From Spirochaetales bacterium (GTDB lineage: Bacteria; Spirochaetota; Spirochaetia; JABMQR01): 64,000 bases of DNA. Each line of letters begins with the position of its first letter. Within the stretch, counting starts at the first letter, position 1. The position numbers were made by a program, and so were the translations under genes. The stretch lies in NCBI GenBank assembly GCA_018399255.1, contig JAGYPA010000015.1, forward strand, positions 1 to 64,000. Direction: 5' to 3'. Under the pieces are notes generated by a model that was not told where the DNA came from, did no database searches, and was given only the letters and a program-made list of their open reading frames with translations. Shown here one piece after another: positions 1-64,000 of this stretch.

Positions 1-110
1 CCTACGGGGCGGCAGGCATGGTGCTGAATACGCTGTTCGGTGAGGCGGATGTGCTTGAGGGGCTGAGCCGGCGACGGAATCTGCAGCAGGCCATTGTGGT
101 CTTTTCGTAG
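1..110 (+). CDS. C-terminal end of a CDS truncated by the window edge; possibly ROK-family regulator/sugar kinase
   Basis: Frame 3 reads YGAAGMVLNTLFGEADVLEGLSRRRNLQQAIVVFS* ending TAG at 108-110; GAA-x-LxxxF tail resembles ROK C-termini; next to a sugar ABC operon. Confidence 0.45.
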   Translation, partial: YGAAGMVLNTLFGEADVLEGLSRRRNLQQAIVVFS

Positions 111-129
111 CCCGCTAACGGCTGTGAAG

Positions 130-176
130 GCATTATACAGGCATTATACAGGCATTATACAGGCATTATACAGGCA
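130..176. repeat. 11-bp tandem repeat (GCATTATACAG) x4 plus partial copy
   Basis: Four exact consecutive copies read directly from sequence. Confidence 0.95.
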
Positions 177-307
177 ATATTAAAGCGAGCGTGCAGCCGA
201 TGAAGGCGAGCGCGCAGCAGATAAACGGGTAAACAAGCTCTTTCATGCTGAGTATTGATGAAAGAGCTGTAATTATACATTTCTCACAGGAGAAAAATGG
301 AGGAATT

Positions 308-1606
308 ATGAAAAAGCAGGGAATGAAGATTTTTATTGCAGTCCTGACAGTTTCGGTATTCTTTGCCGCGTCACTGGGCGCCCAGGGAGTTCAGGAAGCA
401 GCCGGACCGGAACAGGTTGTGGTTAAGGCAATGGCCTACGGCGACAACTCTAATCAGGAAGGGGTCAACTGGGTGCGGATAGTTGATTCTTTCGAAAAAG
501 CCAATCCGGATATCGATATCGATTATGAAATGCTCTATGATGAGGCCTATCACCAGAAAGTAGTTGCCCGGCTTGCCTCAGGCGATGTGCCTGACCTGGC
601 CTATATGGGCGCCGATGCCCGCTGGGGTCTGCCCTGGAAAGAGGCCGGACAGCAGTTTGATCATCGCCCCTTTATCGATGCCGATTTCTACAATCTGGAT
701 CTGATTCCGCCGATGGGCCTCAACGGGGAAATCTATGAGATTCCGCTTGGAACCAGCAATATTACCACCGTTCTTTACATGAATGAGAATCTGGTCAATT
801 CACTCGGCTTCAGTGCCCCGGAAACCTACGAAGATATGGTCGCCATGGTGCCTGCCGCACGGGCTGCCGGTCTGGAAGTGGTATCCATCGACGGTGCTGA
901 CGGATGGGCCTGGGGCTCCTGCCTGATGTCAACCATTATTGCCCGCATGTCCGGAGATCCCCAGTGGGTTTCCAAAGCGGTTGCCGGCATCAACAAGTTC
1001 AATGACAAAGCCATGGTTGATTCACTGAGCTTTCTCACCCGTATGGTAAACGATGGGGTAATCTCGTCAAAATCGGTCCTGGTTGACTATGGTGCCAACA
1101 TTTCCAATTTCAGCAATGAAAAAGCCTTGTTTATGGTTCAGGGACAGTGGGCTGCCGGCGGTATCGAGAACCCGGCTGTGTCCGAGGCGACGAAAATGCT
1201 TGCCTGGCCGAAGCTTCCCGGAGAGAAGGGAACTGCCGGATCGGTTGCCGCTGCCATTCAGGTCGGTTACGGATTGACAAAGAACGGGGCTTCCGACCCC
1301 GCTGTCCGCGATGCCGCCCTCAAGTTTATCCGCTACTTCTACAGCCACGAGGAAACCACTCAGCGACTGCGGGACGGAGCAATTGTTGCCCCGATTCTCA
1401 AGAACTTTCAGGTGCCGGACGATCTGCCGACCATCGTGAAGGAGAAAGTTATTCTTGCTCAGTCGGCGATGACCACCGATGTTATCGATGCCTACCTCAG
1501 CGGAGCCGCAAACGACGAGCTTAATACCGGTATGCAGAAGATTGTAAGCGGACAGTCTACGGCAAAAGAGATCGCTGACAAGGTGGAATCTCTGGTTAAG
1601 CGTTAA
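308..1606 (+). CDS. ABC transporter extracellular solute-binding protein (sugar type)
   Basis: Start at ATG 308 preceded by GGAGGAATT; signal peptide MKKQGMKIFIAVLTVSVFFAASLGAQG; family-1 SBP-like body; followed by two permease genes. ORF-track start 245 is an upstream extension. Confidence 0.9.
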   Translation: MKKQGMKIFIAVLTVSVFFAASLGAQGVQEAAGPEQVVVKAMAYGDNSNQEGVNWVRIVDSFEKANPDIDIDYEMLYDEAYHQKVVARLASGDVPDLAYMGADARWGLPWKEAGQQFDHRPFIDADFYNLDLIPPMGLNGEIYEIPLGTSNITTVLYMNENLVNSLGFSAPETYEDMVAMVPAARAAGLEVVSIDGADGWAWGSCLMSTIIARMSGDPQWVSKAVAGINKFNDKAMVDSLSFLTRMVNDGVISSKSVLVDYGANISNFSNEKALFMVQGQWAAGGIENPAVSEATKMLAWPKLPGEKGTAGSVAAAIQVGYGLTKNGASDPAVRDAALKFIRYFYSHEETTQRLRDGAIVAPILKNFQVPDDLPTIVKEKVILAQSAMTTDVIDAYLSGAANDELNTGMQKIVSGQSTAKEIADKVESLVKR

Positions 1607-1684
1607 TACAGCAGGCTGTCGAACTCGTCATGAGTCCGACAGCCTATCGATATTCTGACAGAATCCCGGTTGAGGAGACTGAGT

Positions 1685-2584
1685 GTGAAAAAACGCGATC
1701 TGCAGGCGTTGCCCGCCTATATTGCCCTGGTTGCACCAGCCCTGATTATCTATCTCTTTATTATCGCCTATCCGATATTCTATTCGGTCTGGCTCAGCTT
1801 TACCGACTTCAACCCCAACCGGGGCGGTTCCTGGAATTTTGTGGGACTGCTGCAGTACCGCACCATGTTCACCGATCCGAACTTCTGGCATGCCCTGAAG
1901 AATAACCTGATCGTGGTCGGGGTGTCGGTATTCGGTCAGATCCCGATCGGCTTTATCCTGGCCTACCTGCTTTTCCGTAAAATGGTGAAATGGGGCCGCT
2001 TCTTTCAGATTGTGGTATTTCTGCCCCATTTTCTCTCGACGATTGTAATCGGTATTTTATGGAAGCGCATGTTTCAGGCCGACGGTCCGGTGTCGAGGAT
2101 GATCCAGATATTTTCCGGTGATCCGATGGCGCAGTTCGAAATGATGCTCTATCGGGAAACCGTCATGATTCCCATCGGATTCGCCCTTATCTGGATATAT
2201 ACCGGACTCTATATGATCATTTTCCTGGCAAATCTGCAGAAGATAAACGAAAATCTTATCGAAGCCGCCAAGATTGACGGTGCCGCCGAGTCCCAGATTT
2301 TTTTCCGGATTATCGTTCCCATGCTGGCTGGAACGATTCTGGTATCGACAATCCTCGCGATTGCCGGATCGCTGCGGGGGTTCGATCTGATCTTTTCCAT
2401 TACGACGCAGGGACTGCAGCGCAGCAATGCCATGGTCCTTCCCATATTTATGTATCAGTCGGCATTTCAGGACTATACCAACTCCATGCGCTTTGCCTAC
2501 GGGGCAGCGATATCGAACATTATCGTGGTTATAAGTCTGATCCTGATCGCGTTCAGCCGTTTTATCGGCCGCAAAACTGAGTAG
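1685..2584 (+). CDS. ABC transporter permease, MalF/UgpA-like
   Basis: GTG 1685 after GAGGAG; multiple TM segments and EAAKIDGA-type loop (LIEAAKIDGAAESQIFFRIIVPML). Confidence 0.9.
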   Translation: MKKRDLQALPAYIALVAPALIIYLFIIAYPIFYSVWLSFTDFNPNRGGSWNFVGLLQYRTMFTDPNFWHALKNNLIVVGVSVFGQIPIGFILAYLLFRKMVKWGRFFQIVVFLPHFLSTIVIGILWKRMFQADGPVSRMIQIFSGDPMAQFEMMLYRETVMIPIGFALIWIYTGLYMIIFLANLQKINENLIEAAKIDGAAESQIFFRIIVPMLAGTILVSTILAIAGSLRGFDLIFSITTQGLQRSNAMVLPIFMYQSAFQDYTNSMRFAYGAAISNIIVVISLILIAFSRFIGRKTE

Positions 2585-2596
2585 CAGGAGGCTGTT

Positions 2597-3701
2597 GTGG
2601 ATCTGGAAAAAACCAAAGCGCTGACCGGACGGACGATCGCCTACATTGTTCTGGTCAGCTGGGCGCTTATCACCATTCTCCCCCTCTTCTGGATGACCTA
2701 CTCATCTTTCAAGTCGAACGAGGAGCTGACCCGCAATATCTACGCCTTCCCGCACGATCTCTTCAGCAATGCCGAGGACGAGTATGTGGTTATAGCACCC
2801 CAGCTGAATGTCATTCCCGATTACGATCCGGAGACCGATCTGCGGGAACGGCTGATTATCGAGTCGGTGACGATCTCCCCGGGGAGAAGGCTGATGGTCT
2901 ATTTTCTGGTTAAAGAGGATCTGCCGCCGGAGATTGCCGCCCTGAAGCCGGGGGATCGGCTTGTTCTTTCGGACCTTCCTGCCGGCATGCGGAGGAATAT
3001 AAGCTGGAAGACGATGATATTCAACTATCGTTCGGCTATTACCCGTGGAGGGCTCGGACAGAAATTTATCAACAGTCTGATATATGCCGGAGTATCGACC
3101 TTTCTGATCAATCTTCTCGCTCTGATGACGGCCTTTGCGCTGAGCAAGATGCAGTTCAGGAAGATCTCTCTGGCTGTTGTGGGGAGCTGATCAGGCTTGG
3201 GTATCTGATAAGCATCAATTCGGTGATTATTCCCCTGTTCCTCATGCTTTTCGCGGGTAGGACTTACCGATACCCACATCAGTAGTATTCACAATTCTAT
3301 ACAGCCTTCGGTCTGCCGCGCTGGCGGTCTTGCTGGATACCCGGTTTATCCGCAGGATTCCGGACAGTCTGGTAGAATCGGCCAAGATGGATGGGGCATC
3401 GACTTTTCCGTGTGCTTCTGGCTATTATTATTCCGATAGCCACGCCTGTGGTGGTAACGGTGAGCATTATTGCTGCTCTCGGCATCTAGAACGAGTTTCT
3501 GCTGGTGCTGGTTCTGGCTAGTTTCGGAATTTACTAAATCGCTTCCGGTCGAAAGGGTTTTTTCGTTCTCGAGTCTTACAAGTACTCAGCTCCGGATGGC
3601 GGCTAGCGACCTGGTCGTGGCAACGGCTCCGGTTATGCTGGTCTGTGCTCTTTCAGCGGCGGCTTGCCAAGGGAGTAGTCGGCGGAGCAATCAAGGGATG
3701 A
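2597..3701 (+). pseudogene. ABC transporter permease, MalG-like, disrupted after about residue 197
   Basis: 2597-3190 is open (MDLEKTKALTGRTIAYIVLVSWALITILPLFWMTYSSFK); then in shifting frames RRIPDSLVESAKMDGAS (about 3350-3400) and RLAKGVVGGAIKG* ending TGA 3699-3701. Confidence 0.85.
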
Positions 3702-3796
3702 TGCTGGTGAATGCGCCGGGTGTGCGGGTATGCCGGATCGCCCGGAATATTATAAGATCTTTGAATCACTGAAAAGTTTCTCGTAATTCTTCTCTT

Positions 3797-5635
3797 TTTG
3801 ATCCACGTCGGATTCCGTCCGCATGCGCATAAAATTATGATCGTACAATGTTCCGAGGAGGATGCCGCAGTTTCGGGGGACTGTCCACGGATTCGTCTGT
3901 GGTGCCGAACTCTGGTCTCACCAAGGAGTTGGAAGGCGTGCCGGCGGCAGGAATCCCCTGGCGACCTTCAAGCCGGAGTCCTCGAAGCTGACGTCCCAGG
4001 GGATGGAAGGGCAGTTTTTACCAAAGTTCATTTCTCCGCTTTCTCTCGAATGCGGAACGTTTTTTCTTCAAGGTACGGTACGGCCGACAAGTAACCGTTT
4101 TTCCTTTCAGATTGCCGAGGAAGTGACAGGAATGAAATATATTCGATATCCTTTTTATCTCAAAGGCCAACGGTCTTCCGGACGCTGGGATCAGCGAGAC
4201 CGGGCTGTTCCTTTCTTTAGCGGCTTCAATGGCTTCGGCGACCTCAGCGACTTCGGCAAACGGGAAAAAGAACTGCCGATGTCACGGCGGCTGGTACGAT
4301 GCTTCGGGGAGATTACAGCAAATATCTCTCCCATCTTTCTTACGCCAGCAGTATCGTCCCGCTTCAGATTCCGCTTACCGTATAGGCTTTCTTCGCGGCG
4401 GACGGGCGCTCAGCGGTCATCCAGAAGCATGCCGGAGTCTGCTGGGAAGAACGAGGCTTTTGAGGAGGTCTGGTGGGGAGCCGATTTTCTGAATTGCGCA
4501 TGCAGGATCTGCAGTTTTACTTCTATATGACCAAGTGTTTGATAAGTGGAGCCAAGAAGAATGAAGACAGATGATCTGCACGTTCAGAGCAACGGCGTGG
4601 AGAGCGGCTCGACGGGTATCAGGCTGGATTCCGTCAGGGCGGTATGGCCGTGGCGGCTCTGGCCTGCAGCCCGCCCGCTTTCGGCGGGAGGATGTTCCTC
4701 GGACGGGTTTTCTTCGACGGTTTTGCGGCGGCTGATAAAGGATATCGTCATCTGCTCGAGCACAATCTTGAGTATCTGGATAACGGCCGGGAGAACATTA
4801 TCGACTGCTACTGCGCCCTTACCGCGGCTGTTAGAACTGTATCGTGCCACTGAAGATGCTTTTTATCTGCAGGAATGCCGAAATGGGCGGCGGAAATCGG
4901 AGAGCTGTTCAGTCCCGAACTGGGAGGGTGGCTGGCAGAGAAGAGTCTTCAGCGTCTTTTTACCACGCTTCTGACAGCGGTCTTATTATCGTTTCCCTCT
5001 TTGCACTATTTTTGCTGTCGAGTGGACACAGGAACGTAAGGCGCAAGTCGCCCGGCTTCTGATGCGGGCTCTTGAAAACAGACTGGCGGTATACAGACAT
5101 CTTCAACCCGTTCAAGCTCTCCCGTCAGCTGGTTCCAGTCTGCCGACGGCGGTGATATTCGCAGTTCCTTTTTTGTTCCCCACCTTACAATGAGACCGGC
5201 TACTGGTGGCAGGACGAAAATGCACAACTGGCTTCGATGGCCTGTGCCGCACAGCTGGCGGCGGCAGCAGATGACTTTGGAACTGCCGGGGCGGGGTTCA
5301 TTCAGGTGATGCCGGGGTTCGCGACTCGCCTCCGGGCCTTTGCCGATGCTCAGCTGACTGGATTCTCGGGCGCAATCCGCTCGATATCTGCATGCTTCAC
5401 GGCGGCGGACGCAATAATCCGCGATATGAACCGCACTGCCCAGGAGAATGCTCAGGGAATGCTGCAGCTTGGAATAACCGGCGGCTTTGTCGATGAGTCC
5501 GATATCGATTTTTCTCCCCGAAGCCCTTGAGGGCGGAGCGATCATCGATGGCGGTGGAGCAGGCAGTAATTACCCCATGCTTCATGGTTTCTGCTTGCCC
5601 TGAGTGCCGGGATGGAGGAGTCGTGCCGATGCGCC
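3797..5635 (+). pseudogene. Glycoside hydrolase family 9-like protein (CelD_N Ig-like domain plus GH9 catalytic domain), many frameshifts
   Basis: Fragments across frames: HVGFRPHAHKIMIVQCSEEDAAV (N-terminal VGFRP motif), HGGWYDAS-DYSKYLSHLSYASSIVPL (GGWYDAGDY motif), LDWILGRNPLDICMLHGGGRNNPRYEPH (GRNP motif), NAQGMLQLGITGGFVDESDIDF. Confidence 0.7.
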
Positions 5636-5639
5636 CTCG

Positions 5640-7749
5640 GGAAGATTATTGTGAAATCGTTGGATCGCATCACTTTGCCGAAGCCGAAAAGGATCAATCT
5701 GGATCCTGACATTGCTGTCGGCTTCCTGGGGAACCAAAGGTGCAGTAAGAAGCTATACTCTCCGGCTCTCCAGCGCCGCCGGGTATCGTCTGGACACAGA
5801 GCAAAGCCTTGTCCAACGAAAATTGTGGTAGAGCGAAATATGACTGGCATCGTATCACACCTGAACTCCGGCAGCATCGAGGTTGAATGTCGGGATGAGC
5901 GGGCGTTCTTTTTCCCTGCGGGCGATGGGTGGCTGCTGATTTCTCCCCGGGAAGGGAATGACGGAGGCGTGATTCCCGAACCGAACCTGCAACAATGGAA
6001 CCGGCGCCTGCGGGATAATCGAAGACTGGGCAGATTACGAGTGGCGCGGGATAATGCTGGATATCAGCCAGGATCGCGTACCGACCATGGAGAGCCTTTT
6101 TACCCTGATCGAATTCTGGGCAGGATTGAAGTATAATCAGCTGCAGCTCTACATGGAGCATACCTTCGCCTATCGCGGACGCCAGGGTGGTGTGGAAGGA
6201 TGCATCGCCTGTAACAAGTGAAGAACTGCAGGAAATCGAGCAGTTTTGTGCTGTCCGCGGTATTGAGCTGATAGCCAATCAGAATTCGTTCGGGCACATG
6301 GAGCGCTGGCTATTCTTAATCCAGTATCACGATCTTGCTGAGATACCTGACGGCTTTGTCGATCAGTGAGTGTTCCGGCCCGTTTCTCAACACTGGCTCC
6401 CGTTGCGGAGGCTTCATTCGATCTGGTTGATGATCTGTGCTCAGTCTTTTTGCCCCTGGTGAAAAGTCCGCTGGTTAATGTGGGGGTGACGAGCCCTGAG
6501 AGCTTGGCCGGGGGCGAAGTGCTGACCAGCTTGCCGGGAGGTCGGTCAGGAGCAGGTATATGTGAATTTTCTCCTGTCGCCTGCATGATCTTGCCGCCAA
6601 CTACGGCAAACGGATGCTGGTATGGGCCGATGTGCTGATGCGTCATCCGGAAATGGTGACCATTTTGCCGAAGGACACTGTTCTGATGGACTGGGGCTAT
6701 AAACCAAATCATCCATTCGAGAGAGAGTGCGGAATTCTCGCCTCATCCGGGTTTGACTATATCATCTGTGCTGGTAATTCGGCCTGGAATGCCATCGGAG
6801 GGCGGTGGGCTAATGCCAGTCTGAACATCAGAAGCTGCCGGGCCGGACTAGCCGGAGAAAAACCTGCCAAAGTTCATGATCACGGGTGGGGTGATAACGG
6901 ACACATGGCGAGTTCCTGTCGAGTGCCGGGGTTTATTCTGGGTGGCGCGACGGCCTGGAACGGAGACGGTTCAGCGCTGGAAGCTGGTGAGCTGAAGGAA
7001 CTGCACGGGCTGTTGGAAATGCCGTACATGCAGGAAATCCTGTATCGTTTGGCTGAATACTCGAAGCTCGTCTATGGATCAGACGGTGTCAGTGATAATG
7101 GTGTCTTGCCACTGCGGCGGGAAAATATCTGGCAGAGGCTTTGCTGAGGATCGAACAGGTGGGTGAAATCTGCTGCAGCCGAGAACCGGAAAAAGGAATA
7201 CATAATACGACCTTGCTGGGAGCCTTGCTGATGGATCATCTGGCTCCTTATAACACGGAAGAGATTGCCCGGTTTGCGGATACCCGTTCGACCGGGAACT
7301 TGAGGAGCTTGATCGGATAGATATCTTTGCTCGAGGACCTTCCACGGGTGATGCTCCCACCTTGATGCGGCAGGGTGCGCTGGACGCTTTGATATGCTCA
7401 GGTTTTCCTGCGGCCTCGGCCGATGCCGCCTTGGGGGAGATGCAGGTGCAAGTTCAGGCGCGTCCAGCGACCCTGCAGGGACTGCTGACGATCGATCCAG
7501 TGCAAAGCAGACGGAACAGGCTGGGTGAGCAGGCTGCAGGAAGCCATTGCAGAGAGCAATAAGCGCCTCTGGCATCAGCGATCCCGGCCGGAGCGGACTT
7601 AAGAAGACAGCGGCGAACGGGACTACTTCTTGCGTTGGGCGCCGCGTATTGCGGCAGATTCAGTGTCTGACACCGGATTCCTCCTTGGAGGCAGCCCGGA
7701 AAATGCCGTGAGGTGGGTTGAAATTGCCCGGGAGGAGATAGCCCGCTGA
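5640..7749 (+). pseudogene. Glycoside hydrolase family 20-like beta-N-acetylhexosaminidase, many frameshifts
   Basis: RGIMLDISQDRVPTMESLFTLIEFWAGLKYNQLQLYMEHTFAYRG, then EELQEIEQFCAVRGIELIANQNSFGHMERWL, then MLVWADVLMRHPEMVTILPKDTVLMDWGYKPNHPFE in different frames. 3' limit uncertain (7615-7749). Confidence 0.7.
7657..7680. repeat. Dispersed palindrome copy 1: GATTCAGTGTCTGACACCGGATTC
   Basis: Direct sequence match to copies at 9990, 10864 and 11636. Confidence 0.9.
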
Positions 7750-7863
7750 TAAGGCAGACCTGGGAAAGCAGGTCTGAAAAAAACTGGGATGATCACTGCT
7801 GAACCTGAGTAAAAGTATGCGGAAAAAATGATTCAACAGGGTGGACAGGTTTGCCTTACCACC

Positions 7864-8260
7864 CTACAGCGACAGGTAGGGAACCAGCACAGCGACTATG
7901 CCGGTAGCCGCAACCACAAGCAGAAACAGCAGGTAGCGAGTCCTGTATGAATTGAGCAGACGCTCATCGTAATACCCGGCCACGCCGTTATCCCGGTACA
8001 TGCGCACCAAGCAAAATCTGAGCTGACTGCGGGCCTGGCGTCCCTTGAGGAAGCCCGAATACTGCCACAACGTTGACCACTGTCGTCAGCGGAAAATATA
8101 ACCATCACGATCATTCTGGGCTCATCGCTTTCGGCAGTGCCGAATTAACTGCCGCCAGCGTCACCAGATTCCGGTAATATGGATACCAGAACAAAAATGG
8201 TATCGGTTCTGGTATTCGTCGGATCTCATCAAGTAAATGCATGTGTACATGTTCAATCAT
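7864..8260 (-). pseudogene. Frameshifted small membrane protein of unknown family
   Basis: ATG at 8260 (MIEHVHMHLLDEIRRIPEPIPFLFWYPYYRNLVTLAAVNSALPKA) then frame changes to RQARSQLRFCLVRMYRDNGVAGYYDERLLNSYRTRYLLFLLVVAATGIVAVLVPYLSL*. Confidence 0.35.
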
Positions 8261-8384
8261 ACTGCACCTCCTGTATCAGTTCCTTATAATTATGAAATAT
8301 AATTTCTTACCCACGCATAACCATTTACCCGCTTACCCGCTTACATCGTTGATTATTGTATAAACATCGGTTTACAAAAAGACC

Positions 8385-9095
8385 AGAACTACGGGGGGTT
8401 GATGCATAACCGATTCCCATCCGGTCAATTCCCAGATCTATCAGGGTGAAAAATGCTCCCAGTTGCGAATTCCTCCGGGAGCCCTTCACTTTGCCTTCCC
8501 CGGGCGGCTTCCAGCATAACCGATATCACACCTCAACTGTGGCCCCTTTCTCACTCCCCCGTTACGGAGCTCGCCGGTATAGAAACCGGTTGAGTGTCAA
8601 ACAAAATCAGTTCCTGCCGTTACCGCACACTCGGTTGCTCTCCTGATTTCGGTAAAGGGTGAGGGCATCGGTCTCGAATATAGTTTTCAGAGGCAGTGCC
8701 ATACTGACGGCAGACGGCGGCAACCGCGCCCGGATATCTTCGGTTACCTCATCCCACAGGCCCTTTGCGGATCCATCCATAATTGGCTACAACATCCAGT
8801 TCAAGGGGATATCTCCCCTGAGCGCAGATAAACTCAGCCTGAGCGGCTTGCTGAATCAGTAGACGAAAGTCCGAAGGGGAAATCGCACACGACGCACAGA
8901 TCGGTTTTTGTTCCGGCTTTGGTTTCATGCCAGGGGGGATTGCGATGGATTAATGCAGACAGTTCTGCGGCCGTACTTGATGCCGTCAAGTATGCACTGC
9001 TCAACCTCTGCCTGGGTGAATTCCAGCTTCAGCACGGAGTGGTCAATATAGGCAGCAAGCTCTGAAACGTTTCATAAGGCTTTTTGTACTTTCAT
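8385..9095 (-). pseudogene. deoC: Deoxyribose-phosphate aldolase-like (DeoC) remnant
   Basis: Minus strand from ATG 9095: YIDHSVLKLEFTQAEVEQCILDGIKYGRRTVCINPSQ, then GLWDEVTEDIRA, KTIFETDALTL, FFTLIDLGIDRMGIGYAST in shifting frames. Confidence 0.75.
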
Positions 9096-9773
9096 TATTA
9101 CGCTCCTGTAAAATGCTTCTGACTGCTGATGCATATGCCTGAAGGTCAGCTATATCCCGGGACTCCCGATATCAATTTCAATTACACAGAGATCATTCCC
9201 GCTGAGCAGAGAATTCATTTGCGGTAACTGTAACTGGCTGTTCCAGTATATACTCCCAGAGATGACGGTAGAAGCCGGCCCCGCACCAGGCAGTACATTC
9301 CCGAAACTGCAGGAATTTTCGCTATCGAACTGTTTTCTGATTCGAGTACAGTGGCAGTAGAGTTTTGCGGACTGCCGGGTCCTTTTCTTCATACCATGCG
9401 GTAAATTCTTTAGGAATGTAACGGCTCTGATATGGTTTCCGTCAAGGAGTCCTGCCATTCCCATACCTTTTCGCACCATAAAAATCCGACATGCTCACTG
9501 TCAAAGGCGCTTTGCAGTGCGGATCATCCCGATAAACCACTCCGTGCGCTGTTGGTGTTGTGCAGGCTGTGTGAACAGTACCGATGTCTCCGGTCCGGCA
9601 TTACAGATCCCGGAAAGCTGTCCAGTTCTTCTTCGGGAACGTGCAAGAGGGCACGCAGTAAGGATGTCATAAAGGGCGTTTGTCTCCCAGGCTTGACTGC
9701 GTTAGATCGATTGCCCTGCTCGTCCACTCAACAGTATTTAGATCTGAATCCGGATCCGGCAGGTCTTAGCGAG

Positions 9774-9830
9774 AGATCCAGTAGGTCTTGAAGATCCAGT
9801 AGGTCTTGAGAGATCCAGTAGGTCTTGAAG
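9774..9830. repeat. 18-20-bp tandem repeat (AGATCCAGTAGGTCTTGA) x3
   Basis: Three near-exact consecutive copies. Confidence 0.9.
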
Positions 9831-9989
9831 ACCTGGCAAATTTTTCAGGGGATGGCGAACTGCCCCTGCGGGCAGAAATTCAGTGTGGAAGCATCGGCGC
9901 CAGTTACGTTCAAAATCATCAATTTCTGACATGCTGAGAGTATACCATAATTTACTTGCACAGGGTACATCGGCAAAACTTTTCCCTGA

Positions 9990-10013
9990 GATTCGGTGTC
10001 TGACACCGAATTC
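9990..10013. repeat. Dispersed palindrome copy 2: GATTCGGTGTCTGACACCGAATTC
   Basis: Arms ATTCGGTGTC/GACACCGAAT are perfect around a central T. Confidence 0.95.
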
Positions 10014-10117
10014 TCAAAAAAGCCTGGGTAAATTGCGGAAAACGGTGATTGAAATCTGGTACAAAGCTCTCTGGTACGAGTTTTTCAAGCAGTTGTACTG
10101 GATTATGTGACTGTCAC

Positions 10118-10736
10118 CATTTTTACGAATTAACTCAGAGATCTTCGGTTTAAACTTGCTGTAACCTTCGTAAAAATAGCTCACGTCAATGCCCTTCATA
10201 AACAGGGAACGGTCATTGATTCTATCCGTTAATGCACTTATAAGGAGCTTTTTAATTTCGACGTCTTTTACCGGACTTCGCCATGGCAGAGAGGTATTCA
10301 TTTCCTGTCTACAAGATTCCAGTCGATGACCTGCCGTATCTCTTTTTCAGAATCAGATCCCGTAGATACGCAGCACTTCTTCCATTCCCCTCCCTGAACG
10401 GGTGGGCAATATTCATCTCAACATATTTCTCAATAATTTCATCAAAGCTGTTCTGGGGCATGGTGTCGATGTATTTCAGAGAATGTTCCAGATACATCAC
10501 TGGGGCAAAACGGAAATGGCCTTTGGCGATATTCACTTCTCATGACCTGCCGGCAAAATCATAGATATCACCAAGGGTATGCGTGAATGAAAGCCAGTCC
10601 GGCAAAGGTGCCCCACTACGCTCACGTGATCGAGGGTCTCCTGTATCAAAAAGGCTGCCGGGCTTTTTGTTTACTGATTTTTCCTCAGCTCTCTCGCCAG
10701 TTCAACCTGACTGGTTATGTGTAACTTGTTGTCCAT
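10118..10736 (-). pseudogene. Fic-domain protein (adenylyltransferase/toxin family), frameshifted
   Basis: Minus strand: ATG 10736 [69 protein letters not shown] (Fic motif HPFREGNGR); SPVKDVEIKKLLISALTDRINDRSLFMKGIDVSYFYEGY in another frame. Confidence 0.85.
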
Positions 10737-10863
10737 TACTTATAATACTACATTTTAAGAGATTAAGAAACTGGATACGGGTATCAGGATACAGGGGCGT
10801 ACATTACGAAATAATAAGGCGAAACCGGTTCAGAGTGAGTTCGGTACTTGTTTCGCGTATCTT

Positions 10864-10887
10864 ATTCAGTGTTTGACACCGAATCCC
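10864..10887. repeat. Dispersed palindrome copy 3: ATTCAGTGTTTGACACCGAATCCC
   Basis: One mismatch in the core relative to copy 2. Confidence 0.9.
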
Positions 10888-10989
10888 TCATAGAGTACTC
10901 CTGAGTAATAGGTACACATATAATACAATACCACGTAGCGTTTATTACCCATCTTTACAACTTTCTTTCTATGGCTGACCAAAATATCG

Positions 10990-11016
10990 TTGACAAAGGC
11001 AGACATTTTGTATAAT
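10990..11016 (+). promoter_or_regulatory. Candidate sigma70-type promoter upstream of toxin-antitoxin remnant
   Basis: TTGACA at 10990-10995 and TATAAT at 11011-11016; spacer is 15 bp (shorter than the usual 17), 8 bp before the ATG at 11025. Confidence 0.45.
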
Positions 11017-11024
11017 GTAATACT

Positions 11025-11295
11025 ATGCAGTACCTTAACTGGGACTGATAAAAACCTCACTTTGGAAAAGACCAGGGGCTTAACATTTGAAGAATTGCTC
11101 TTCTTATGATCGGAAATATTCTTGTGTTGAGAAAAACCCCGGATATTCAAGTCAAAAGCTTTATATATTGGAAATAAACAGGTATGCAGTTGTTGTTCCA
11201 TTTGTAGAAAAGGACAATGAAATATTTTAAAGACTGCCTTTCCAAGGCGGAATTTACAAAGGAAGTATGGTCTGCAGGGAGGAGAAGAAGAATGA
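11025..11295 (+). pseudogene. BrnT-like type II toxin remnant
   Basis: MQYLNWD..KNLTLEKTRGLTFEELLFL then EINRYAVVVPFVEKDNEIF then LKTAFPRR..KYGLQGGEEE* across frames; ends in ATGA overlap with the antitoxin start. Confidence 0.65.
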
Positions 11296-11569
11296 AAAGA
11301 GCATTTATCCCGCTTGATCAGGGAGAAAGAATTGATGGAGTCCATTGAAAATGATGAATGGACTCGGGTTAAAGATTTTCATAAGGAAAAAGAAAAGGCT
11401 CAAGCTGTTTGCCAAAGAAACACTCTGATAAAAAACAAACGAATAAATCTCAGAGGCTCACTGAAAAGGATTATTATGAAATTAAATCAGGGCTGTCCGG
11501 GAAGGAATACCGTACCAGACCCTCATTGCCAGTATCATACACAAGTATTTGAACGACTCCGCATTCTAA
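11292..11569 (+). pseudogene. CopG/BrnA-like antitoxin remnant
   Basis: MKRAFIPLDQ; KELMESIENDEWTRVKDFHKEKEKAQAVCQRNTLIKNKRINLR; EKDYYEIKS; IPYQTLIASIIHKYLNDSAF* (TAA 11567-11569) in successive frames. Confidence 0.7.
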
Positions 11570-11635
11570 AATCGTCAGGGTCTCGTAAAAAATCACTGGG
11601 TACATACTGCAATCCCTTATGTACATTCCTGTCTG

Positions 11636-11656
11636 GATTCAGTGTCTGACACCTTC
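11636..11656. repeat. Dispersed palindrome copy 4: GATTCAGTGTCTGACACCTTC
   Basis: Core GTGTCTGACACC identical to copies 1 and 2; right arm diverged. Confidence 0.85.
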
Positions 11657-11759
11657 TTTATTCTGGAGATCGTGATAGCCGAACTGATTATCGACAAGAT
11701 TGCGAAGGGTGAAGCACTTGTTGCCGTTGGCTGATGGGAATCATTCGAGGCGGCTTTCT

Positions 11760-12558
11760 CACGTGGGCTCTTGACTATTCAAATGTTTTGCGGATGCCTG
11801 CCTCAATAATCCTGCGCGGCAGTAAACGCACCATGAGAGAGCTGGACTGGTACTGCTTTGCCCACAGCGATGGACTGAGGAGTATGGCGGGCCGCCGCCG
11901 CGTGGTAGATTGCATTGCCGATTTTCTGAGGCGGCATACCGCTCTGCAGAAATTGTCGCGATGAGTTATACCGGGTTTGCACGCTCAGCATAGGGAGACT
12001 GCTTTCCGATAACGCCGACCTGCGGCTAGGTCGTGGCGACATAGTCAAAATAGATACTTGGAAACCTGTATGCCGAATGGAGGGCTGTCTCACTGCGAAG
12101 TCTTGCGGAGTAGGCATCGAGCCACTTTTGGCGGCTAGATACCGGAAAGGGACCGGAATTTTTGTTGCCAGAAGGCCAGTGTGGAGTATTTTTACCAAAG
12201 CCCTGTTTACGCATTGCAGGCAGATATATGCGGTTTCAATTGCACGGGACCGAAAAAGTTAAGGGCAAAGAGCTTTGCGCGCATCTTCCACGGTTGTCTC
12301 TTCTGCCGCGCCAATCTGCATTTATCCCGCATTATGAATTACGATATCACATCTCCCGTTTTCATACAGTGCTTCAATCGATTCTGCACTGGTCAGATCG
12401 AGTGAAACCATTCTGAAGCAGTCAGCGTCGGGGAATAGTTCATCGTGCAGAGGAGCATTCCTGGAAGTCCCGATTACACTATATCCATGCTTCAGGAAGA
12501 TAGCTGCGGTGGAATAGCCTATGCCTCGAGAAGCTCCCGTTATAAGAACACGTTTCAT
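11760..12558 (-). pseudogene. Short-chain dehydrogenase/reductase (SDR), frameshifted
   Basis: ATG 12558: MKRVLITGASRGIGYSTAAIFLKHGYSVIGTSR (TGxxxGIG), DIVIHNAG, then LFALNFFGPVQL, ...KIPVPFRYLAAKSGSMP (YxxxK region), FGIQVSILTMS in shifted frames. Confidence 0.8.
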
Positions 12559-12602
12559 ACGCTCACTTCCTTTCTCACGCTCCATGAATACTGAAGTTTG
12601 CA

Positions 12603-12670
12603 GAACCGCCGGAACCACCGGATCTGCCGGAACCGCCGGAACCATCAGAGTGGCCGGAACCACCGGGTCT
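12603..12670. repeat. Degenerate 9-bp tandem repeat (GCCGGAACC)
   Basis: Repeated GCCGGAACC/ACCGGATCT-type units directly upstream of the SDR start. Confidence 0.8.
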
Positions 12671-12684
12671 GCCTCCCGACAGAA

Positions 12685-12728
12685 GAAAAAAAATGGCGGA
12701 TAGCAGTGCTGCCTGCACCTATCCGCCA
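12685..12728 (-). terminator. Rho-independent terminator for the purine permease
   Basis: Minus strand: TGGCGGATAG-loop-CTATCCGCCA followed by TTTTTTTT, downstream of the 12818 stop. Confidence 0.85.
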
Positions 12729-12817
12729 GTATCACCCATATAAATTGCTCTAATGAAAGGTATGAAAAACCCGAGTCAGGAACTTGCCCTGACCGGGTCT
12801 TGCGTCGGTACGCTTTG

Positions 12818-14104
12818 CTACCCGACTATAAGCTTCAGCAAAAAGAGCACACCCACAATAATGGTCATCAGATTGATGGATTTGACGTTTCCGGTGAGCA
12901 GTTTCAGGAAAATCCAGGAAAGCATACCGATCATGATACCATCGGCTATACTGTAGGTCAGCGGCATGAAAATCAGGGTTAGAAATGCCGGGATCGCTTC
13001 GGTATAGTTCGTGAAGTCAATATCCTTTACCGGGGTGATCATAAACAGACCGACCAGAATAAGCGCCGGGGCGGTGGCTGCGCCGGGAACTGCCAGAAAT
13101 AATGGAGCCAGGAACAGGGCAATAAGGAACAGGATTCCGGTGCTGAGCGCTGAAAGACCGGTTTTCCCGCCTTCGGCAACGCCGGCTGAACTTTCGACAT
13201 AGGTTGTTACGGTACTGGTTCCCAGCATAGCTCCGACGGTTGTTCCAATAGCATCGGCCAGAAGCGCCTGCTTAACCTTCGGAATATTGCCGTCCTTATC
13301 AATCAGATTTGCCTTGGTTGACACTCCAATCAGAGTTCCTACCGTATCGAACATATCAACGAAGAGAAAGGTGAAAAGAACGATGAGCATATCGAAGCTG
13401 AAAACCTGTGAGAAGTCAAATTTGAAGAATACAGGGGCGAGGGAAGGCGGCAGCCAGCTTCCCTGGGGAGCACTTGTTGCGCCGAAGGGGATTCCAATAA
13501 TGGTTGTCGCGACAATACCGATCAGCAGAGCGCCGCGGACCTTGAATGCAAGCAGGATTCCGGTGACAATCAGACCGATTACAGCCAGAAGTGCTGTCCC
13601 GGAGGTGATATCGCCCATTATTACGAGCGTGGCACCATCATCAACAATAATGCCGGCATTCTGCAGGCCGATAAATGCGATAAAGAGTCCGATACCGACA
13701 GATATTGCCTTCTTGATGTTGGCTGGAATGCTGTTGACGATCGCTTCCCGGACATTCAGGATGGTAAGAACGATGAAAATGATACCTTCAAGGAATACCG
13801 CAGTCAGGGCGAATTCCCAGGAGTACCCCATTCCAAGTACTACTGTGTAGGCAAAGAAAGCGTTGAGGCCCATGCCCGGGGCAAGGGCGAATGGAAGATT
13901 GGCAGTAAAAGCCATAACGAGGGTCGCTATAGCGGCCGAGAGCGCTGTAGCAGTGAAGACTCCCCCGAAATCCATACCGGCATCACTGAGAATCAATGGG
14001 TTTACAATGAGTATGTAAGCCATTGTCAGAAAGGTCGTCAGACCGGCAAGCAGCTCGGTCTTGATGGTCGTTTTGTGTTCCTTAAGTTTGAACCATTTTT
14101 CCAT
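12818..14104 (-). CDS. NCS2 family purine (hypoxanthine/guanine/adenine) permease, AzgA/PbuG type
   Basis: MEKWFKLKEHKTTIKTELLAGLTTFLTMAYILIVNPLILSDAGMDFGGVFTATALSAAIATLVMAF; intact 428 aa. Confidence 0.93.
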   Translation of the reverse strand: MEKWFKLKEHKTTIKTELLAGLTTFLTMAYILIVNPLILSDAGMDFGGVFTATALSAAIATLVMAFTANLPFALAPGMGLNAFFAYTVVLGMGYSWEFALTAVFLEGIIFIVLTILNVREAIVNSIPANIKKAISVGIGLFIAFIGLQNAGIIVDDGATLVIMGDITSGTALLAVIGLIVTGILLAFKVRGALLIGIVATTIIGIPFGATSAPQGSWLPPSLAPVFFKFDFSQVFSFDMLIVLFTFLFVDMFDTVGTLIGVSTKANLIDKDGNIPKVKQALLADAIGTTVGAMLGTSTVTTYVESSAGVAEGGKTGLSALSTGILFLIALFLAPLFLAVPGAATAPALILVGLFMITPVKDIDFTNYTEAIPAFLTLIFMPLTYSIADGIMIGMLSWIFLKLLTGNVKSINLMTIIVGVLFLLKLIVG

Positions 14105-14498
14105 CGCAGTTTCTCCTTTTAAAACAGTAATAACATTTGAAATAAACCGAGTACCATTCTACATCGCTGGAAAAGATCTGTACAGAAAAAAATTATTTTT
14201 TGTTGCATCCTGTTGCATAAGGTGTTTTCTCTATCCTGATTTTCCTGCTCAGGAGGTATTCTTGGGACAGCCCCAAGGGGGGCGTATTATAGACAACAAT
14301 CCCCTGCATGGGCTAACTTCTTTGATTTCTCCTGAAGTATACCCACGCGCGATATCTCTGCGCATCCGTGTTATATATCTTATATGCGCTGATTAAGCCG
14401 CCGCTTCGATGTAAACCTTGCGCAGGAGCATGCTGTAAGGACTATCTCACTTGACTTCACAACCTTTGGAGGCTACCTATGGAAACAGCCGGAAACTG

Positions 14499-15620
14499 AT
14501 GACCCTGGTTAAAGCGCAGGTCGCCAGGATTGCGCCCGCAATGGAAGAATTTCTGCCGCGAACTTCACAACTACCCTGAACTGGGACTGCAGGAAGAGCG
14601 GACCTCCCGCAGGATCGTGGAAGTGCTCAGTCCTTCACGCGCCGAGATCTATCCGCCACACAGGACTGATGTAACAGCCCTGGCCGAACCTGGGGGGGTA
14701 GAGGGAGTGGAACGGAAGTGGAAACGGTGCACGAAAGAACATCACCCTGCGGGCGGGATATCGATGCCCTGGCCCTGGACGACCGAAGCGGTACTTCCCT
14801 GGCAGTCCGCTCACAGCGGCATCTCCCACAGTCAGCGGCCATGACGGACATACCGCGATGCCTCGCCGGAGCAAAATTTCTGGTGCTCAATGAGCTTGCC
14901 GACCAGTTTTCCGGAAGCGTCCGCTTCATTTTCCAGCCTGCTGAGGAACTGCCGCGGCGGGAAAGCGTTGGTCGAAGGGGGTGTTCTTGCCGCCGATCCC
15001 TTCGTCCGAATGCGGTCTTCGCTCTTCACGGATGGCCCGATCTTCCAGAAGGAACCTTTTTCGGTAAGAAGTGGAGCCCCATGGCAAAGAAGCGATATAT
15101 TCTCCATCACCATCAAGGGAAAAGGCGGGCACGGTGCCAGGGCCCCATCTTGCCGTTAACCCGATACTCACGGCTGTCAGCTGGTTCAGGCCATTCTAGG
15201 AGATTGTCACGCAAGCGATCGATCCTCTCCAGCAGGTTGTTCTCTCTGTTCGTCAGATCCATGCCGGCAATGCTAATAATGTCATACCCGGACACACGGC
15301 AATTGTATCCGGAACCATCCGCTACTTGACAAAGAACCGCAAACCTATACGCATTGTCTGCACAAGACGGCGCAGGGCTGTTGTGCGGTATCCGGAACCG
15401 AGTACCAGCTAAACTATCGGGTAGGGTGTCCTCGTTGGTTAACGATCCGGCACGGACCGCTTTTGTAAAAGAGGTTATAACTGATGGCTGGGTGAGGATG
15501 CCTGGGGTGACGATGTGGGTCTCACCACCGATCCGAAGATTTTTCCTTCTACCTTGATCAGGTTCCTGGAGCCTTTATTTCCGGATAGGCATCGGGAATC
15601 CTGATACCGTCCTGCATAAT
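14499..15620 (+). pseudogene. M20-family amidohydrolase (hippurate hydrolase-like), frameshifted
   Basis: MTLVKAQVARIAPAMEEF; RELHNYPELGLQEERTS; GRDIDALAL; AGAKFLVLNELADQFSGSVRFIFQPAEE; IFSITIKGKGGHGAR; ALHGWPDLPEGTF across frames. Confidence 0.8.
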
Positions 15621-15687
15621 CCGAAGTTTGGACTTTAATGATCGTGTTCTTGAGCGCGGAATAACAGCGCTGTGCGCTTTAGCCCTA

Positions 15688-15722
15688 GAGGGCCTGAGGG
15701 CCTGAGAGCCTGAGAGCCTGAT
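15688..15722. repeat. 9-bp tandem repeat (GAGGGCCTGA/GAGAGCCTGA)
   Basis: About four consecutive units. Confidence 0.8.
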
Positions 15723-15776
15723 AAGCCGATAGGTCGTAGAACTGTATCCAGAAGGAGGAAGCTGACATATGGTTTT

Positions 15777-16680
15777 ATGAAAACGATGGTTAATGCCCTT
15801 GCCGTCTCGGGAGCGGCACTGTTTTTTACCCAGACTTTGCATGAGGGAGTTCACCTAAGGACAGCTTTGCTTGTCGGGGTGGAGGTGCATGCGTTCAATC
15901 TCTTTGCTGTCGACACCCGCCTTCTTTTCGCGACGGCAGTCATCTATTTGAGGATATCGCCGTTGAGGCAATCGCTTCACCGGTGAACATACTGGATCGG
16001 GATCATCGCCGTAATCATCATCATGAGAAAGACATCCCGGCACAAGCCGAAATCCCGCAATTAGTCGGCACCCCGACACCAGATCGTGCAGGCATCCGCT
16101 TGTCAGCCTCTTTTCTTCCAGCTGGCGGGGTTCAGCCTTCTCATGGGTTTCTGGGTACCTGTTGTTTGACGGCGCCTTCTATGCTCCCGGCGCATATGGT
16201 GATTGGAAGTCAATAACGGCATGGTCGGAAACCCCGGATTGCTCCGGGGTGCTCATAATTACCGGAGCGGCAGGGGTGGTCGGCACCTACTTCTTTCTGG
16301 CCCGGGAGTACGCTTGTTCACGATATCAGCAATATCCGGGAGCTCCGTTCGTCAGCAAGGAACTGTCCTGCTCATCCCCTATCTTTGCTGGAGCATTCTC
16401 TACACAGCCTTGGCCCCAGTTTCATCCGCTTGGATTTCCTGGATGGACTGTTTATCGTTTTCTTCTTCAGTTCTTTTTCGGTTTTTCCGGGTTTTTCTGG
16501 GCATATATGCTTGCTTCCTGCTGGCTGACGCCAGGACTGCCGAAAAAGCCCTGCCTGTCGCCTGGCAAATTAGTATTCCTGGCTGATTGTAACGGGAGTG
16601 CCGCTTGGTTATTCAGGTAGCTGTCTTTACCGACGGTCAGCATACGGACAATCAGCCTTGTGTGATATCAGGGTCTGAGG
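15777..16680 (+). pseudogene. Multi-TM membrane protein remnant with HEGVH motif (possible membrane zinc protease-like)
   Basis: MKTMVNALAVSGAALFFTQTLHEGVHLRTALLVGVEVHAFNLFAVD then hydrophobic stretches (YLLFDGAFYAPGAYGDW, FFGFSGFFWAYMLASCWL) in shifting frames. Confidence 0.4.
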
Positions 16681-16739
16681 CTGGAAGCCTTCTGTGCATT
16701 GTAAATTATCACTTCACCCTGTCTCTATCAGAGTGGGAT

Positions 16740-17131
16740 AAGGAGCCGCAGGCCGTCTTCTTTGTATTGCGCCTTTGATCCTGGAGATATGGAAGACATA
16801 ACCATCCTGGAATGGATTGCCATATCAGCATCTCTGTCAAATGGATCTCGTGATCACTTTTGGGGCAGTTTATAATATCCCGCAAATGTTGGAAATGAAT
16901 ATCGGCTATATGAAATCCTGATTCAAGAGCAATTGGGCCTATCTTGATCGGGAGTTACTCCGTAAAGCTCCAACTTTCCAAGAGCATATTTTATCGAAAT
17001 TTCCCACAGATTAATACCGGAAATATATTTTTCATCGGTGTTATTCTTGAAAATCCTCATAACAGAAGAGTTAATCTTTCCGGGTTGAATAATGCCCATA
17101 CGATAATGCGTATCGAGTAAAGATATTTCAT
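16740..17131 (-). pseudogene. PIN-domain (VapC-like) toxin remnant
   Basis: Minus strand ATG 17131, overlapping the antitoxin TGA as ATGA; fragments KYISGINLWEISIKYALGKLEL, LESGFHIADIHFQHLRDIINCPKSDHE, DPFDRDADMAIH/ML-IWQSIP in shifting frames. Confidence 0.65.
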
Positions 17132-17365
17132 AGATTAAGCAGTTCTTCTTCCGTCATAGCGAAATCATCGGTAATCTTCATTTTCTTATCGCCCAGTAAA
17201 CCTAGTTTAATGGAGTTTTGCTTCTTGCGAGATGAATAAGGTACTAGAACTGCTACAGGTTCTTTTTTTTTTGCCGAAGGAGATAATAACTTCCTCTCCG
17301 GCAATAACCTCATCTAATACTGCAGAGAAGTGAGTTTTAAACTCGCCTACCGGTAACATTTTCAT
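17128..17365 (-). pseudogene. Phd/YefM-like antitoxin with a frameshift at an A10 tract
   Basis: ATG 17365: MKMLPVGEFKTHFSAVLDEVIAGEEVIISFGK then, after shifting at ten A (minus strand), KKKEPVAVLVPYSSRKKQNSIKLGLLGDKKMKITDDFAMTEEELLNL*. Confidence 0.75.
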
Positions 17366-17457
17366 AACTTAAATCTACTTCATTATCTTTGTCAAGTTGT
17401 CAAGAAAAAATAGTATCAGACAGTTTTTTTACATTATCCGGCAAAGGGTGTTAGAAT

Positions 17458-17931
17458 GTGAGTGAAAATGCTGCTTCAAGGAGTGATGCTGTGGATATCC
17501 TTTCGATAGTGCTCATGGCTTTTGGTTTTCTGGAATTGCTGAATGTGCTGATGCTCTACTTGACCCCCGGAACGCGCCGGGGTAACGGGGTTGGTGTTTT
17601 CACCGCCTATGAAAAGTCGAAAAGCGACCCCGAGGTGCATGCACTGGTGAACTATCTGGTCAATTGGGTTGCCGGAACGAAGCTGATATTTATCGTCCTG
17701 CTTATCGGCATAATCATCACCGGAAGTGATAGCATCAAGTTTTTCAGCGTAATTGCCCTGATATTCTCGATACTGACCTTCTTTTCCAGACTCTACCCCG
17801 CAATCAAGCAAATGGATGCTGCCGGGCAGATCAATCCCCGCGGGTATTCGAAAACCCTGGGCATTATGATAGCCAGTTTTGTCGGGGTGTTTGCCTTGTC
17901 CCTGATATGCTACCTGATATTCTGGATGTAG
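17458..17931 (+). CDS. Hypothetical multi-TM membrane protein
   Basis: Intact 157-aa ORF (GTG start), about four hydrophobic segments. Confidence 0.65.
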   Translation: MSENAASRSDAVDILSIVLMAFGFLELLNVLMLYLTPGTRRGNGVGVFTAYEKSKSDPEVHALVNYLVNWVAGTKLIFIVLLIGIIITGSDSIKFFSVIALIFSILTFFSRLYPAIKQMDAAGQINPRGYSKTLGIMIASFVGVFALSLICYLIFWM

Positions 17932-18009
17932 GGCAGCAAGCTGACCAGGCTGATGCCCACGCCAGCCGATGCTTACACAAATTGATGCGTTAACAGGTCG
18001 ATGCCCACG

Positions 18010-19356
18010 CTAGCTGCGCCGCTCAAGCTTGCTGGCATACATCTCCCGGTCTGCCTCGGCAATGATAGAATCAAACGAACGCTGCTCCGAGCCGTCATAA
18101 TAGATAGTACCGATGCTGAATTCCACCGTAAACTGATTCCCTTCCCACTCAAACTTCATGGGTGCAGCCTCCCAGCGCCGCAGAACCCGCTCCAGCAGTT
18201 CTTTCGATTCGGTAAGAAAGCAGAACTCATCCCCGCCGTATCGGAACAGATCCCCCTCGGGTTTACCCATCTTCCCGAAAACTCTCGAAAATTGCTTCAG
18301 GATCTCGTTTCCGCAGACATGCCCGTACGTATCGTTAACCTCCTTGAAACCATCGAGATCGGCCAGAGCTAAGGCGAACGGCCGCTGTTCTGCCAGCAGC
18401 TTTGTCATCCGGGTTTTCAGGTTGTGATAATTGAAAAGCCCGGTAAGCGCATCGTGAACCAGGGCATCCTCCTGAATCTGAAGGCGGTGGGAACTTTGCG
18501 ATATGAACTGAATAGGCAGCAGGGCCAGCAGCAGCAAACCGGCCATCAAGAGGCCGCGATCCTGAAAGCTGTAGATGATAAGGGGGATAAAAAGAAACGA
18601 GAAGAAAATATAGTACCCGATTTTCAGGGCTGAGAGCATGGAGAATATCCACTGCCCCGATGCCAGCCGGACAATTCCCACCAGCAGCAGGTTGTTCACC
18701 AGACCGAAGCCGAGGACGACGACAAAAAACTTCCACACATCTTCCGTCCGTCCCATATCGATTTTCAGCAGGGAGGTAAGGGCGGAGGCAGCCGCGAGGG
18801 CCAGCATAAATACACTCAGGTTGATGATCAGTCGACCGCCGGCGGCAACCGGTTTAAGTGTTCCGGCAGCGATGCGGTAGACCGTATTGGTAAGGACGGT
18901 TGCCAGGATAAGCAGCAGCGCCGCCGGAGGTCCCAGCAGGTACAAGCCGACCAGCTCAGGCACGATGCCCAGGGAGAAGGAGAACTGATCCGACATGGTG
19001 TACTGCAGCAGGTTGAGCCCGATTGTCGTGATCAGCAGAAGGAAAAACAGCAGCGGTTCTCCGCTCTTCCATGGCCCCCGAATCAAAGAGGGTGTCAGCA
19101 GAGCTGACAGCAGGACAAGGCTGCCTGCATAGGGCAGGAACAGCTTTGACGGGTGAGTATTGTGAACGTTGTGAGCATTTGCACTTTTCGTAAGGTTCAA
19201 GGTCTCAGAAGTCTCTGATACTCTTGCTGATTTGGCTGACCCGGCTGCTTCCAAGGAGAACTCCGTTGTTTCTATTCTTTCAAAATGCTTTTTTTTACCT
19301 GTGCAAAGACAGTCCCCATTATACAGGCCGGGAGCAGGTAGAGTAAAGATTGCCAT
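18010..19356 (-). CDS. Membrane-anchored GGDEF diguanylate cyclase
   Basis: N-terminal TM segments, then HDALTGLFNYHNLKTRM and RYGGDEFCFL motif. Confidence 0.9.
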   Translation of the reverse strand: MAIFTLPAPGLYNGDCLCTGKKKHFERIETTEFSLEAAGSAKSARVSETSETLNLTKSANAHNVHNTHPSKLFLPYAGSLVLLSALLTPSLIRGPWKSGEPLLFFLLLITTIGLNLLQYTMSDQFSFSLGIVPELVGLYLLGPPAALLLILATVLTNTVYRIAAGTLKPVAAGGRLIINLSVFMLALAAASALTSLLKIDMGRTEDVWKFFVVVLGFGLVNNLLLVGIVRLASGQWIFSMLSALKIGYYIFFSFLFIPLIIYSFQDRGLLMAGLLLLALLPIQFISQSSHRLQIQEDALVHDALTGLFNYHNLKTRMTKLLAEQRPFALALADLDGFKEVNDTYGHVCGNEILKQFSRVFGKMGKPEGDLFRYGGDEFCFLTESKELLERVLRRWEAAPMKFEWEGNQFTVEFSIGTIYYDGSEQRSFDSIIAEADREMYASKLERRS

Positions 19357-19400
19357 GCACCGATCAATGGGACAACCGGGGAAACTTTCCTGTTTGCCGA

Positions 19401-20096
19401 TCAGATTTCATATTGAAAGGAATCGCTGCGGTAGAGAATTTTTGTAAACTGCAGAACAGCCCCGGTATCTTGGTCAATTGTATCAGATTCCACTAGCAGT
19501 AACGGTACCAGGGGCGGACAGGAAAGGGTAAGCCGCTCGTCAGCTGTAGGAAGTATTACCTGCAGCTGATTTCTGGTTGAACCAAAGGAGGTATATCCAT
19601 GAGATTGGAAGTAGCTGAACAGAGATTTTATAGATTCCCAGTCAGAATCCAGATGAGGGAACATGGAGGCTTTGATAAATGAAATATGAATGGCGACGGG
19701 GGTCCCATGGATAGTTCTGAGTCTTTCCAACCGGTAGACTCCTTCATCAGGCTCGGCTTGCAGATTGCAGTAGATCTTTCTGTCATATGCGATAATTTCC
19801 GGAGGAGTCACCGAAGTCCGGAGATCAAGACCGGCAGCTTCCATTTTCCGGGAGAAACTTTCGTTCCCGTTAAGATTCAGTGGGATTCTCTCCTGCCGGG
19901 CTCGCAGAAAGCGGCCCTTGCCCTGCTTTGAGTAAATATATCCCATCTCCTCGAGCACCCTCAGGGCATCACGGACATGTATTCGCGGAACCTGATAGCG
20001 CTGTGAGAGCTGGTTTTCAGAAGGCAGCTGTTCGCCCTTCTGGATAGTCCCTGAGATAGTTTCACGAATCAATCGGTCTATAATATAATACTTCAT
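19401..20096 (-). CDS. GntR-family regulator with UTRA domain, PhnF-like
   Basis: MKYYIIDRLIRETISGTIQKGEQLPSENQLSQRYQVPRIHVRDALRVLEEMGYIYSKQGKGRFL wHTH; divergent from the phn operon. Confidence 0.88.
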   Translation of the reverse strand: MKYYIIDRLIRETISGTIQKGEQLPSENQLSQRYQVPRIHVRDALRVLEEMGYIYSKQGKGRFLRARQERIPLNLNGNESFSRKMEAAGLDLRTSVTPPEIIAYDRKIYCNLQAEPDEGVYRLERLRTIHGTPVAIHISFIKASMFPHLDSDWESIKSLFSYFQSHGYTSFGSTRNQLQVILPTADERLTLSCPPLVPLLLVESDTIDQDTGAVLQFTKILYRSDSFQYEI

Positions 20097-20227
20097 ATAT
20101 GACAGTTCATCCTTCCAACAGACTCCCAGTATAGAAAGTCAGAGAAACATTCGCCATCTCACTGCCGCGTACGGAAACCGGTTTAACAGAATACTCATAA
20201 AACATTAGTGGAAAACTCATAAACGAC

Positions 20228-20243
20228 AACTTGGCACCAAGTT
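20228..20243. promoter_or_regulatory. Candidate operator palindrome AACTTGG-CA-CCAAGTT in the regulator-phnG intergenic region
   Basis: Perfect 7-bp arms, 2-bp centre, upstream of the phnG start at 20268. Confidence 0.5.
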
Positions 20244-20267
20244 ATGATCTTCTTCGAGGAGCCTGAG

Positions 20268-20708
20268 ATGACACGCAGACGAAGAACCGAAATTTTAATT
20301 CACGCGCATGATCTTCTGGAGGAACTGGCTGGCATTATTGCAGCCCGATACCCCGTGGAAGAGATAGAACCGGCCAACGAAGGTATGGTCATGATCAGAA
20401 TGAGGGATACAGCCCGGGGAGGCCCTTTCTACCTTGGGGAGGTTGTTGTTACCGAAGCGAAGATGATGGTTTCCGGAGCAGTCGGTCTGGGAATGATCAA
20501 GGGTCATCATCCCGAACAGGCACGCCAGCTGGCCCTGGTCGATGCAGCATTCAATGCCGCACTGCCCGAAATCGACCACTGGATCCCCTTGCTGACAGGA
20601 GAGGAGGAAAAAATCAGGCACAGACAGGCCGGAGAAGAGGCTCGCGTCCTCAGGACAAGAGTTGACTTTACTACTATGAAAGACTTTGATGTCCCGCGCG
20701 GATTGTGA
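20268..20708 (+). CDS. phnG: Phosphonate C-P lyase system protein PhnG
   Basis: ATG 20268 after GAGGAG; MTRRRRTEILIHAHDLLEELAGIIAARYPVEEIEPANEGMVMIRMRDTARGGPFYLGEV; first gene of phn order. Confidence 0.92.
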   Translation: MTRRRRTEILIHAHDLLEELAGIIAARYPVEEIEPANEGMVMIRMRDTARGGPFYLGEVVVTEAKMMVSGAVGLGMIKGHHPEQARQLALVDAAFNAALPEIDHWIPLLTGEEEKIRHRQAGEEARVLRTRVDFTTMKDFDVPRGL

Positions 20709-21430
20709 GGGACAGCATGCAGTTGGATAGAGTTCACGATATACAGCAGGTCTTTCGAAAATTGGTAACAGCATCAGCTTTTCCCGGGAAATCTGTTTGC
20801 CTGGCTAAGGAAATCGCCCGGGTCGGAAACGGGTTTAAGGATGTTCCGGATTTTCTGCTTTTGGCATTAACGCTGCTCGATGCCGAGGTTGCATATGCCT
20901 ATCCGGGAGCTTCTGCCGATGCGGTGCAGCTGATATCGCAAATGACCTACAGTACCGCTTCGGAAGCGGCTGATTCCCATTTTGTCTTTATTGATAAAAC
21001 CAGTGAAGCGGCTGCGGAAACACTCTTGCAGATGAGACGGGGAACTTTGATGGATCCCCAGCTGGGAGCGACAGCATTTCTGCATGTCGTCAAGGCAGCC
21101 GATACAGCCCCATCCGAAGCACCCCGAACTAAACCATGGGCATCAGGGAAATCACCAGTACCCGATGAAGAAGGGAAGGAGCACCTCCGGCAGGAACTGC
21201 TGAGATTGACTCTGTCAGGACCCGGAATTCCTGACTCCAGGAAAGTGTTTATTACAGCTCCCGTTGCCTGGGGCAGCTGGCTGGAAGCCAGAAATACCAG
21301 TGTCAGGGAATTTCCCCTCGGCATCGATCTTTTCTTGATCGATGACAGCTGGAACATGATCAGCATTCCGCGAACCACCATCGTTTTACATGAATCGGGA
21401 GAATCTGGGGGGCAGTCATGGCCTATGTAG
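20705..21430 (+). CDS. phnH: Carbon-phosphorus lyase complex subunit PhnH
   Basis: Position between phnG and phnI; HDIQQVFRKLVTASAFPGK start typical of PhnH; 4-bp overlap with phnG. Confidence 0.9.
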   Translation: MRDSMQLDRVHDIQQVFRKLVTASAFPGKSVCLAKEIARVGNGFKDVPDFLLLALTLLDAEVAYAYPGASADAVQLISQMTYSTASEAADSHFVFIDKTSEAAAETLLQMRRGTLMDPQLGATAFLHVVKAADTAPSEAPRTKPWASGKSPVPDEEGKEHLRQELLRLTLSGPGIPDSRKVFITAPVAWGSWLEARNTSVREFPLGIDLFLIDDSWNMISIPRTTIVLHESGESGGQSWPM

Positions 21431-22548
21431 CCGTACGCGGAGGAAAGCAGGCAATTAATGCATCCATAGAAAGTCTCACCTATCAACGACTGAAAAGCGG
21501 AACGGCCCCAGATGCAAACATCATCGAACAGTCAATGCATGCCCTTATTGATCAGGTCATGGCTGAGGGAAGCCTCTACAGCGAAACCATCGCAGCCCTG
21601 GCTGTCAAACAGGCCGAAGGAAGCCCTGAGGAGGCCGTATTCCTTCTGCGTGCATTCCGGTCAACCCTTCCCCGGAAGCACTATTCAATGGAGGTCGATA
21701 CCACCGGGATGCGTATTGAGCGAAGAATATCGGCCGCCTTTAAAGACATTCCGGGGGGACAGATTCTTGGAACCTCTGCCGATTATACCCATCGACTTAT
21801 CGATTTCGGCATTTTCAGGGAATCTCCTGAAGAAATCCGGACCTGGATCGAGAACTACCTGAAAAAAGAGATCGATGAAGCAGCTGTACGTAAGTATCCG
21901 AAAGTCATCGATTACCTGCGCAGTCAGGGATTGATCCGGAAGCTTGCTTCCAAGGAAACGGAACCCTCCGATGTTACTAAAAAGAACCTTACCTTTCCTG
22001 CAGAACGCTCCGAACGGCTTCAGATTCTCACCAGGGGACAGACAGGAGCCGTAACCGCCCTCGGCTATGCCGCACTTCGCGGTTATGGAGCCGTACATCC
22101 TACCGTAGGCGAACTCAGGGTAGGAAAAATACCTCTGACCGTTGCCAATCCTTTTAGTGGGAAGAACCCGGATGACGCCTACTACTTTGGGGAAATCAGG
22201 ATTACCGAGGTTGAGTCGCTGATTCCGGTAACGGTTCCTATGGGTATGGGTGAGTCCCGCATCGAGTTTGATATCGGATACGGCATCTGCTTTGGTCAGA
22301 ATGAAACCAAGGCAATTGCCATGAGCATACTGGATCAGTGCCTGGAGGTCGGTGATCCGCAGTATCCTACCGGCGATGAGGAATTTGTGCTGCTGCATAT
22401 AGATTCGGTCGAAGCAACAGGCTTTATATCACACTTGAAACTGCCCCACTACGTAACGTTTCAAGCAAAATTGGACAGTGTCCGGGAAATTGCCCGCACC
22501 CGCACCCGCACCCGCTCCGGGGAGGCAGACCATGAACAGCAGCTATAA
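21418..22548 (+). CDS. phnI: Carbon-phosphorus lyase complex subunit PhnI
   Basis: MAYVAVRGGKQAINASIESL; long PhnI-like protein; C-terminus with RTRTRTR repeat. Confidence 0.93.
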   Translation: MAYVAVRGGKQAINASIESLTYQRLKSGTAPDANIIEQSMHALIDQVMAEGSLYSETIAALAVKQAEGSPEEAVFLLRAFRSTLPRKHYSMEVDTTGMRIERRISAAFKDIPGGQILGTSADYTHRLIDFGIFRESPEEIRTWIENYLKKEIDEAAVRKYPKVIDYLRSQGLIRKLASKETEPSDVTKKNLTFPAERSERLQILTRGQTGAVTALGYAALRGYGAVHPTVGELRVGKIPLTVANPFSGKNPDDAYYFGEIRITEVESLIPVTVPMGMGESRIEFDIGYGICFGQNETKAIAMSILDQCLEVGDPQYPTGDEEFVLLHIDSVEATGFISHLKLPHYVTFQAKLDSVREIARTRTRTRSGEADHEQQL

Positions 22549-23374
22549 TTACGCCTTTTTCGATGAAGGGTCGAAACGTGAGATAAGAAGGGCTATTCTC
22601 AAAGCCATAGCGATACCGGGATATCAGGTGCCGTTTGCCTCCCGCGAAATGCCCATAGCCCGCGGGTGGGGTACCGGCGGACTCCAGATAACCCTGTCGA
22701 TCATAGGCAGGAGTGATACCCTCAAGGTCATCGATCAAGGTTCTGATGAATCCGTCAATGCAGTAAATATCAAGAAGCTGATCACTCTGACAACCGATGT
22801 ACCGGTTACCAACGATGCCGAAAAGGCCACCATTATCCAGTCCCGACACCGGATACCAGAAAAACCGCTTAATGAAAATCAAGTGCTGGTGCTTCAGGTC
22901 CCCCTTCCGGAACCTCTCCGTTTTTTTGAGCCTAGTGAGTACGCAACGAAAAAGCTCCATGCCGAAAAGGAATACAGCGGGGCTTATCTTATTCTGTTTG
23001 ATGAAATAATCCGGCTTGGCCGTATGGCTGGCGGAGCCGATCATCCAGTTGAGGTCAACGGTCGGTATGTAATGGCCCCAAGCCCGATACCCAAGTTTGA
23101 TAATCCCAAAATGCATGAGTCTCAGGCTCTTATCCTGCTTGGGGCAGGGCGGGAGAAGAAAATATATGCCGTCCCCCCTTACACGAAAGTGGCTTCTCTC
23201 GCCTTCGATGATTATCCTTTTCAGCGAGAGAAAAGCATCGGTCAGACTTGCCGCCTTTGCGGAGCTTCAGGCGTATTTATGGATGAACTGACAGATGATG
23301 AGACAGGGTCAACCAGTTATCAGTGTAACGATACAAGCTACTGCCTGGAAAGGATGAACAGCCATGATGCATGA
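22532..23374 (+). CDS. phnJ: Alpha-D-ribose 1-methylphosphonate 5-phosphate C-P lyase PhnJ
   Basis: MNSSYNYAFFDEGSKREIRRAILKAIAIPGYQVPFASREMPIARGWGTGG; CX2CX21CX5C cluster motif CRLC...C...C. Confidence 0.95.
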   Translation: MNSSYNYAFFDEGSKREIRRAILKAIAIPGYQVPFASREMPIARGWGTGGLQITLSIIGRSDTLKVIDQGSDESVNAVNIKKLITLTTDVPVTNDAEKATIIQSRHRIPEKPLNENQVLVLQVPLPEPLRFFEPSEYATKKLHAEKEYSGAYLILFDEIIRLGRMAGGADHPVEVNGRYVMAPSPIPKFDNPKMHESQALILLGAGREKKIYAVPPYTKVASLAFDDYPFQREKSIGQTCRLCGASGVFMDELTDDETGSTSYQCNDTSYCLERMNSHDA

Positions 23375-24209
23375 AGATACTGTCCTTCTTCGAGCCGGGA
23401 ATCTCTCCAAGGCCTACGGCAACGGGTGCAGCCGGTGCGAAAGTCCTGAAGCCCGGAATCTGGAGAAAAACTACTGTCCCCACTGCGGCACGGTATATGC
23501 CCTTCAGGATGTCAGTTTCGCACTCTATACGGGTGAAATCCTCGGTATCGTCGGAGAGAGCGGAAGCGGGAAATCAACCCTTATGCAGTGTCTCTATTTT
23601 GACCAGCCCGTAACATCCGGAGAATTCCAGCTGAACTCCTATAAAGGCGGAACTGTCAATCTATTCGAGGAATCGGACCAGGTGAAGCGCTATATCAGAA
23701 ATTATCATTTGGGGAAGGTCTACCAGAATCCCATGCTCGGTCTTAAAATGAAGTTCTCATCTATATCGAATATTGCCGAGAAAATGATATCAGCCGGGCA
23801 TAGAAACGTCGGGGTAATGCAGGAACGGGCATCGGAACTGCTCAGCCATGTAAATATCCCTGCTTTCCGCATGAAGGAGGCTCCGCAGAACTTCTCAGGC
23901 GGAATGCAGCAGCGAGTTCAGATTGCCAAGGCGCTGTCCAACAATCCTCCAATTCTGCTGCTCGATGAGATAACCACAGGACTTGATCTCTCGGTCCAGG
24001 CAAAGGTTTTAGACCTGATAAAGACGATACGGCGGGATTTTCAGATAACGATGATGCTGGTATCTCACGATCTGGGGGTAATCCGGATGCTTGCTGACAG
24101 AACGCTGGTTATGCTCAACGGCAGGATTATTGAACACGGCTTGACCGATCAGATTCTGGAGGATCCGCAGCAGGCTTATACCCAGGAACTGGTGCACTCG
24201 CTTCTCTAG
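23364..24209 (+). CDS. phnK: Phosphonate C-P lyase ATP-binding protein PhnK
   Basis: Walker A GESGSGKST, signature FSGGMQQR, Walker B ILLLDEITTGLD; N-terminal four-Cys motif CSRC...CPHC. Confidence 0.92.
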   Translation: MMHEDTVLLRAGNLSKAYGNGCSRCESPEARNLEKNYCPHCGTVYALQDVSFALYTGEILGIVGESGSGKSTLMQCLYFDQPVTSGEFQLNSYKGGTVNLFEESDQVKRYIRNYHLGKVYQNPMLGLKMKFSSISNIAEKMISAGHRNVGVMQERASELLSHVNIPAFRMKEAPQNFSGGMQQRVQIAKALSNNPPILLLDEITTGLDLSVQAKVLDLIKTIRRDFQITMMLVSHDLGVIRMLADRTLVMLNGRIIEHGLTDQILEDPQQAYTQELVHSLL

Positions 24210-24223
24210 GGGGCTGTCGGATA

Positions 24224-25480
24224 ATGAACATGCATAAAGAGGAAGCAGGAATGGAAACAATTCGTATAACCAATGCAAAAATTGTAACTCCCGATGAAAT
24301 ACTTGTTGGATACGACCTGATAATTCAGGACGATACTATTACTGACATCGTTAAAAGCGATGTTTTCAAGATGGGGAATGCGAGGATTGGTGAAACTCCG
24401 GGATCGCCTGACAGTTCGGAATCCCACAGCAGCCTTCTGGATGCCGACGGCGGATTCCTTATGCCGGGATTTATCGATATACATTCAGACTATATAGAGC
24501 ATATGGCGGCTCCCCGGCCGACAAGCATGATGGATCTTCGGCTCAGCCTCCATGAAATTGAACGCGAGCTGATCACCCATGGTATTACCACCATGTTTCA
24601 CTCTCTATCATTCTATAAATCTCTTATGTTCGATGTGAAACCGATCCGGGATCCGGAAAACTTTGCCCGTCTCGTTGAACTGGTTAGCGAATCGCATCAT
24701 GAAAAGCATCTGATCCGTCACAGGATCCATGCCAGATATGAAATTGACAATCTGGACCGGATCGAGGAACTGAAAACCTTTATTCAGAGTAAAAAAATCC
24801 ACATGGTATCCTTTATGGATCACACTCCCGGTCAGGGGCAGTTCAAAGATGTCGAGTTATTTGTAAAAACCTTGCGGGGTTATCGCAATCTTGATGATCA
24901 GGAAATAGAGAATATTGTTGCCAGTTCGCAGCAGTCTCCCAAGCTGACTCTTGAGGTGATCCGGGAGATTGCGGAACTGGCCCGGATTCATCAGCTTCCC
25001 CTTGCTTCACATGATGATGATACTGTAGATAAGCTTGAACTGGTCCGCAGTTACGGATCGACGATCAGTGAGTTTCCGATAACCCTCGATACCGCTCTGC
25101 ATGCAAAAAAGCTCGGAATGGAGACGGTGGCCGGGGCACCGAACATATTACTGGGAGGATCTCACTCCGGCAATCTGTCGGCAGCCGATGCCGTCAAGGC
25201 CGATGCCGTGACAATTCTCTGCAGCGACTACTACCCCGCAGCCCTCATTCATGCAATATTCCAGCTGCATGAAGAGTTCGGCATGCCGCTGCACGAGATG
25301 GTTAATCTCGTAACCCGCAACCCTGCCAGGGCGGTGAATATGGAGGATCAGATAGGGACCGTCGAAATAGGGAAAAAGGCCGACTTGCTTATTGTGGAAC
25401 GTCTGGATGATCACTTTCCGGCAGTTACCACAGCTATAGTTAACGGGCTGCCCGTTTACAGAACCCATTACAGGAGATAA
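24224..25480 (+). CDS. phnM: Alpha-D-ribose 1-methylphosphonate 5-triphosphate diphosphatase PhnM
   Basis: Amidohydrolase fold: GFIDIHSDYIEHMAAPRP; SHDDDT; C-terminal NPARAVNMEDQIGTVEIGKKADLLIV. Confidence 0.93.
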   Translation: MNMHKEEAGMETIRITNAKIVTPDEILVGYDLIIQDDTITDIVKSDVFKMGNARIGETPGSPDSSESHSSLLDADGGFLMPGFIDIHSDYIEHMAAPRPTSMMDLRLSLHEIERELITHGITTMFHSLSFYKSLMFDVKPIRDPENFARLVELVSESHHEKHLIRHRIHARYEIDNLDRIEELKTFIQSKKIHMVSFMDHTPGQGQFKDVELFVKTLRGYRNLDDQEIENIVASSQQSPKLTLEVIREIAELARIHQLPLASHDDDTVDKLELVRSYGSTISEFPITLDTALHAKKLGMETVAGAPNILLGGSHSGNLSAADAVKADAVTILCSDYYPAALIHAIFQLHEEFGMPLHEMVNLVTRNPARAVNMEDQIGTVEIGKKADLLIVERLDDHFPAVTTAIVNGLPVYRTHYRR

Positions 25481-25486
25481 GGACCC

Positions 25487-26128
25487 ATGAAGTACTATCC
25501 GGAAAAGCCCCACACTATAACCCTTACCGAAGAACCTCTCATCCATGATGCCGTCAGTCTCAGTGACGTCCAGTTGGGAAAATTTACAGAAATTGGCGCA
25601 GGGTCACTATTGGAGCATACCATGCTGAATGATTACTCCTACTGCGGCCCGAACTGTATTTTTCAGAACAGCGACATAGGAAAATTTGCCAACATTGCCG
25701 CTCAGGTACGTCTGGGGCCGACACATCATCCTCTCGATCGGCCGACTATGCACCATTTCACCTATCGCAGGCGCATGTATATGCTTGATACCCAAGATGA
25801 TGCGCTTTTTTTTACACAGAGGGAGATGCGCCGGGTGCGCATCGGGCACGATACCTGGATCGGGCACGGGGCGATTGTCATGCCGGGAGTTTCTGTCGGT
25901 GACGGTGCGGTCATAGGTTCAGGAGCGGTTGTTACCAAAGACATTCCCGATTATGCCATAGCGGTAGGAATTCCTGCACGAGTTGTAAGAATACGCTTTA
26001 CTGAGAAGCAGATTGATCAGCTCAAGAGGATAGCCTGGTGGGACTGGCCGCACAGTAGGTTCAAAGAGCATCTCGAGGAATTCTGCGGCAGTGCTGAAGC
26101 CTTTATCGAGCAGTTCGGGGAGGCTTGA
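25487..26128 (+). CDS. Left-handed beta-helix acyltransferase associated with phn clusters
   Basis: Hexapeptide-rich; VRIGHDTWIGHGAIVMPGVSVGDGAVIGSGAVVTKDIPDYAIAVGIPARVVR; located between phnM and phnL. Confidence 0.88.
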   Translation: MKYYPEKPHTITLTEEPLIHDAVSLSDVQLGKFTEIGAGSLLEHTMLNDYSYCGPNCIFQNSDIGKFANIAAQVRLGPTHHPLDRPTMHHFTYRRRMYMLDTQDDALFFTQREMRRVRIGHDTWIGHGAIVMPGVSVGDGAVIGSGAVVTKDIPDYAIAVGIPARVVRIRFTEKQIDQLKRIAWWDWPHSRFKEHLEEFCGSAEAFIEQFGEA

Positions 26129-26829
26129 GCGTGAAGTACATGCTGAAGATTGACAATTTGGGCAAATCTTTTATTATTCACGATTTGCAGAAGCATATTC
26201 ATGGCTGTCGGGGTATATCTCTCGCGCTGCAGCATGGCGAGTTTATCGGCATTACCGGCCGCAGCGGAAGCGGAAAGTCGACAATTCTGAAAATGGTTTA
26301 CAGAACCTACCTGCCTGATGAGGGTGAAATATGGTACGACTCGGAGCGCTGGGGATGGATACAGCTTTCCCAACGGGCAGAGCGGGATATTATGTATCTG
26401 AGAATGTATGAAATCGGGTATATCAGCCAGTTTCTCAATGTACTTCCAAGGATGACTGCCCGCGAAATAATCCAGCAGGCAGTACGGGAAAAGGGCAGTT
26501 CAGAGGCAGAGGCAGCGGCTGAAGCGGTCAGGATGCTCACCCACTTTGAGCTGGACCGGGAATTGTGGGACAGTTATGCCGCTACTTTTTCCGGCGGTGA
26601 AAAGCTGCGGTTGAATATAGCCCGGGCCATGGTCAAGCGCCCCCGGCTGCTGCTCCTGGATGAACCTACGGCCAGCCTGGACATGCATTCAAAAATGAGA
26701 GTCCGCCAGCTTATCGAGCAGCTGAAGCGTGAAGGAACCACAATGCTTGGTATATTTCACGATATAGAATTTATGCGGGGACTTTGTGATAGAGAGTTTA
26801 AAATGAATCAGGGGGAGGCGGTTATCTGA
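26125..26829 (+). CDS. phnL: Phosphonate C-P lyase ATP-binding protein PhnL
   Basis: GRSGSGKSTILKMVYRTYLPDEGEIWY; FSGGEKLRLNIARAMVKRPRLLLLDEPTASLD. Confidence 0.92.
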   Translation: MSVKYMLKIDNLGKSFIIHDLQKHIHGCRGISLALQHGEFIGITGRSGSGKSTILKMVYRTYLPDEGEIWYDSERWGWIQLSQRAERDIMYLRMYEIGYISQFLNVLPRMTAREIIQQAVREKGSSEAEAAAEAVRMLTHFELDRELWDSYAATFSGGEKLRLNIARAMVKRPRLLLLDEPTASLDMHSKMRVRQLIEQLKREGTTMLGIFHDIEFMRGLCDREFKMNQGEAVI

Positions 26830-27662
26830 TGAAAGCCGATCTTCACCTGCACAGTACTGCTTCTGACGGCTCATGGACTCCGCACGAACTTGTCTTCCAG
26901 TGTCTCCGCCATGGGCTGACTCACATAAGTCTGACCGATCATGACACCACGGCGGGACAGGAAGAAGCCGCGGCCGCCGGCAGAGAATACGGGATCAAGG
27001 TGATTCCCGGTATCGAATTATCGGCTTATGATTTCGAGCGCGGCAGTAAGGTCCATCTGCTGGGGTTTAATTTCCAGCCGCCCGCCGGCAATCTCAAAGC
27101 TCTCTGCAGCCCCCTCCTTACACGCAGGCATGAACGGACAGTTTCGCACATTAGAATCCTGCAGCAGGCGGGATACCCAATCAGCCTGGGAGAGGTAGAG
27201 GCGGCGGCAGCGCCGTCCTCGATACTCTATAAGCAGCATATCATGAAGGTGTTTATGGAAAAAGGGTTAAGTACCGCGATTTATTCGCCCCTCTATGGGA
27301 AGCTGTTTAAAGGAGACGGAATCTGCGGTGCCGATATCGAGTACACGGATATGTTTGATGCCCTGGCGGCCGTTATCGGGGACGGCGGAAGTGCTGTGCT
27401 GGCTCATCCGGGACAGCAGAATAATCTGGACCTGGCTGAAAGACTGGCAGCAGCCGGACTCGAAGGCATCGAGCTGAATCATGTTGATAACAGTGCTGGG
27501 GAACGCATGCAGATAGAAAAAACTGCTGCTTATCTTGGTCTGTTTCTGACGGGGGGGAGCGACAGCCATGGGGATCTGGGGCCGGCGATCGCACCGGGAG
27601 ATTATATGGCTCCCGAAAGCCTGGAACCGGTATTGAACAGGTGGTGCGGAGAAAGGAGGTGA
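26829..27662 (+). CDS. PHP-domain phosphoesterase (PhnPP-like cyclic phosphate phosphodiesterase candidate)
   Basis: MKADLHLHSTASDGSWTPHELV, SLTDHDTTAG, GGSDSHGD PHP motifs; ATGA-type overlap with phnL. Confidence 0.85.
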   Translation: MKADLHLHSTASDGSWTPHELVFQCLRHGLTHISLTDHDTTAGQEEAAAAGREYGIKVIPGIELSAYDFERGSKVHLLGFNFQPPAGNLKALCSPLLTRRHERTVSHIRILQQAGYPISLGEVEAAAAPSSILYKQHIMKVFMEKGLSTAIYSPLYGKLFKGDGICGADIEYTDMFDALAAVIGDGGSAVLAHPGQQNNLDLAERLAAAGLEGIELNHVDNSAGERMQIEKTAAYLGLFLTGGSDSHGDLGPAIAPGDYMAPESLEPVLNRWCGERR

Positions 27663-27773
27663 GTGTATAACTAGATGATGTATAAGTAATTAATTGAAAT
27701 ATTACACAACATTCATGATGATTTAACAAGTACTGTTTATGATGTTCATATCTTATTGCTAAGGAAGGAAATT

Positions 27774-28790
27774 ATGAAAAAGATCTTACTCATGTCCCTT
27801 GTTTTGATGGCGGCATTCGGAAGCCTGGCCGCTGCCGGTTCGCAGGAAGCAAAGGCTGAAAAGCCGCTCGTATGGGTCTGGTATCCGAACGAGTCCACCC
27901 CTGAGTATGCTGAATCCCGTTCCGCTGTCATCGCCGTTGCCGAGAAAGCACTTGGCCGGGAGATAGAGGAACAGCTTACAACCGACTATGCTATTGCCAT
28001 TGAGGCTCTTGTCAATGAAAATGCGGCATTCTCCTGGTTCGGCGGGGAAGGCTATGTCCAGGCTCATGCCAAGGAACCGGGTATCCTGCCGCTGGTTACG
28101 AATACCGGTGCATCAGGAACTCTCGATGACGCGAAATACTACAGTATGCTGGGAGTGCTCAGCGAAAATGCGAATCAGTATAAGGCCGGCGGCGTCTATG
28201 ATCTGGACATGCTCGAGCAGAAGAAGTTTTCTTTTGTTTCGAACAGCTCGACCTCAGGGTTCAGAGTTCCCTCAAGTATCATAAGCACCAATTTTGGTGT
28301 CCCCTCTGAGGAACTGCTGGAAGGCGGACCCGGAATGGTTTTTTCAATGGTTATGTTTGGCGGATCACATCAGGGTTCTTTTTTCAACGTACTTACTCGC
28401 AAAGCTGATGTAGGGGCCTTCTGCAACAGTTGTATAGATGACTATATCGATTGGATTTCAGGCAGCTATTCCGATCCCCAGGCCGGTGATGTAATCAGGG
28501 TAAAAACGAATGCTGATGCACCGTTCGATCAGGTCGGCGGAGTTGAAGTAACTCTGGTAGCTACGGTGCCGGTTCTCAATGCTCCCATCGTCATGAATAC
28601 CAATCTTCTTACCGATGAGGAGATTGCCGCTCTCCAGAAAGCGTTCACTTCTGAAGAAACTGCAGCAAATCCCGCAATCTTCGCTCCGAAAAATGCTGAG
28701 GTGCTTGCATTCTTTGATGCCGGAGAGGGCTTCGCTCTGGTTGAGGATTCCTGGTACGATCCGATCCGGAGGCTCAGCGGACTTCTGTAG
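27774..28790 (+). CDS. phnD: Phosphonate ABC transporter substrate-binding protein PhnD
   Basis: ATG 27774 after AAGGAAGG; signal peptide; PNESTPEYAESRSAVIAVAEKALGREIEEQLTTDYAIAIEAL. Confidence 0.92.
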   Translation: MKKILLMSLVLMAAFGSLAAAGSQEAKAEKPLVWVWYPNESTPEYAESRSAVIAVAEKALGREIEEQLTTDYAIAIEALVNENAAFSWFGGEGYVQAHAKEPGILPLVTNTGASGTLDDAKYYSMLGVLSENANQYKAGGVYDLDMLEQKKFSFVSNSSTSGFRVPSSIISTNFGVPSEELLEGGPGMVFSMVMFGGSHQGSFFNVLTRKADVGAFCNSCIDDYIDWISGSYSDPQAGDVIRVKTNADAPFDQVGGVEVTLVATVPVLNAPIVMNTNLLTDEEIAALQKAFTSEETAANPAIFAPKNAEVLAFFDAGEGFALVEDSWYDPIRRLSGLL

Positions 28791-28911
28791 CAGCTATAAA
28801 AAACTCTTTAGAAAAAAGTTATACCGGAATATCGAAAGTCATGCTTAAGCACAGGCACTGACTGGCTGGTATTCCGGTACACGACAGTTTCTTACATATG
28901 GAGACCTACGC

Positions 28912-29676
28912 ATGCCGCAACTGCATGTCAAAAATTTGACAAAATACTATAAAGATGTTCTAGCCCTGTCCGATGTAAGCTTTGCTGTGGAGAAGGGAGA
29001 TTTCGTCGGAATAATCGGACCTTCCGGATCGGGGAAAACTACGCTGGTCCGCTGCATAAATCGTCTAATAACTGCAACCGGTGGGGAAATCTGCCTGAAT
29101 AATGACAAGAATATTCTGGAGATGAATCGCAGTGAGATACGAAAAGCAAGAACCGGCATAGGAATGATATTTCAGCACTATAATCTGGTAGATCGACTGA
29201 CGGTTATCGAAAACGTGCTGCATGGAAGGCTCGGGTACAAGAATACGGTATCCGGTGTATTCGGGCACTATACCGAAGGTGAGAAAAGGAAAGCACTGGA
29301 GGTTCTCGGACTGCTGGGACTGGATGAGCATGTCTACCGGAGGTGCGATCAACTTTCCGGGGGGCAGAAGCAGCGTGTCGGTATTGCCCGGGCACTGGTA
29401 CAGGAGCCTGAGATCATTCTGTGCGATGAACCGATCAGCTCACTTGATCCCGGGTCATCAAAGAAGATTATGGACTATCTCAGGAAAATCCAGAGTGAAC
29501 TCGGGATTACGATTCTCGTCAATCTTCATCAGGTTGATGTGGCGAGGACGTATGCCAAGCGGATTCTGGGATTCAACAACGGTAAGCTTGTCTACGACGG
29601 CCCCTCGGAGCTGCTTACCACCGAGAGAATCCAGGAAATATACGGGAAGGAAGCTCATGAACTTATACTCAACTAG
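28912..29676 (+). CDS. phnC: Phosphonate ABC transporter ATP-binding protein PhnC
   Basis: GPSGSGKTTLVRCINRL; LSGGQKQRVGIARAL; follows phnD. Confidence 0.94.
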   Translation: MPQLHVKNLTKYYKDVLALSDVSFAVEKGDFVGIIGPSGSGKTTLVRCINRLITATGGEICLNNDKNILEMNRSEIRKARTGIGMIFQHYNLVDRLTVIENVLHGRLGYKNTVSGVFGHYTEGEKRKALEVLGLLGLDEHVYRRCDQLSGGQKQRVGIARALVQEPEIILCDEPISSLDPGSSKKIMDYLRKIQSELGITILVNLHQVDVARTYAKRILGFNNGKLVYDGPSELLTTERIQEIYGKEAHELILN

Positions 29677-30472
29677 CTTGCCCAAAGAAACGGTCTGGTA
29701 TTTTATCCGCAAGCGTATCGGCTTTTTTCTGGTGCTCAGCGGGTTTATCATTATTGCAGCTGGTTCCAGCAGATTGACGGGGTTTTCATTGATAGATGCG
29801 TTTCAGGCGATTCCCCGGGTTGTTTCATGGATGTTCAGCAATCTTATTCCCGATAAGCGGGCTTTTGAGAGGCTCCCGAGAATTCTCGAAAAGCTGTGGG
29901 ATACCATACTCATGTCCGTTATGTCCTCGGTAACCGCTGCGGTATTTGCCTTCGGCTTCGCTCTGCTTGGGTCGGTAACAACTAAGCCTAATAATTTCTT
30001 TGCCGTTTTTTCAAGGGCGACGGCATCGATTAACCGGAATATTCCCGTAGCTGCCTGGGCTATGATATTTCTGCTTACTTTCGGCCAAAGCTCATTTACC
30101 GGTTTTCTTGCCCTGTTCTTTGCCAGTTTCGGTTTTTTGACCCGGGCATTTATTGAAACAATCGACGAAACTTCGATCAGCTCTGTTGAGGCACTGCGGG
30201 CTGTCGGGGCCGGGTATTCACAGCAGGTTATGCAGGCAGTGATGCCCTCGGCTATGCCGCAGATGATCAGCTGGGTGCTCTATATGATAGAGGTCAATAT
30301 CCGGAGCGCTACCCTTGTCGGGCTGCTTACCGGTTCGGGAATCGGTTTCATGTTCAGTATTTATTATAAAAGTTTACAGTATAAAAGTGCGTCAATGGTT
30401 ATTTTAACCATTGTAGTGGTGGTGCTGCTTATCGAATATATTTCTAATTCTGTCAGGAGGCGTATATTATGA
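29657..30472 (+). CDS. phnE: Phosphonate ABC transporter permease PhnE (first)
   Basis: Start ATG 29657 (MNLYSTSLPKETVWYFIRKRIGFFLVLSG); ORF-track start at 29222 runs through phnC out of frame. Confidence 0.92.
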   Translation: MNLYSTSLPKETVWYFIRKRIGFFLVLSGFIIIAAGSSRLTGFSLIDAFQAIPRVVSWMFSNLIPDKRAFERLPRILEKLWDTILMSVMSSVTAAVFAFGFALLGSVTTKPNNFFAVFSRATASINRNIPVAAWAMIFLLTFGQSSFTGFLALFFASFGFLTRAFIETIDETSISSVEALRAVGAGYSQQVMQAVMPSAMPQMISWVLYMIEVNIRSATLVGLLTGSGIGFMFSIYYKSLQYKSASMVILTIVVVVLLIEYISNSVRRRIL

Positions 30473-31383
30473 GTTCCATGATTTCTGCCGGGACAACTGC
30501 CGCTGGCGGTGCCATACCGCAGCACCATCATGTCAGGAAGGGGCGCATTGTCATAAGTAAAGTGACGCCAGCCAAGCTTTGGCTCAGAAGTGTGCTGGCG
30601 GTGCTGGTGTTCTTTACTCTATATGGATTTTTGACTATTGACACAGCCGGAGCGGATCTTCCCGCGTCGTTTGTTCAGACGGTTCGCTATTTCTGGATCA
30701 TGTTCACGAGTCCTCGCGCAGTAGCTTCCCATTTTGGGATGAGTCAGTCAGCCGGAGGTTTTCCCGTATTTCTCTCTGCCGTAAAGGTGCTTGGCATTAC
30801 TTTGGCGCTGGCGTTTCTTTCCACGCTGACTGGCGGAGTCGTTGCTCTGGTGCTTGGGCTGCTGGCTGCCCGGAATCTTACGAATGACCGGATCAGTAAC
30901 ACGATCAAAGGGATTGTCGCCTTTATTCGGGCAGTTCCCACCGTGCTTTGGGTGCTTATTTTTGCTATAGGTGCCGGGCTCGGTGCGGTTGCAGCGGTAA
31001 TCGGTATGAGCTTTCATACGGTCGGGCATCTTATGAAGGCCTATTCAGAGTCGTTTGAAGAGTTGGATGAGGGGGTTATCGAGGCTCTCCGTGCGTCGGG
31101 GGCAAAGTGGCCGCATATTATTTTTCAGGCGGTCATGCCGTCTTCCATTACCTCGATACTTTCCTGGACTTTCATCCGGTTCGAGATAAACTTTGCCGTT
31201 GCTGTAGCTATGGGTGCAGCCGCCGGGGCTGGCGGTATAGGGTTCAATCTTTTCATGTCGGCCGGGTATTTTTTCGATATCAGGGAGATAGGATACATAA
31301 CACTGATGATTCTGGTTGTGGCCCTGCTTATGGAAGTTATTGCCGCCCGTCTGAAAAAGCACTATCAGCCGGATGCTCTCTGA
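30469..31383 (+). CDS. phnE: Phosphonate ABC transporter permease PhnE (second)
   Basis: EALRASGAKWPHIIFQAVMPSSITSILSWTFIRFEINFAVAVAMGAAAGAGGIGF; ATGA overlap with the first phnE. Confidence 0.92.
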   Translation: MSSMISAGTTAAGGAIPQHHHVRKGRIVISKVTPAKLWLRSVLAVLVFFTLYGFLTIDTAGADLPASFVQTVRYFWIMFTSPRAVASHFGMSQSAGGFPVFLSAVKVLGITLALAFLSTLTGGVVALVLGLLAARNLTNDRISNTIKGIVAFIRAVPTVLWVLIFAIGAGLGAVAAVIGMSFHTVGHLMKAYSESFEELDEGVIEALRASGAKWPHIIFQAVMPSSITSILSWTFIRFEINFAVAVAMGAAAGAGGIGFNLFMSAGYFFDIREIGYITLMILVVALLMEVIAARLKKHYQPDAL

Positions 31384-31418
31384 TCCCAGCGGTATTATTG
31401 TTTTCGGGCATGCTCTAA

Positions 31419-31453
31419 AAAAAAGCCTCCAGACAGAACCTGGAGGCTTTTTT
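31419..31453 (+). terminator. Rho-independent terminator of the phn operon
   Basis: AAAAGCCTCCAG-ACAGAAC-CTGGAGGCTTTTTT. Confidence 0.92.
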
Positions 31454-31506
31454 CTTACTAATCAATGGTGGCTCCTGCATAAAGCAAGAGCCAATATTCA
31501 AAAATA

Positions 31507-31543
31507 GCCAATATTCAAAAATGCGAAGCATTTTGAAATTGGC
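31507..31543. repeat. Dispersed 37-bp palindrome copy A
   Basis: GCCAATATTCAAAAATGCGAAGCATTTTGAAATTGGC; reverse complement nearly identical to 46262-46297. Confidence 0.92.
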
Positions 31544-31550
31544 TCAATGA

Positions 31551-32199
31551 TCAGTTATAGGTCCCGGTAAGGGTGAAGCTGCCGTCGGCTACGGGTGTTC
31601 CTTCGTAAAAGGTCCAGGCAAACGCGCCGCTCAGCGATCCTCTGGCGTTTTTAACCTCTGCGACGTTCGATTTTCCAGTCATGCTGAAATTCATTTCGAC
31701 ATCGGCAGTAACCGGGAACGTCCCCTCGATCTTTCCATTGGCGGTAAAGGTCAGGGTCTCCCCAGACAACGTGGTAATTGTTACCACGCTGTGGTTAGTT
31801 CCTTTAATGGCAGCGGGAATCATAATCGAAATGGGGTCAAGGTTGAAGTTAGTGAAATTGGTCATGTAGATAGTGCCGCCAACAAGCAGATCCCCAGTCT
31901 GAATAGGTTGCATATCACATCCAGCACTTCGTCATTGGTACGGTAGTGCTTTCCATTTTCCCAACCTGCCCGGTATCGGCGGTACGCCTGTATCAGACAA
32001 TCGGCTTCAAAGGAAACCGGCTTTCCTCCGCCTTTGGATTCGGAAACATCAGCATCTTGTGGAAACCTTGCGGCTGTCAGCGGCTTCAGCTCCAGCCTGA
32101 AGCCCGGCATCAACTATGGCCAAGCTGTAAAAGCTGAATAAGAGGACTGCGAACAGCAGAACCAGTGCGAATTTCATTGAAACGTTTTGCTTAATCATA
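31551..32199 (-). pseudogene. Secreted protein of unknown family, frameshifted
   Basis: Signal-peptide start MIKQNVSMKFALVLLFAVLLFSFYSLA (ATG 32199); body split over ORFs 31862-32113 and 31551-31913. Confidence 0.5.
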
Positions 32200-32269
32200 C
32201 TTTTTTACCTCTGATAAATAAATAATATACGCTGATAATAGCCCCTCAAGGTGCTGATTGTCAATTACC

Positions 32270-32980
32270 GTATGCATTCGCGGAGTATTCCCTGAGTTCA
32301 TATTTACACTGGTGAAGTGCATCCCCGTCAGTACCGGGAAAAGCGGGATCCACTTCCGGTCTCAGCAGTTCGCGGTGGGGAAGTTATGGTGTCGATCCAG
32401 AAGTGGAGGGCATCGGGGAATGCCCGGGCGAACCACGTGGCATTGCGCGGTTCGTTTTCGATGGTGGCGGTAATGGTATACCTGTCTGCGGCCTTGCGGC
32501 AGAAGAAGTTCAGCTTAATTCACTATCTGCCATCTTGAAGAAGGCTTGAAGAAAAACCTGACCCGGGAGCCCTCCTGGATGCCGTGGTCGGCGAAATGCT
32601 GCAGTGTTCCCCGCCGCATGCCGGGCGCATCCCTGCCGGTGACAAAAAGGATGGAAAAGCCGTTCCCGGGATAAGCTGATTGATGCACGCAACAGCCCCG
32701 GATAGGAGTATCATAAAAATACGTAGTCGTCGGTGAAAAGCGGGCGTGCCAGAACTCCGTGCCGCGCAAGAAGCGTCTTGTCTTCGAGCCCGACCGTTCG
32801 AGGGCATCGACTATGGAGTGTTCCATCCCACCCCCTCCCGGTGAATCCGGTCATAGCTGGGTGCAAATTCCGGATTGATTTCCGCCAGTTCCCTGAGAAT
32901 CGCGAGATTGCGCGGTTCGGTGTTCATGACAGTTGAGTCGATGTCAAGATCGCACCGCAAAGGGATCAGCCTGATCATGG
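32270..32980 (-). pseudogene. HAD-superfamily hydrolase remnant
   Basis: LRCDLDIDSTVMNTEPRNLAILRELAEINPEF; FYDTPIRG..VACINQLI; FSILFVTGRD in shifting frames. Confidence 0.6.
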
Positions 32981-32989
32981 GCTTGATCA

Positions 32990-33602
32990 AGGGCCTGACT
33001 CATGGGACCTGTTGCGGGAAAAATCGCGGGACCTGATCTGTGCATCCCGCTTCTCCCCGATAAGGCGGCAGATATCAACTTTTGCATATTCAGCTGAGCT
33101 CATCGGGTATAGGCTCTGAATCAACAATGATAGCGTGACGGCTCCGAAGCGAACGGCTTCGTCAAGTTCATCGAGCGAAATTTCGGATCATGCTTTTCAC
33201 GGGGCCGGCGTACCGGGATATAGTGTATGCAGTTTAAATTCGATAGAAGTTACCCACCATCCTGCAAAACCAGGAACTGTTTGTCGACTCCTTTTGCCCT
33301 CGATAAGGTGGGAAGGTATTGTTCAGCGCGTCCCGGTACCCCCAGAATGAGCGTCTGTGCTCACCGGCAGAAGCCTGGCCCGACCCTGATCGTCAAGCGG
33401 CCAGCCCGCTCCTGCCGACCGGGGACTCGGCCGCGATAACGTCCGAAGCAAAATGACCGAAGGCCGGCTCTGCACCTGCAAGCTTCCGGCGGACAAGCTC
33501 CAAGGCTTCCTCCAGCCGCAGAGCGAAATCTGACTCATGAAGTACGCCCAGGTGGGTCCCATCGGCGATATTGGCTATCGTTATGTCACGTTTCTTATGC
33601 AT
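32990..33602 (-). pseudogene. Unidentified gene remnant at the end of the ABC operon
   Basis: ATG 33602: MHKKRDITIANIADGTHLGVLHESDFALRLEEALELVRRKLAGAEPAFGHFASDVIAAE then frameshifts. Confidence 0.35.
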
Positions 33603-33694
33603 GTTACTGTCTCCTTCCATTTTCCATCATTGTCCCTGCAGCATCTTTCTGCGCAAGCAGCCGTTCCCTGAGCAGGTAACCATTCCCTGTGCAG

Positions 33695-34555
33695 TTACTT
33701 GATGCCGGAATGAAGGTAGCCCTCGATGAACCGTTTCTGGAATTTGAGAAACATCAGCAGCAGCGGGAGGGTCACGATCATGGTTGCCGCCGACAGGAGC
33801 GCCCATTGTGCCCCGATCTCGCCAAGCTGCGTAAAACGGACCAGCCCGGCGGTAATCGGCCGGACCTTGTCCGACTGCGTGACAATCAGCGGCCAGAGAA
33901 AGTCGTTCCAGTGCCAGCTGATCGATGATATCGCGAAAGCCGTTACTGAGGGCATGGCAGAAGGCAGATACATATAGAACAGCATCTGATACCAGCTGCA
34001 GCCGTCAATCTCCGCCGCATCGCCGAGATCGGAGGGAACCGCCAGAAAAGCCTGCCGGAGCAGGAATGTACCGAAAGCCGACCCCCAGAAGGGAATGGCG
34101 ATAGCCAGGATAGTGTTGTAGATACCAAGCCAGCGGATAGTCTGAAAGTTGGGAACCAGCAGGGCTGATGTCGGTATCATCATCTGGGTCAGAATGAGCA
34201 TGAACAGCACCCTGTCGCCGCGGAACCGATAGCGGGCAAAGGCGAAAGCGGCCAGACTGGAGAAAACCAGCTGAACACCGAGAATCAGGACCACCTGCAT
34301 AACGGTATTCACGTAGTAGCGGCCGAACGGGGCCAGCCTGAAGGCCTTCAGGTAGCTCTCGACCGCGAGGCTCTTCCCGAACCAGATATGCCCGCTGTAG
34401 AAAGGATCGTTCAGCGGCCGCAGCGAGGCGACAAGGCTCCAGACAACCGGACTAAGCCAGAGCAGCGCCAGAATGGTCATAACGGCATAGAGCAGATAAA
34501 CGGGGCTGAACCGGAATCCGGCAGCCTTCTGTATCCGGGGTATTCTGCGGGGCAT
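33695..34555 (-). CDS. ABC transporter permease, MalG/UgpE-like
   Basis: FSSLAAFAFARYRFRGDRVLFMLILTQMMIP; DAAEIDGCSWYQMLFYMYLP (EAAxIDGA-type loop). Confidence 0.9.
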   Translation of the reverse strand: MPRRIPRIQKAAGFRFSPVYLLYAVMTILALLWLSPVVWSLVASLRPLNDPFYSGHIWFGKSLAVESYLKAFRLAPFGRYYVNTVMQVVLILGVQLVFSSLAAFAFARYRFRGDRVLFMLILTQMMIPTSALLVPNFQTIRWLGIYNTILAIAIPFWGSAFGTFLLRQAFLAVPSDLGDAAEIDGCSWYQMLFYMYLPSAMPSVTAFAISSISWHWNDFLWPLIVTQSDKVRPITAGLVRFTQLGEIGAQWALLSAATMIVTLPLLLMFLKFQKRFIEGYLHSGIK

Positions 34556-34556
34556 A

Positions 34557-35495
34557 TCAGCGTTCCCCCCGTTCGTTGAAGATGAAATTTGAGACGGTGA
34601 AAAAGAGCAGCAGGAGTACCAGAATGACGGTTATAGCCGATGCTTCGCCCACATTGAGCTGATCGAACCGCACTTGCCACAGATGATAGAGCAGAAGACT
34701 GCTCCGGTCGCTCGGGCCGCCGCCGGTCAGCACAAAGACATGATCCACCGACTGGAAAGTGCCGATAAAGGCAATGGTGGTAACGAACAGGGTTGTCCGC
34801 TTGAGCAGGGGAATGGTGATTGATACGAGAAGGCGCAGCGGTCCCGCTCCATCAATAACGGCCGCCTCAAATACCTGCTTCGGCAGGTTCTGCAGCCCCG
34901 CAAGATAAAATATCATATAGTAGCCCGCGCTCTTCCAGAATGCGGTTATGAGTACAGCTGCCAGAGCGAGATCGGGATTCCCTGCCCAGTTCTGCGCTCC
35001 CCGATAGCCGAGAAACAGCAGAAACCGGTTGAAAAGCCCGTAGTCGGGGGTGAAGAAAAACATCCAGATAGTTGCTGCGCTGACCATCGGAATAACTGTC
35101 GGATAAAAAAACGCGGTGCGATAGAAACCGTTCATTCGTTTTCCCACCCGGCGCAGATTTCTCGATCTCCGGTTAAGCACAGCCGTGCTGCCTTCCCCGC
35201 CGCCGGCATGCAGCATGAGGGCAAGAAGAAACGCTGCTGCGACACAGAGGGGTACCAGGATCAGTACATAGATTCCAGTATTTGAGATCACCTGCCGGAA
35301 TACCTCATCGCTGAGCAGTTCACGGTAGTTGCCCAGCCCGTCCCAGACCGGTTCCCGGAATTTTGGAATATTGAGCCGCTGCTTGTAGAAGCTGGTAATG
35401 ATTGAAGAAAGCAGCGGGAAGATAGTGAACATCGCCACGAACAGCAGAGTAGGGGTGATAAGGAGATAGGGGAGCAGCGGGTTTCTTCTGTTCAT
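34557..35495 (-). CDS. ABC transporter permease, MalF/UgpA-like
   Basis: EAAVIDGAGPLRLLVSITIPLLKRTTLFV loop; multiple TM. Confidence 0.9.
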   Translation of the reverse strand: MNRRNPLLPYLLITPTLLFVAMFTIFPLLSSIITSFYKQRLNIPKFREPVWDGLGNYRELLSDEVFRQVISNTGIYVLILVPLCVAAAFLLALMLHAGGGEGSTAVLNRRSRNLRRVGKRMNGFYRTAFFYPTVIPMVSAATIWMFFFTPDYGLFNRFLLFLGYRGAQNWAGNPDLALAAVLITAFWKSAGYYMIFYLAGLQNLPKQVFEAAVIDGAGPLRLLVSITIPLLKRTTLFVTTIAFIGTFQSVDHVFVLTGGGPSDRSSLLLYHLWQVRFDQLNVGEASAITVILVLLLLFFTVSNFIFNERGER

Positions 35496-35550
35496 GACGA
35501 TTTCCTGTTATTTTTGCAGCGCTGTCCGTCCCGGCATACGTTTCCGGACC

Positions 35551-35595
35551 GGGCGGATCAGCGCAGGGCGGATCAGCACCAGGCGGATCAGCGAA
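35551..35595. repeat. 15-bp tandem repeat x3 (GGGCGGATCAGCGCA) spanning the stop codon of the adjacent SBP gene
   Basis: Units at 35551, 35566, 35581; the last contains the minus-strand stop (TCA 35588-35590). Confidence 0.93.
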
Positions 35596-36907
35596 AATCT
35601 TCCAGGGCTTTGTCAGCCAGGTTCTGGGCTGTGTCCATAGCCTCCTGAGCAGACATCTCCCCATTTATCGCACTTTGCAGGTATTTGTGAAAGATACCCC
35701 GGACTTCGCCGAGATTTTGCAGGGCAAGCTCTTTCTCTGCGTACTCAAGGGCCTTCATGGCATCGAGCGCCTGCGGTACATCGGCAAAATAGTCCTGCAT
35801 GGTTTTTGTTTCAGCGGCTGAGTAGCGGGGCACGATGTAGCCGGTCGCTTTACTGAATTCGGCTTCCCGCTCGGGATCGGTCAGGAATACGGCAAAGTCG
35901 AAGGCAGCCTGCTCTTCCGCGTCACTCAGGCCGGAAGTAATGTAGAGATTGCCGCCGCCCGGGACACTTGCGTAGGGTTTTACGGTTCCCGGCATACCCA
36001 TTACACCCACCTCGAAGTCTGAACTGCCCAGCAGGTTGGTCATGCTGCCTGAGGAGTGCATGATCATGGCTGTCTTGCCGGCGGCAAAGTTGCCGGTGCT
36101 CGTTCCCCAGGATGCCTGAACGCCTTCGGGCATGGCTTTGTAGACCCGGGACAAATCGATGTAATACTGAAGAGCTTCCACCACCTCAGGGGCATTGAAG
36201 TAGACGGTAGTTTCATCGCCGACGATATTTTTCCCATTGCCGATAGCCAGGGGCTGGAAAAGCCAGTAGGGCCAGTCGGATGAGTATTCCAGACCCCATC
36301 GGGTTACCTGCCCGTTTTTCCTCACCGTGAGAGCCGCGGCGGCTTGAGCAAATGAGTCCCAGTCGGTCGGCAGGGCTATGCCTTCCTCCCGGAAGAGATC
36401 GGCATTGTAGTAGAGCACTACCGCACTGCGCTGGAACGGCAGGCTGTACGTCTTGCCCTCATAATAGGAGTTGCCCATGAAGGCCGGAAGAAAATCATCG
36501 ATATAGGCATCGCCGTCGGGCATGGCAGCGAGCAGTTCATCCATCGCTGTAACGTAGCCGGCATTCACCAGATCGTAAAGATCGGTTGCCAGCATCACGG
36601 CCAGTGCCGGGGCGTTTCCCCCGCCTTCGATTGAGGTCTGAATGGCGGTTTTGACATCGGTGTAGCCCCCTGAGAAGACCGGGGTTATGGTTACCTCCGG
36701 GTTTTCTGCTTGAAACTCATCCGCATATTTCTGCAGAATATCGGCAATGGGGGCATCAACTGCTACAGGGTATGCGATGCTTATTTCCACATTTCCTTCA
36801 GCTGCAGGCGATTCGGCTTGCCCGGCGGCAAACAGAAATCCGGTACCCAGCAGCAGTGCCGCTGCGATAAGTACTCCGGTTCTGACATACATGGTTTCTC
36901 TTTTCAT
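35588..36907 (-). CDS. ABC transporter extracellular solute-binding protein (UgpB-like)
   Basis: ATG 36907 MKRETMYVRTGVLIAAALLLGTGFLFAAGQAESPAAEG signal peptide; YSLPFQRSAVVLYYNADLFREEGIALPTDWDSFA. Confidence 0.88.
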   Translation of the reverse strand: MKRETMYVRTGVLIAAALLLGTGFLFAAGQAESPAAEGNVEISIAYPVAVDAPIADILQKYADEFQAENPEVTITPVFSGGYTDVKTAIQTSIEGGGNAPALAVMLATDLYDLVNAGYVTAMDELLAAMPDGDAYIDDFLPAFMGNSYYEGKTYSLPFQRSAVVLYYNADLFREEGIALPTDWDSFAQAAAALTVRKNGQVTRWGLEYSSDWPYWLFQPLAIGNGKNIVGDETTVYFNAPEVVEALQYYIDLSRVYKAMPEGVQASWGTSTGNFAAGKTAMIMHSSGSMTNLLGSSDFEVGVMGMPGTVKPYASVPGGGNLYITSGLSDAEEQAAFDFAVFLTDPEREAEFSKATGYIVPRYSAAETKTMQDYFADVPQALDAMKALEYAEKELALQNLGEVRGIFHKYLQSAINGEMSAQEAMDTAQNLADKALEDFR

Positions 36908-37013
36908 CAGTTCCTCCAAAAAAAATAGTTCAGTTTGCCGCGAACGGCAGCTGTTCAATCTATAATGCAAGCCTCAGCGCAGGCAGCGGCTTAACCGCTG
37001 CTTAAGCAACGGC

Positions 37014-37919
37014 TCAAGATTCCATAGCTTTACGGGCCGCTTCGAGACTTCGCAGATGTTCCTGAAGCGGATCTCCGCTGAGAAGTTCGACGGCCAGCAG
37101 CAGAACATTGGCAAACCACATGGGCACGGCCATCGAGTTTTTGAAATTGATCTGACCCCGGGGTACGAAAATGGTATGGGCTGATGCCGATACGAGTTCG
37201 GCGTCGAGCTTGCCGGTTATCAGCAGGTTGGTTCCGCCCCGCTTCTCTGCATAGCTGAACAGTTTGCAGATGAATTTTTGGTCCTGGGTATAGAAAAAGG
37301 TCAGAAGCAGATCATCTTTCCCGATTCCGCTGATGCTGTCCAGTACATGCTCCCTGTCGGAACCGGCAAGAATCGAAGTGAGGCCGTTTCTCAGGAGCCG
37401 CTGGTGCAGGTAGTGGGCAGGGTAGAAACCGGTACCTTCAGATAGAATAAAGATCCGGCGTGCGCTGACAAGAGCGTCAGCAGCTTCCCGCACCTGCTGC
37501 TCGTCGATGGTTTTTCGTGCCGACTGCAGGGCCTGGATATCGACTTCGAGGGCCGTGGTGAGCAGACTGTCGATGGAATCGATATCCCGGAAGGCGGCAG
37601 AGCTGGCCTGGTAGGAGTTGATCTGACTGGCATAGAAAGCCTGCACGCCCTGCTGGAACTCTTTGAATTCCGCATAACCGAGCTTGCGGTAGCAGGAGAT
37701 TACCAGCGGTTTGCTTACGCCGACAGCCAGGGCCAGTTCGTTCTGTTTGAAGAAGGCCGCTTTGTGAGGGTTGGCGGTTATATAGGTAATTATCTCCTTT
37801 TCCCGGGTGGACAGCTGTCCCCCCCATGTCTGGAGGCGTTCGGCCCAGGCGTTGAAGTCGTGAACAGCTCTGCCGATTTTGGCAGATATGCTCTGTTTCG
37901 GTTCCGTCTCCGTTTTCAT
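37014..37919 (-). CDS. MurR/RpiR-family regulator (HTH plus SIS domain)
   Basis: STREKEIITYITANPHKAAFFKQNELALAVGVSKPLVISCYRKLGYAEFKEFQ HTH_6; SIS-like C-terminus. Confidence 0.85.
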   Translation of the reverse strand: MKTETEPKQSISAKIGRAVHDFNAWAERLQTWGGQLSTREKEIITYITANPHKAAFFKQNELALAVGVSKPLVISCYRKLGYAEFKEFQQGVQAFYASQINSYQASSAAFRDIDSIDSLLTTALEVDIQALQSARKTIDEQQVREAADALVSARRIFILSEGTGFYPAHYLHQRLLRNGLTSILAGSDREHVLDSISGIGKDDLLLTFFYTQDQKFICKLFSYAEKRGGTNLLITGKLDAELVSASAHTIFVPRGQINFKNSMAVPMWFANVLLLAVELLSGDPLQEHLRSLEAARKAMES

Positions 37920-38207
37920 CAGCTTGCGTCCTTTAGAAAAAAAGTAAAGAATAAATAAAATAATTTACTAAATATGATACTAACACCGTATTTATGGTAA
38001 ATCAAGTAAAAATACTGTTAAAAATATTAACCTTTACAAACTTTTTCTCACAATGGCTCTGTCCTTCAGGAACGTTTTTCGGAATGTGTTTTGAAACGTG
38101 GCACCTTTTTGCTATTAGTGATACGATTACGTGTCCGCTGGCTTAAGCTGGCTTAAGCTCTCAGAAGCGGACAGCTGATACATCAGACAGCAAAGGAGCA
38201 TATACCG

Positions 38208-38582
38208 ATGACGAAAAATAGAGCCGATTTCTGTGAAAGCGCAGTCAGCAGCCTGCAGGAAATTGATGATGCCGCGGATGCTGCACGGGCAGACCATGTG
38301 GCTTCCGACCTGGAAAGAATAACCTATGAACCGCTGTTCCTGCTCCCGATTGACGGTTTTCTTCGGATGCGTAAGGATGACATCCTGCGCTATGCCCGGG
38401 AACTCTGTGAGCTTGCCGATACTGAGATAGCAAAATTCAGCATCCGGAATATCGAGAGTCCTGAGAAAGTAATTGAGACCCAGCTGCGCATGCTTCTGAG
38501 AAACTTTCAGCTCCTGGTTCGCCTCAGGAATGATGAGCCCGAGGCGTGGGATGAAATCCATGAACTGTACGAGGATGATTAA
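38208..38582 (+). CDS. Hypothetical protein, 124 aa, acidic/helical
   Basis: Intact ORF; no family recognised. Confidence 0.55.
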   Translation: MTKNRADFCESAVSSLQEIDDAADAARADHVASDLERITYEPLFLLPIDGFLRMRKDDILRYARELCELADTEIAKFSIRNIESPEKVIETQLRMLLRNFQLLVRLRNDEPEAWDEIHELYEDD

Positions 38583-38591
38583 GGGGATTTT

Positions 38592-39542
38592 TTACTGAGG
38601 TGCACCAACGAGCCGATCGGCAAGCTCAAGGGCATCCGTCGGCCAATAGACTGCCGGCCGCGGCCGGAAAACCCCGGGCCGTCCCTCTTCGGCCCGGCAG
38701 GAGAGAACTGCAGAGCGCCAGCGTTCCGGAATGGCTGAAGCCCCGTAAACAGCCCCCAGCAGAGCCCCGCAGATTGCACCGTTGGTGTCAGTGTCACCGC
38801 CGCGCATTACCGTATCCACAATACCTTCTTCCGGATTTCCGGCATGCAGCAGCTGCCAGAGGGCATTCTGCAGGGCAATGAGCACCCACCCCTGATGGGT
38901 GATATAGTCATCCGGCGGGGATGACCGGGCACGTTCAACTATCCGCATCAGATCCCTTTCCACTTTCAGCTCTGCGGCAGCCTTCCGTATCCTGTCGTAG
39001 AGCTCTTTCCCTGACAATGGTTCCAGCACGGCTGCCCGTATAGCGAGCACAAAGAGCTGGCTTGCCTGAACGCTGATCGGGTGCGGATGCGTTATCACTG
39101 CATCGAGGGCCGCCAGGCGAGCTGCCTCCTCCTCATCAGTACGGGAAGCGAAAATCCCGAGCGGACTTACACGCATTAGAGACCCGTTGGCCTGACTCGC
39201 GTAATTGGGGATCCCCCTCAGCCCTGCTGCCGTGGTCGCTCCGCAGTCGAAAGGGTCCGAATCCAGCCAGGACCTGTAGCCCTCCCGCAGCGCTTCCTGA
39301 CTGTAGAAACCCTGTTCAGCCAGTGAACGGGCCAGGACCAGCGCCATTTCCGAATCATCGGTGGGCTGACCAGCCAGGGTGTTCCACATCCCCCCGTCGG
39401 CAAGGTCTCTCACACCCTCCGGGTAACGACGACGAATCTCCTCCGCAGATTGAAACTCAACCAGACTGCCCAGCGAATCTCCGGCAAGCTGTCCGAGAAG
39501 ACATCCCCGGGCCCGACTTTTTCTCCTGTTTTCACGTTCCAT
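38592..39542 (-). CDS. ADP-ribosylglycohydrolase family protein
   Basis: ATG 39542; RGCLLGQLAGDSLGSLVEFQSAEEI, TDDSEMALVLARSL, GGDTDTNGAICGALLGAVYG. Confidence 0.9.
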   Translation of the reverse strand: MERENRRKSRARGCLLGQLAGDSLGSLVEFQSAEEIRRRYPEGVRDLADGGMWNTLAGQPTDDSEMALVLARSLAEQGFYSQEALREGYRSWLDSDPFDCGATTAAGLRGIPNYASQANGSLMRVSPLGIFASRTDEEEAARLAALDAVITHPHPISVQASQLFVLAIRAAVLEPLSGKELYDRIRKAAAELKVERDLMRIVERARSSPPDDYITHQGWVLIALQNALWQLLHAGNPEEGIVDTVMRGGDTDTNGAICGALLGAVYGASAIPERWRSAVLSCRAEEGRPGVFRPRPAVYWPTDALELADRLVGAPQ

Positions 39543-39629
39543 ACCTGCTCCCTGCTCTGTATTTTCTCCAGTAATTCCCATACTATCATAGTTGAACAGC
39601 AAATCCGAACAAAACTAGAGGGGAAATGC

Positions 39630-42488
39630 ATGGATCGACATACCGTAATAAATCCGCACACACTGACGGCCGACGAAGTCAGTCGGAAACTTGAAAGTGA
39701 CCGCCGAAACGGCCTGACTTCCAGGGATGCGGCAGCCCGGCTGGAAGACTACGGGAAAAACGAACTGAAAGCAGCCAAAAAAGTCTCCCCCTGGCAAATC
39801 CTGCTGCACAATATGAAAAATATTATTGTCTATCTGCTCCTTCTGGCCGCTGTCGCCGCATTTGTCATGGGCGATACGGTTGAGGGCATAGCCGTAATTA
39901 TTGCTATCCTCATAGCCGTGGTATCGGGTTTTATTACCGAATTCAAGGCGCAGAAATCGGTGGAAGCTCTCCAGAAGATGATCAAGACAACGGCGAAGGT
40001 GAAGCGGGGCGGGAAGGTGATCGAAATACGCTCCTCAGAGCTGACTGTCGGCGACCTGCTCTATCTCGAAGAGGGCGATTCAGTTACCGCCGATGCCCGG
40101 CTTGTCGAAACCTCGCATGCTGCCGTAATAGAATCGGCTCTCACCGGAGAATCGGAGGCCGTTGACAAGGATCATGAGATTGTCTGCGAAGCTGATGCCC
40201 CGCTTGGCGACCGGGCAAATATGGTTTTTGCCGGTACCGCCGTTACGCGGGGGAACGGCTATGCCCTGGTAACAGCCACGGGAATGCAGACGGAAATGGG
40301 TAAAATCAGCGGCATGCTTGAGGGGCATGAGCAGGAACAGACCCCGCTCGAAAAGCAGCTCGACCGGCTCGGTAAATCACTTATACTTTTTGCAGCGGGA
40401 GTGGCCGTCTTAATAACCCTGTTCGGCATTCTTGCCGGTGAACCGATTTTTGAAATGATCACCATCGGGATTATTCTGGCGATCGCCGCTATTCCTGAAG
40501 CCCTGCCGGCCGTATCGACCATTACCCTGGCCATTGGCATGAGGACCATGGCTGGAAAGCATGCCCTGGTAAAAAGCCTGCCGGCTGTCGAAACACTGGG
40601 TTCTACAACCGTTATCTGCACCGATAAAACCGGCACCCTGACCGAGAACCAGATGACCGTTAAGCAGGTCTGCCTTCCCGGGGGAACAATTGCTGCGATA
40701 AGCGGGTCAGGGTACGATCCGACAGGGGATTTCAGCATTGACGGGCAGCCGGTTGAAAGCGTGACGGAGCTCCACGCGCTGCTCGAAGCCGGGATCCTGT
40801 CCAGCAATGCCTCACTCACCCTTACCGACGGCCTGTGGCAGGTGGTAGGCGACCCCACCGAGGGCGGTATCATAGCTGCAGGGCGGAAAGCAGGCCTTGG
40901 ACGAAGCTCACTCGAGGATTCGGACCCGGGACTTTTTGGTGAAACCGAGCAGAACCGCCTGTCCAGCATGGAGCGGATCGGTGAAATCCCCTTCAACTCA
41001 AAAGAAAAATATATGGCGGTCGCCTGCACCCGGAAAGAGGTCGGATTCCGCCGATACCCGCCGATACCCCCGCCGATGCCCCCGCCGATGCCCCCGCCGA
41101 TGCGCCCGCCGATGCCCCGCCGATGCCCCGAGTCAGCCGTTTACATAAAGGGTGCTGCCGATGTGCTGATAGCTATGGCAAAGCTTGATGATGAGCAGCA
41201 GAAGCAGTGGCTGACCTGGAGTGAAAAAATGGCCGGCGAAGGCATGCGGGTTCTTGCCGCCGGAAGAATCGGGAACTATACCGGAGACGGCAGTGAGGCA
41301 TCCATCCGTTCGGCTCTCGAAAACAGCATTGAGATTCTCGGTCTCTTCGGTATCATCGATCCTCCCCGGGAGGATGTAAAGCAGGCCATAGCAGAAGCAC
41401 GGAACGCCGGAATCAGGGTGATCATGATAACCGGAGATCACCCGAAGACAGCCCGTTTTATTGCCTCCCGGATCGGCATTACGGATGCTGCCGCAGTCGA
41501 TGGTGACTTAGCTGATGCTGTCATAGCTGATGCTGCAAAAGCAGATGAAAAGAATGTGCTTACCGGCCGGGAAATGGACCGCCTGTCCGATGAAGAGCTG
41601 GCGGAAAAAATCCGTACCGTATCCGTATTCGCCAGAGTCTCCCCGGAGAACAAGCTCCAGATAGTCAGGGCTCTCAATATTGATGAAGAGGTGACGGCCA
41701 TGACCGGGGACGGCGTCAACGATGCACCGGCCCTGCAGGGAGCCGATATCGGGATAGCCATGGGCATCCGCGGGACGGAGGTGGCCAAAGAAGCCTCCGA
41801 CATGATTCTGACAAACGACCGGTTCTCGACAATTGTCGATGCAGTACGGGAAGGGCGGGCAATCTTCGACAATATCGAAAAGTTCGTCTTTTTTCTCTTC
41901 TCCTGCAATGTGGTGGAAATTGTCCTGATTTTCCTTGCTATTGCCTTCGGTCTGCCGATGCCGGTGCTTGCCCTCCAGATACTCTGGCTGAATCTGGTTG
42001 TCGACGTTCTTCCGGCCATGTCGCTGGCCTGGGAACCGGGTGAAGCCGGCATCATGCGGCGTAAGCCAAAGGATCGAAACGCGAATCGTCAGCGCCCGTT
42101 TCTCATCAATATACTGATATCCGGTGCCCTCATCGGGCTGGGGGCTCTTGCCGTATTCTGGATTGGTCTGGCAAACGGCTACAGCGAAGAGCTGGCACGT
42201 ACGGCAAGCTTTACCACTCTGGCCGTAGGACAGCTCATCCACATCTTCAATGTGCGCAAGAAGCATTCTTTCGGTCTCGATGCATCGCTGTTCAGGAATC
42301 CGGTACTGCTGATTGCCCTGGGCAGTTCGCTGCTTCTGCAGGCCGCGGTAGTGTATATTCCGTTTATGCAGAGAGTGATGGGCACAAGAGCGCTCAACGT
42401 ACGTCAGCTGGGACTGGTTCTTCTCGGGTCAGCCGTTCCGACCCTGCTTATTCAGGTGATCAGACTGCTGCAGCAGAAGAAAAAGTGA
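39630..42488 (+). CDS. Cation-transporting P-type ATPase (Ca2+/SERCA-PMR1-like)
   Basis: ATG 39630; CTDKTGTLTENQM, TGDGVNDAPAL, MITGDHPKTA motifs; cation ATPase N- and C-terminal regions. Confidence 0.93.
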   Translation: MDRHTVINPHTLTADEVSRKLESDRRNGLTSRDAAARLEDYGKNELKAAKKVSPWQILLHNMKNIIVYLLLLAAVAAFVMGDTVEGIAVIIAILIAVVSGFITEFKAQKSVEALQKMIKTTAKVKRGGKVIEIRSSELTVGDLLYLEEGDSVTADARLVETSHAAVIESALTGESEAVDKDHEIVCEADAPLGDRANMVFAGTAVTRGNGYALVTATGMQTEMGKISGMLEGHEQEQTPLEKQLDRLGKSLILFAAGVAVLITLFGILAGEPIFEMITIGIILAIAAIPEALPAVSTITLAIGMRTMAGKHALVKSLPAVETLGSTTVICTDKTGTLTENQMTVKQVCLPGGTIAAISGSGYDPTGDFSIDGQPVESVTELHALLEAGILSSNASLTLTDGLWQVVGDPTEGGIIAAGRKAGLGRSSLEDSDPGLFGETEQNRLSSMERIGEIPFNSKEKYMAVACTRKEVGFRRYPPIPPPMPPPMPPPMRPPMPRRCPESAVYIKGAADVLIAMAKLDDEQQKQWLTWSEKMAGEGMRVLAAGRIGNYTGDGSEASIRSALENSIEILGLFGIIDPPREDVKQAIAEARNAGIRVIMITGDHPKTARFIASRIGITDAAAVDGDLADAVIADAAKADEKNVLTGREMDRLSDEELAEKIRTVSVFARVSPENKLQIVRALNIDEEVTAMTGDGVNDAPALQGADIGIAMGIRGTEVAKEASDMILTNDRFSTIVDAVREGRAIFDNIEKFVFFLFSCNVVEIVLIFLAIAFGLPMPVLALQILWLNLVVDVLPAMSLAWEPGEAGIMRRKPKDRNANRQRPFLINILISGALIGLGALAVFWIGLANGYSEELARTASFTTLAVGQLIHIFNVRKKHSFGLDASLFRNPVLLIALGSSLLLQAAVVYIPFMQRVMGTRALNVRQLGLVLLGSAVPTLLIQVIRLLQQKKK
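41048..41130 (+). repeat. 12-bp in-frame tandem repeat encoding a PPMP-rich insert in the P-type ATPase
   Basis: CCGCCGATGCCC-type units; protein PPIPPPMPPPMPPPMRPPMPRRCP. Confidence 0.93.
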
Positions 42489-42543
42489 CGGAGATGAGGA
42501 TGAGACTATTACCTTTGGAAGTTCCTTTAAGGAGGCTGCTGAT

Positions 42544-42876
42544 ATGCTGCGTGTGATAAAAACTGTTCTCGTTATCTGGATATTGGTGTCGCTAAGCGGC
42601 TGTCTGCTCTTTATCCCCGCCCCGGAAATTGCGGATATTCTCGATCAGACTGCCGATGCGGGGGTGTTGTTTTCGCTGGAGCTGGAGCAGTATGTTCTGG
42701 ATGATACCGGAAGAAACGTGAGCTTTGCCTCCGCCATAAACGAAGGCGGCTGGGAGCCGGTTGAGGGGACCACCTTCGAGCATACGTTTACGGATGCCGA
42801 CACCTATACCGTGAAGATCACCGTTTCAAACGGGCTGAGGTCGGATGAAACCAGCTTCACCGTTACCGTGGAGTAA
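42544..42876 (+). CDS. PKD-like domain lipoprotein
   Basis: Lipobox LSGC; FTDADTYTVKITVSNGLRSDETSFTVTVE PKD-like C-terminus. Confidence 0.7.
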   Translation: MLRVIKTVLVIWILVSLSGCLLFIPAPEIADILDQTADAGVLFSLELEQYVLDDTGRNVSFASAINEGGWEPVEGTTFEHTFTDADTYTVKITVSNGLRSDETSFTVTVE

Positions 42877-42922
42877 AATCCAGCATTCTCAGCTTCGACT
42901 AAGTCTGAGGATGCCTTAGCGG

Positions 42923-43978
42923 TTAATCGGTAACATGCCGATTTATGAAAGCCCGCAGTTCTTCCATAAACTCCCTGTCGACCACTTTCTTGATATCCTG
43001 ATATGCCAGCGATGCAGCGGCATCTTCAGTAATCCCGGAAACCCTGCCCTGAGTGGAATAGGCGACAATACCGGTACCGTCGGGACGGGATGCTTCAATC
43101 GCAAGGGTCCACCTGACGGTTTTGAAATCGGGATTCAGCTCAACGGCACTCGCGGTGAAATCGCCCGCCAGCAGCAGAACCGGTGATTCCTCTGAGATCT
43201 GAAAACCCTCCCGCGTCAGGGCTTCTGCGACTACCCCTGTAATCCGGTCCTGGTAATTGCCGCTGAAGGTTATAGAGGCCCGCATTCCAGATGCCGCCTC
43301 AGCCCGCTGCTGGAGCAGGTCAGGATAGTCATACCCCGGCGAGGCCGTCATAAGCATAGTTGGAGAAATAATTCTCAACTGGTCGATCAGAACCTCATTA
43401 CCTGCCGCAACTGCAGAGGCAGCCGAGATCAGCGCATACCGGTCCACCGGATCAGCGGTACTGCGTGCCTGCCTGAGCAGCGACTGAACCTGGGAACTGT
43501 TTTTCTGGATAATATCGAGATACAGCCGACCCGTTCCGAACCGCTCGAGATAGGCAATGGTATGAACCATTCCCCTTGCATCGACGGCCGCCTCGCCGAA
43601 CTGCACATTCAGCAGCTCTTCGCTGGCCTGAATATCAGTGGCGTTGACAAACTCCATCTCTTCATCAGTCAGAGTTCCCTGAGCGGTAATTACTTCCCGA
43701 TATAATTTCTGAGTCTGCACATCAACTTTGACAGTAGCCTTGAAGAGCTGAGCAAGCCCTGCCATAGCCTGCTGTTCGGCATCACTTCGGGTATCCCCGC
43801 TGCCGACCGCCGCCAGATACTGCTCCCTGGGGTAGACCGAATGGGGATCGAGATACCAGGACGGATACCCGTTCACGTCGGTGCCGGATGCGGCAGAAGT
43901 TGCGCAGCCGGTCATGAGGGCGAGCATGGCAGCAATCATTACAACCGGAAGAGCCAATACACGTACATTCTTTTTCAT
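42923..43978 (-). CDS. LPP20-family lipoprotein
   Basis: Lipobox MTGC; YPSWYLDPHSVYPREQYLAAVGSGDTRSDAEQQAMAGLAQLFKATV. Confidence 0.75.
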   Translation of the reverse strand: MKKNVRVLALPVVMIAAMLALMTGCATSAASGTDVNGYPSWYLDPHSVYPREQYLAAVGSGDTRSDAEQQAMAGLAQLFKATVKVDVQTQKLYREVITAQGTLTDEEMEFVNATDIQASEELLNVQFGEAAVDARGMVHTIAYLERFGTGRLYLDIIQKNSSQVQSLLRQARSTADPVDRYALISAASAVAAGNEVLIDQLRIISPTMLMTASPGYDYPDLLQQRAEAASGMRASITFSGNYQDRITGVVAEALTREGFQISEESPVLLLAGDFTASAVELNPDFKTVRWTLAIEASRPDGTGIVAYSTQGRVSGITEDAAASLAYQDIKKVVDREFMEELRAFINRHVTD

Positions 43979-44060
43979 ACAGGACATCCCTACTTTTTTT
44001 ATCGCCGGAACCCGGTTCCGGCTCAGCTATATTTCAAAAAAACTTCGATTACGAAACCAG

Positions 44061-44155
44061 CCCGGTTACCTGCTGAAGCCCCCCGGCTATCTGCTGAAGC
44101 CATTCAGCTATCCGCTGAAGCCCCCCGGTTACCCCCCCCCGGTTACCGGCTGAAG
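44061..44155. repeat. 21-bp tandem repeat x3 plus partial copies and a C9 run, overlapping the 3' end of the neighbouring gene
   Basis: Units CCCGGTTACCTGCTGAAGCCC at 44061, 44082, 44103; partial unit runs over stop at 44143-44145. Confidence 0.9.
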
Positions 44156-45564
44156 GTGGAAGTCAGCAGGCTGGATCTGTTCGGGCGCAGCGTTACCACC
44201 CCCAGATCGTCGGTAAACAGCAGCCCCGAAGGACCGAAATATTCAAGCATTATCCGGTAGTCGCCCGGCGGCAGCTCCCATTCCCCGGCATGGGCAAAGG
44301 CTGGAAAATAGCGGGAAACCCTGAGATCCGCCTGCTCGCTCGTTTCAGCCGTCACTTCCAGGGAGAGCCTGCCTAAATATCCCAGAAAACTCAAAGCCAG
44401 AGAGCCGGATTCGTTTCCTGATTTCTCCAAAGCACTTCCCGCCGCATCGGCAGCCAGTCCTTTCAGCAAAGTCCGGATTGCCGAACGAAGAAATATCATC
44501 GGCTCCTTTATCTCAAACGTATCCAGCGTTATCTTCTGCATATCCTCAAGCATCCCCAGCTCGCCGAGAGGCTTTCCGTTTGCCGTAACCCTGATCCTCT
44601 CTACCCGGGACCCCCGCATCTCCATCCGCGGAATTTCGAACTTGAACCTCAGATCCGGCTTGACATCCGGGAAAGAAAACCTGAGGTAGCTGTCAAGCAC
44701 GCGGCCTATTATGTCCTGTTCGGTAGCGGCGACGATGACAACCTCATCGGTATAGGTGTGAATCCAGAGAGTCGAGGCAAGCTTTACGGGGGATCTGCCG
44801 GTAAAGGCGATCAGACTCAGCCTGCCGCCCTTTGTGGGGGCAGCCGTCGCATCGGTAAAGGGGATGGGAAAATCATACAGGTTGGACTGGCGGGTGAAGG
44901 CCTCCTGCAGCAGCTGCCAGTCGATACGAGCCCCGTCGTAGCTGCCCTCATTGCGATACATGAACAGGCTGAGATAGCGGGCGAGCGCACTGTTGTAGAA
45001 GCGGCTCGTGCCGGTTTCAATAGTTACCCCCTGGGCTGCATCATACGATGAATACCGCTTGACCAGAGGTTCGTACTTATCCTCCAGAAGGTTGAGCTTA
45101 TTGCTGATGCGCCGCACTTCGACAAAGGCGGCATCGTCATCCCCCATTTCAAGGAAGCTGAGAGCCTTGAAGATATTCAAATAAATGTCCTCAAAATCCT
45201 CACCGCTGTAGTTCATCTGCAGATCGTTTACCAGAAAACTCTGAGCGGCCTGGGAAATGCTCTTGGTAAAGTATTCTTCTATCAGTATTTCCGCTTTGTT
45301 CAGATGAGTCACGGCCTCCCCGCCGCTTCCCGCATAATAATTGAGCATACCGGATTCAAGATGATAGAGCACCTGATCCTTATCGCTGTAAAACTGATCG
45401 GGATTGGCGTCCAAGAGCGTACGGGCAGTGTCGTAGCTGCCGGCCTCGAAAGCCGTATCCACATACGAGAAGAGGGTATTTCGATTGATGGTTGCGCAGC
45501 CGCCGAAAAGCGTGAGAACCAGGATTAAGAGGGGGAAAACTGATAGAGAGAGCTTCCTTTTCAC
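44143..45564 (-). CDS. COG3014-like lipoprotein
   Basis: Lipobox FGGC; NRNTLFSYVDTAFEAGSYDTARTLLDANPDQFYSDKDQVLYHLESGMLNYYAG. Confidence 0.7.
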   Translation of the reverse strand: MKRKLSLSVFPLLILVLTLFGGCATINRNTLFSYVDTAFEAGSYDTARTLLDANPDQFYSDKDQVLYHLESGMLNYYAGSGGEAVTHLNKAEILIEEYFTKSISQAAQSFLVNDLQMNYSGEDFEDIYLNIFKALSFLEMGDDDAAFVEVRRISNKLNLLEDKYEPLVKRYSSYDAAQGVTIETGTSRFYNSALARYLSLFMYRNEGSYDGARIDWQLLQEAFTRQSNLYDFPIPFTDATAAPTKGGRLSLIAFTGRSPVKLASTLWIHTYTDEVVIVAATEQDIIGRVLDSYLRFSFPDVKPDLRFKFEIPRMEMRGSRVERIRVTANGKPLGELGMLEDMQKITLDTFEIKEPMIFLRSAIRTLLKGLAADAAGSALEKSGNESGSLALSFLGYLGRLSLEVTAETSEQADLRVSRYFPAFAHAGEWELPPGDYRIMLEYFGPSGLLFTDDLGVVTLRPNRSSLLTSTFSR

Positions 45565-45579
45565 ATTGCTACTCCGCTG

Positions 45580-46188
45580 CTACCAGATTGTATTGCGCTG
45601 TTCAATAATTTTCTTTATTTCCTTGTCGCCTATCCATACTTTTTCGTTAGTTTCTATGCTGATGAGTTCAAGGGTGATCTTATAAACAACGGCTTTTTTG
45701 CCCTGCACGGCATCTTCAATAGAACTTATCCGGCCTATCAGCATGAAGTCCGCTCCGATCTCCTCACCCAGCCGGGCGATCGTCTCTTCTGAAGCCTGGG
45801 TCTGCTGATCGAGCCGCTCATCGCGGATAGCATTTCTGATCGCATCGCCGGCAACAAAGCGCACATCGCCGCTGTTGATCAGTTCCCGTTCCATATCACT
45901 GATGAACGGTTTTGTGTCAATGTGCTCGGAGCTCAGGTTCCGCACTTCACCGACTACTACTACGGGAACGCGGCCCTCATTGCGGAGGAACCGGTTAAGC
46001 CAGGGTCGGGAAAGAAGATCCTGAATCATGGCTTCCGCCGTAAGCCTGGCATCGGTATCATTCCAGCGTCCGCTCAGGTCAGTTATCGTATCTGCAGCAG
46101 TTCTCTCGACCGTCCGTACAGATGAAGCACACCCGGCTGCAGTCAGCAGGATTATCGAAAGAACTAATAAGCGTAAAAAAACGCGCAT
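45580..46188 (-). CDS. Penicillin-binding protein activator LpoB-like lipoprotein
   Basis: Lipobox TAAGC; DLSGRWNDTDARLTAEAMIQDLLSRPWLNRFL; VVVGEVRNLSSEHIDTKPFISDMERELINSGDVRFVA. Confidence 0.82.
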   Translation of the reverse strand: MRVFLRLLVLSIILLTAAGCASSVRTVERTAADTITDLSGRWNDTDARLTAEAMIQDLLSRPWLNRFLRNEGRVPVVVVGEVRNLSSEHIDTKPFISDMERELINSGDVRFVAGDAIRNAIRDERLDQQTQASEETIARLGEEIGADFMLIGRISSIEDAVQGKKAVVYKITLELISIETNEKVWIGDKEIKKIIEQRNTIW

Positions 46189-46261
46189 GGGACCACCTTC
46201 TCAATTTTTTTTGTGTTATCGAGTATTATCGTACTCTGCATTATTTTAGACTGTCAAGAGA

Positions 46262-46297
46262 GCCAATTTCAAAATGCTTCGCATTTTTGAAATTGGC
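46262..46297. repeat. Dispersed 36-bp palindrome copy B
   Basis: GCCAATTTCAAAATGCTTCGCATTTTTGAAATTGGC; reverse-complement match to 31507-31543. Confidence 0.92.
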
Positions 46298-46315
46298 TTT
46301 TGAAGTTTGCCTACA

Positions 46316-46356
46316 TATTCAAATAATTGATTATTATATAATTAATTATTTGAATA
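46316..46356. repeat. AT-rich hairpin, 13-bp perfect arms
   Basis: TATTCAAATAATT ... AATTATTTGAATA. Confidence 0.85.
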
Positions 46357-46462
46357 CTGCGTATTCAGGAATTATCCTCGATAGAAAAACTCCTACAAGC
46401 TATTCGTCTGCGTTGCTGTTCGCGAGGATAAGCGACTGATAAGTAAGCGGGCTTAAGGCAGC

Positions 46463-46729
46463 CTCACTTAACACATGTCGCACGAGTAGAAATTTTACAG
46501 TCAGTAAGTCCTTGCTCAATAGTGATCTGTATCCGGGCCTGAAAAACCGCTAAGGTCGGCTCAATATACACGAGTCACACGAGCAGCAGCCGATTCCATG
46601 GGTCTGGCACTCGATCAGCTGGCTTTCAGCATCATGCAGAGTGTAAGCACATAAATAGATATAATTTATTCGCCCATGTCCCCCGCAAAATCCCGACCCC
46701 TCCTACTCGTGCGACATGTGTTAAGTGAG
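46463..46729. repeat. 27-bp perfect inverted repeat pair flanking about 213 bp (MITE-like candidate)
   Basis: 46463-46489 CTCACTTAACACATGTCGCACGAGTAG is the reverse complement of 46703-46729 CTACTCGTGCGACATGTGTTAAGTGAG. Confidence 0.9.
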
Positions 46730-46789
46730 CCTGGCTTAACCGGGTATTTGAAATCGGCCCGATTTCGGCAGCCTCCTCCAGATTCTACC

Positions 46790-46960
46790 CTGACCTCGGC
46801 AGCCGAAACCAGAGAGGCAGCCGCTCGCCAGCGTTCTGAAGCCTATCCCTGCGATGTGATTCATATCGATACCAGTTGGTTTGAAACAGACTGGACATGT
46901 GAATGGCTATTCAGCGCCTCCCGACTTCCCGATCCCGATACGCTGCCGGTGTATGCGTCT
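46790..46960 (+). pseudogene. Fragment of a GH31-like alpha-glycosidase
   Basis: ARQRSEAYPCDVIHIDTSWFETDWTCEWLFSASRLPDPDTL resembles the GH31 segment before the catalytic region; no full-length gene around it. Confidence 0.6.
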
Positions 46961-47156
46961 CCGGGTAGACGAACATTTTACGGGATATATTCTGCAGTAA
47001 GAGGATCTGATGTAAGTCTTATGCGGTGTTAACCAGCATAACTGCATTTTTTCAAACAACTCTATACTGCAGAAAAGTACCTATACTGCAGAAATATGTA
47101 CCCCCCACTGAAGTATGGCAAACCGCTAGTTCAAAAACAGCTTTTGCCCGCCCACT

Positions 47157-49058
47157 CTACTTGAACAGCTCGGCAATCTCGCGCTTGTACAACTCCATTA
47201 TCGTGTGCCGCTTCACTTCCTGCTTGGCCGAAAGCTCGGTCCCGATTTCGAAATTTGTATCGAGAATGACAAAGCGGAAAATATGCTCAAAACTCTTGAA
47301 TCCGTTTTTCGTGCTGATCAGATTCTGAATTTCCGAGTTGAACAGCTCATCCACTTCTACAATATCCAGAATGGTATCCCGGTTCATATAGGGGATAGCG
47401 TTGTCCTTACAGTAAAGCTCAACCTGCTTTTTGTCGGGTACGATGAGTGCCGCAAGATATTTCTTGTCCTGACCCAGCACCACGGCCTGTTCAATATACT
47501 GCGACTCTCTCAGCTTGGCCTCAATGGGGATCGGTTCAATATTTTCGCCCCCTGAAAGAACAATGGTATCCTTAGCCCTGCCGCGAATGGCATACTCACC
47601 CTTATGGGTCCACATGCCGATGTCCCCGGTATTAAGCCAGCCGTCCTTATCAAGAATCTGGCGGGTCAGATCTTCCCGCTTGTAGTATCCCATCATCACC
47701 TGGGCGCCGCGGGCGTAGATAACCCCTTTTTTTCCCGGCTTGACCGGCTTGCCGGCATCATCCACAATCTTGATCTCGGTATCAGGGAAAGGGGCTACGG
47801 TAAAGGGAACCGGATGCCGCATTTTTCTGAGACCGATAACCGGACTGGTTTCCGTAAGGCCGTATCCGTCAAGCAGGGTTATCCCGATTGCTGAAAAGAA
47901 CCGGTCAACAGAAGCCGAGAGCGAACCCCCGCCGGAAACCCCCGCCTTGAAGCTGTTGCCCAGCTTGCCGCGGATAGTCTTGAAAACCAGCACATCCCCC
48001 AGCTTCTTGAACGGGGTAAGAACGATAAACGGAATGACGGCAATGAGAAAATCGAGAAAATAAACTCTCCGGTGGAACTGAGGCATGCGGTTTGCCAGCA
48101 TATTCTGCATTTTCTTCCAGGTTGCCCCTACGGCTACAAAAAAGGTGAACATACCCCGGGCCACGGCGCTCTTTTTTCGGACATTCTGATATACCCCGGT
48201 CATGACCGATTCCCAGATTCTCGGTACCGAACCCATCCAGGCCGGATTTACTGCCTGAAAATCCGGCAGCATAATCTTGCCAATCGGTTTCGAATAGGCA
48301 ATGGCGGAAACAGTACCCAGAATGACATACTGCAGGATGCGCTCGAAAGAGTGCCATACGGGCAGCACGGAGAGCCAGCGGTCTCCAGGTTCTATGTCGA
48401 CAACTTTCTGCACGCCCTCAACCTGATGGAGAAAGTTGCGGTGATTTATCATAACGCCCTTGGGTTCGCCGGTTGTCCCGGAGGTGAAAATGATGGTTAC
48501 CAGATCCTCAGGCTTGCCGGCATCGATCTCCTTCTCCACTGCATCAGGCTTGTCGGTGAGCAGTATCCTGCCCTTTTCCAACACACTGACGAAGGTAAGA
48601 ATGGAAATCCCTTCCGGAGCAGGTACATCGGAAAGAGCAAAATGAGCATCCATAACGATAATTGTTTTCAGGTCGGGCAGTTTTTCTGTCAGGGAAAGAA
48701 TCTTCTCCAGCTGGTCGGCATTTTCGGCAAAGCTTACTTTGCAGCCGGAAAAGCCGAGGATATATTCCAGTTCATAGGGCATGGCATCCCGTCCGCGCGG
48801 GACGTCGGCTGCGCCGATCGAAAGGACGGCAATGTCGGCTAAGAGCCACTCTTTCCGGTTGTCCGATATCAGGCCGACCGGGTCGCCGCGGGTAACACCA
48901 AGACTTAAAAGGCCTGCCGCCAGTTCCTGGGTTAAGCGGTAAAATTCGCGGTAGGTTGTCGGATTGAATCGACCGTGCTCGTTTTTCCAGAGCTGGGCGG
49001 TCATATCGGGATTTGCAGACTGGATTTCCCGGACCATTCGCGGGATTGTTTCAAACAT
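47157..49058 (-). CDS. Long-chain acyl-CoA synthetase (AMP-dependent synthetase)
   Basis: IIFTSGTTGEPKGVMINHRN; LLDGYGLTETSPV; WLNTGDIG; intact, start ATG 49058. Confidence 0.92.
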   Translation of the reverse strand: MFETIPRMVREIQSANPDMTAQLWKNEHGRFNPTTYREFYRLTQELAAGLLSLGVTRGDPVGLISDNRKEWLLADIAVLSIGAADVPRGRDAMPYELEYILGFSGCKVSFAENADQLEKILSLTEKLPDLKTIIVMDAHFALSDVPAPEGISILTFVSVLEKGRILLTDKPDAVEKEIDAGKPEDLVTIIFTSGTTGEPKGVMINHRNFLHQVEGVQKVVDIEPGDRWLSVLPVWHSFERILQYVILGTVSAIAYSKPIGKIMLPDFQAVNPAWMGSVPRIWESVMTGVYQNVRKKSAVARGMFTFFVAVGATWKKMQNMLANRMPQFHRRVYFLDFLIAVIPFIVLTPFKKLGDVLVFKTIRGKLGNSFKAGVSGGGSLSASVDRFFSAIGITLLDGYGLTETSPVIGLRKMRHPVPFTVAPFPDTEIKIVDDAGKPVKPGKKGVIYARGAQVMMGYYKREDLTRQILDKDGWLNTGDIGMWTHKGEYAIRGRAKDTIVLSGGENIEPIPIEAKLRESQYIEQAVVLGQDKKYLAALIVPDKKQVELYCKDNAIPYMNRDTILDIVEVDELFNSEIQNLISTKNGFKSFEHIFRFVILDTNFEIGTELSAKQEVKRHTIMELYKREIAELFK

Positions 49059-49510
49059 ACTACGCTCCTTGCCGGTGCAGCTGTGCAAAGAGAGTCTCGA
49101 ATCGGACAGCGGGGCACCGGATAATAAAATTCTTACTCCTCAGACGCTTCCTGCCTGATATACTTTCGAATTCCCCCAAATCCGAACACAGGTAGCGATG
49201 GAGAAAGAGCAGTGCGCCCAACCTATTTTCCAAACATGAAGCCTGAAGGAGCCTGAAGGTTTGAAGGAGCCTGAAGCGGATATAAAACAGTACGAACCGC
49301 AGCAGGTTAAAAAACAAAACAGCATCACAGTCAATTCTGACGATGCTGTCTGGTAAAACCGGAGATGCTTACCAAAAATTGTAAAAAAACGCTCCTGTCA
49401 AATGGTATTCAGTCCCCAATCCATATGCTATCTCTAATATACTCTATTTTCAGCCGTTGAAAAGAAAAAATTGAGAAAAGATGAGTATTCTCCCAAACAA
49501 TTCTGCAGAC

Positions 49511-50920
49511 TCAGCGCTTCTCCTTCTCCATGGCCGCTGCGACTGCGAGTTCGTGCGGCATTATTCTCTTTATCGGCCTGAAATAGGTGCGCGGCGAGTA
49601 GCTGGACAAGTCGGACACTCTGGTCATATAGATGCAGGCATACTCTTCGACCTGCTCGGCATACAGGCTCTCCTCGGAACCGGCCCGCAGAATTTCTCCC
49701 CAATAGGGATTGAAGCACTTCTTGTACTCCCCGATAAGCTCGGATATTCTGGTGTTGAGCCCGTCCATTTCCCGGAAAAAGGGATCCACCGAACGGAGCG
49801 ATTTGACCGACTGCGTATTTCTGGCGAGATAGCGCTCGATATCAATTTGATTTATCTGCTGTTCGAGGGTCAGCTTCTGATTCATGAGGCTGTCAATTTC
49901 CTGCTGGATGGGAAAAGATTTCTCCAGCCCCTTCATCTCTTCTTCCAGGTCACCCAGGACCAGGGCCGTTCTCCAGTCACACTGCTTTTTGATCGAAACC
50001 ACATCCCCATAAATGTGATCTCCGATATAGAGTATTTCCTCCCCGGCCAGACCCATGTCCTCCTGCAGCTTTTCGTACCATCCGCCCTGGTAGATCCCCT
50101 GATTCAGCGGAGCTTCCTGATTCCGCATCAGGCCCGTTTCAGGATCGACGGCAAGGGGAAGAGAGCCGACTCTGGCGCTCAAAAACCGGGGCTTGTCGGC
50201 CGGGGTTACGACCAGGTCAAACACATCCCTGCCACTTGTCGTGGTTTGAGGAATGGATTAAGGGGCATAGTCCAGCAGCGCCCGACTGTATTCATAATCC
50301 GAATTGGTTATGATCATCAGTTTTTTACCGTAATCCTTGTAGCGCTCGAGCAGCATCGCGGTATCGGGGTCCTGGATTACGTATTCGGGAAAATTGTTTT
50401 TGAGCACGGTTTTCAGGCTGCCGTCACGGTGAAGATCATCGATTGTTGTCAGAATATCATCGGCCAGCTTTCGATAGTCGGGGATAGGCTCCCCATCTTC
50501 CTTCCTCTGGACAAGCTGCCCGAAGAGCACTCCATAGGAGATAGCAAAAGATGTATCGAGACTCTGGAAATCCTTGTCATGCAAGTCTACAGCGATATAT
50601 CGGTAGAGCTCATTCTGTTCCTTGAAAGGAACCTCCTTCAGTCCGTGGTACGATGTTTTAACCTTGTTGTAGCGGTTGAGCTGCAGCAGGTTGCCGTGCC
50701 GCTTGTCAACGACCAGTCCCACAATAGCGCGGTTGAAGTCGAAATCGAGGGTCCGGATCGATTCGGGGTAGCCGCGGGCTGTCACCAGGCGGTCAATCGC
50801 TAGCGTATGGGTCAGCTGCTCAAATTTTCTCGTGTCATAGGGAACGAGAGTATAGTCCATATCAAATCCGATCAGCTTTATTTTCTTCAAATTCAGTGTT
50901 CTGTTAACAAATACTGCCAT
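49511..50920 (-). pseudogene. HAD-IG family 5'-nucleotidase, split by a stop/frameshift cluster near 50217-50262
   Basis: MAVFVNRTLNLKKIKLIGFDMDYTLVPYDTRKFEQLTH ... NSDYEYSRALLDYAP* then FDLVVTPADKPRFL ... GEEILYIGDHIYGDVVSIKKQCDWRTALVLGDLEEE in the same overall frame. Confidence 0.85.
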
Positions 50921-51106
50921 GTGCCGGCTCCTTGGGCTCCTGGTGGCCATTCCGACCACCAGGTTTCTCTCTATGGTGTCTTGACACTAATATAGAGGTA
51001 AATGGTCGGGAAAGAAAGTATGGAAGGGGGAAATCCGCCAGAGAAATTTCAAAGAAGTTGCGCTGGAGCGGAACGACCGGTATACTGAATCGAAGGAGAA
51101 AACTCT

Positions 51107-52894
51107 ATGAACCTAAAAATACTTACTCCGACTGAGCGTCGTGAACTTGTCGATGCCGCGGCAGGCCGCATCCCGGTTGAGCTGCTTATTGTCAATGTGC
51201 AGATAGTCAATGTCTTTACCGGTGAAATCTATCCGGGCGTGATTGGAATCCACCATGGATATATAGCCTATGCCTTTGAAGCAGAAGACCCCTCTAGATT
51301 TGCCGGTAATGCCGTTAAGCTGCATGACGGACAGGGAGCTTATGCCGTTCCCGGTTTTATCGACTCCCACGTCCATATTGAAAGCAGCATGCTTACGCCT
51401 CGGCGGTTTGCGGAACTGGTTATACCGCATGGAACGACAACCATTGTCACCGATCCTCACGAAATCGGCAATGTGCTGGGAATCGAGGGCGTTGAGTACA
51501 TGATTGAAGCCGGCCGGGATCTTCCTATGTATCAGCTGGCCCTTGCACCCTCCTGCGTGCCTGCAGTACCGGGACTCGAGGAATCCGGCGCTGAATTTGG
51601 AAGAGATGAAATAGCCCGCCTGCTGGATAACGACCGCATCCTCGGTATAGCAGAGGTTATGGATTTCCAGGGAGTGATCAGGAACAGCGACAGAATGCGT
51701 GACATACTCGATCTGGGATTTGAACGCGAATGCTTTATCCAGGGACACTTTTTCGGGGACGGAGAACATGAACTTGCCGCCTATCTCTGCGCCGGTCCCT
51801 CCTCGAATCATGAAATATTCACCCCCGAAGCAGCAAAAGCCTCTGCCAGGGCCGGAATGATAGTCGATGCCCGCGACAGCTCCTTCTCCCGGGATGTCGA
51901 GGCAATAGTCGGAGCCCTCAAGCAGTACGGGCGGATGCCGAACTTCACCATCTGTACCGACGACCGCGAACCGGCCCAGATACTGCGAGACGGCCATATA
52001 AATGCCTGCACCCGCCATGCCATAGAATCAGGCATGGAGCCGGTGGATGCCATACGGGCGGCATCCCTCAATACCGCAGCTCTTTACAAACTGGACAAGT
52101 TGGGCGCCATTGCGCCGGGATATATCGCAAATATCAACCTGGTCGATGACCCGGGAAACCTCAAAGTAAAAACCGTCTTCTTTGAAGGGACCGTTGCAGC
52201 GGAAAACGGAAAGCTCAGCCGGCCCATTGAAGAGCAGCAGTTTGCAGTCGAGTCGTACAACTCAGTGCATATCGGAACCCTGAATGAAGCGGATCTTACC
52301 CTTACCGTTCCGGAAGGAGTTCAGGACGGATCTGTACAGGTTCGGGTTATTCATTATCCCGATGCCGATACGCTGGAAACGCAAAATGTCATCAGGGAAG
52401 TGACAGTGCGCGATGGGAAGGTGGTTCTTGACGGGAATGAGGACCTTAACTTTATTGCCGTGGTAAACCGGCATGCCGGAAAGACGGGAATGAGCGTGGG
52501 CTTGGTGAGCAATTTTCTCCTGAAGCAGGGGGCGCTTGCTGGAACCGTAAGCCATGATTCCCACAACCTGACCCTGGTCTATCGCGATCCCTCTGAGGTC
52601 CTGACAGCGGTAAAAAAAGTGGTAAGCAGCCGAGGCGGTGTTGTTTATGTCAATAATGGACAGGTGTATCCGCTGGAGCTGCCGGTTGCGGGACTGATGA
52701 GCAGCGGATCGATAGGAACCTGCATCAGCCAGGTGGAAACGCTCAACCGCGTCCTACGTGATGCGGGCATCCAGACCTCGAACCCGGTAATGCGTCTGGC
52801 AACAGCGGCACTTCCGGTTATACCGAATATAAAGATCTCTGATAAAGGACTGATTGATGTGCTGAAGGCCGAGTTTATTGATCTTTTTGTCTGA
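51107..52894 (+). CDS. ade: Adenine deaminase
   Basis: AYAVPGFIDSHVHIESSMLTPRRFAELVIPHGTTTIVTDPHEIGNVLG; C-terminal adenine deaminase domain; intact. Confidence 0.95.
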   Translation: MNLKILTPTERRELVDAAAGRIPVELLIVNVQIVNVFTGEIYPGVIGIHHGYIAYAFEAEDPSRFAGNAVKLHDGQGAYAVPGFIDSHVHIESSMLTPRRFAELVIPHGTTTIVTDPHEIGNVLGIEGVEYMIEAGRDLPMYQLALAPSCVPAVPGLEESGAEFGRDEIARLLDNDRILGIAEVMDFQGVIRNSDRMRDILDLGFERECFIQGHFFGDGEHELAAYLCAGPSSNHEIFTPEAAKASARAGMIVDARDSSFSRDVEAIVGALKQYGRMPNFTICTDDREPAQILRDGHINACTRHAIESGMEPVDAIRAASLNTAALYKLDKLGAIAPGYIANINLVDDPGNLKVKTVFFEGTVAAENGKLSRPIEEQQFAVESYNSVHIGTLNEADLTLTVPEGVQDGSVQVRVIHYPDADTLETQNVIREVTVRDGKVVLDGNEDLNFIAVVNRHAGKTGMSVGLVSNFLLKQGALAGTVSHDSHNLTLVYRDPSEVLTAVKKVVSSRGGVVYVNNGQVYPLELPVAGLMSSGSIGTCISQVETLNRVLRDAGIQTSNPVMRLATAALPVIPNIKISDKGLIDVLKAEFIDLFV

Positions 52895-52971
52895 GGGTTT
52901 GATTTTTTGAGAAGTTTTTACGATATTACACATACGGCCGATTGCCGGACGACAAAAGCAGTAAGCTTTTG

Positions 52972-53025
52972 CAGCTTTTGCAGCCATTGCAGCCATTGCA
53001 GCCATTGCAGCCATTGCAGCCATTG
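52972..53025. repeat. 9-bp tandem repeat (CAGCCATTG) x5 with an upstream variant unit
   Basis: Five exact copies 52981-53025; preceded by CAGCTTTTG. Confidence 0.95.
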
Positions 53026-53119
53026 CCCGGCTCAAGCCTGCTGTAAGCTTGATTAAGCCTGCATAAGCTCTATCGAGCCTGCGTAACTGGCAATCCAGGT
53101 TTTTCCAGGAGGAGAATTT

Positions 53120-55786
53120 ATGAGTGAATACTACACCGATCCCGATCCCGCCGAAACACGGGAATGGCTTGATGCCATCGAAGGCGTAATCCGTCAGGAA
53201 GGAGCCGAAAAAACCGACTTCCTGCTGCGGGAACTGACCGAAAGTGCCAGAAGGCAGGGGGTTGCAACATCTCCGGGCGTACTTTCACCGTATACCAATA
53301 CCATAACTCCCGACGGGGAAGAGAAAATACCTCAGGGTGACTCGCTGACAGCCATGCGCGTCGCCGCTTTTGTTCGCTGGAATGCCATGGCCATGGTAGC
53401 CCGGGCCAATAAGGACGGGGGCGGGCTTGGCGGACATATAGCCAGCTTTGCTTCATCAGCCGTCCTCTATGAGGTGGGATTCAACTGGTTTTTCCACGGC
53501 CCCGAGGCAGAAAACGGGTCTGATCTGGTTTTTTTCCAGGGCCATTCAGCTCCCGGAGTCTATGCCCGGGCTTTTGTGGAGGGGCGTCTTACCGAAGAAC
53601 AGCTGGAAAACTTCAGAAAGGAGACCGGCGGCAAAGGAATTTCATCCTATCCTCACCCCTGGCTGATGCCCGATTTCTGGCAGTTTCCCACCGTCTCAAT
53701 GGGACTGGGGCCGCTTATGGCCGTCTATCAGGCACGCTTCATGAAGTACATGAATGCCCGGGGACTGGCAAATGCCGGAGACCGCAAGGTGTGGGTATTC
53801 ATGGGTGACGGCGAATCCGATGAGCCGGAAGCTCAAGGAGCCCTGGCCCTGGCGGCGAGGGAAAAACTTGATAACCTGATCTATGTTGTAAACTGCAATC
53901 TCCAGCGTCTCGACGGACCAGTCAGGGGAAATGGAAAAATTATCCAGGAGCTGGAAGGTAATTTCCGCGGAGCCGGCTGGAATGTGATCAAGCTGATCTG
54001 GGGGACCGAGTGGGATGAGATAATGGCCCGCGATACCGAAGGACTGCTGCTGCGGAAAATATCAACCATGGTCGATGGAGAATTCCAGACCCTTCGTACC
54101 CGCGGACCTGAGTATATGCGTCAAGCGCTTTTCGGTGATGACGAACGGCTAATGAAGCTTGTTGAAGACAAAAGTGACCGTGAAATCTGGCAGATGTCAC
54201 GGGGCGGGCACGATCCGCGCAAAGTCTATGCAGCCTTCAGTGAGGCGAGAAAGCATACCGGTCAGCCGACAGTGATTCTTGTCAAAACCATAAAAGGATT
54301 CGGTCTGGGCAAGGACGGCGAGGCCTCCATGGGAGCTCATAACCTGAAAAAAATGGCCGGAGTGGACCTGGTTGAGTTCAGGGACCGGTTTCATGTACCC
54401 CTCAAAGATGACGAACTGGAAGCCCTGCCGTTTATCAAGCCGGCTGAGGGCAGCGATGAAGCCGAATTTCTCAAGAGGATGCGAAAGCAGATGGGCGGTC
54501 CTGTCCCGTCGCGCATTGCAGGAAATGAGCGTCTGATCATACCGGGACTTGACGCCTTTTCCGGACTTCTTAAGTCTTCCGGTGACCGCGAAATTTCCAC
54601 AACCATGGCCTTTGTCCGACTGTTAAGCACCCTCACCAAAGATAAGCAGATCGGTGAGCGTCTTGTACCGATTGTTCCGGATGAGGCAAGGACCTTCGGA
54701 ATGGAAGGACTGTTCCGGCAGGTTGGCATCTATGCACCAACGGGGCAGCTCTATGAACCTGAGGATTCCGAATCGCTGATGTGGTATCGGGAGGATGCCA
54801 AGGGGCAGATTCTCGAAGAGGGCATTACCGAAGCAGGCGCATTTTCCTCATGGATTGCCGCGGCGACTGCCTATGCAAACTACGGCAAGGTTATGATCCC
54901 GTTCTACACCTACTACTCCATTTTCGGATTTCAGAGGATTGGCGATCTTGCCTGGGCGGCTGGAGACAGTCGGGCCCGCGGTTTTCTGATGGGAGCAACT
55001 TCAGGCAGGACAACCCTCAACGGCGAGGGACTGCAGCATCAGGACGGCCACGGCCTGCTGCTGGCGGCAACACTTCCCACCTGCCGGGCGTATGATCCGA
55101 CATTCTCCTACGAGCTGGCCGTTATCATTCAGAACGGCATGCAGAAGATGTATGGAGAGGGTGGGGGTGAGGATGTTTTCTACTATATCACCCTCCTCAA
55201 CGAAAACTATGTCCATCCGGAAATACCAGAAGGGGCCGAGGAGGGTATAATCAAGGGAATCTACCAGTTCCGCAAGGGAGCTGCCGGCAAGAAACGGGTT
55301 CAGCTGATGGGAAGCGGGTCTATTTTCCGTGAGGTTATTGCCGCAGCCGAGATGCTTGAGGCGGATTTTGATGTTAACGCCGACCTCTGGAGTGTCCCGG
55401 GAATAAATCAACTTGCCCGGGAGGGCAGCGAAGCCGAACGCTGGAACCTGCTGCATCCCGGTGAGAAACCGAAAATACCGTATCTGACAGAGACGATGAA
55501 AAAAGCTTCCGGACCTGTTGTTATCAGTACCGATTATCAGCGGGCGTATCCCGAGCAGATCCGCCGTTTTATTCCCGGCAGTGTGACCATACTGGGAACC
55601 GACGGGTACGGGCGCAGCGATACGCGGGAACATCTGAGGGACTTTTTCGAGGTTGACCGCCGATACATTGTTCTTGCCGCATTGAAGGGGCTGGAGGCCG
55701 AAGGTACAGTAAAGGTCGGCACAGCTGCCGCCGCTGTAAAAACACTGGGTATCGAGGCAGATCGCCCGGCACCCTGGACCGTATAA
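53120..55786 (+). CDS. aceE: Pyruvate dehydrogenase E1, homodimeric type
   Basis: 888 aa; SEYYTDPDPAETREWLDAIEGVI; GGHIASFASSAVLYEVGFNWFF; QHQDGHGLL. Confidence 0.95.
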   Translation: MSEYYTDPDPAETREWLDAIEGVIRQEGAEKTDFLLRELTESARRQGVATSPGVLSPYTNTITPDGEEKIPQGDSLTAMRVAAFVRWNAMAMVARANKDGGGLGGHIASFASSAVLYEVGFNWFFHGPEAENGSDLVFFQGHSAPGVYARAFVEGRLTEEQLENFRKETGGKGISSYPHPWLMPDFWQFPTVSMGLGPLMAVYQARFMKYMNARGLANAGDRKVWVFMGDGESDEPEAQGALALAAREKLDNLIYVVNCNLQRLDGPVRGNGKIIQELEGNFRGAGWNVIKLIWGTEWDEIMARDTEGLLLRKISTMVDGEFQTLRTRGPEYMRQALFGDDERLMKLVEDKSDREIWQMSRGGHDPRKVYAAFSEARKHTGQPTVILVKTIKGFGLGKDGEASMGAHNLKKMAGVDLVEFRDRFHVPLKDDELEALPFIKPAEGSDEAEFLKRMRKQMGGPVPSRIAGNERLIIPGLDAFSGLLKSSGDREISTTMAFVRLLSTLTKDKQIGERLVPIVPDEARTFGMEGLFRQVGIYAPTGQLYEPEDSESLMWYREDAKGQILEEGITEAGAFSSWIAAATAYANYGKVMIPFYTYYSIFGFQRIGDLAWAAGDSRARGFLMGATSGRTTLNGEGLQHQDGHGLLLAATLPTCRAYDPTFSYELAVIIQNGMQKMYGEGGGEDVFYYITLLNENYVHPEIPEGAEEGIIKGIYQFRKGAAGKKRVQLMGSGSIFREVIAAAEMLEADFDVNADLWSVPGINQLAREGSEAERWNLLHPGEKPKIPYLTETMKKASGPVVISTDYQRAYPEQIRRFIPGSVTILGTDGYGRSDTREHLRDFFEVDRRYIVLAALKGLEAEGTVKVGTAAAAVKTLGIEADRPAPWTV

Positions 55787-55801
55787 CAGGAGAGGCAAAA
55801 C

Positions 55802-57160
55802 ATGGCAGTTACAGATATTCGTGTTCCCGATATTGGAGGGTTTGAGAACGTCGCCATAGTTGAAGTGTTTGTTTCAGCAGGCGACCGGATACATGCGGAG
55901 GATTCCCTCATCTCACTTGAAAGCGATAAGGCGGTTATGGATATTCCCTCACCTGTAAGCGGGAAGATAACGGAAATGCTGGTTAAAGCAGACGATACGG
56001 TAAGCGAGGGGGACCTCATAGCCCGTGTGGAGGTTGAAGATGCTGATGCGGCTGACGATGCAGAAAATGCTGATGCCGATGCTGGGGCAGAAGATGCTGA
56101 TGCGGCTGACGATGCGGCAGTAACCGGGGGGACTCAGGCTGATAAATCACCAGCGAAACCCGAAGCTCCAGCGAAACCCGAAGCTCCAGCGAAACCCGAA
56201 ACCGGGCCGATACCGGGAGGCGGGGGCAAGTATCACGCTTCTCCCTCCGTACGCCAGTATGCCCGCGAACTGACTGTTCCGCTGGGACAGGTGACTGGAA
56301 CCGGTCCCAAAGGAAGAATTACCAAAGAAGATGTTCAGGCCGTGGTCCAGAAGCTGCTCGCAGCTGACCGGCAGCTGGCAGGCGGCGGGGCCGCAGCAAG
56401 CCGCGGGGCTATGGCAGGCAGCGGCATTCCGTCAATACCCCTTGAAGATTTCAGCCGTTATGGGTCAATAACCACCGAACCGCTGGGACGGATCCAGAAA
56501 ATATCCGGACCGCACCTGCATGCCGGCTGGCTGAATATTCCCCTGGTTACCCATTTTGATGAATGCAATGTAACCCGTCTGGAAGATTTCAGGAAACAGG
56601 CCAACGCGGCGAGAGGCGAAGACGATGTGCGCCTCAGCATTCTCCCGTTTATCGTGAAGGCTGTGGTTCGAGTGCTGAAACAGTTTCCGCATGTAAATTC
56701 ATCCATCGATACCGAAAACCGCACCCTCATTCTGAAGCAGTATTACCATATCGGTATAGCCGTGGATACTCCAGACGGACTCGTTGTTCCGACTATCAAA
56801 AATGCTGATAAAAAAACAGTTGGAGTGATTGCCAGTGAACTTGCCGAAGTAAGCGGCAGGGCGAGAGCTGGAAAGCTGAAACCTGATGATTTTACCGGAG
56901 CCTCCTTCAGTATATCAAGTCTTGGGGGTATCGGAGGCACTCAGTTTACCCCGCTCGTCAATGCCCCTCAGGCCGCAATCCTGGGGGTCTCACGGGCGGC
57001 CGTCAAGCCGGTCTGGAACGGTGAAAGCTTTGTCCCTCAGACAATCCTTCCATTTTCCCTCTCCTATGACCACCGGATTATCGATGGAGCGGAGGGTGCG
57101 CGTTTCAGCAGGGCCCTGGCGCTTGAATTGGAGCAGTTCCATGCAGCACTGCTGGAATAG
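55802..57160 (+). CDS. aceF: Dihydrolipoamide acetyltransferase (PDH E2)
   Basis: Lipoyl domain with ESDKAVMDIPSP; peripheral-subunit-binding domain; C-terminal SYDHRIIDGAEGARF. Confidence 0.94.
   Translation: MAVTDIRVPDIGGFENVAIVEVFVSAGDRIHAEDSLISLESDKAVMDIPSPVSGKITEMLVKADDTVSEGDLIARVEVEDADAADDAENADADAGAEDADAADDAAVTGGTQADKSPAKPEAPAKPEAPAKPETGPIPGGGGKYHASPSVRQYARELTVPLGQVTGTGPKGRITKEDVQAVVQKLLAADRQLAGGGAAASRGAMAGSGIPSIPLEDFSRYGSITTEPLGRIQKISGPHLHAGWLNIPLVTHFDECNVTRLEDFRKQANAARGEDDVRLSILPFIVKAVVRVLKQFPHVNSSIDTENRTLILKQYYHIGIAVDTPDGLVVPTIKNADKKTVGVIASELAEVSGRARAGKLKPDDFTGASFSISSLGGIGGTQFTPLVNAPQAAILGVSRAAVKPVWNGESFVPQTILPFSLSYDHRIIDGAEGARFSRALALELEQFHAALLE
56150..56201 (+). repeat. 18-bp in-frame tandem repeat (KPEAPA) in the E2 linker
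   Basis: CCAGCGAAACCCGAAGCT units. Confidence 0.9.
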
Positions 57161-57194
57161 CGGATAGCGAAAATGAACCTGAAAAGAGGATAGT

Positions 57195-58619
57195 ATGACG
57201 GATATTAAAGAAATAACAGCAGACTTTGCCGTTCTTGGCGGCGGTCCCGGCGGATATTCAGCGGCATTTCGGGCAGCCGATCTCGGGCTCTCCGTCGTGC
57301 TCATTGAAAAGCATGAGCGAATCGGGGGCGTCTGCCTCAATGTTGGCTGCATTCCCTCCAAAACGCTGCTTCATGCAGCAGAAGTATTGAGGGAGGCCGA
57401 GGAAGCTGAAATATTCGGAATAACCTTTACCAAACCTGACATTAACCTGGACAAGCTCAGGAACCACAAAGATGGGGTGGTAGATACCCTTACCTCCGGA
57501 TTGAAAAAGCTGGCGAAAGCGCGTAAAGCTGCTATTCTGCAGGGCTTCGGTAAGTTCCTCGATAAACAGACTATCGAGGTGACGGCAGAGAACGGAGAGA
57601 TAACCCGGGTGGTATTCAAACATGCAGCAGCAGCGGTCGGCTCGCGTCCCGTCAGGATTCCCGGAATCGATTATGATGATGAGCGAATATGGGATTCAAC
57701 TGATGCGCTTGCTTTGAAAAACATACCTGCCCGGCTGCTGGTAATTGGCGGCGGAATAATCGGGCTGGAGATGGCGGCTGTATATCACGCCCTTGGCTCG
57801 GAAATAACATTGGTGGAAATGATGGATCAGCTGATACCACCGGCTGATGCCGATATTGTCCGGCCCCTCATGCAGGTTCTCAAAAAACGCTATGCCGGTA
57901 TCTATACATCAACCCGGGTTAAGGCTGTCGATCAGTCCGGGACTGTACTGAAAGTGGAGCTGGAGGGGAAGAAGGCTCCGGAGTCTGTTGAGGCCGATGC
58001 CGTGCTGGTGTCAGTGGGACGGCAGCCGAATACCGCAGGACTGGGATTGGAGCAGCTGGGGATAGATCTGGACGAAAAAGGGTTTATTCCGGTTGACGCG
58101 TCAATGCGGACCCGGGTTCCCGGCATTTTTGCCATCGGGGATGCAGTCGGTAATCCTATGCTTGCTCACAAAGCAGTGCATGAGGGAAAAACCGCCGCGG
58201 AAGCAGCAGCCGGGCTGCCTGCCGAATTCTCGCCCCTGACAATCCCCTCGGTTGCCTATACCGACCCGGAAGTTGCCTGGATGGGATTGACCGAGAAAGA
58301 TGCCGAAGCTCGGGGAATTGCCTATAAGAAAGGAGTTTTCCCCTGGAGTGCCAGCGGAAGGGCGCTGAGTTCCTCAAGTGGGAAGGGGATCAGCAAGGTG
58401 CTATTCGACTCCGAAACTGGACGTATTCTCGGGGCGGGGATAACCGGCCGGAATGCCGGTGAACTGATTGCCGAGGCTGTACTGGCGCTGGAAATGGGGT
58501 CGGATGCGGAAGATATCAGCCGGACGGTACATGCTCATCCCACGCTCGCGGAAACCTTTGCCGGAGCTGCCGAGATGATTCACGGGTCAATTACCGATCT
58601 GCTGCCTCCTAAAAAGTAG
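57195..58619 (+). CDS. lpd: Dihydrolipoamide dehydrogenase (E3)
   Basis: GGGPGGYSAAFRAADLG; GGVCLNVGCIPSKTLLHAAE; HAHPTLAETF. Confidence 0.96.
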   Translation: MTDIKEITADFAVLGGGPGGYSAAFRAADLGLSVVLIEKHERIGGVCLNVGCIPSKTLLHAAEVLREAEEAEIFGITFTKPDINLDKLRNHKDGVVDTLTSGLKKLAKARKAAILQGFGKFLDKQTIEVTAENGEITRVVFKHAAAAVGSRPVRIPGIDYDDERIWDSTDALALKNIPARLLVIGGGIIGLEMAAVYHALGSEITLVEMMDQLIPPADADIVRPLMQVLKKRYAGIYTSTRVKAVDQSGTVLKVELEGKKAPESVEADAVLVSVGRQPNTAGLGLEQLGIDLDEKGFIPVDASMRTRVPGIFAIGDAVGNPMLAHKAVHEGKTAAEAAAGLPAEFSPLTIPSVAYTDPEVAWMGLTEKDAEARGIAYKKGVFPWSASGRALSSSSGKGISKVLFDSETGRILGAGITGRNAGELIAEAVLALEMGSDAEDISRTVHAHPTLAETFAGAAEMIHGSITDLLPPKK

Positions 58620-59493
58620 AGAGCTCTTCACGAAAGTAGGCGTACGTCGTTAACGTGGTAAAGCCTACGGAAGTATAGAGCGCGAGTGCAGACACATTGG
58701 CGCTGTCCACCTCAAGCAGCAGCGGCTTGTCCGGTTCAAGAAGACGGGCTTCGCGCATAAACGCCAGCAGCCCCTTCCTGCCGAAACCCTGTCCCTGCAT
58801 GTCAGGCAGTATGCCAAAACCGTAAAGAAACACAGAATCTTCTTCAGGAAGAAAGGAAAGGTGTCCCATGCCGAAAACCTTGCTGCCTCGATAGAGCAGA
58901 TAGGTTTTTCTGTAGGAGAATTTGAGCGTGTTTTCCAGAGATACCCGGATATTCTCACGTGATTCGTTGAAAATCTTTTCTGTTATGGACACCAGTTCAT
59001 CAAGATCCTCCAGGGAAATCAGACGCAGGCTGATATCCGGGATTTCCGGAACGGCTGCCATGGGAAGTTCCATAACCTGTTCTGTATGATCGTAGGGCAC
59101 CTTCATGGTAGAAAGCATGCCGATTCCGGAAACTGACTGCTCATTGCAGACATAGAGGATTGCGGGGACGCCGTATTTGGAGACCTCTTTTCTGGCAAGC
59201 TCCCTCAGTTTTGTAAAAATACCCTGCTTCCTGAACAATGGGCTGACAAATCCGGCAAGTTCAGCCTCGTCAGGCGTTGGAACAAAAAGGGCGACGATAC
59301 CCGCAAGTTTTCCCTCGACTTCTGCCGTAAAGAACAACGAAATCTCCGGATTGAAGACCAGGGCGGTAATCGATTTGATGTCAGCAATTTCCCTGGTCCC
59401 ATCGTGATGAGCGCATTCATCAACCAACTTGAGAGCGGCATCGGCCAAGTCGGGAGGAATTTCACGATATGCATGATAACTGATACGTTCCAT
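58609..59493 (-). CDS. GNAT-family N-acetyltransferase
   Basis: YGFGILPDMQGQGFGRKGLLAFM; ALYTSVGFTTLTTYAYFR. Confidence 0.85.
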   Translation of the reverse strand: MERISYHAYREIPPDLADAALKLVDECAHHDGTREIADIKSITALVFNPEISLFFTAEVEGKLAGIVALFVPTPDEAELAGFVSPLFRKQGIFTKLRELARKEVSKYGVPAILYVCNEQSVSGIGMLSTMKVPYDHTEQVMELPMAAVPEIPDISLRLISLEDLDELVSITEKIFNESRENIRVSLENTLKFSYRKTYLLYRGSKVFGMGHLSFLPEEDSVFLYGFGILPDMQGQGFGRKGLLAFMREARLLEPDKPLLLEVDSANVSALALYTSVGFTTLTTYAYFREELSTF

Positions 59494-59639
59494 CGGATTC
59501 AGGCCTCCCGGTTAATACTTTATAAAAAACCTGTGCAGCAAAACTTGTGCAGAAAAACTTGAACAGCAAAAACACAGCAGCTCCATAGTACCACGGACAA
59601 CCGCATTGAGGATAGCACAAAAGATCGCTTGAGTTCGGC

Positions 59640-60491
59640 TCAATTTGCACAATTCGCCCGCTTCCTGATGAAAATCATATAAGAAATACCAGCCGATATC
59701 CCGAGTACGATAACGGCACCCGTTGGAGTGATGGACTGAGCGGTAAAAAGTGATGGCGTGGGCATAACCGACCCATCGTAGTTTACCAGCAGGCTGGAAA
59801 AAAGATTATTGCCGACATGTATGCCTATTGCCAGTTCGTAGCCCCCGTCGAGCTTTGAAAAAAGCATCAGCATAGCGCCGAAGAGGAAGTAATAGAGGTA
59901 AATTGCAGCCGAAGATCCAAAGCGTTGAATTTCAGGATTCATCAGATGGGCGAAAAGGAAAAGCAGACCCGAGAGGATCACCGGCGGAAGGATCCTGCCG
60001 GTATACTTTTCTACCCACCGCCCCAGCAGAGTCCGGAAAAGCAGTTCCTCAGACGAGGCCTGAATTACTACTGCCGCGGCAGCAGGGAAAAGAAACAGGA
60101 AAAAAGCCCGAAAATCGGGGTGAAATAGATAATTTTCCGGCATCAGAAGTCCTTCCCCGGCTGTCAGGAGGGCGGTTGCCATCAGCCAGACTCCCGCTGC
60201 CGCAAAACTTCTCCGGTACCTGAATGCAGGAGCATCGGTGATAAAGCTGCTAAAAGACATCCGCAGCACATAGCGAACGGCCAGGACTGTCCCGACCAGC
60301 AGAAAAACAAAACCGGAATTACGTATAAGATAGAGCGGAAGCGTGTAGCGGGTGGAATCAGCCAGCAGCCTGGTCATATCCGCCGGCAGCAGCAGAACCG
60401 TAATCTGAACCGCAGCCCGGCTGCCGACCAGCCAGAAAGTAACAATGAAGACCAAAGCTGCAGGAAAACTGATGTGCGATAATTTCCTCAT
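59640..60491 (-). CDS. CPBP-family intramembrane metalloprotease
   Basis: QASSEELLFRTLLGRWVEKYTG (EExxxR-type motif), multi-TM. Confidence 0.8.
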   Translation of the reverse strand: MRKLSHISFPAALVFIVTFWLVGSRAAVQITVLLLPADMTRLLADSTRYTLPLYLIRNSGFVFLLVGTVLAVRYVLRMSFSSFITDAPAFRYRRSFAAAGVWLMATALLTAGEGLLMPENYLFHPDFRAFFLFLFPAAAAVVIQASSEELLFRTLLGRWVEKYTGRILPPVILSGLLFLFAHLMNPEIQRFGSSAAIYLYYFLFGAMLMLFSKLDGGYELAIGIHVGNNLFSSLLVNYDGSVMPTPSLFTAQSITPTGAVIVLGISAGISYMIFIRKRANCAN

Positions 60492-61156
60492 GCCCGAATT
60501 ATGTGGTAAGATTGATAAAATGTACAGGAGCGACAAGTCTCCGGAGGACAGGCATCATGAACAGGACGCTGGATAGAATTTGCCAGGTTATAGCGGACAG
60601 GAGAGCAGTCTGTGTATTTCCCACTGAAGTTGCCGCAGGATCCTGGGCTCAGCGGGTACTCGATGACACAGAGCTGAATGCCGTCAGGCTGGATCAGTTT
60701 ATATCCTGGGACACCTGCAGACTGCAGCTTCTTGACTTTCCGGAAATCCTTGAACCGGCCGGGGCGGCCGTCAGAAAAATCTTCGCTGCCGATCTGCTCA
60801 GAAAAAATGCAGAAACTCCCCTGCTGAAAGTTCTTGTCCCTCCAGACTATGCGGAGAGTTCCCGATCCTTTGTCTCTTCCATAGCAGCCATTCTCCCCGA
60901 CTTGCCCCAGCCGGGAGCCTCCAACGCTGACAGCCGCTCACCGGAGGGAAACCCGGGAAATATCCTGTCCCGCATTGCACCGTCGCTGGCAGCCGACATT
61001 GCCCTGATCACTGCAGCCTATCAGGAATTTCTGGAGAAAGCTGGATTGTATGAAAGCGGGCTGATCGGGATTCCCTGGAAGCCAGGTATTTCCGAGATAA
61101 CTGAAACCTTCTCAAAGGGCAAGTCAGATGATACCCGCCGCTATTACATTTTTTTT

Positions 61157-61216
61157 CCCGAGCTGATTCCCGAATTGATTCCCGAGCTGATTCCCGAATT
61201 GATTCCCGAATTGATA
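61157..61216 (+). repeat. 12-bp in-frame tandem repeat x5 (IPEL)
   Basis: CCCGAGCTGATT/CCCGAATTGATT units. Confidence 0.95.
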
Positions 61217-61872
61217 CCAGACCAGGCTGCTTCAAACAGGCAGCAGAGAGCTCTGCCGGCAGGGATAACTCTGATTCCCACTGAATTTCCCCAGCCGGAA
61301 GAGGCTCCCGTTCTGGAAGTATACGATCACGCCGGCCATGAACTTGCCGCATTGTTTGCACAAATCCGGCAGATTCTTGACAATGGAGCAGATCCCTCAG
61401 ATATTGCCGTATCCGTCGGAGACTACAATCAATGGTATCGTGAATTGGAAGAAGCAGCAGATCTCTGGAACATCCCCCTCTCCTTCAGACGCGGCAAAGC
61501 GGCTGCAGGCTACCCCGTTACCAGAATATTCAGGGACCTTCAGGAAACCGCATCACAGAATTTTTCCCTCGACTCAATGAAAAAACTGCTCCTGAACCGG
61601 GCCTGCCCCTGGACCGATCCGGAAAAAGGGGCTGAGCTCATCCGCAAGGGAATTCGCTATTCCTGTGCTCGGAACTACCGTAAAAAGGGAATCTACCGCG
61701 ATGTCTGGGAGGAGAAACTTTCCCGGGCAGGTGAAACTGATCTGCTTAGCTACTATCGCAGATTATCGGCCCATATACGTTCAATTACCGATGCGGATTC
61801 ACCCGTCGCCTGCTATACGGAGCTCCTGCAGTTCTGGAATGACTTTCTTGATCCCGAAGGCTGGGTGAAGAC

Positions 61873-61944
61873 CGATATTCAAGGGAACCTCGATATTCAA
61901 GGGAACCCCGGTATTCAAGGGAACCCCGGTATTCAAGGGAATCA
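61873..61944 (+). repeat. 18-bp in-frame tandem repeat x4 (DIQGNP/GIQGNP)
   Basis: GATATTCAAGGGAACCTC units. Confidence 0.95.
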
Positions 61945-63597
61945 GGCAGAACCGGAGCCGCAAGGCAGTGAGCAGCAGCTTCGGTCGCGTGAGAAGCTCC
62001 CGGAAACCGCCAATGCAAACCTTCAGCAGCAGAACGATGTAATCAGCTTCTGTCTTGACAATCTCCGTGATATCGTTCGTATCTGTACCCGGGCAGAACT
62101 GCACAGCATCCCCGGATTTTTCTCACTCTGGCTGTCGGTTCTTGATTCCGTCTGGTATGTACCCCAGGCCTCAGCACCGGGAATTGCCGTTTACCCATAC
62201 GGATTGGCCGCAGGTATAGCGCCCGATTGCCATTTATCATCGGCATGACTCAGGGCATGACAGAAAAAGCCTGTCACCCCTGCCGTTTCTCCGGGAAATG
62301 GAGCGGGAAGCATGTGAGCCTCTCGATATTGACCTTACCGACAGGTATATAAAAACCTACGCACTTTCCGGAAAGAACGTTCGTTTTTCCTGCTGTCGGA
62401 GAACTACAGCGGTGCCCAGCTGCCTGCCGGCTGGTTTGTTGAAACAGGACGTCTGGCGGATACGGCACCTGAGTACCGCGGCGATCCCTTTTGTAATGGA
62501 ACAGGAAGCCTGGCAGCACCGGGAATTTGCCCGGACTATTCCCCGAAAAAACTCAGTCCAGTGCAGAAAGAGGGATATTTCACCGCCCGTAAGACGGCAT
62601 TGGCGAAAAAGGGGAGTTGATTATACGCAGATTGCCTCAACAGATCCAGATCTTGTCCGGCAGCTTGAGGGCTCCGAAATGAAGCAGGCAGGCGATTCTC
62701 AGCCCCACCGCTGTCGATTCTTTACCAATTGCCCTTTCAACTGGTTTCTCACCCATGCTCTCAAACTTGAGCAGGATGATTTCACCCTTGTCTATACCGA
62801 TCCAGAAACATCCGGAACCCTGATACATGCCTGTTATGCCGATTTCTACCGCAGTGCTGAAGCGGAATGGGGGACCTTACGATCCCCGCAGACTGCCGGA
62901 GTATCAGGAGCTGCTGCTCAAAATTATTGACCGCCATACCGCTGCAGAAGCTGCCCGCGCATCGGCTCCCATTGTTCCGGTCGGGGAATGGGTGCGGGAT
63001 TTTTCTTCGTGATCATCTGCCGGACATACTCGAAGCCGATGCCAGGATTTTTGAAAAATGGCATACGCTCTACACCGAAAAAAAGCTTTCACGACTCATG
63101 CCCGGAGGATACCGCATAGCGGGACGGCTAGACCGGGCAGCCGTCCGGGGCAGAATCGGCGGGGTCAAGGAGAAAGCCCTTATCGATTTCAAAAAGAGCA
63201 ACCGGGTAGCGGTGAAAAGTTTTTCAAAGCTGAGTGAAGCCCCGGATTCCTATCAGCTTCCCATCTATGCCCTGCTTATGCAGGCTGCCGGGCAGGAAGA
63301 CAGGCATGCTGCCGAGCAGACACCAGAAAGTAATACCATAGAAGACCTTGCCGCAGAAGCCGTCAGGGAGCTGGCATATGCTCTCTATTATGATGTCACC
63401 AAAGGAACCTATACCGCCGTCTATCCCGATAAGCCGGGTGAGGACGGCGGCTTCCTCCGCATGGTCGGCATGGCACTGGAAGCAGCTGAGGATATGCACA
63501 GAAAAATTGAGGCAGGAGATTTCAGAACAGTTCCAGGGCATGAACGCTGTGCGAACTGCAGAAATCGTGATATATGCCGGGGAAGGTTTGCCGTACG

Positions 63598-64000
63598 ATG
63601 AACAGAATAGAGGACTTTATTGATACAAAACTTGACCCCGGGCAGATGGCTGCAGTGCAGGTCGATAGAAACGCAGTGGTATCCGCCGGGGCGGGTTCGG
63701 GTAAAACCACCGTGCTCTCATTCCGCTATCTTCGCCTGATTATCGAGGGAAAAGCGGGGGTTGATGAGATCCTGACCCTGACCTTTACCCGCAAAGCAGC
63801 TGCCGAGATGCATGAGCGTATTCACCGTCTGCTTGCAAGGAACAGTGAAAACCCGGTTGTCATGGAGCAGCTGCGTCAGTTTGATCGAGCTCATATATCG
63901 ACATTGGACAGCTTCTGCGCAAAGATTGTGAGAACAGATTGCCTGCGCTACGGCATACCGCGGGATTTTCGGCAGGATGATGATCAGTGCATGCGCATAG
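63598..64000 (+). CDS. UvrD/AddA-type helicase, N-terminal part (truncated by window end)
   Basis: MNRIEDFIDTKLDPGQMAAVQVDRNAVVSAGAGSGKTTVLSFRYLRLIIEG; TLTFTRKAAAEMHERI; STLDSFCAKIVR; ATGA overlap with upstream ORF. Confidence 0.93.
   Translation, partial: MNRIEDFIDTKLDPGQMAAVQVDRNAVVSAGAGSGKTTVLSFRYLRLIIEGKAGVDEILTLTFTRKAAAEMHERIHRLLARNSENPVVMEQLRQFDRAHISTLDSFCAKIVRTDCLRYGIPRDFRQDDDQCMRI

Follow-up and report, generated by a model that had tools for sequence, protein, structure and literature searches.

A palindrome-ended hairpin family in a Spirochaetia draft genome, probably a dispersed REPIN-like repeat

Intrinsic terminators and the inverted pairs of Neisseria DUS both place an inverted repeat and a T-run at gene ends. 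REPINs are inverted doublets of a short extragenic palindrome, separated by a variable spacer and able to form hairpins (Bertels and Rainey 2011, PMC3116915), and the short palindromes of GTAG/CGTC-tagged REPs form dimers in which heterodimers are preferred; CGTC REPs also occur without a linked transposase and have been reported in Spirochaetes (PMC3733652). The BIME/REP sequences of E. coli, which are tagged and have a linked TnpA-REP, form extragenic mosaic hairpin arrays with conserved internal mismatches (PMC8266576). Here we analyse palindromes found in a window of 64,000 bases (bases 1-64000 of contig 57, C57) from a 4.4 Mb Spirochaetia draft genome of 246 contigs, that of an uncultured spirochaete. 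We consider it probable that these palindromes are the remains of a REPIN-like repeat family, dispersed and non-autonomous, that belongs to this spirochaete family. The GGTGTC hairpin family is new in sequence and known in kind, being untagged and without a linked REP-associated tyrosine transposase (RAYT) gene.

The window was described earlier as carrying four same-orientation copies of a palindromic 24-mer. With up to three mismatches allowed, the 24-mer matches at 7657-7680 (1 mismatch), 9990-10013 (exact) and 10863-10886 (3 mismatches), where shuffled sequence gives an expectation of 0. The copy at 11636 keeps only the left two thirds of the sequence (GATTCAGTGTCTGACACCTTCTTT) and fails the three-mismatch limit; its core, GTGTCTGACAC, is intact at 11642-11652. 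The palindromes and their shared orientation are as described, and it is the fit of copies 3 and 4 to the 24-mer that is poor. The T centre is on the + strand in every copy, a 1-in-8 chance under a two-state orientation, and a T or A centre simply marks which end of an element is seen. The features of this region are listed below, where G001 is a congener, G002 belongs to a sister genus, and the A-type and N-type arms are those defined further on.

7657..7680, + strand: palindrome copy 1, a solo decayed end (ATTC-AGTGTCTGACACC-GGATTCCTC)
8874..10786, - strand: 94% copy of own contig C187 (L116:10565-12457), with the deoC 5' part, an ORF homologue and fic
9995..10056, + strand: copy 2, a hairpin element of the 63-bp form that lacks one base at this site; its left palindrome is intact (9995-10007), followed by an A-type arm, an N-type arm to 10043 and a decayed right palindrome, GGTGATTGAAATC (10044-10056)
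10863..10886, + strand: palindrome copy 3, decayed (TATTCAGTGTTTGACACCGAATCCCTCA), a solo end with an A-type arm remnant
11020..11640, + strand: BrnT/BrnA-like stretch, 93.5% identical to G001:C3 (11441-11653) and 69% to G002:C420 (11129-11548)
11636..11659, + strand: palindrome copy 4, left part only, a solo end

The four window copies are probably old, mostly single ends, and probable relics of a dispersed repeat family. The element at copy 2 is also present at C187:11341. ATTC directly precedes the palindrome in 7 of 186 entries (six distinct palindromes, one counted twice), and the GATTC-flanked sub-variant is limited, among the 186 tested, to the window and the homologous C187 and G001:C3. 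Its restricted distribution suggests an origin in local duplication or rearrangement and not in a spread through the genome.

Across the 4.4 Mb genome, exact GGTGTCNGACACC occurs 107 times, and the reversed-motif control 0 times. Within the same family we counted 14 palindromes in G001, 13 in G002 and 1 in G003, while 114 other genomes examined from the class mostly have none; the highest count among them is 4, and many of the palindromes found there have a C/G centre. The earlier term "REP-like element" is borne out by about 100 copies that are extragenic, occur as inverted doublets and form hairpins. Phage, plasmid and viral collections gave no match to the unit, an Rfam search of 132 kb holding many copies gave nothing at gathering score, and a literature search for the exact sequence by string gave no title concerning bacterial repeats. 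Some contigs carry elements clustered at 1-3 kb spacing, and several elements sit at contig ends. An exact palindrome in C1 and G001:C33, considered as an element, looks like a chance match within a gene, conserved in both genomes.

Most of the palindromes are the ends of a longer element. A T-centred left palindrome pairs with an A-centred right one at 50 bp, giving a 63-bp element, or at 81 bp, giving a 94-bp element; 44 such T-left/A-right pairs were collected, 1-bp variants included, and they are inserted in both orientations. The element ends are 13-bp terminal inverted repeats, each itself palindromic. Each unit forms a polar hairpin of 63 bp, GGTGTCTGACACC-GTTTTCCGCAATTT-n-TTTTTTTGAGGGATAC-GGTGTCAGACACC, and the 94-bp form is this unit with its N-type half duplicated. 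Two kinds of inner arm occur, N (G..TTCCGCAATTT) and A (G..YCCTCAAAAA), and the two arms are opposite in 32 of the 38 elements with both arms classifiable (Fisher p=1e-4), including 11/11 short elements.

Stem positions 2-14 pair in 42-44 of the 44 elements, with changes on both sides at position 14 and an excess of complementarity at position 15. Positions 21 and 25-27 are complementary to their partners less often than in shuffled sequence, in accord with the opposite arm types. Two elements have wholly different yet complementary inner arms, one in C203 (CATCTG/CAGATG) and one in C31 (CTTTTGCA/TGCAAAAG). Intact elements fold as hairpins of -30 to -45 kcal/mol (z -5.5 to -8). Beyond the element ends conservation is limited to a weak A/T-run, and the arms are weaker in single palindromes than in pairs. 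G002, of the sister genus, has the arm motif TTCCACAA, not TTCCGCAA. Some palindromes are spaced at 21 bp.

The elements favour the 3' ends of genes. Such an end lies within 60 bp of 43 of 85 elements, compared with a random mean of 3.3 and a maximum of 9 in 200 trials, and 11 of the 85 are near a gene start (random 3.6). The TGA of GGTGTCTGA supplies the stop codon of the gene in 15/85 elements. Crude ORF calling places 18 of the 73 elements covered mostly within ORFs, against a coding fraction of 0.76. Genes beside elements are mostly intact and, by sequence reading, ordinary (permeases, sulfatases, sensor proteins). The preliminary description saw no copies in intact operons, which is true inside the window; genome-wide, most copies adjoin intact genes. 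It had also named presence only as terminators of intact genes as the outcome that would tell against its reading, and the 3'-end siting beside intact genes comes close to this, with a terminator role that is putative. TTTT occurs within the first 8 outer bases at 27.5% of multi-palindrome element ends, compared with 4.5% of intergenic controls, and the majority of outer ends are without it.

As possible partner enzymes, the genome has several homologues of REP-associated tyrosine transposases, of which one reaches the curated cut-off. The palindrome (at most 2 mismatches) is absent from the three RAYT-bearing contig stretches and the IS200-like locus that were examined. The proposed enrichment beside such transposases finds no support here, as no copy lies near a full-length gene in the DNA read; a Y1_Tnp fragment on C188 has a palindrome copy about 400 bp away. 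A RAYT pair on C184 is accompanied by inverted doublets of a different repeat, AGAGGGGTCGGAGGTCCCCT, on its flank and between both genes, and the five exact cores of this repeat in the genome are all on C184. Y1_Tnp was undetected in G001, an incomplete genome with 14 palindrome copies. A GTAG tag stands beside 7/186 palindromes, about the level of chance, and CGTC beside none. RAYT acting in trans on the GGTGTC elements is possible but unsupported.

Exact repeats in the flanks equal the shuffled null, with no target duplication above chance. A comparison with most of G001, made in line with an earlier suggestion to set empty against occupied sites, yielded shared sites, the gain or loss of a 65-bp unit and rearranged sites, with no clean empty site. 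The want of a clean empty site counts against the mobile reading, in which element movement is inferred. Elements are only slightly depleted from G001-shared DNA (coverage 0.10 vs 0.15), and elements in G001:C69 and C13 are 98% identical in differing adjoining DNA.

The gene remnants reported between the window copies are identifiable. The Fic fragment between copies 2 and 3 has a Pfam match on the window fragment itself. The BrnT/BrnA-like fragment between copies 3 and 4 is backed by the G002 homologue L137, which matches PF04365 with E 6.8e-6, under the curated cut-off. The deoC fragment between copies 1 and 2 is backed by C187, whose copy is 94% identical and has matches to solved deoxyribose-phosphate aldolases (E 6e-10); the longer deoC pieces of the window, searched alone, gave no significant match.

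The description of these genes as decayed is doubtful, since around copy 2, where it was measured, the pattern is largely one of indel-type sequencing error. Window 8874-10786 differs from C187 at 34 substituted positions and by 47 indels, of which 24 are insertions and 23 deletions and 30 fall in homopolymers, whereas G001 and C187 differ over 2050 bp by 29 substitutions and 0 indels. Insertions and deletions in near-equal numbers, mostly in homopolymers, are what unpolished long reads typically show and are unlike ordinary pseudogene decay. Because its indels are balanced and homopolymer-dominated, window 8874-10786 reads as unpolished long-read sequence. The apparent frameshifts in this stretch are probably assembly error, and the C187-matched stretch appears to be a low-quality fill that could perhaps span all of 6.3-12.8 kb, the measured portion being the C187-matched part. 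The fic gene of C187 is an open 199-codon gene with a Fic equivalog match above cut-off. The deoC truncation is real, as C187 deoC ends after about 80 codons of recognisable sequence. Pseudogene-rich "decayed modules" in this draft genome call for caution and, at least around copy 2, are probably unpolished sequence.

Several rearrangement junctions coincide with palindromes. From 7684, four bases past copy 1, the window corresponds to the final codons of a C157 ORF. Homology to C41 starts at 11663, just past copy 4 (11663-11705 vs C41:1-43, 97.7%). In G001:C3, window positions 9989 and 11653 are brought together where two palindromes adjoin, the end of copy 2 abutting that of copy 4, and G001:C76 and C13, like C18 and C188, diverge at an element. 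The suggestion that the palindromes are cassette boundaries is not supported as a rule, given that copies follow intact genes and that the decay around copy 2 is error-like; these junctions, together with the occurrence of the GATTC sub-variant only in the window, C187 and G001:C3, are the part of it that stands. The expected enrichment beside toxin modules is weak. A copy lies within 1 kb of 3 of 15 PIN-domain genes (C203, C79, C146), compared with roughly 0.6 by a coverage-based estimate, an association that is suggestive only. About 14 kb separate the one BrnT gene that passes the Pfam cut-off (C204:1524) from the closest palindrome listed.

Among other explanations, the elements might be primarily functional bidirectional terminators or stabilisers of mRNA 3' ends that owe their spread to selection or gene conversion and not to transposition. 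Their strong 3'-end bias, outer T-runs and perfect stem of at least 13 bp agree with this, but a terminator needs neither one exact 13-mer nor opposite arm types and conserved internal mismatches, about 100 copies are too few for all the genes of a 4.4 Mb genome, and most outer ends are missing TTTT; we regard it as rather unlikely, with some claim to consideration. It is improbable that the palindromes are integron-like or other site-specific recombination sites shuffling modules such as Fic and BrnTA. The junctions at copy 1 (7684-C157), copy 4 (11663-C41), G001:C3 (9989/11653), G001:C76-C13 and C18-C188, the 1-3 kb clustering on some contigs and the confinement of the sub-variant to the window island would suit such sites. 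Yet most elements adjoin intact genes, and a look that was not systematic for integrases identified no linked recombinase. Draft assemblies also break or mis-join at repeats, several elements being at contig ends, and illegitimate or homologous recombination between repeats leads to the same junctions. Dispersed siting beside ordinary genes argues against an integron cassette array (attC) in particular. We give little credence to the broader proposal of an active or recently active hairpin-targeted system whose palindrome ends break and join so as to move small modules (Fic, BrnTA) from site to site without a linked transposase, favouring gene 3' ends, where the palindrome TGA becomes the stop codon.

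A MITE moved by a DDE transposase would likewise be short, non-autonomous and bounded by terminal inverted repeats, here of 13 bp, but flank repeats at the shuffled null leave it without a target-site duplication, and a non-exhaustive look met no parent transposon with such ends, making this quite improbable. Inverted pairs at gene 3' ends and some 21-bp spacings recall a DNA uptake or protein-binding sequence, like the Neisseria DUS terminators. Outside elements, there is one GTGTCTGACAC in 669 kb, TGTCTGACA occurs 10 times vs 4.7, and no sub-motif is enriched, so that a role of this kind is highly improbable.

On the preferred reading of a dispersed REPIN-like family, the unit would once have spread in single-stranded, hairpin-folded form and been recognised in trans by an enzyme, HUH-type or other, that is no longer recognisably linked to it. 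It would persist where it is harmless, after genes, and there might serve as a putative bidirectional transcription terminator or mRNA 3' hairpin. Its repeated ends may double as sites of breakage and recombination, and the GATTC sub-variant may have arisen by local duplication.

How, then, does the family compare with described systems? It resembles intrinsic terminators and Neisseria DUS pairs in having an inverted repeat and a T-run at gene ends, the T-run in a minority, but differs in its fixed exact ends, asymmetric arms and a motif that is not enriched singly in genes. It has the terminal inverted repeats of DDE-type MITEs without their target-site duplication. Like E. coli BIME/REP with TnpA-REP, it consists of extragenic mosaic hairpin arrays with conserved internal mismatches, whereas the tag and a linked TnpA-REP are absent here (PMC8266576). 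It shares with REPs in general its many palindromic, extragenic copies and with the GTAG/CGTC-tagged REPs the dimers of short palindromes and the preference for heterodimers, but neither tag adjoins the palindrome (PMC3733652). The likeness to REPINs is closer. Two inverted REPs at a preferred spacing form one hairpin, doublets are better conserved than singlets, and the elements are non-autonomous and number about 100; in contrast to REPINs, the palindrome is exact and only 13 bp, there is a strong gene-3'-end bias, and no full-length RAYT gene has copies near or flanking it (PMC3116915). The preference for gene 3' ends and the mostly opposite arms mark the family as an untagged, RAYT-unlinked, REPIN-like one in Spirochaetota, and it opens the way to asking whether spread in the absence of a GTAG tag requires heterodimer arms and internal mismatches.

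Apparent frameshifts in positions 6300-12800 of the window resemble those of unpolished long-read sequence. Most regions neighbouring this stretch contain normal long ORFs. Long ORFs are also missing from three stretches adjoining the GGTGTC-palindrome hairpin elements elsewhere in the source genome (C212:6300-11500, C188:5300-9400 and C46:30400-34600), which may be low-quality fill of the same kind.

Across 7 kb, C187:4044-11049, on the contig holding the second copy of window 8874-10786, is 99-99.5% identical to contig C3 of the congener genome G001, versus about 81-97% in the remaining shared regions examined. The high identity may reflect a recent transfer event, a mixture of strains or an error in binning the contig.

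At several loci the element ends carry additional palindromes recurring with a 21-bp period, perhaps through slippage or nested insertion. Further repeats were also noted.

L093:1390, L027:17876 and G001:C3:7215, examples of the 21-bp-period palindromes
window 12601-12673, imperfect tandem repeat with a 9-bp unit (CGGAACCRCC-like)
L133:14095-14265 and L132:4167-4207, dispersed repeat GGAACCAACAAGTTGGTTCCGCTCCTCTCGCTTCGTTTGGGAATAAA
G000:C184:26447-28169 (locus L133), adjacent pair of RAYT-like genes

The GGAACCAACAAGTTGGTTCCGCTCCTCTCGCTTCGTTTGGGAATAAA repeat numbers ~10-13 copies within the DNA read, some close to RAYT genes. Inverted doublets of AGAGGGGTCGGAGGTCCCCT, spaced 73 bp apart, occur next to the two RAYT-like genes on C184 and between them; this is a private REPIN-like repeat, distinct from the GGTGTC-palindrome elements.
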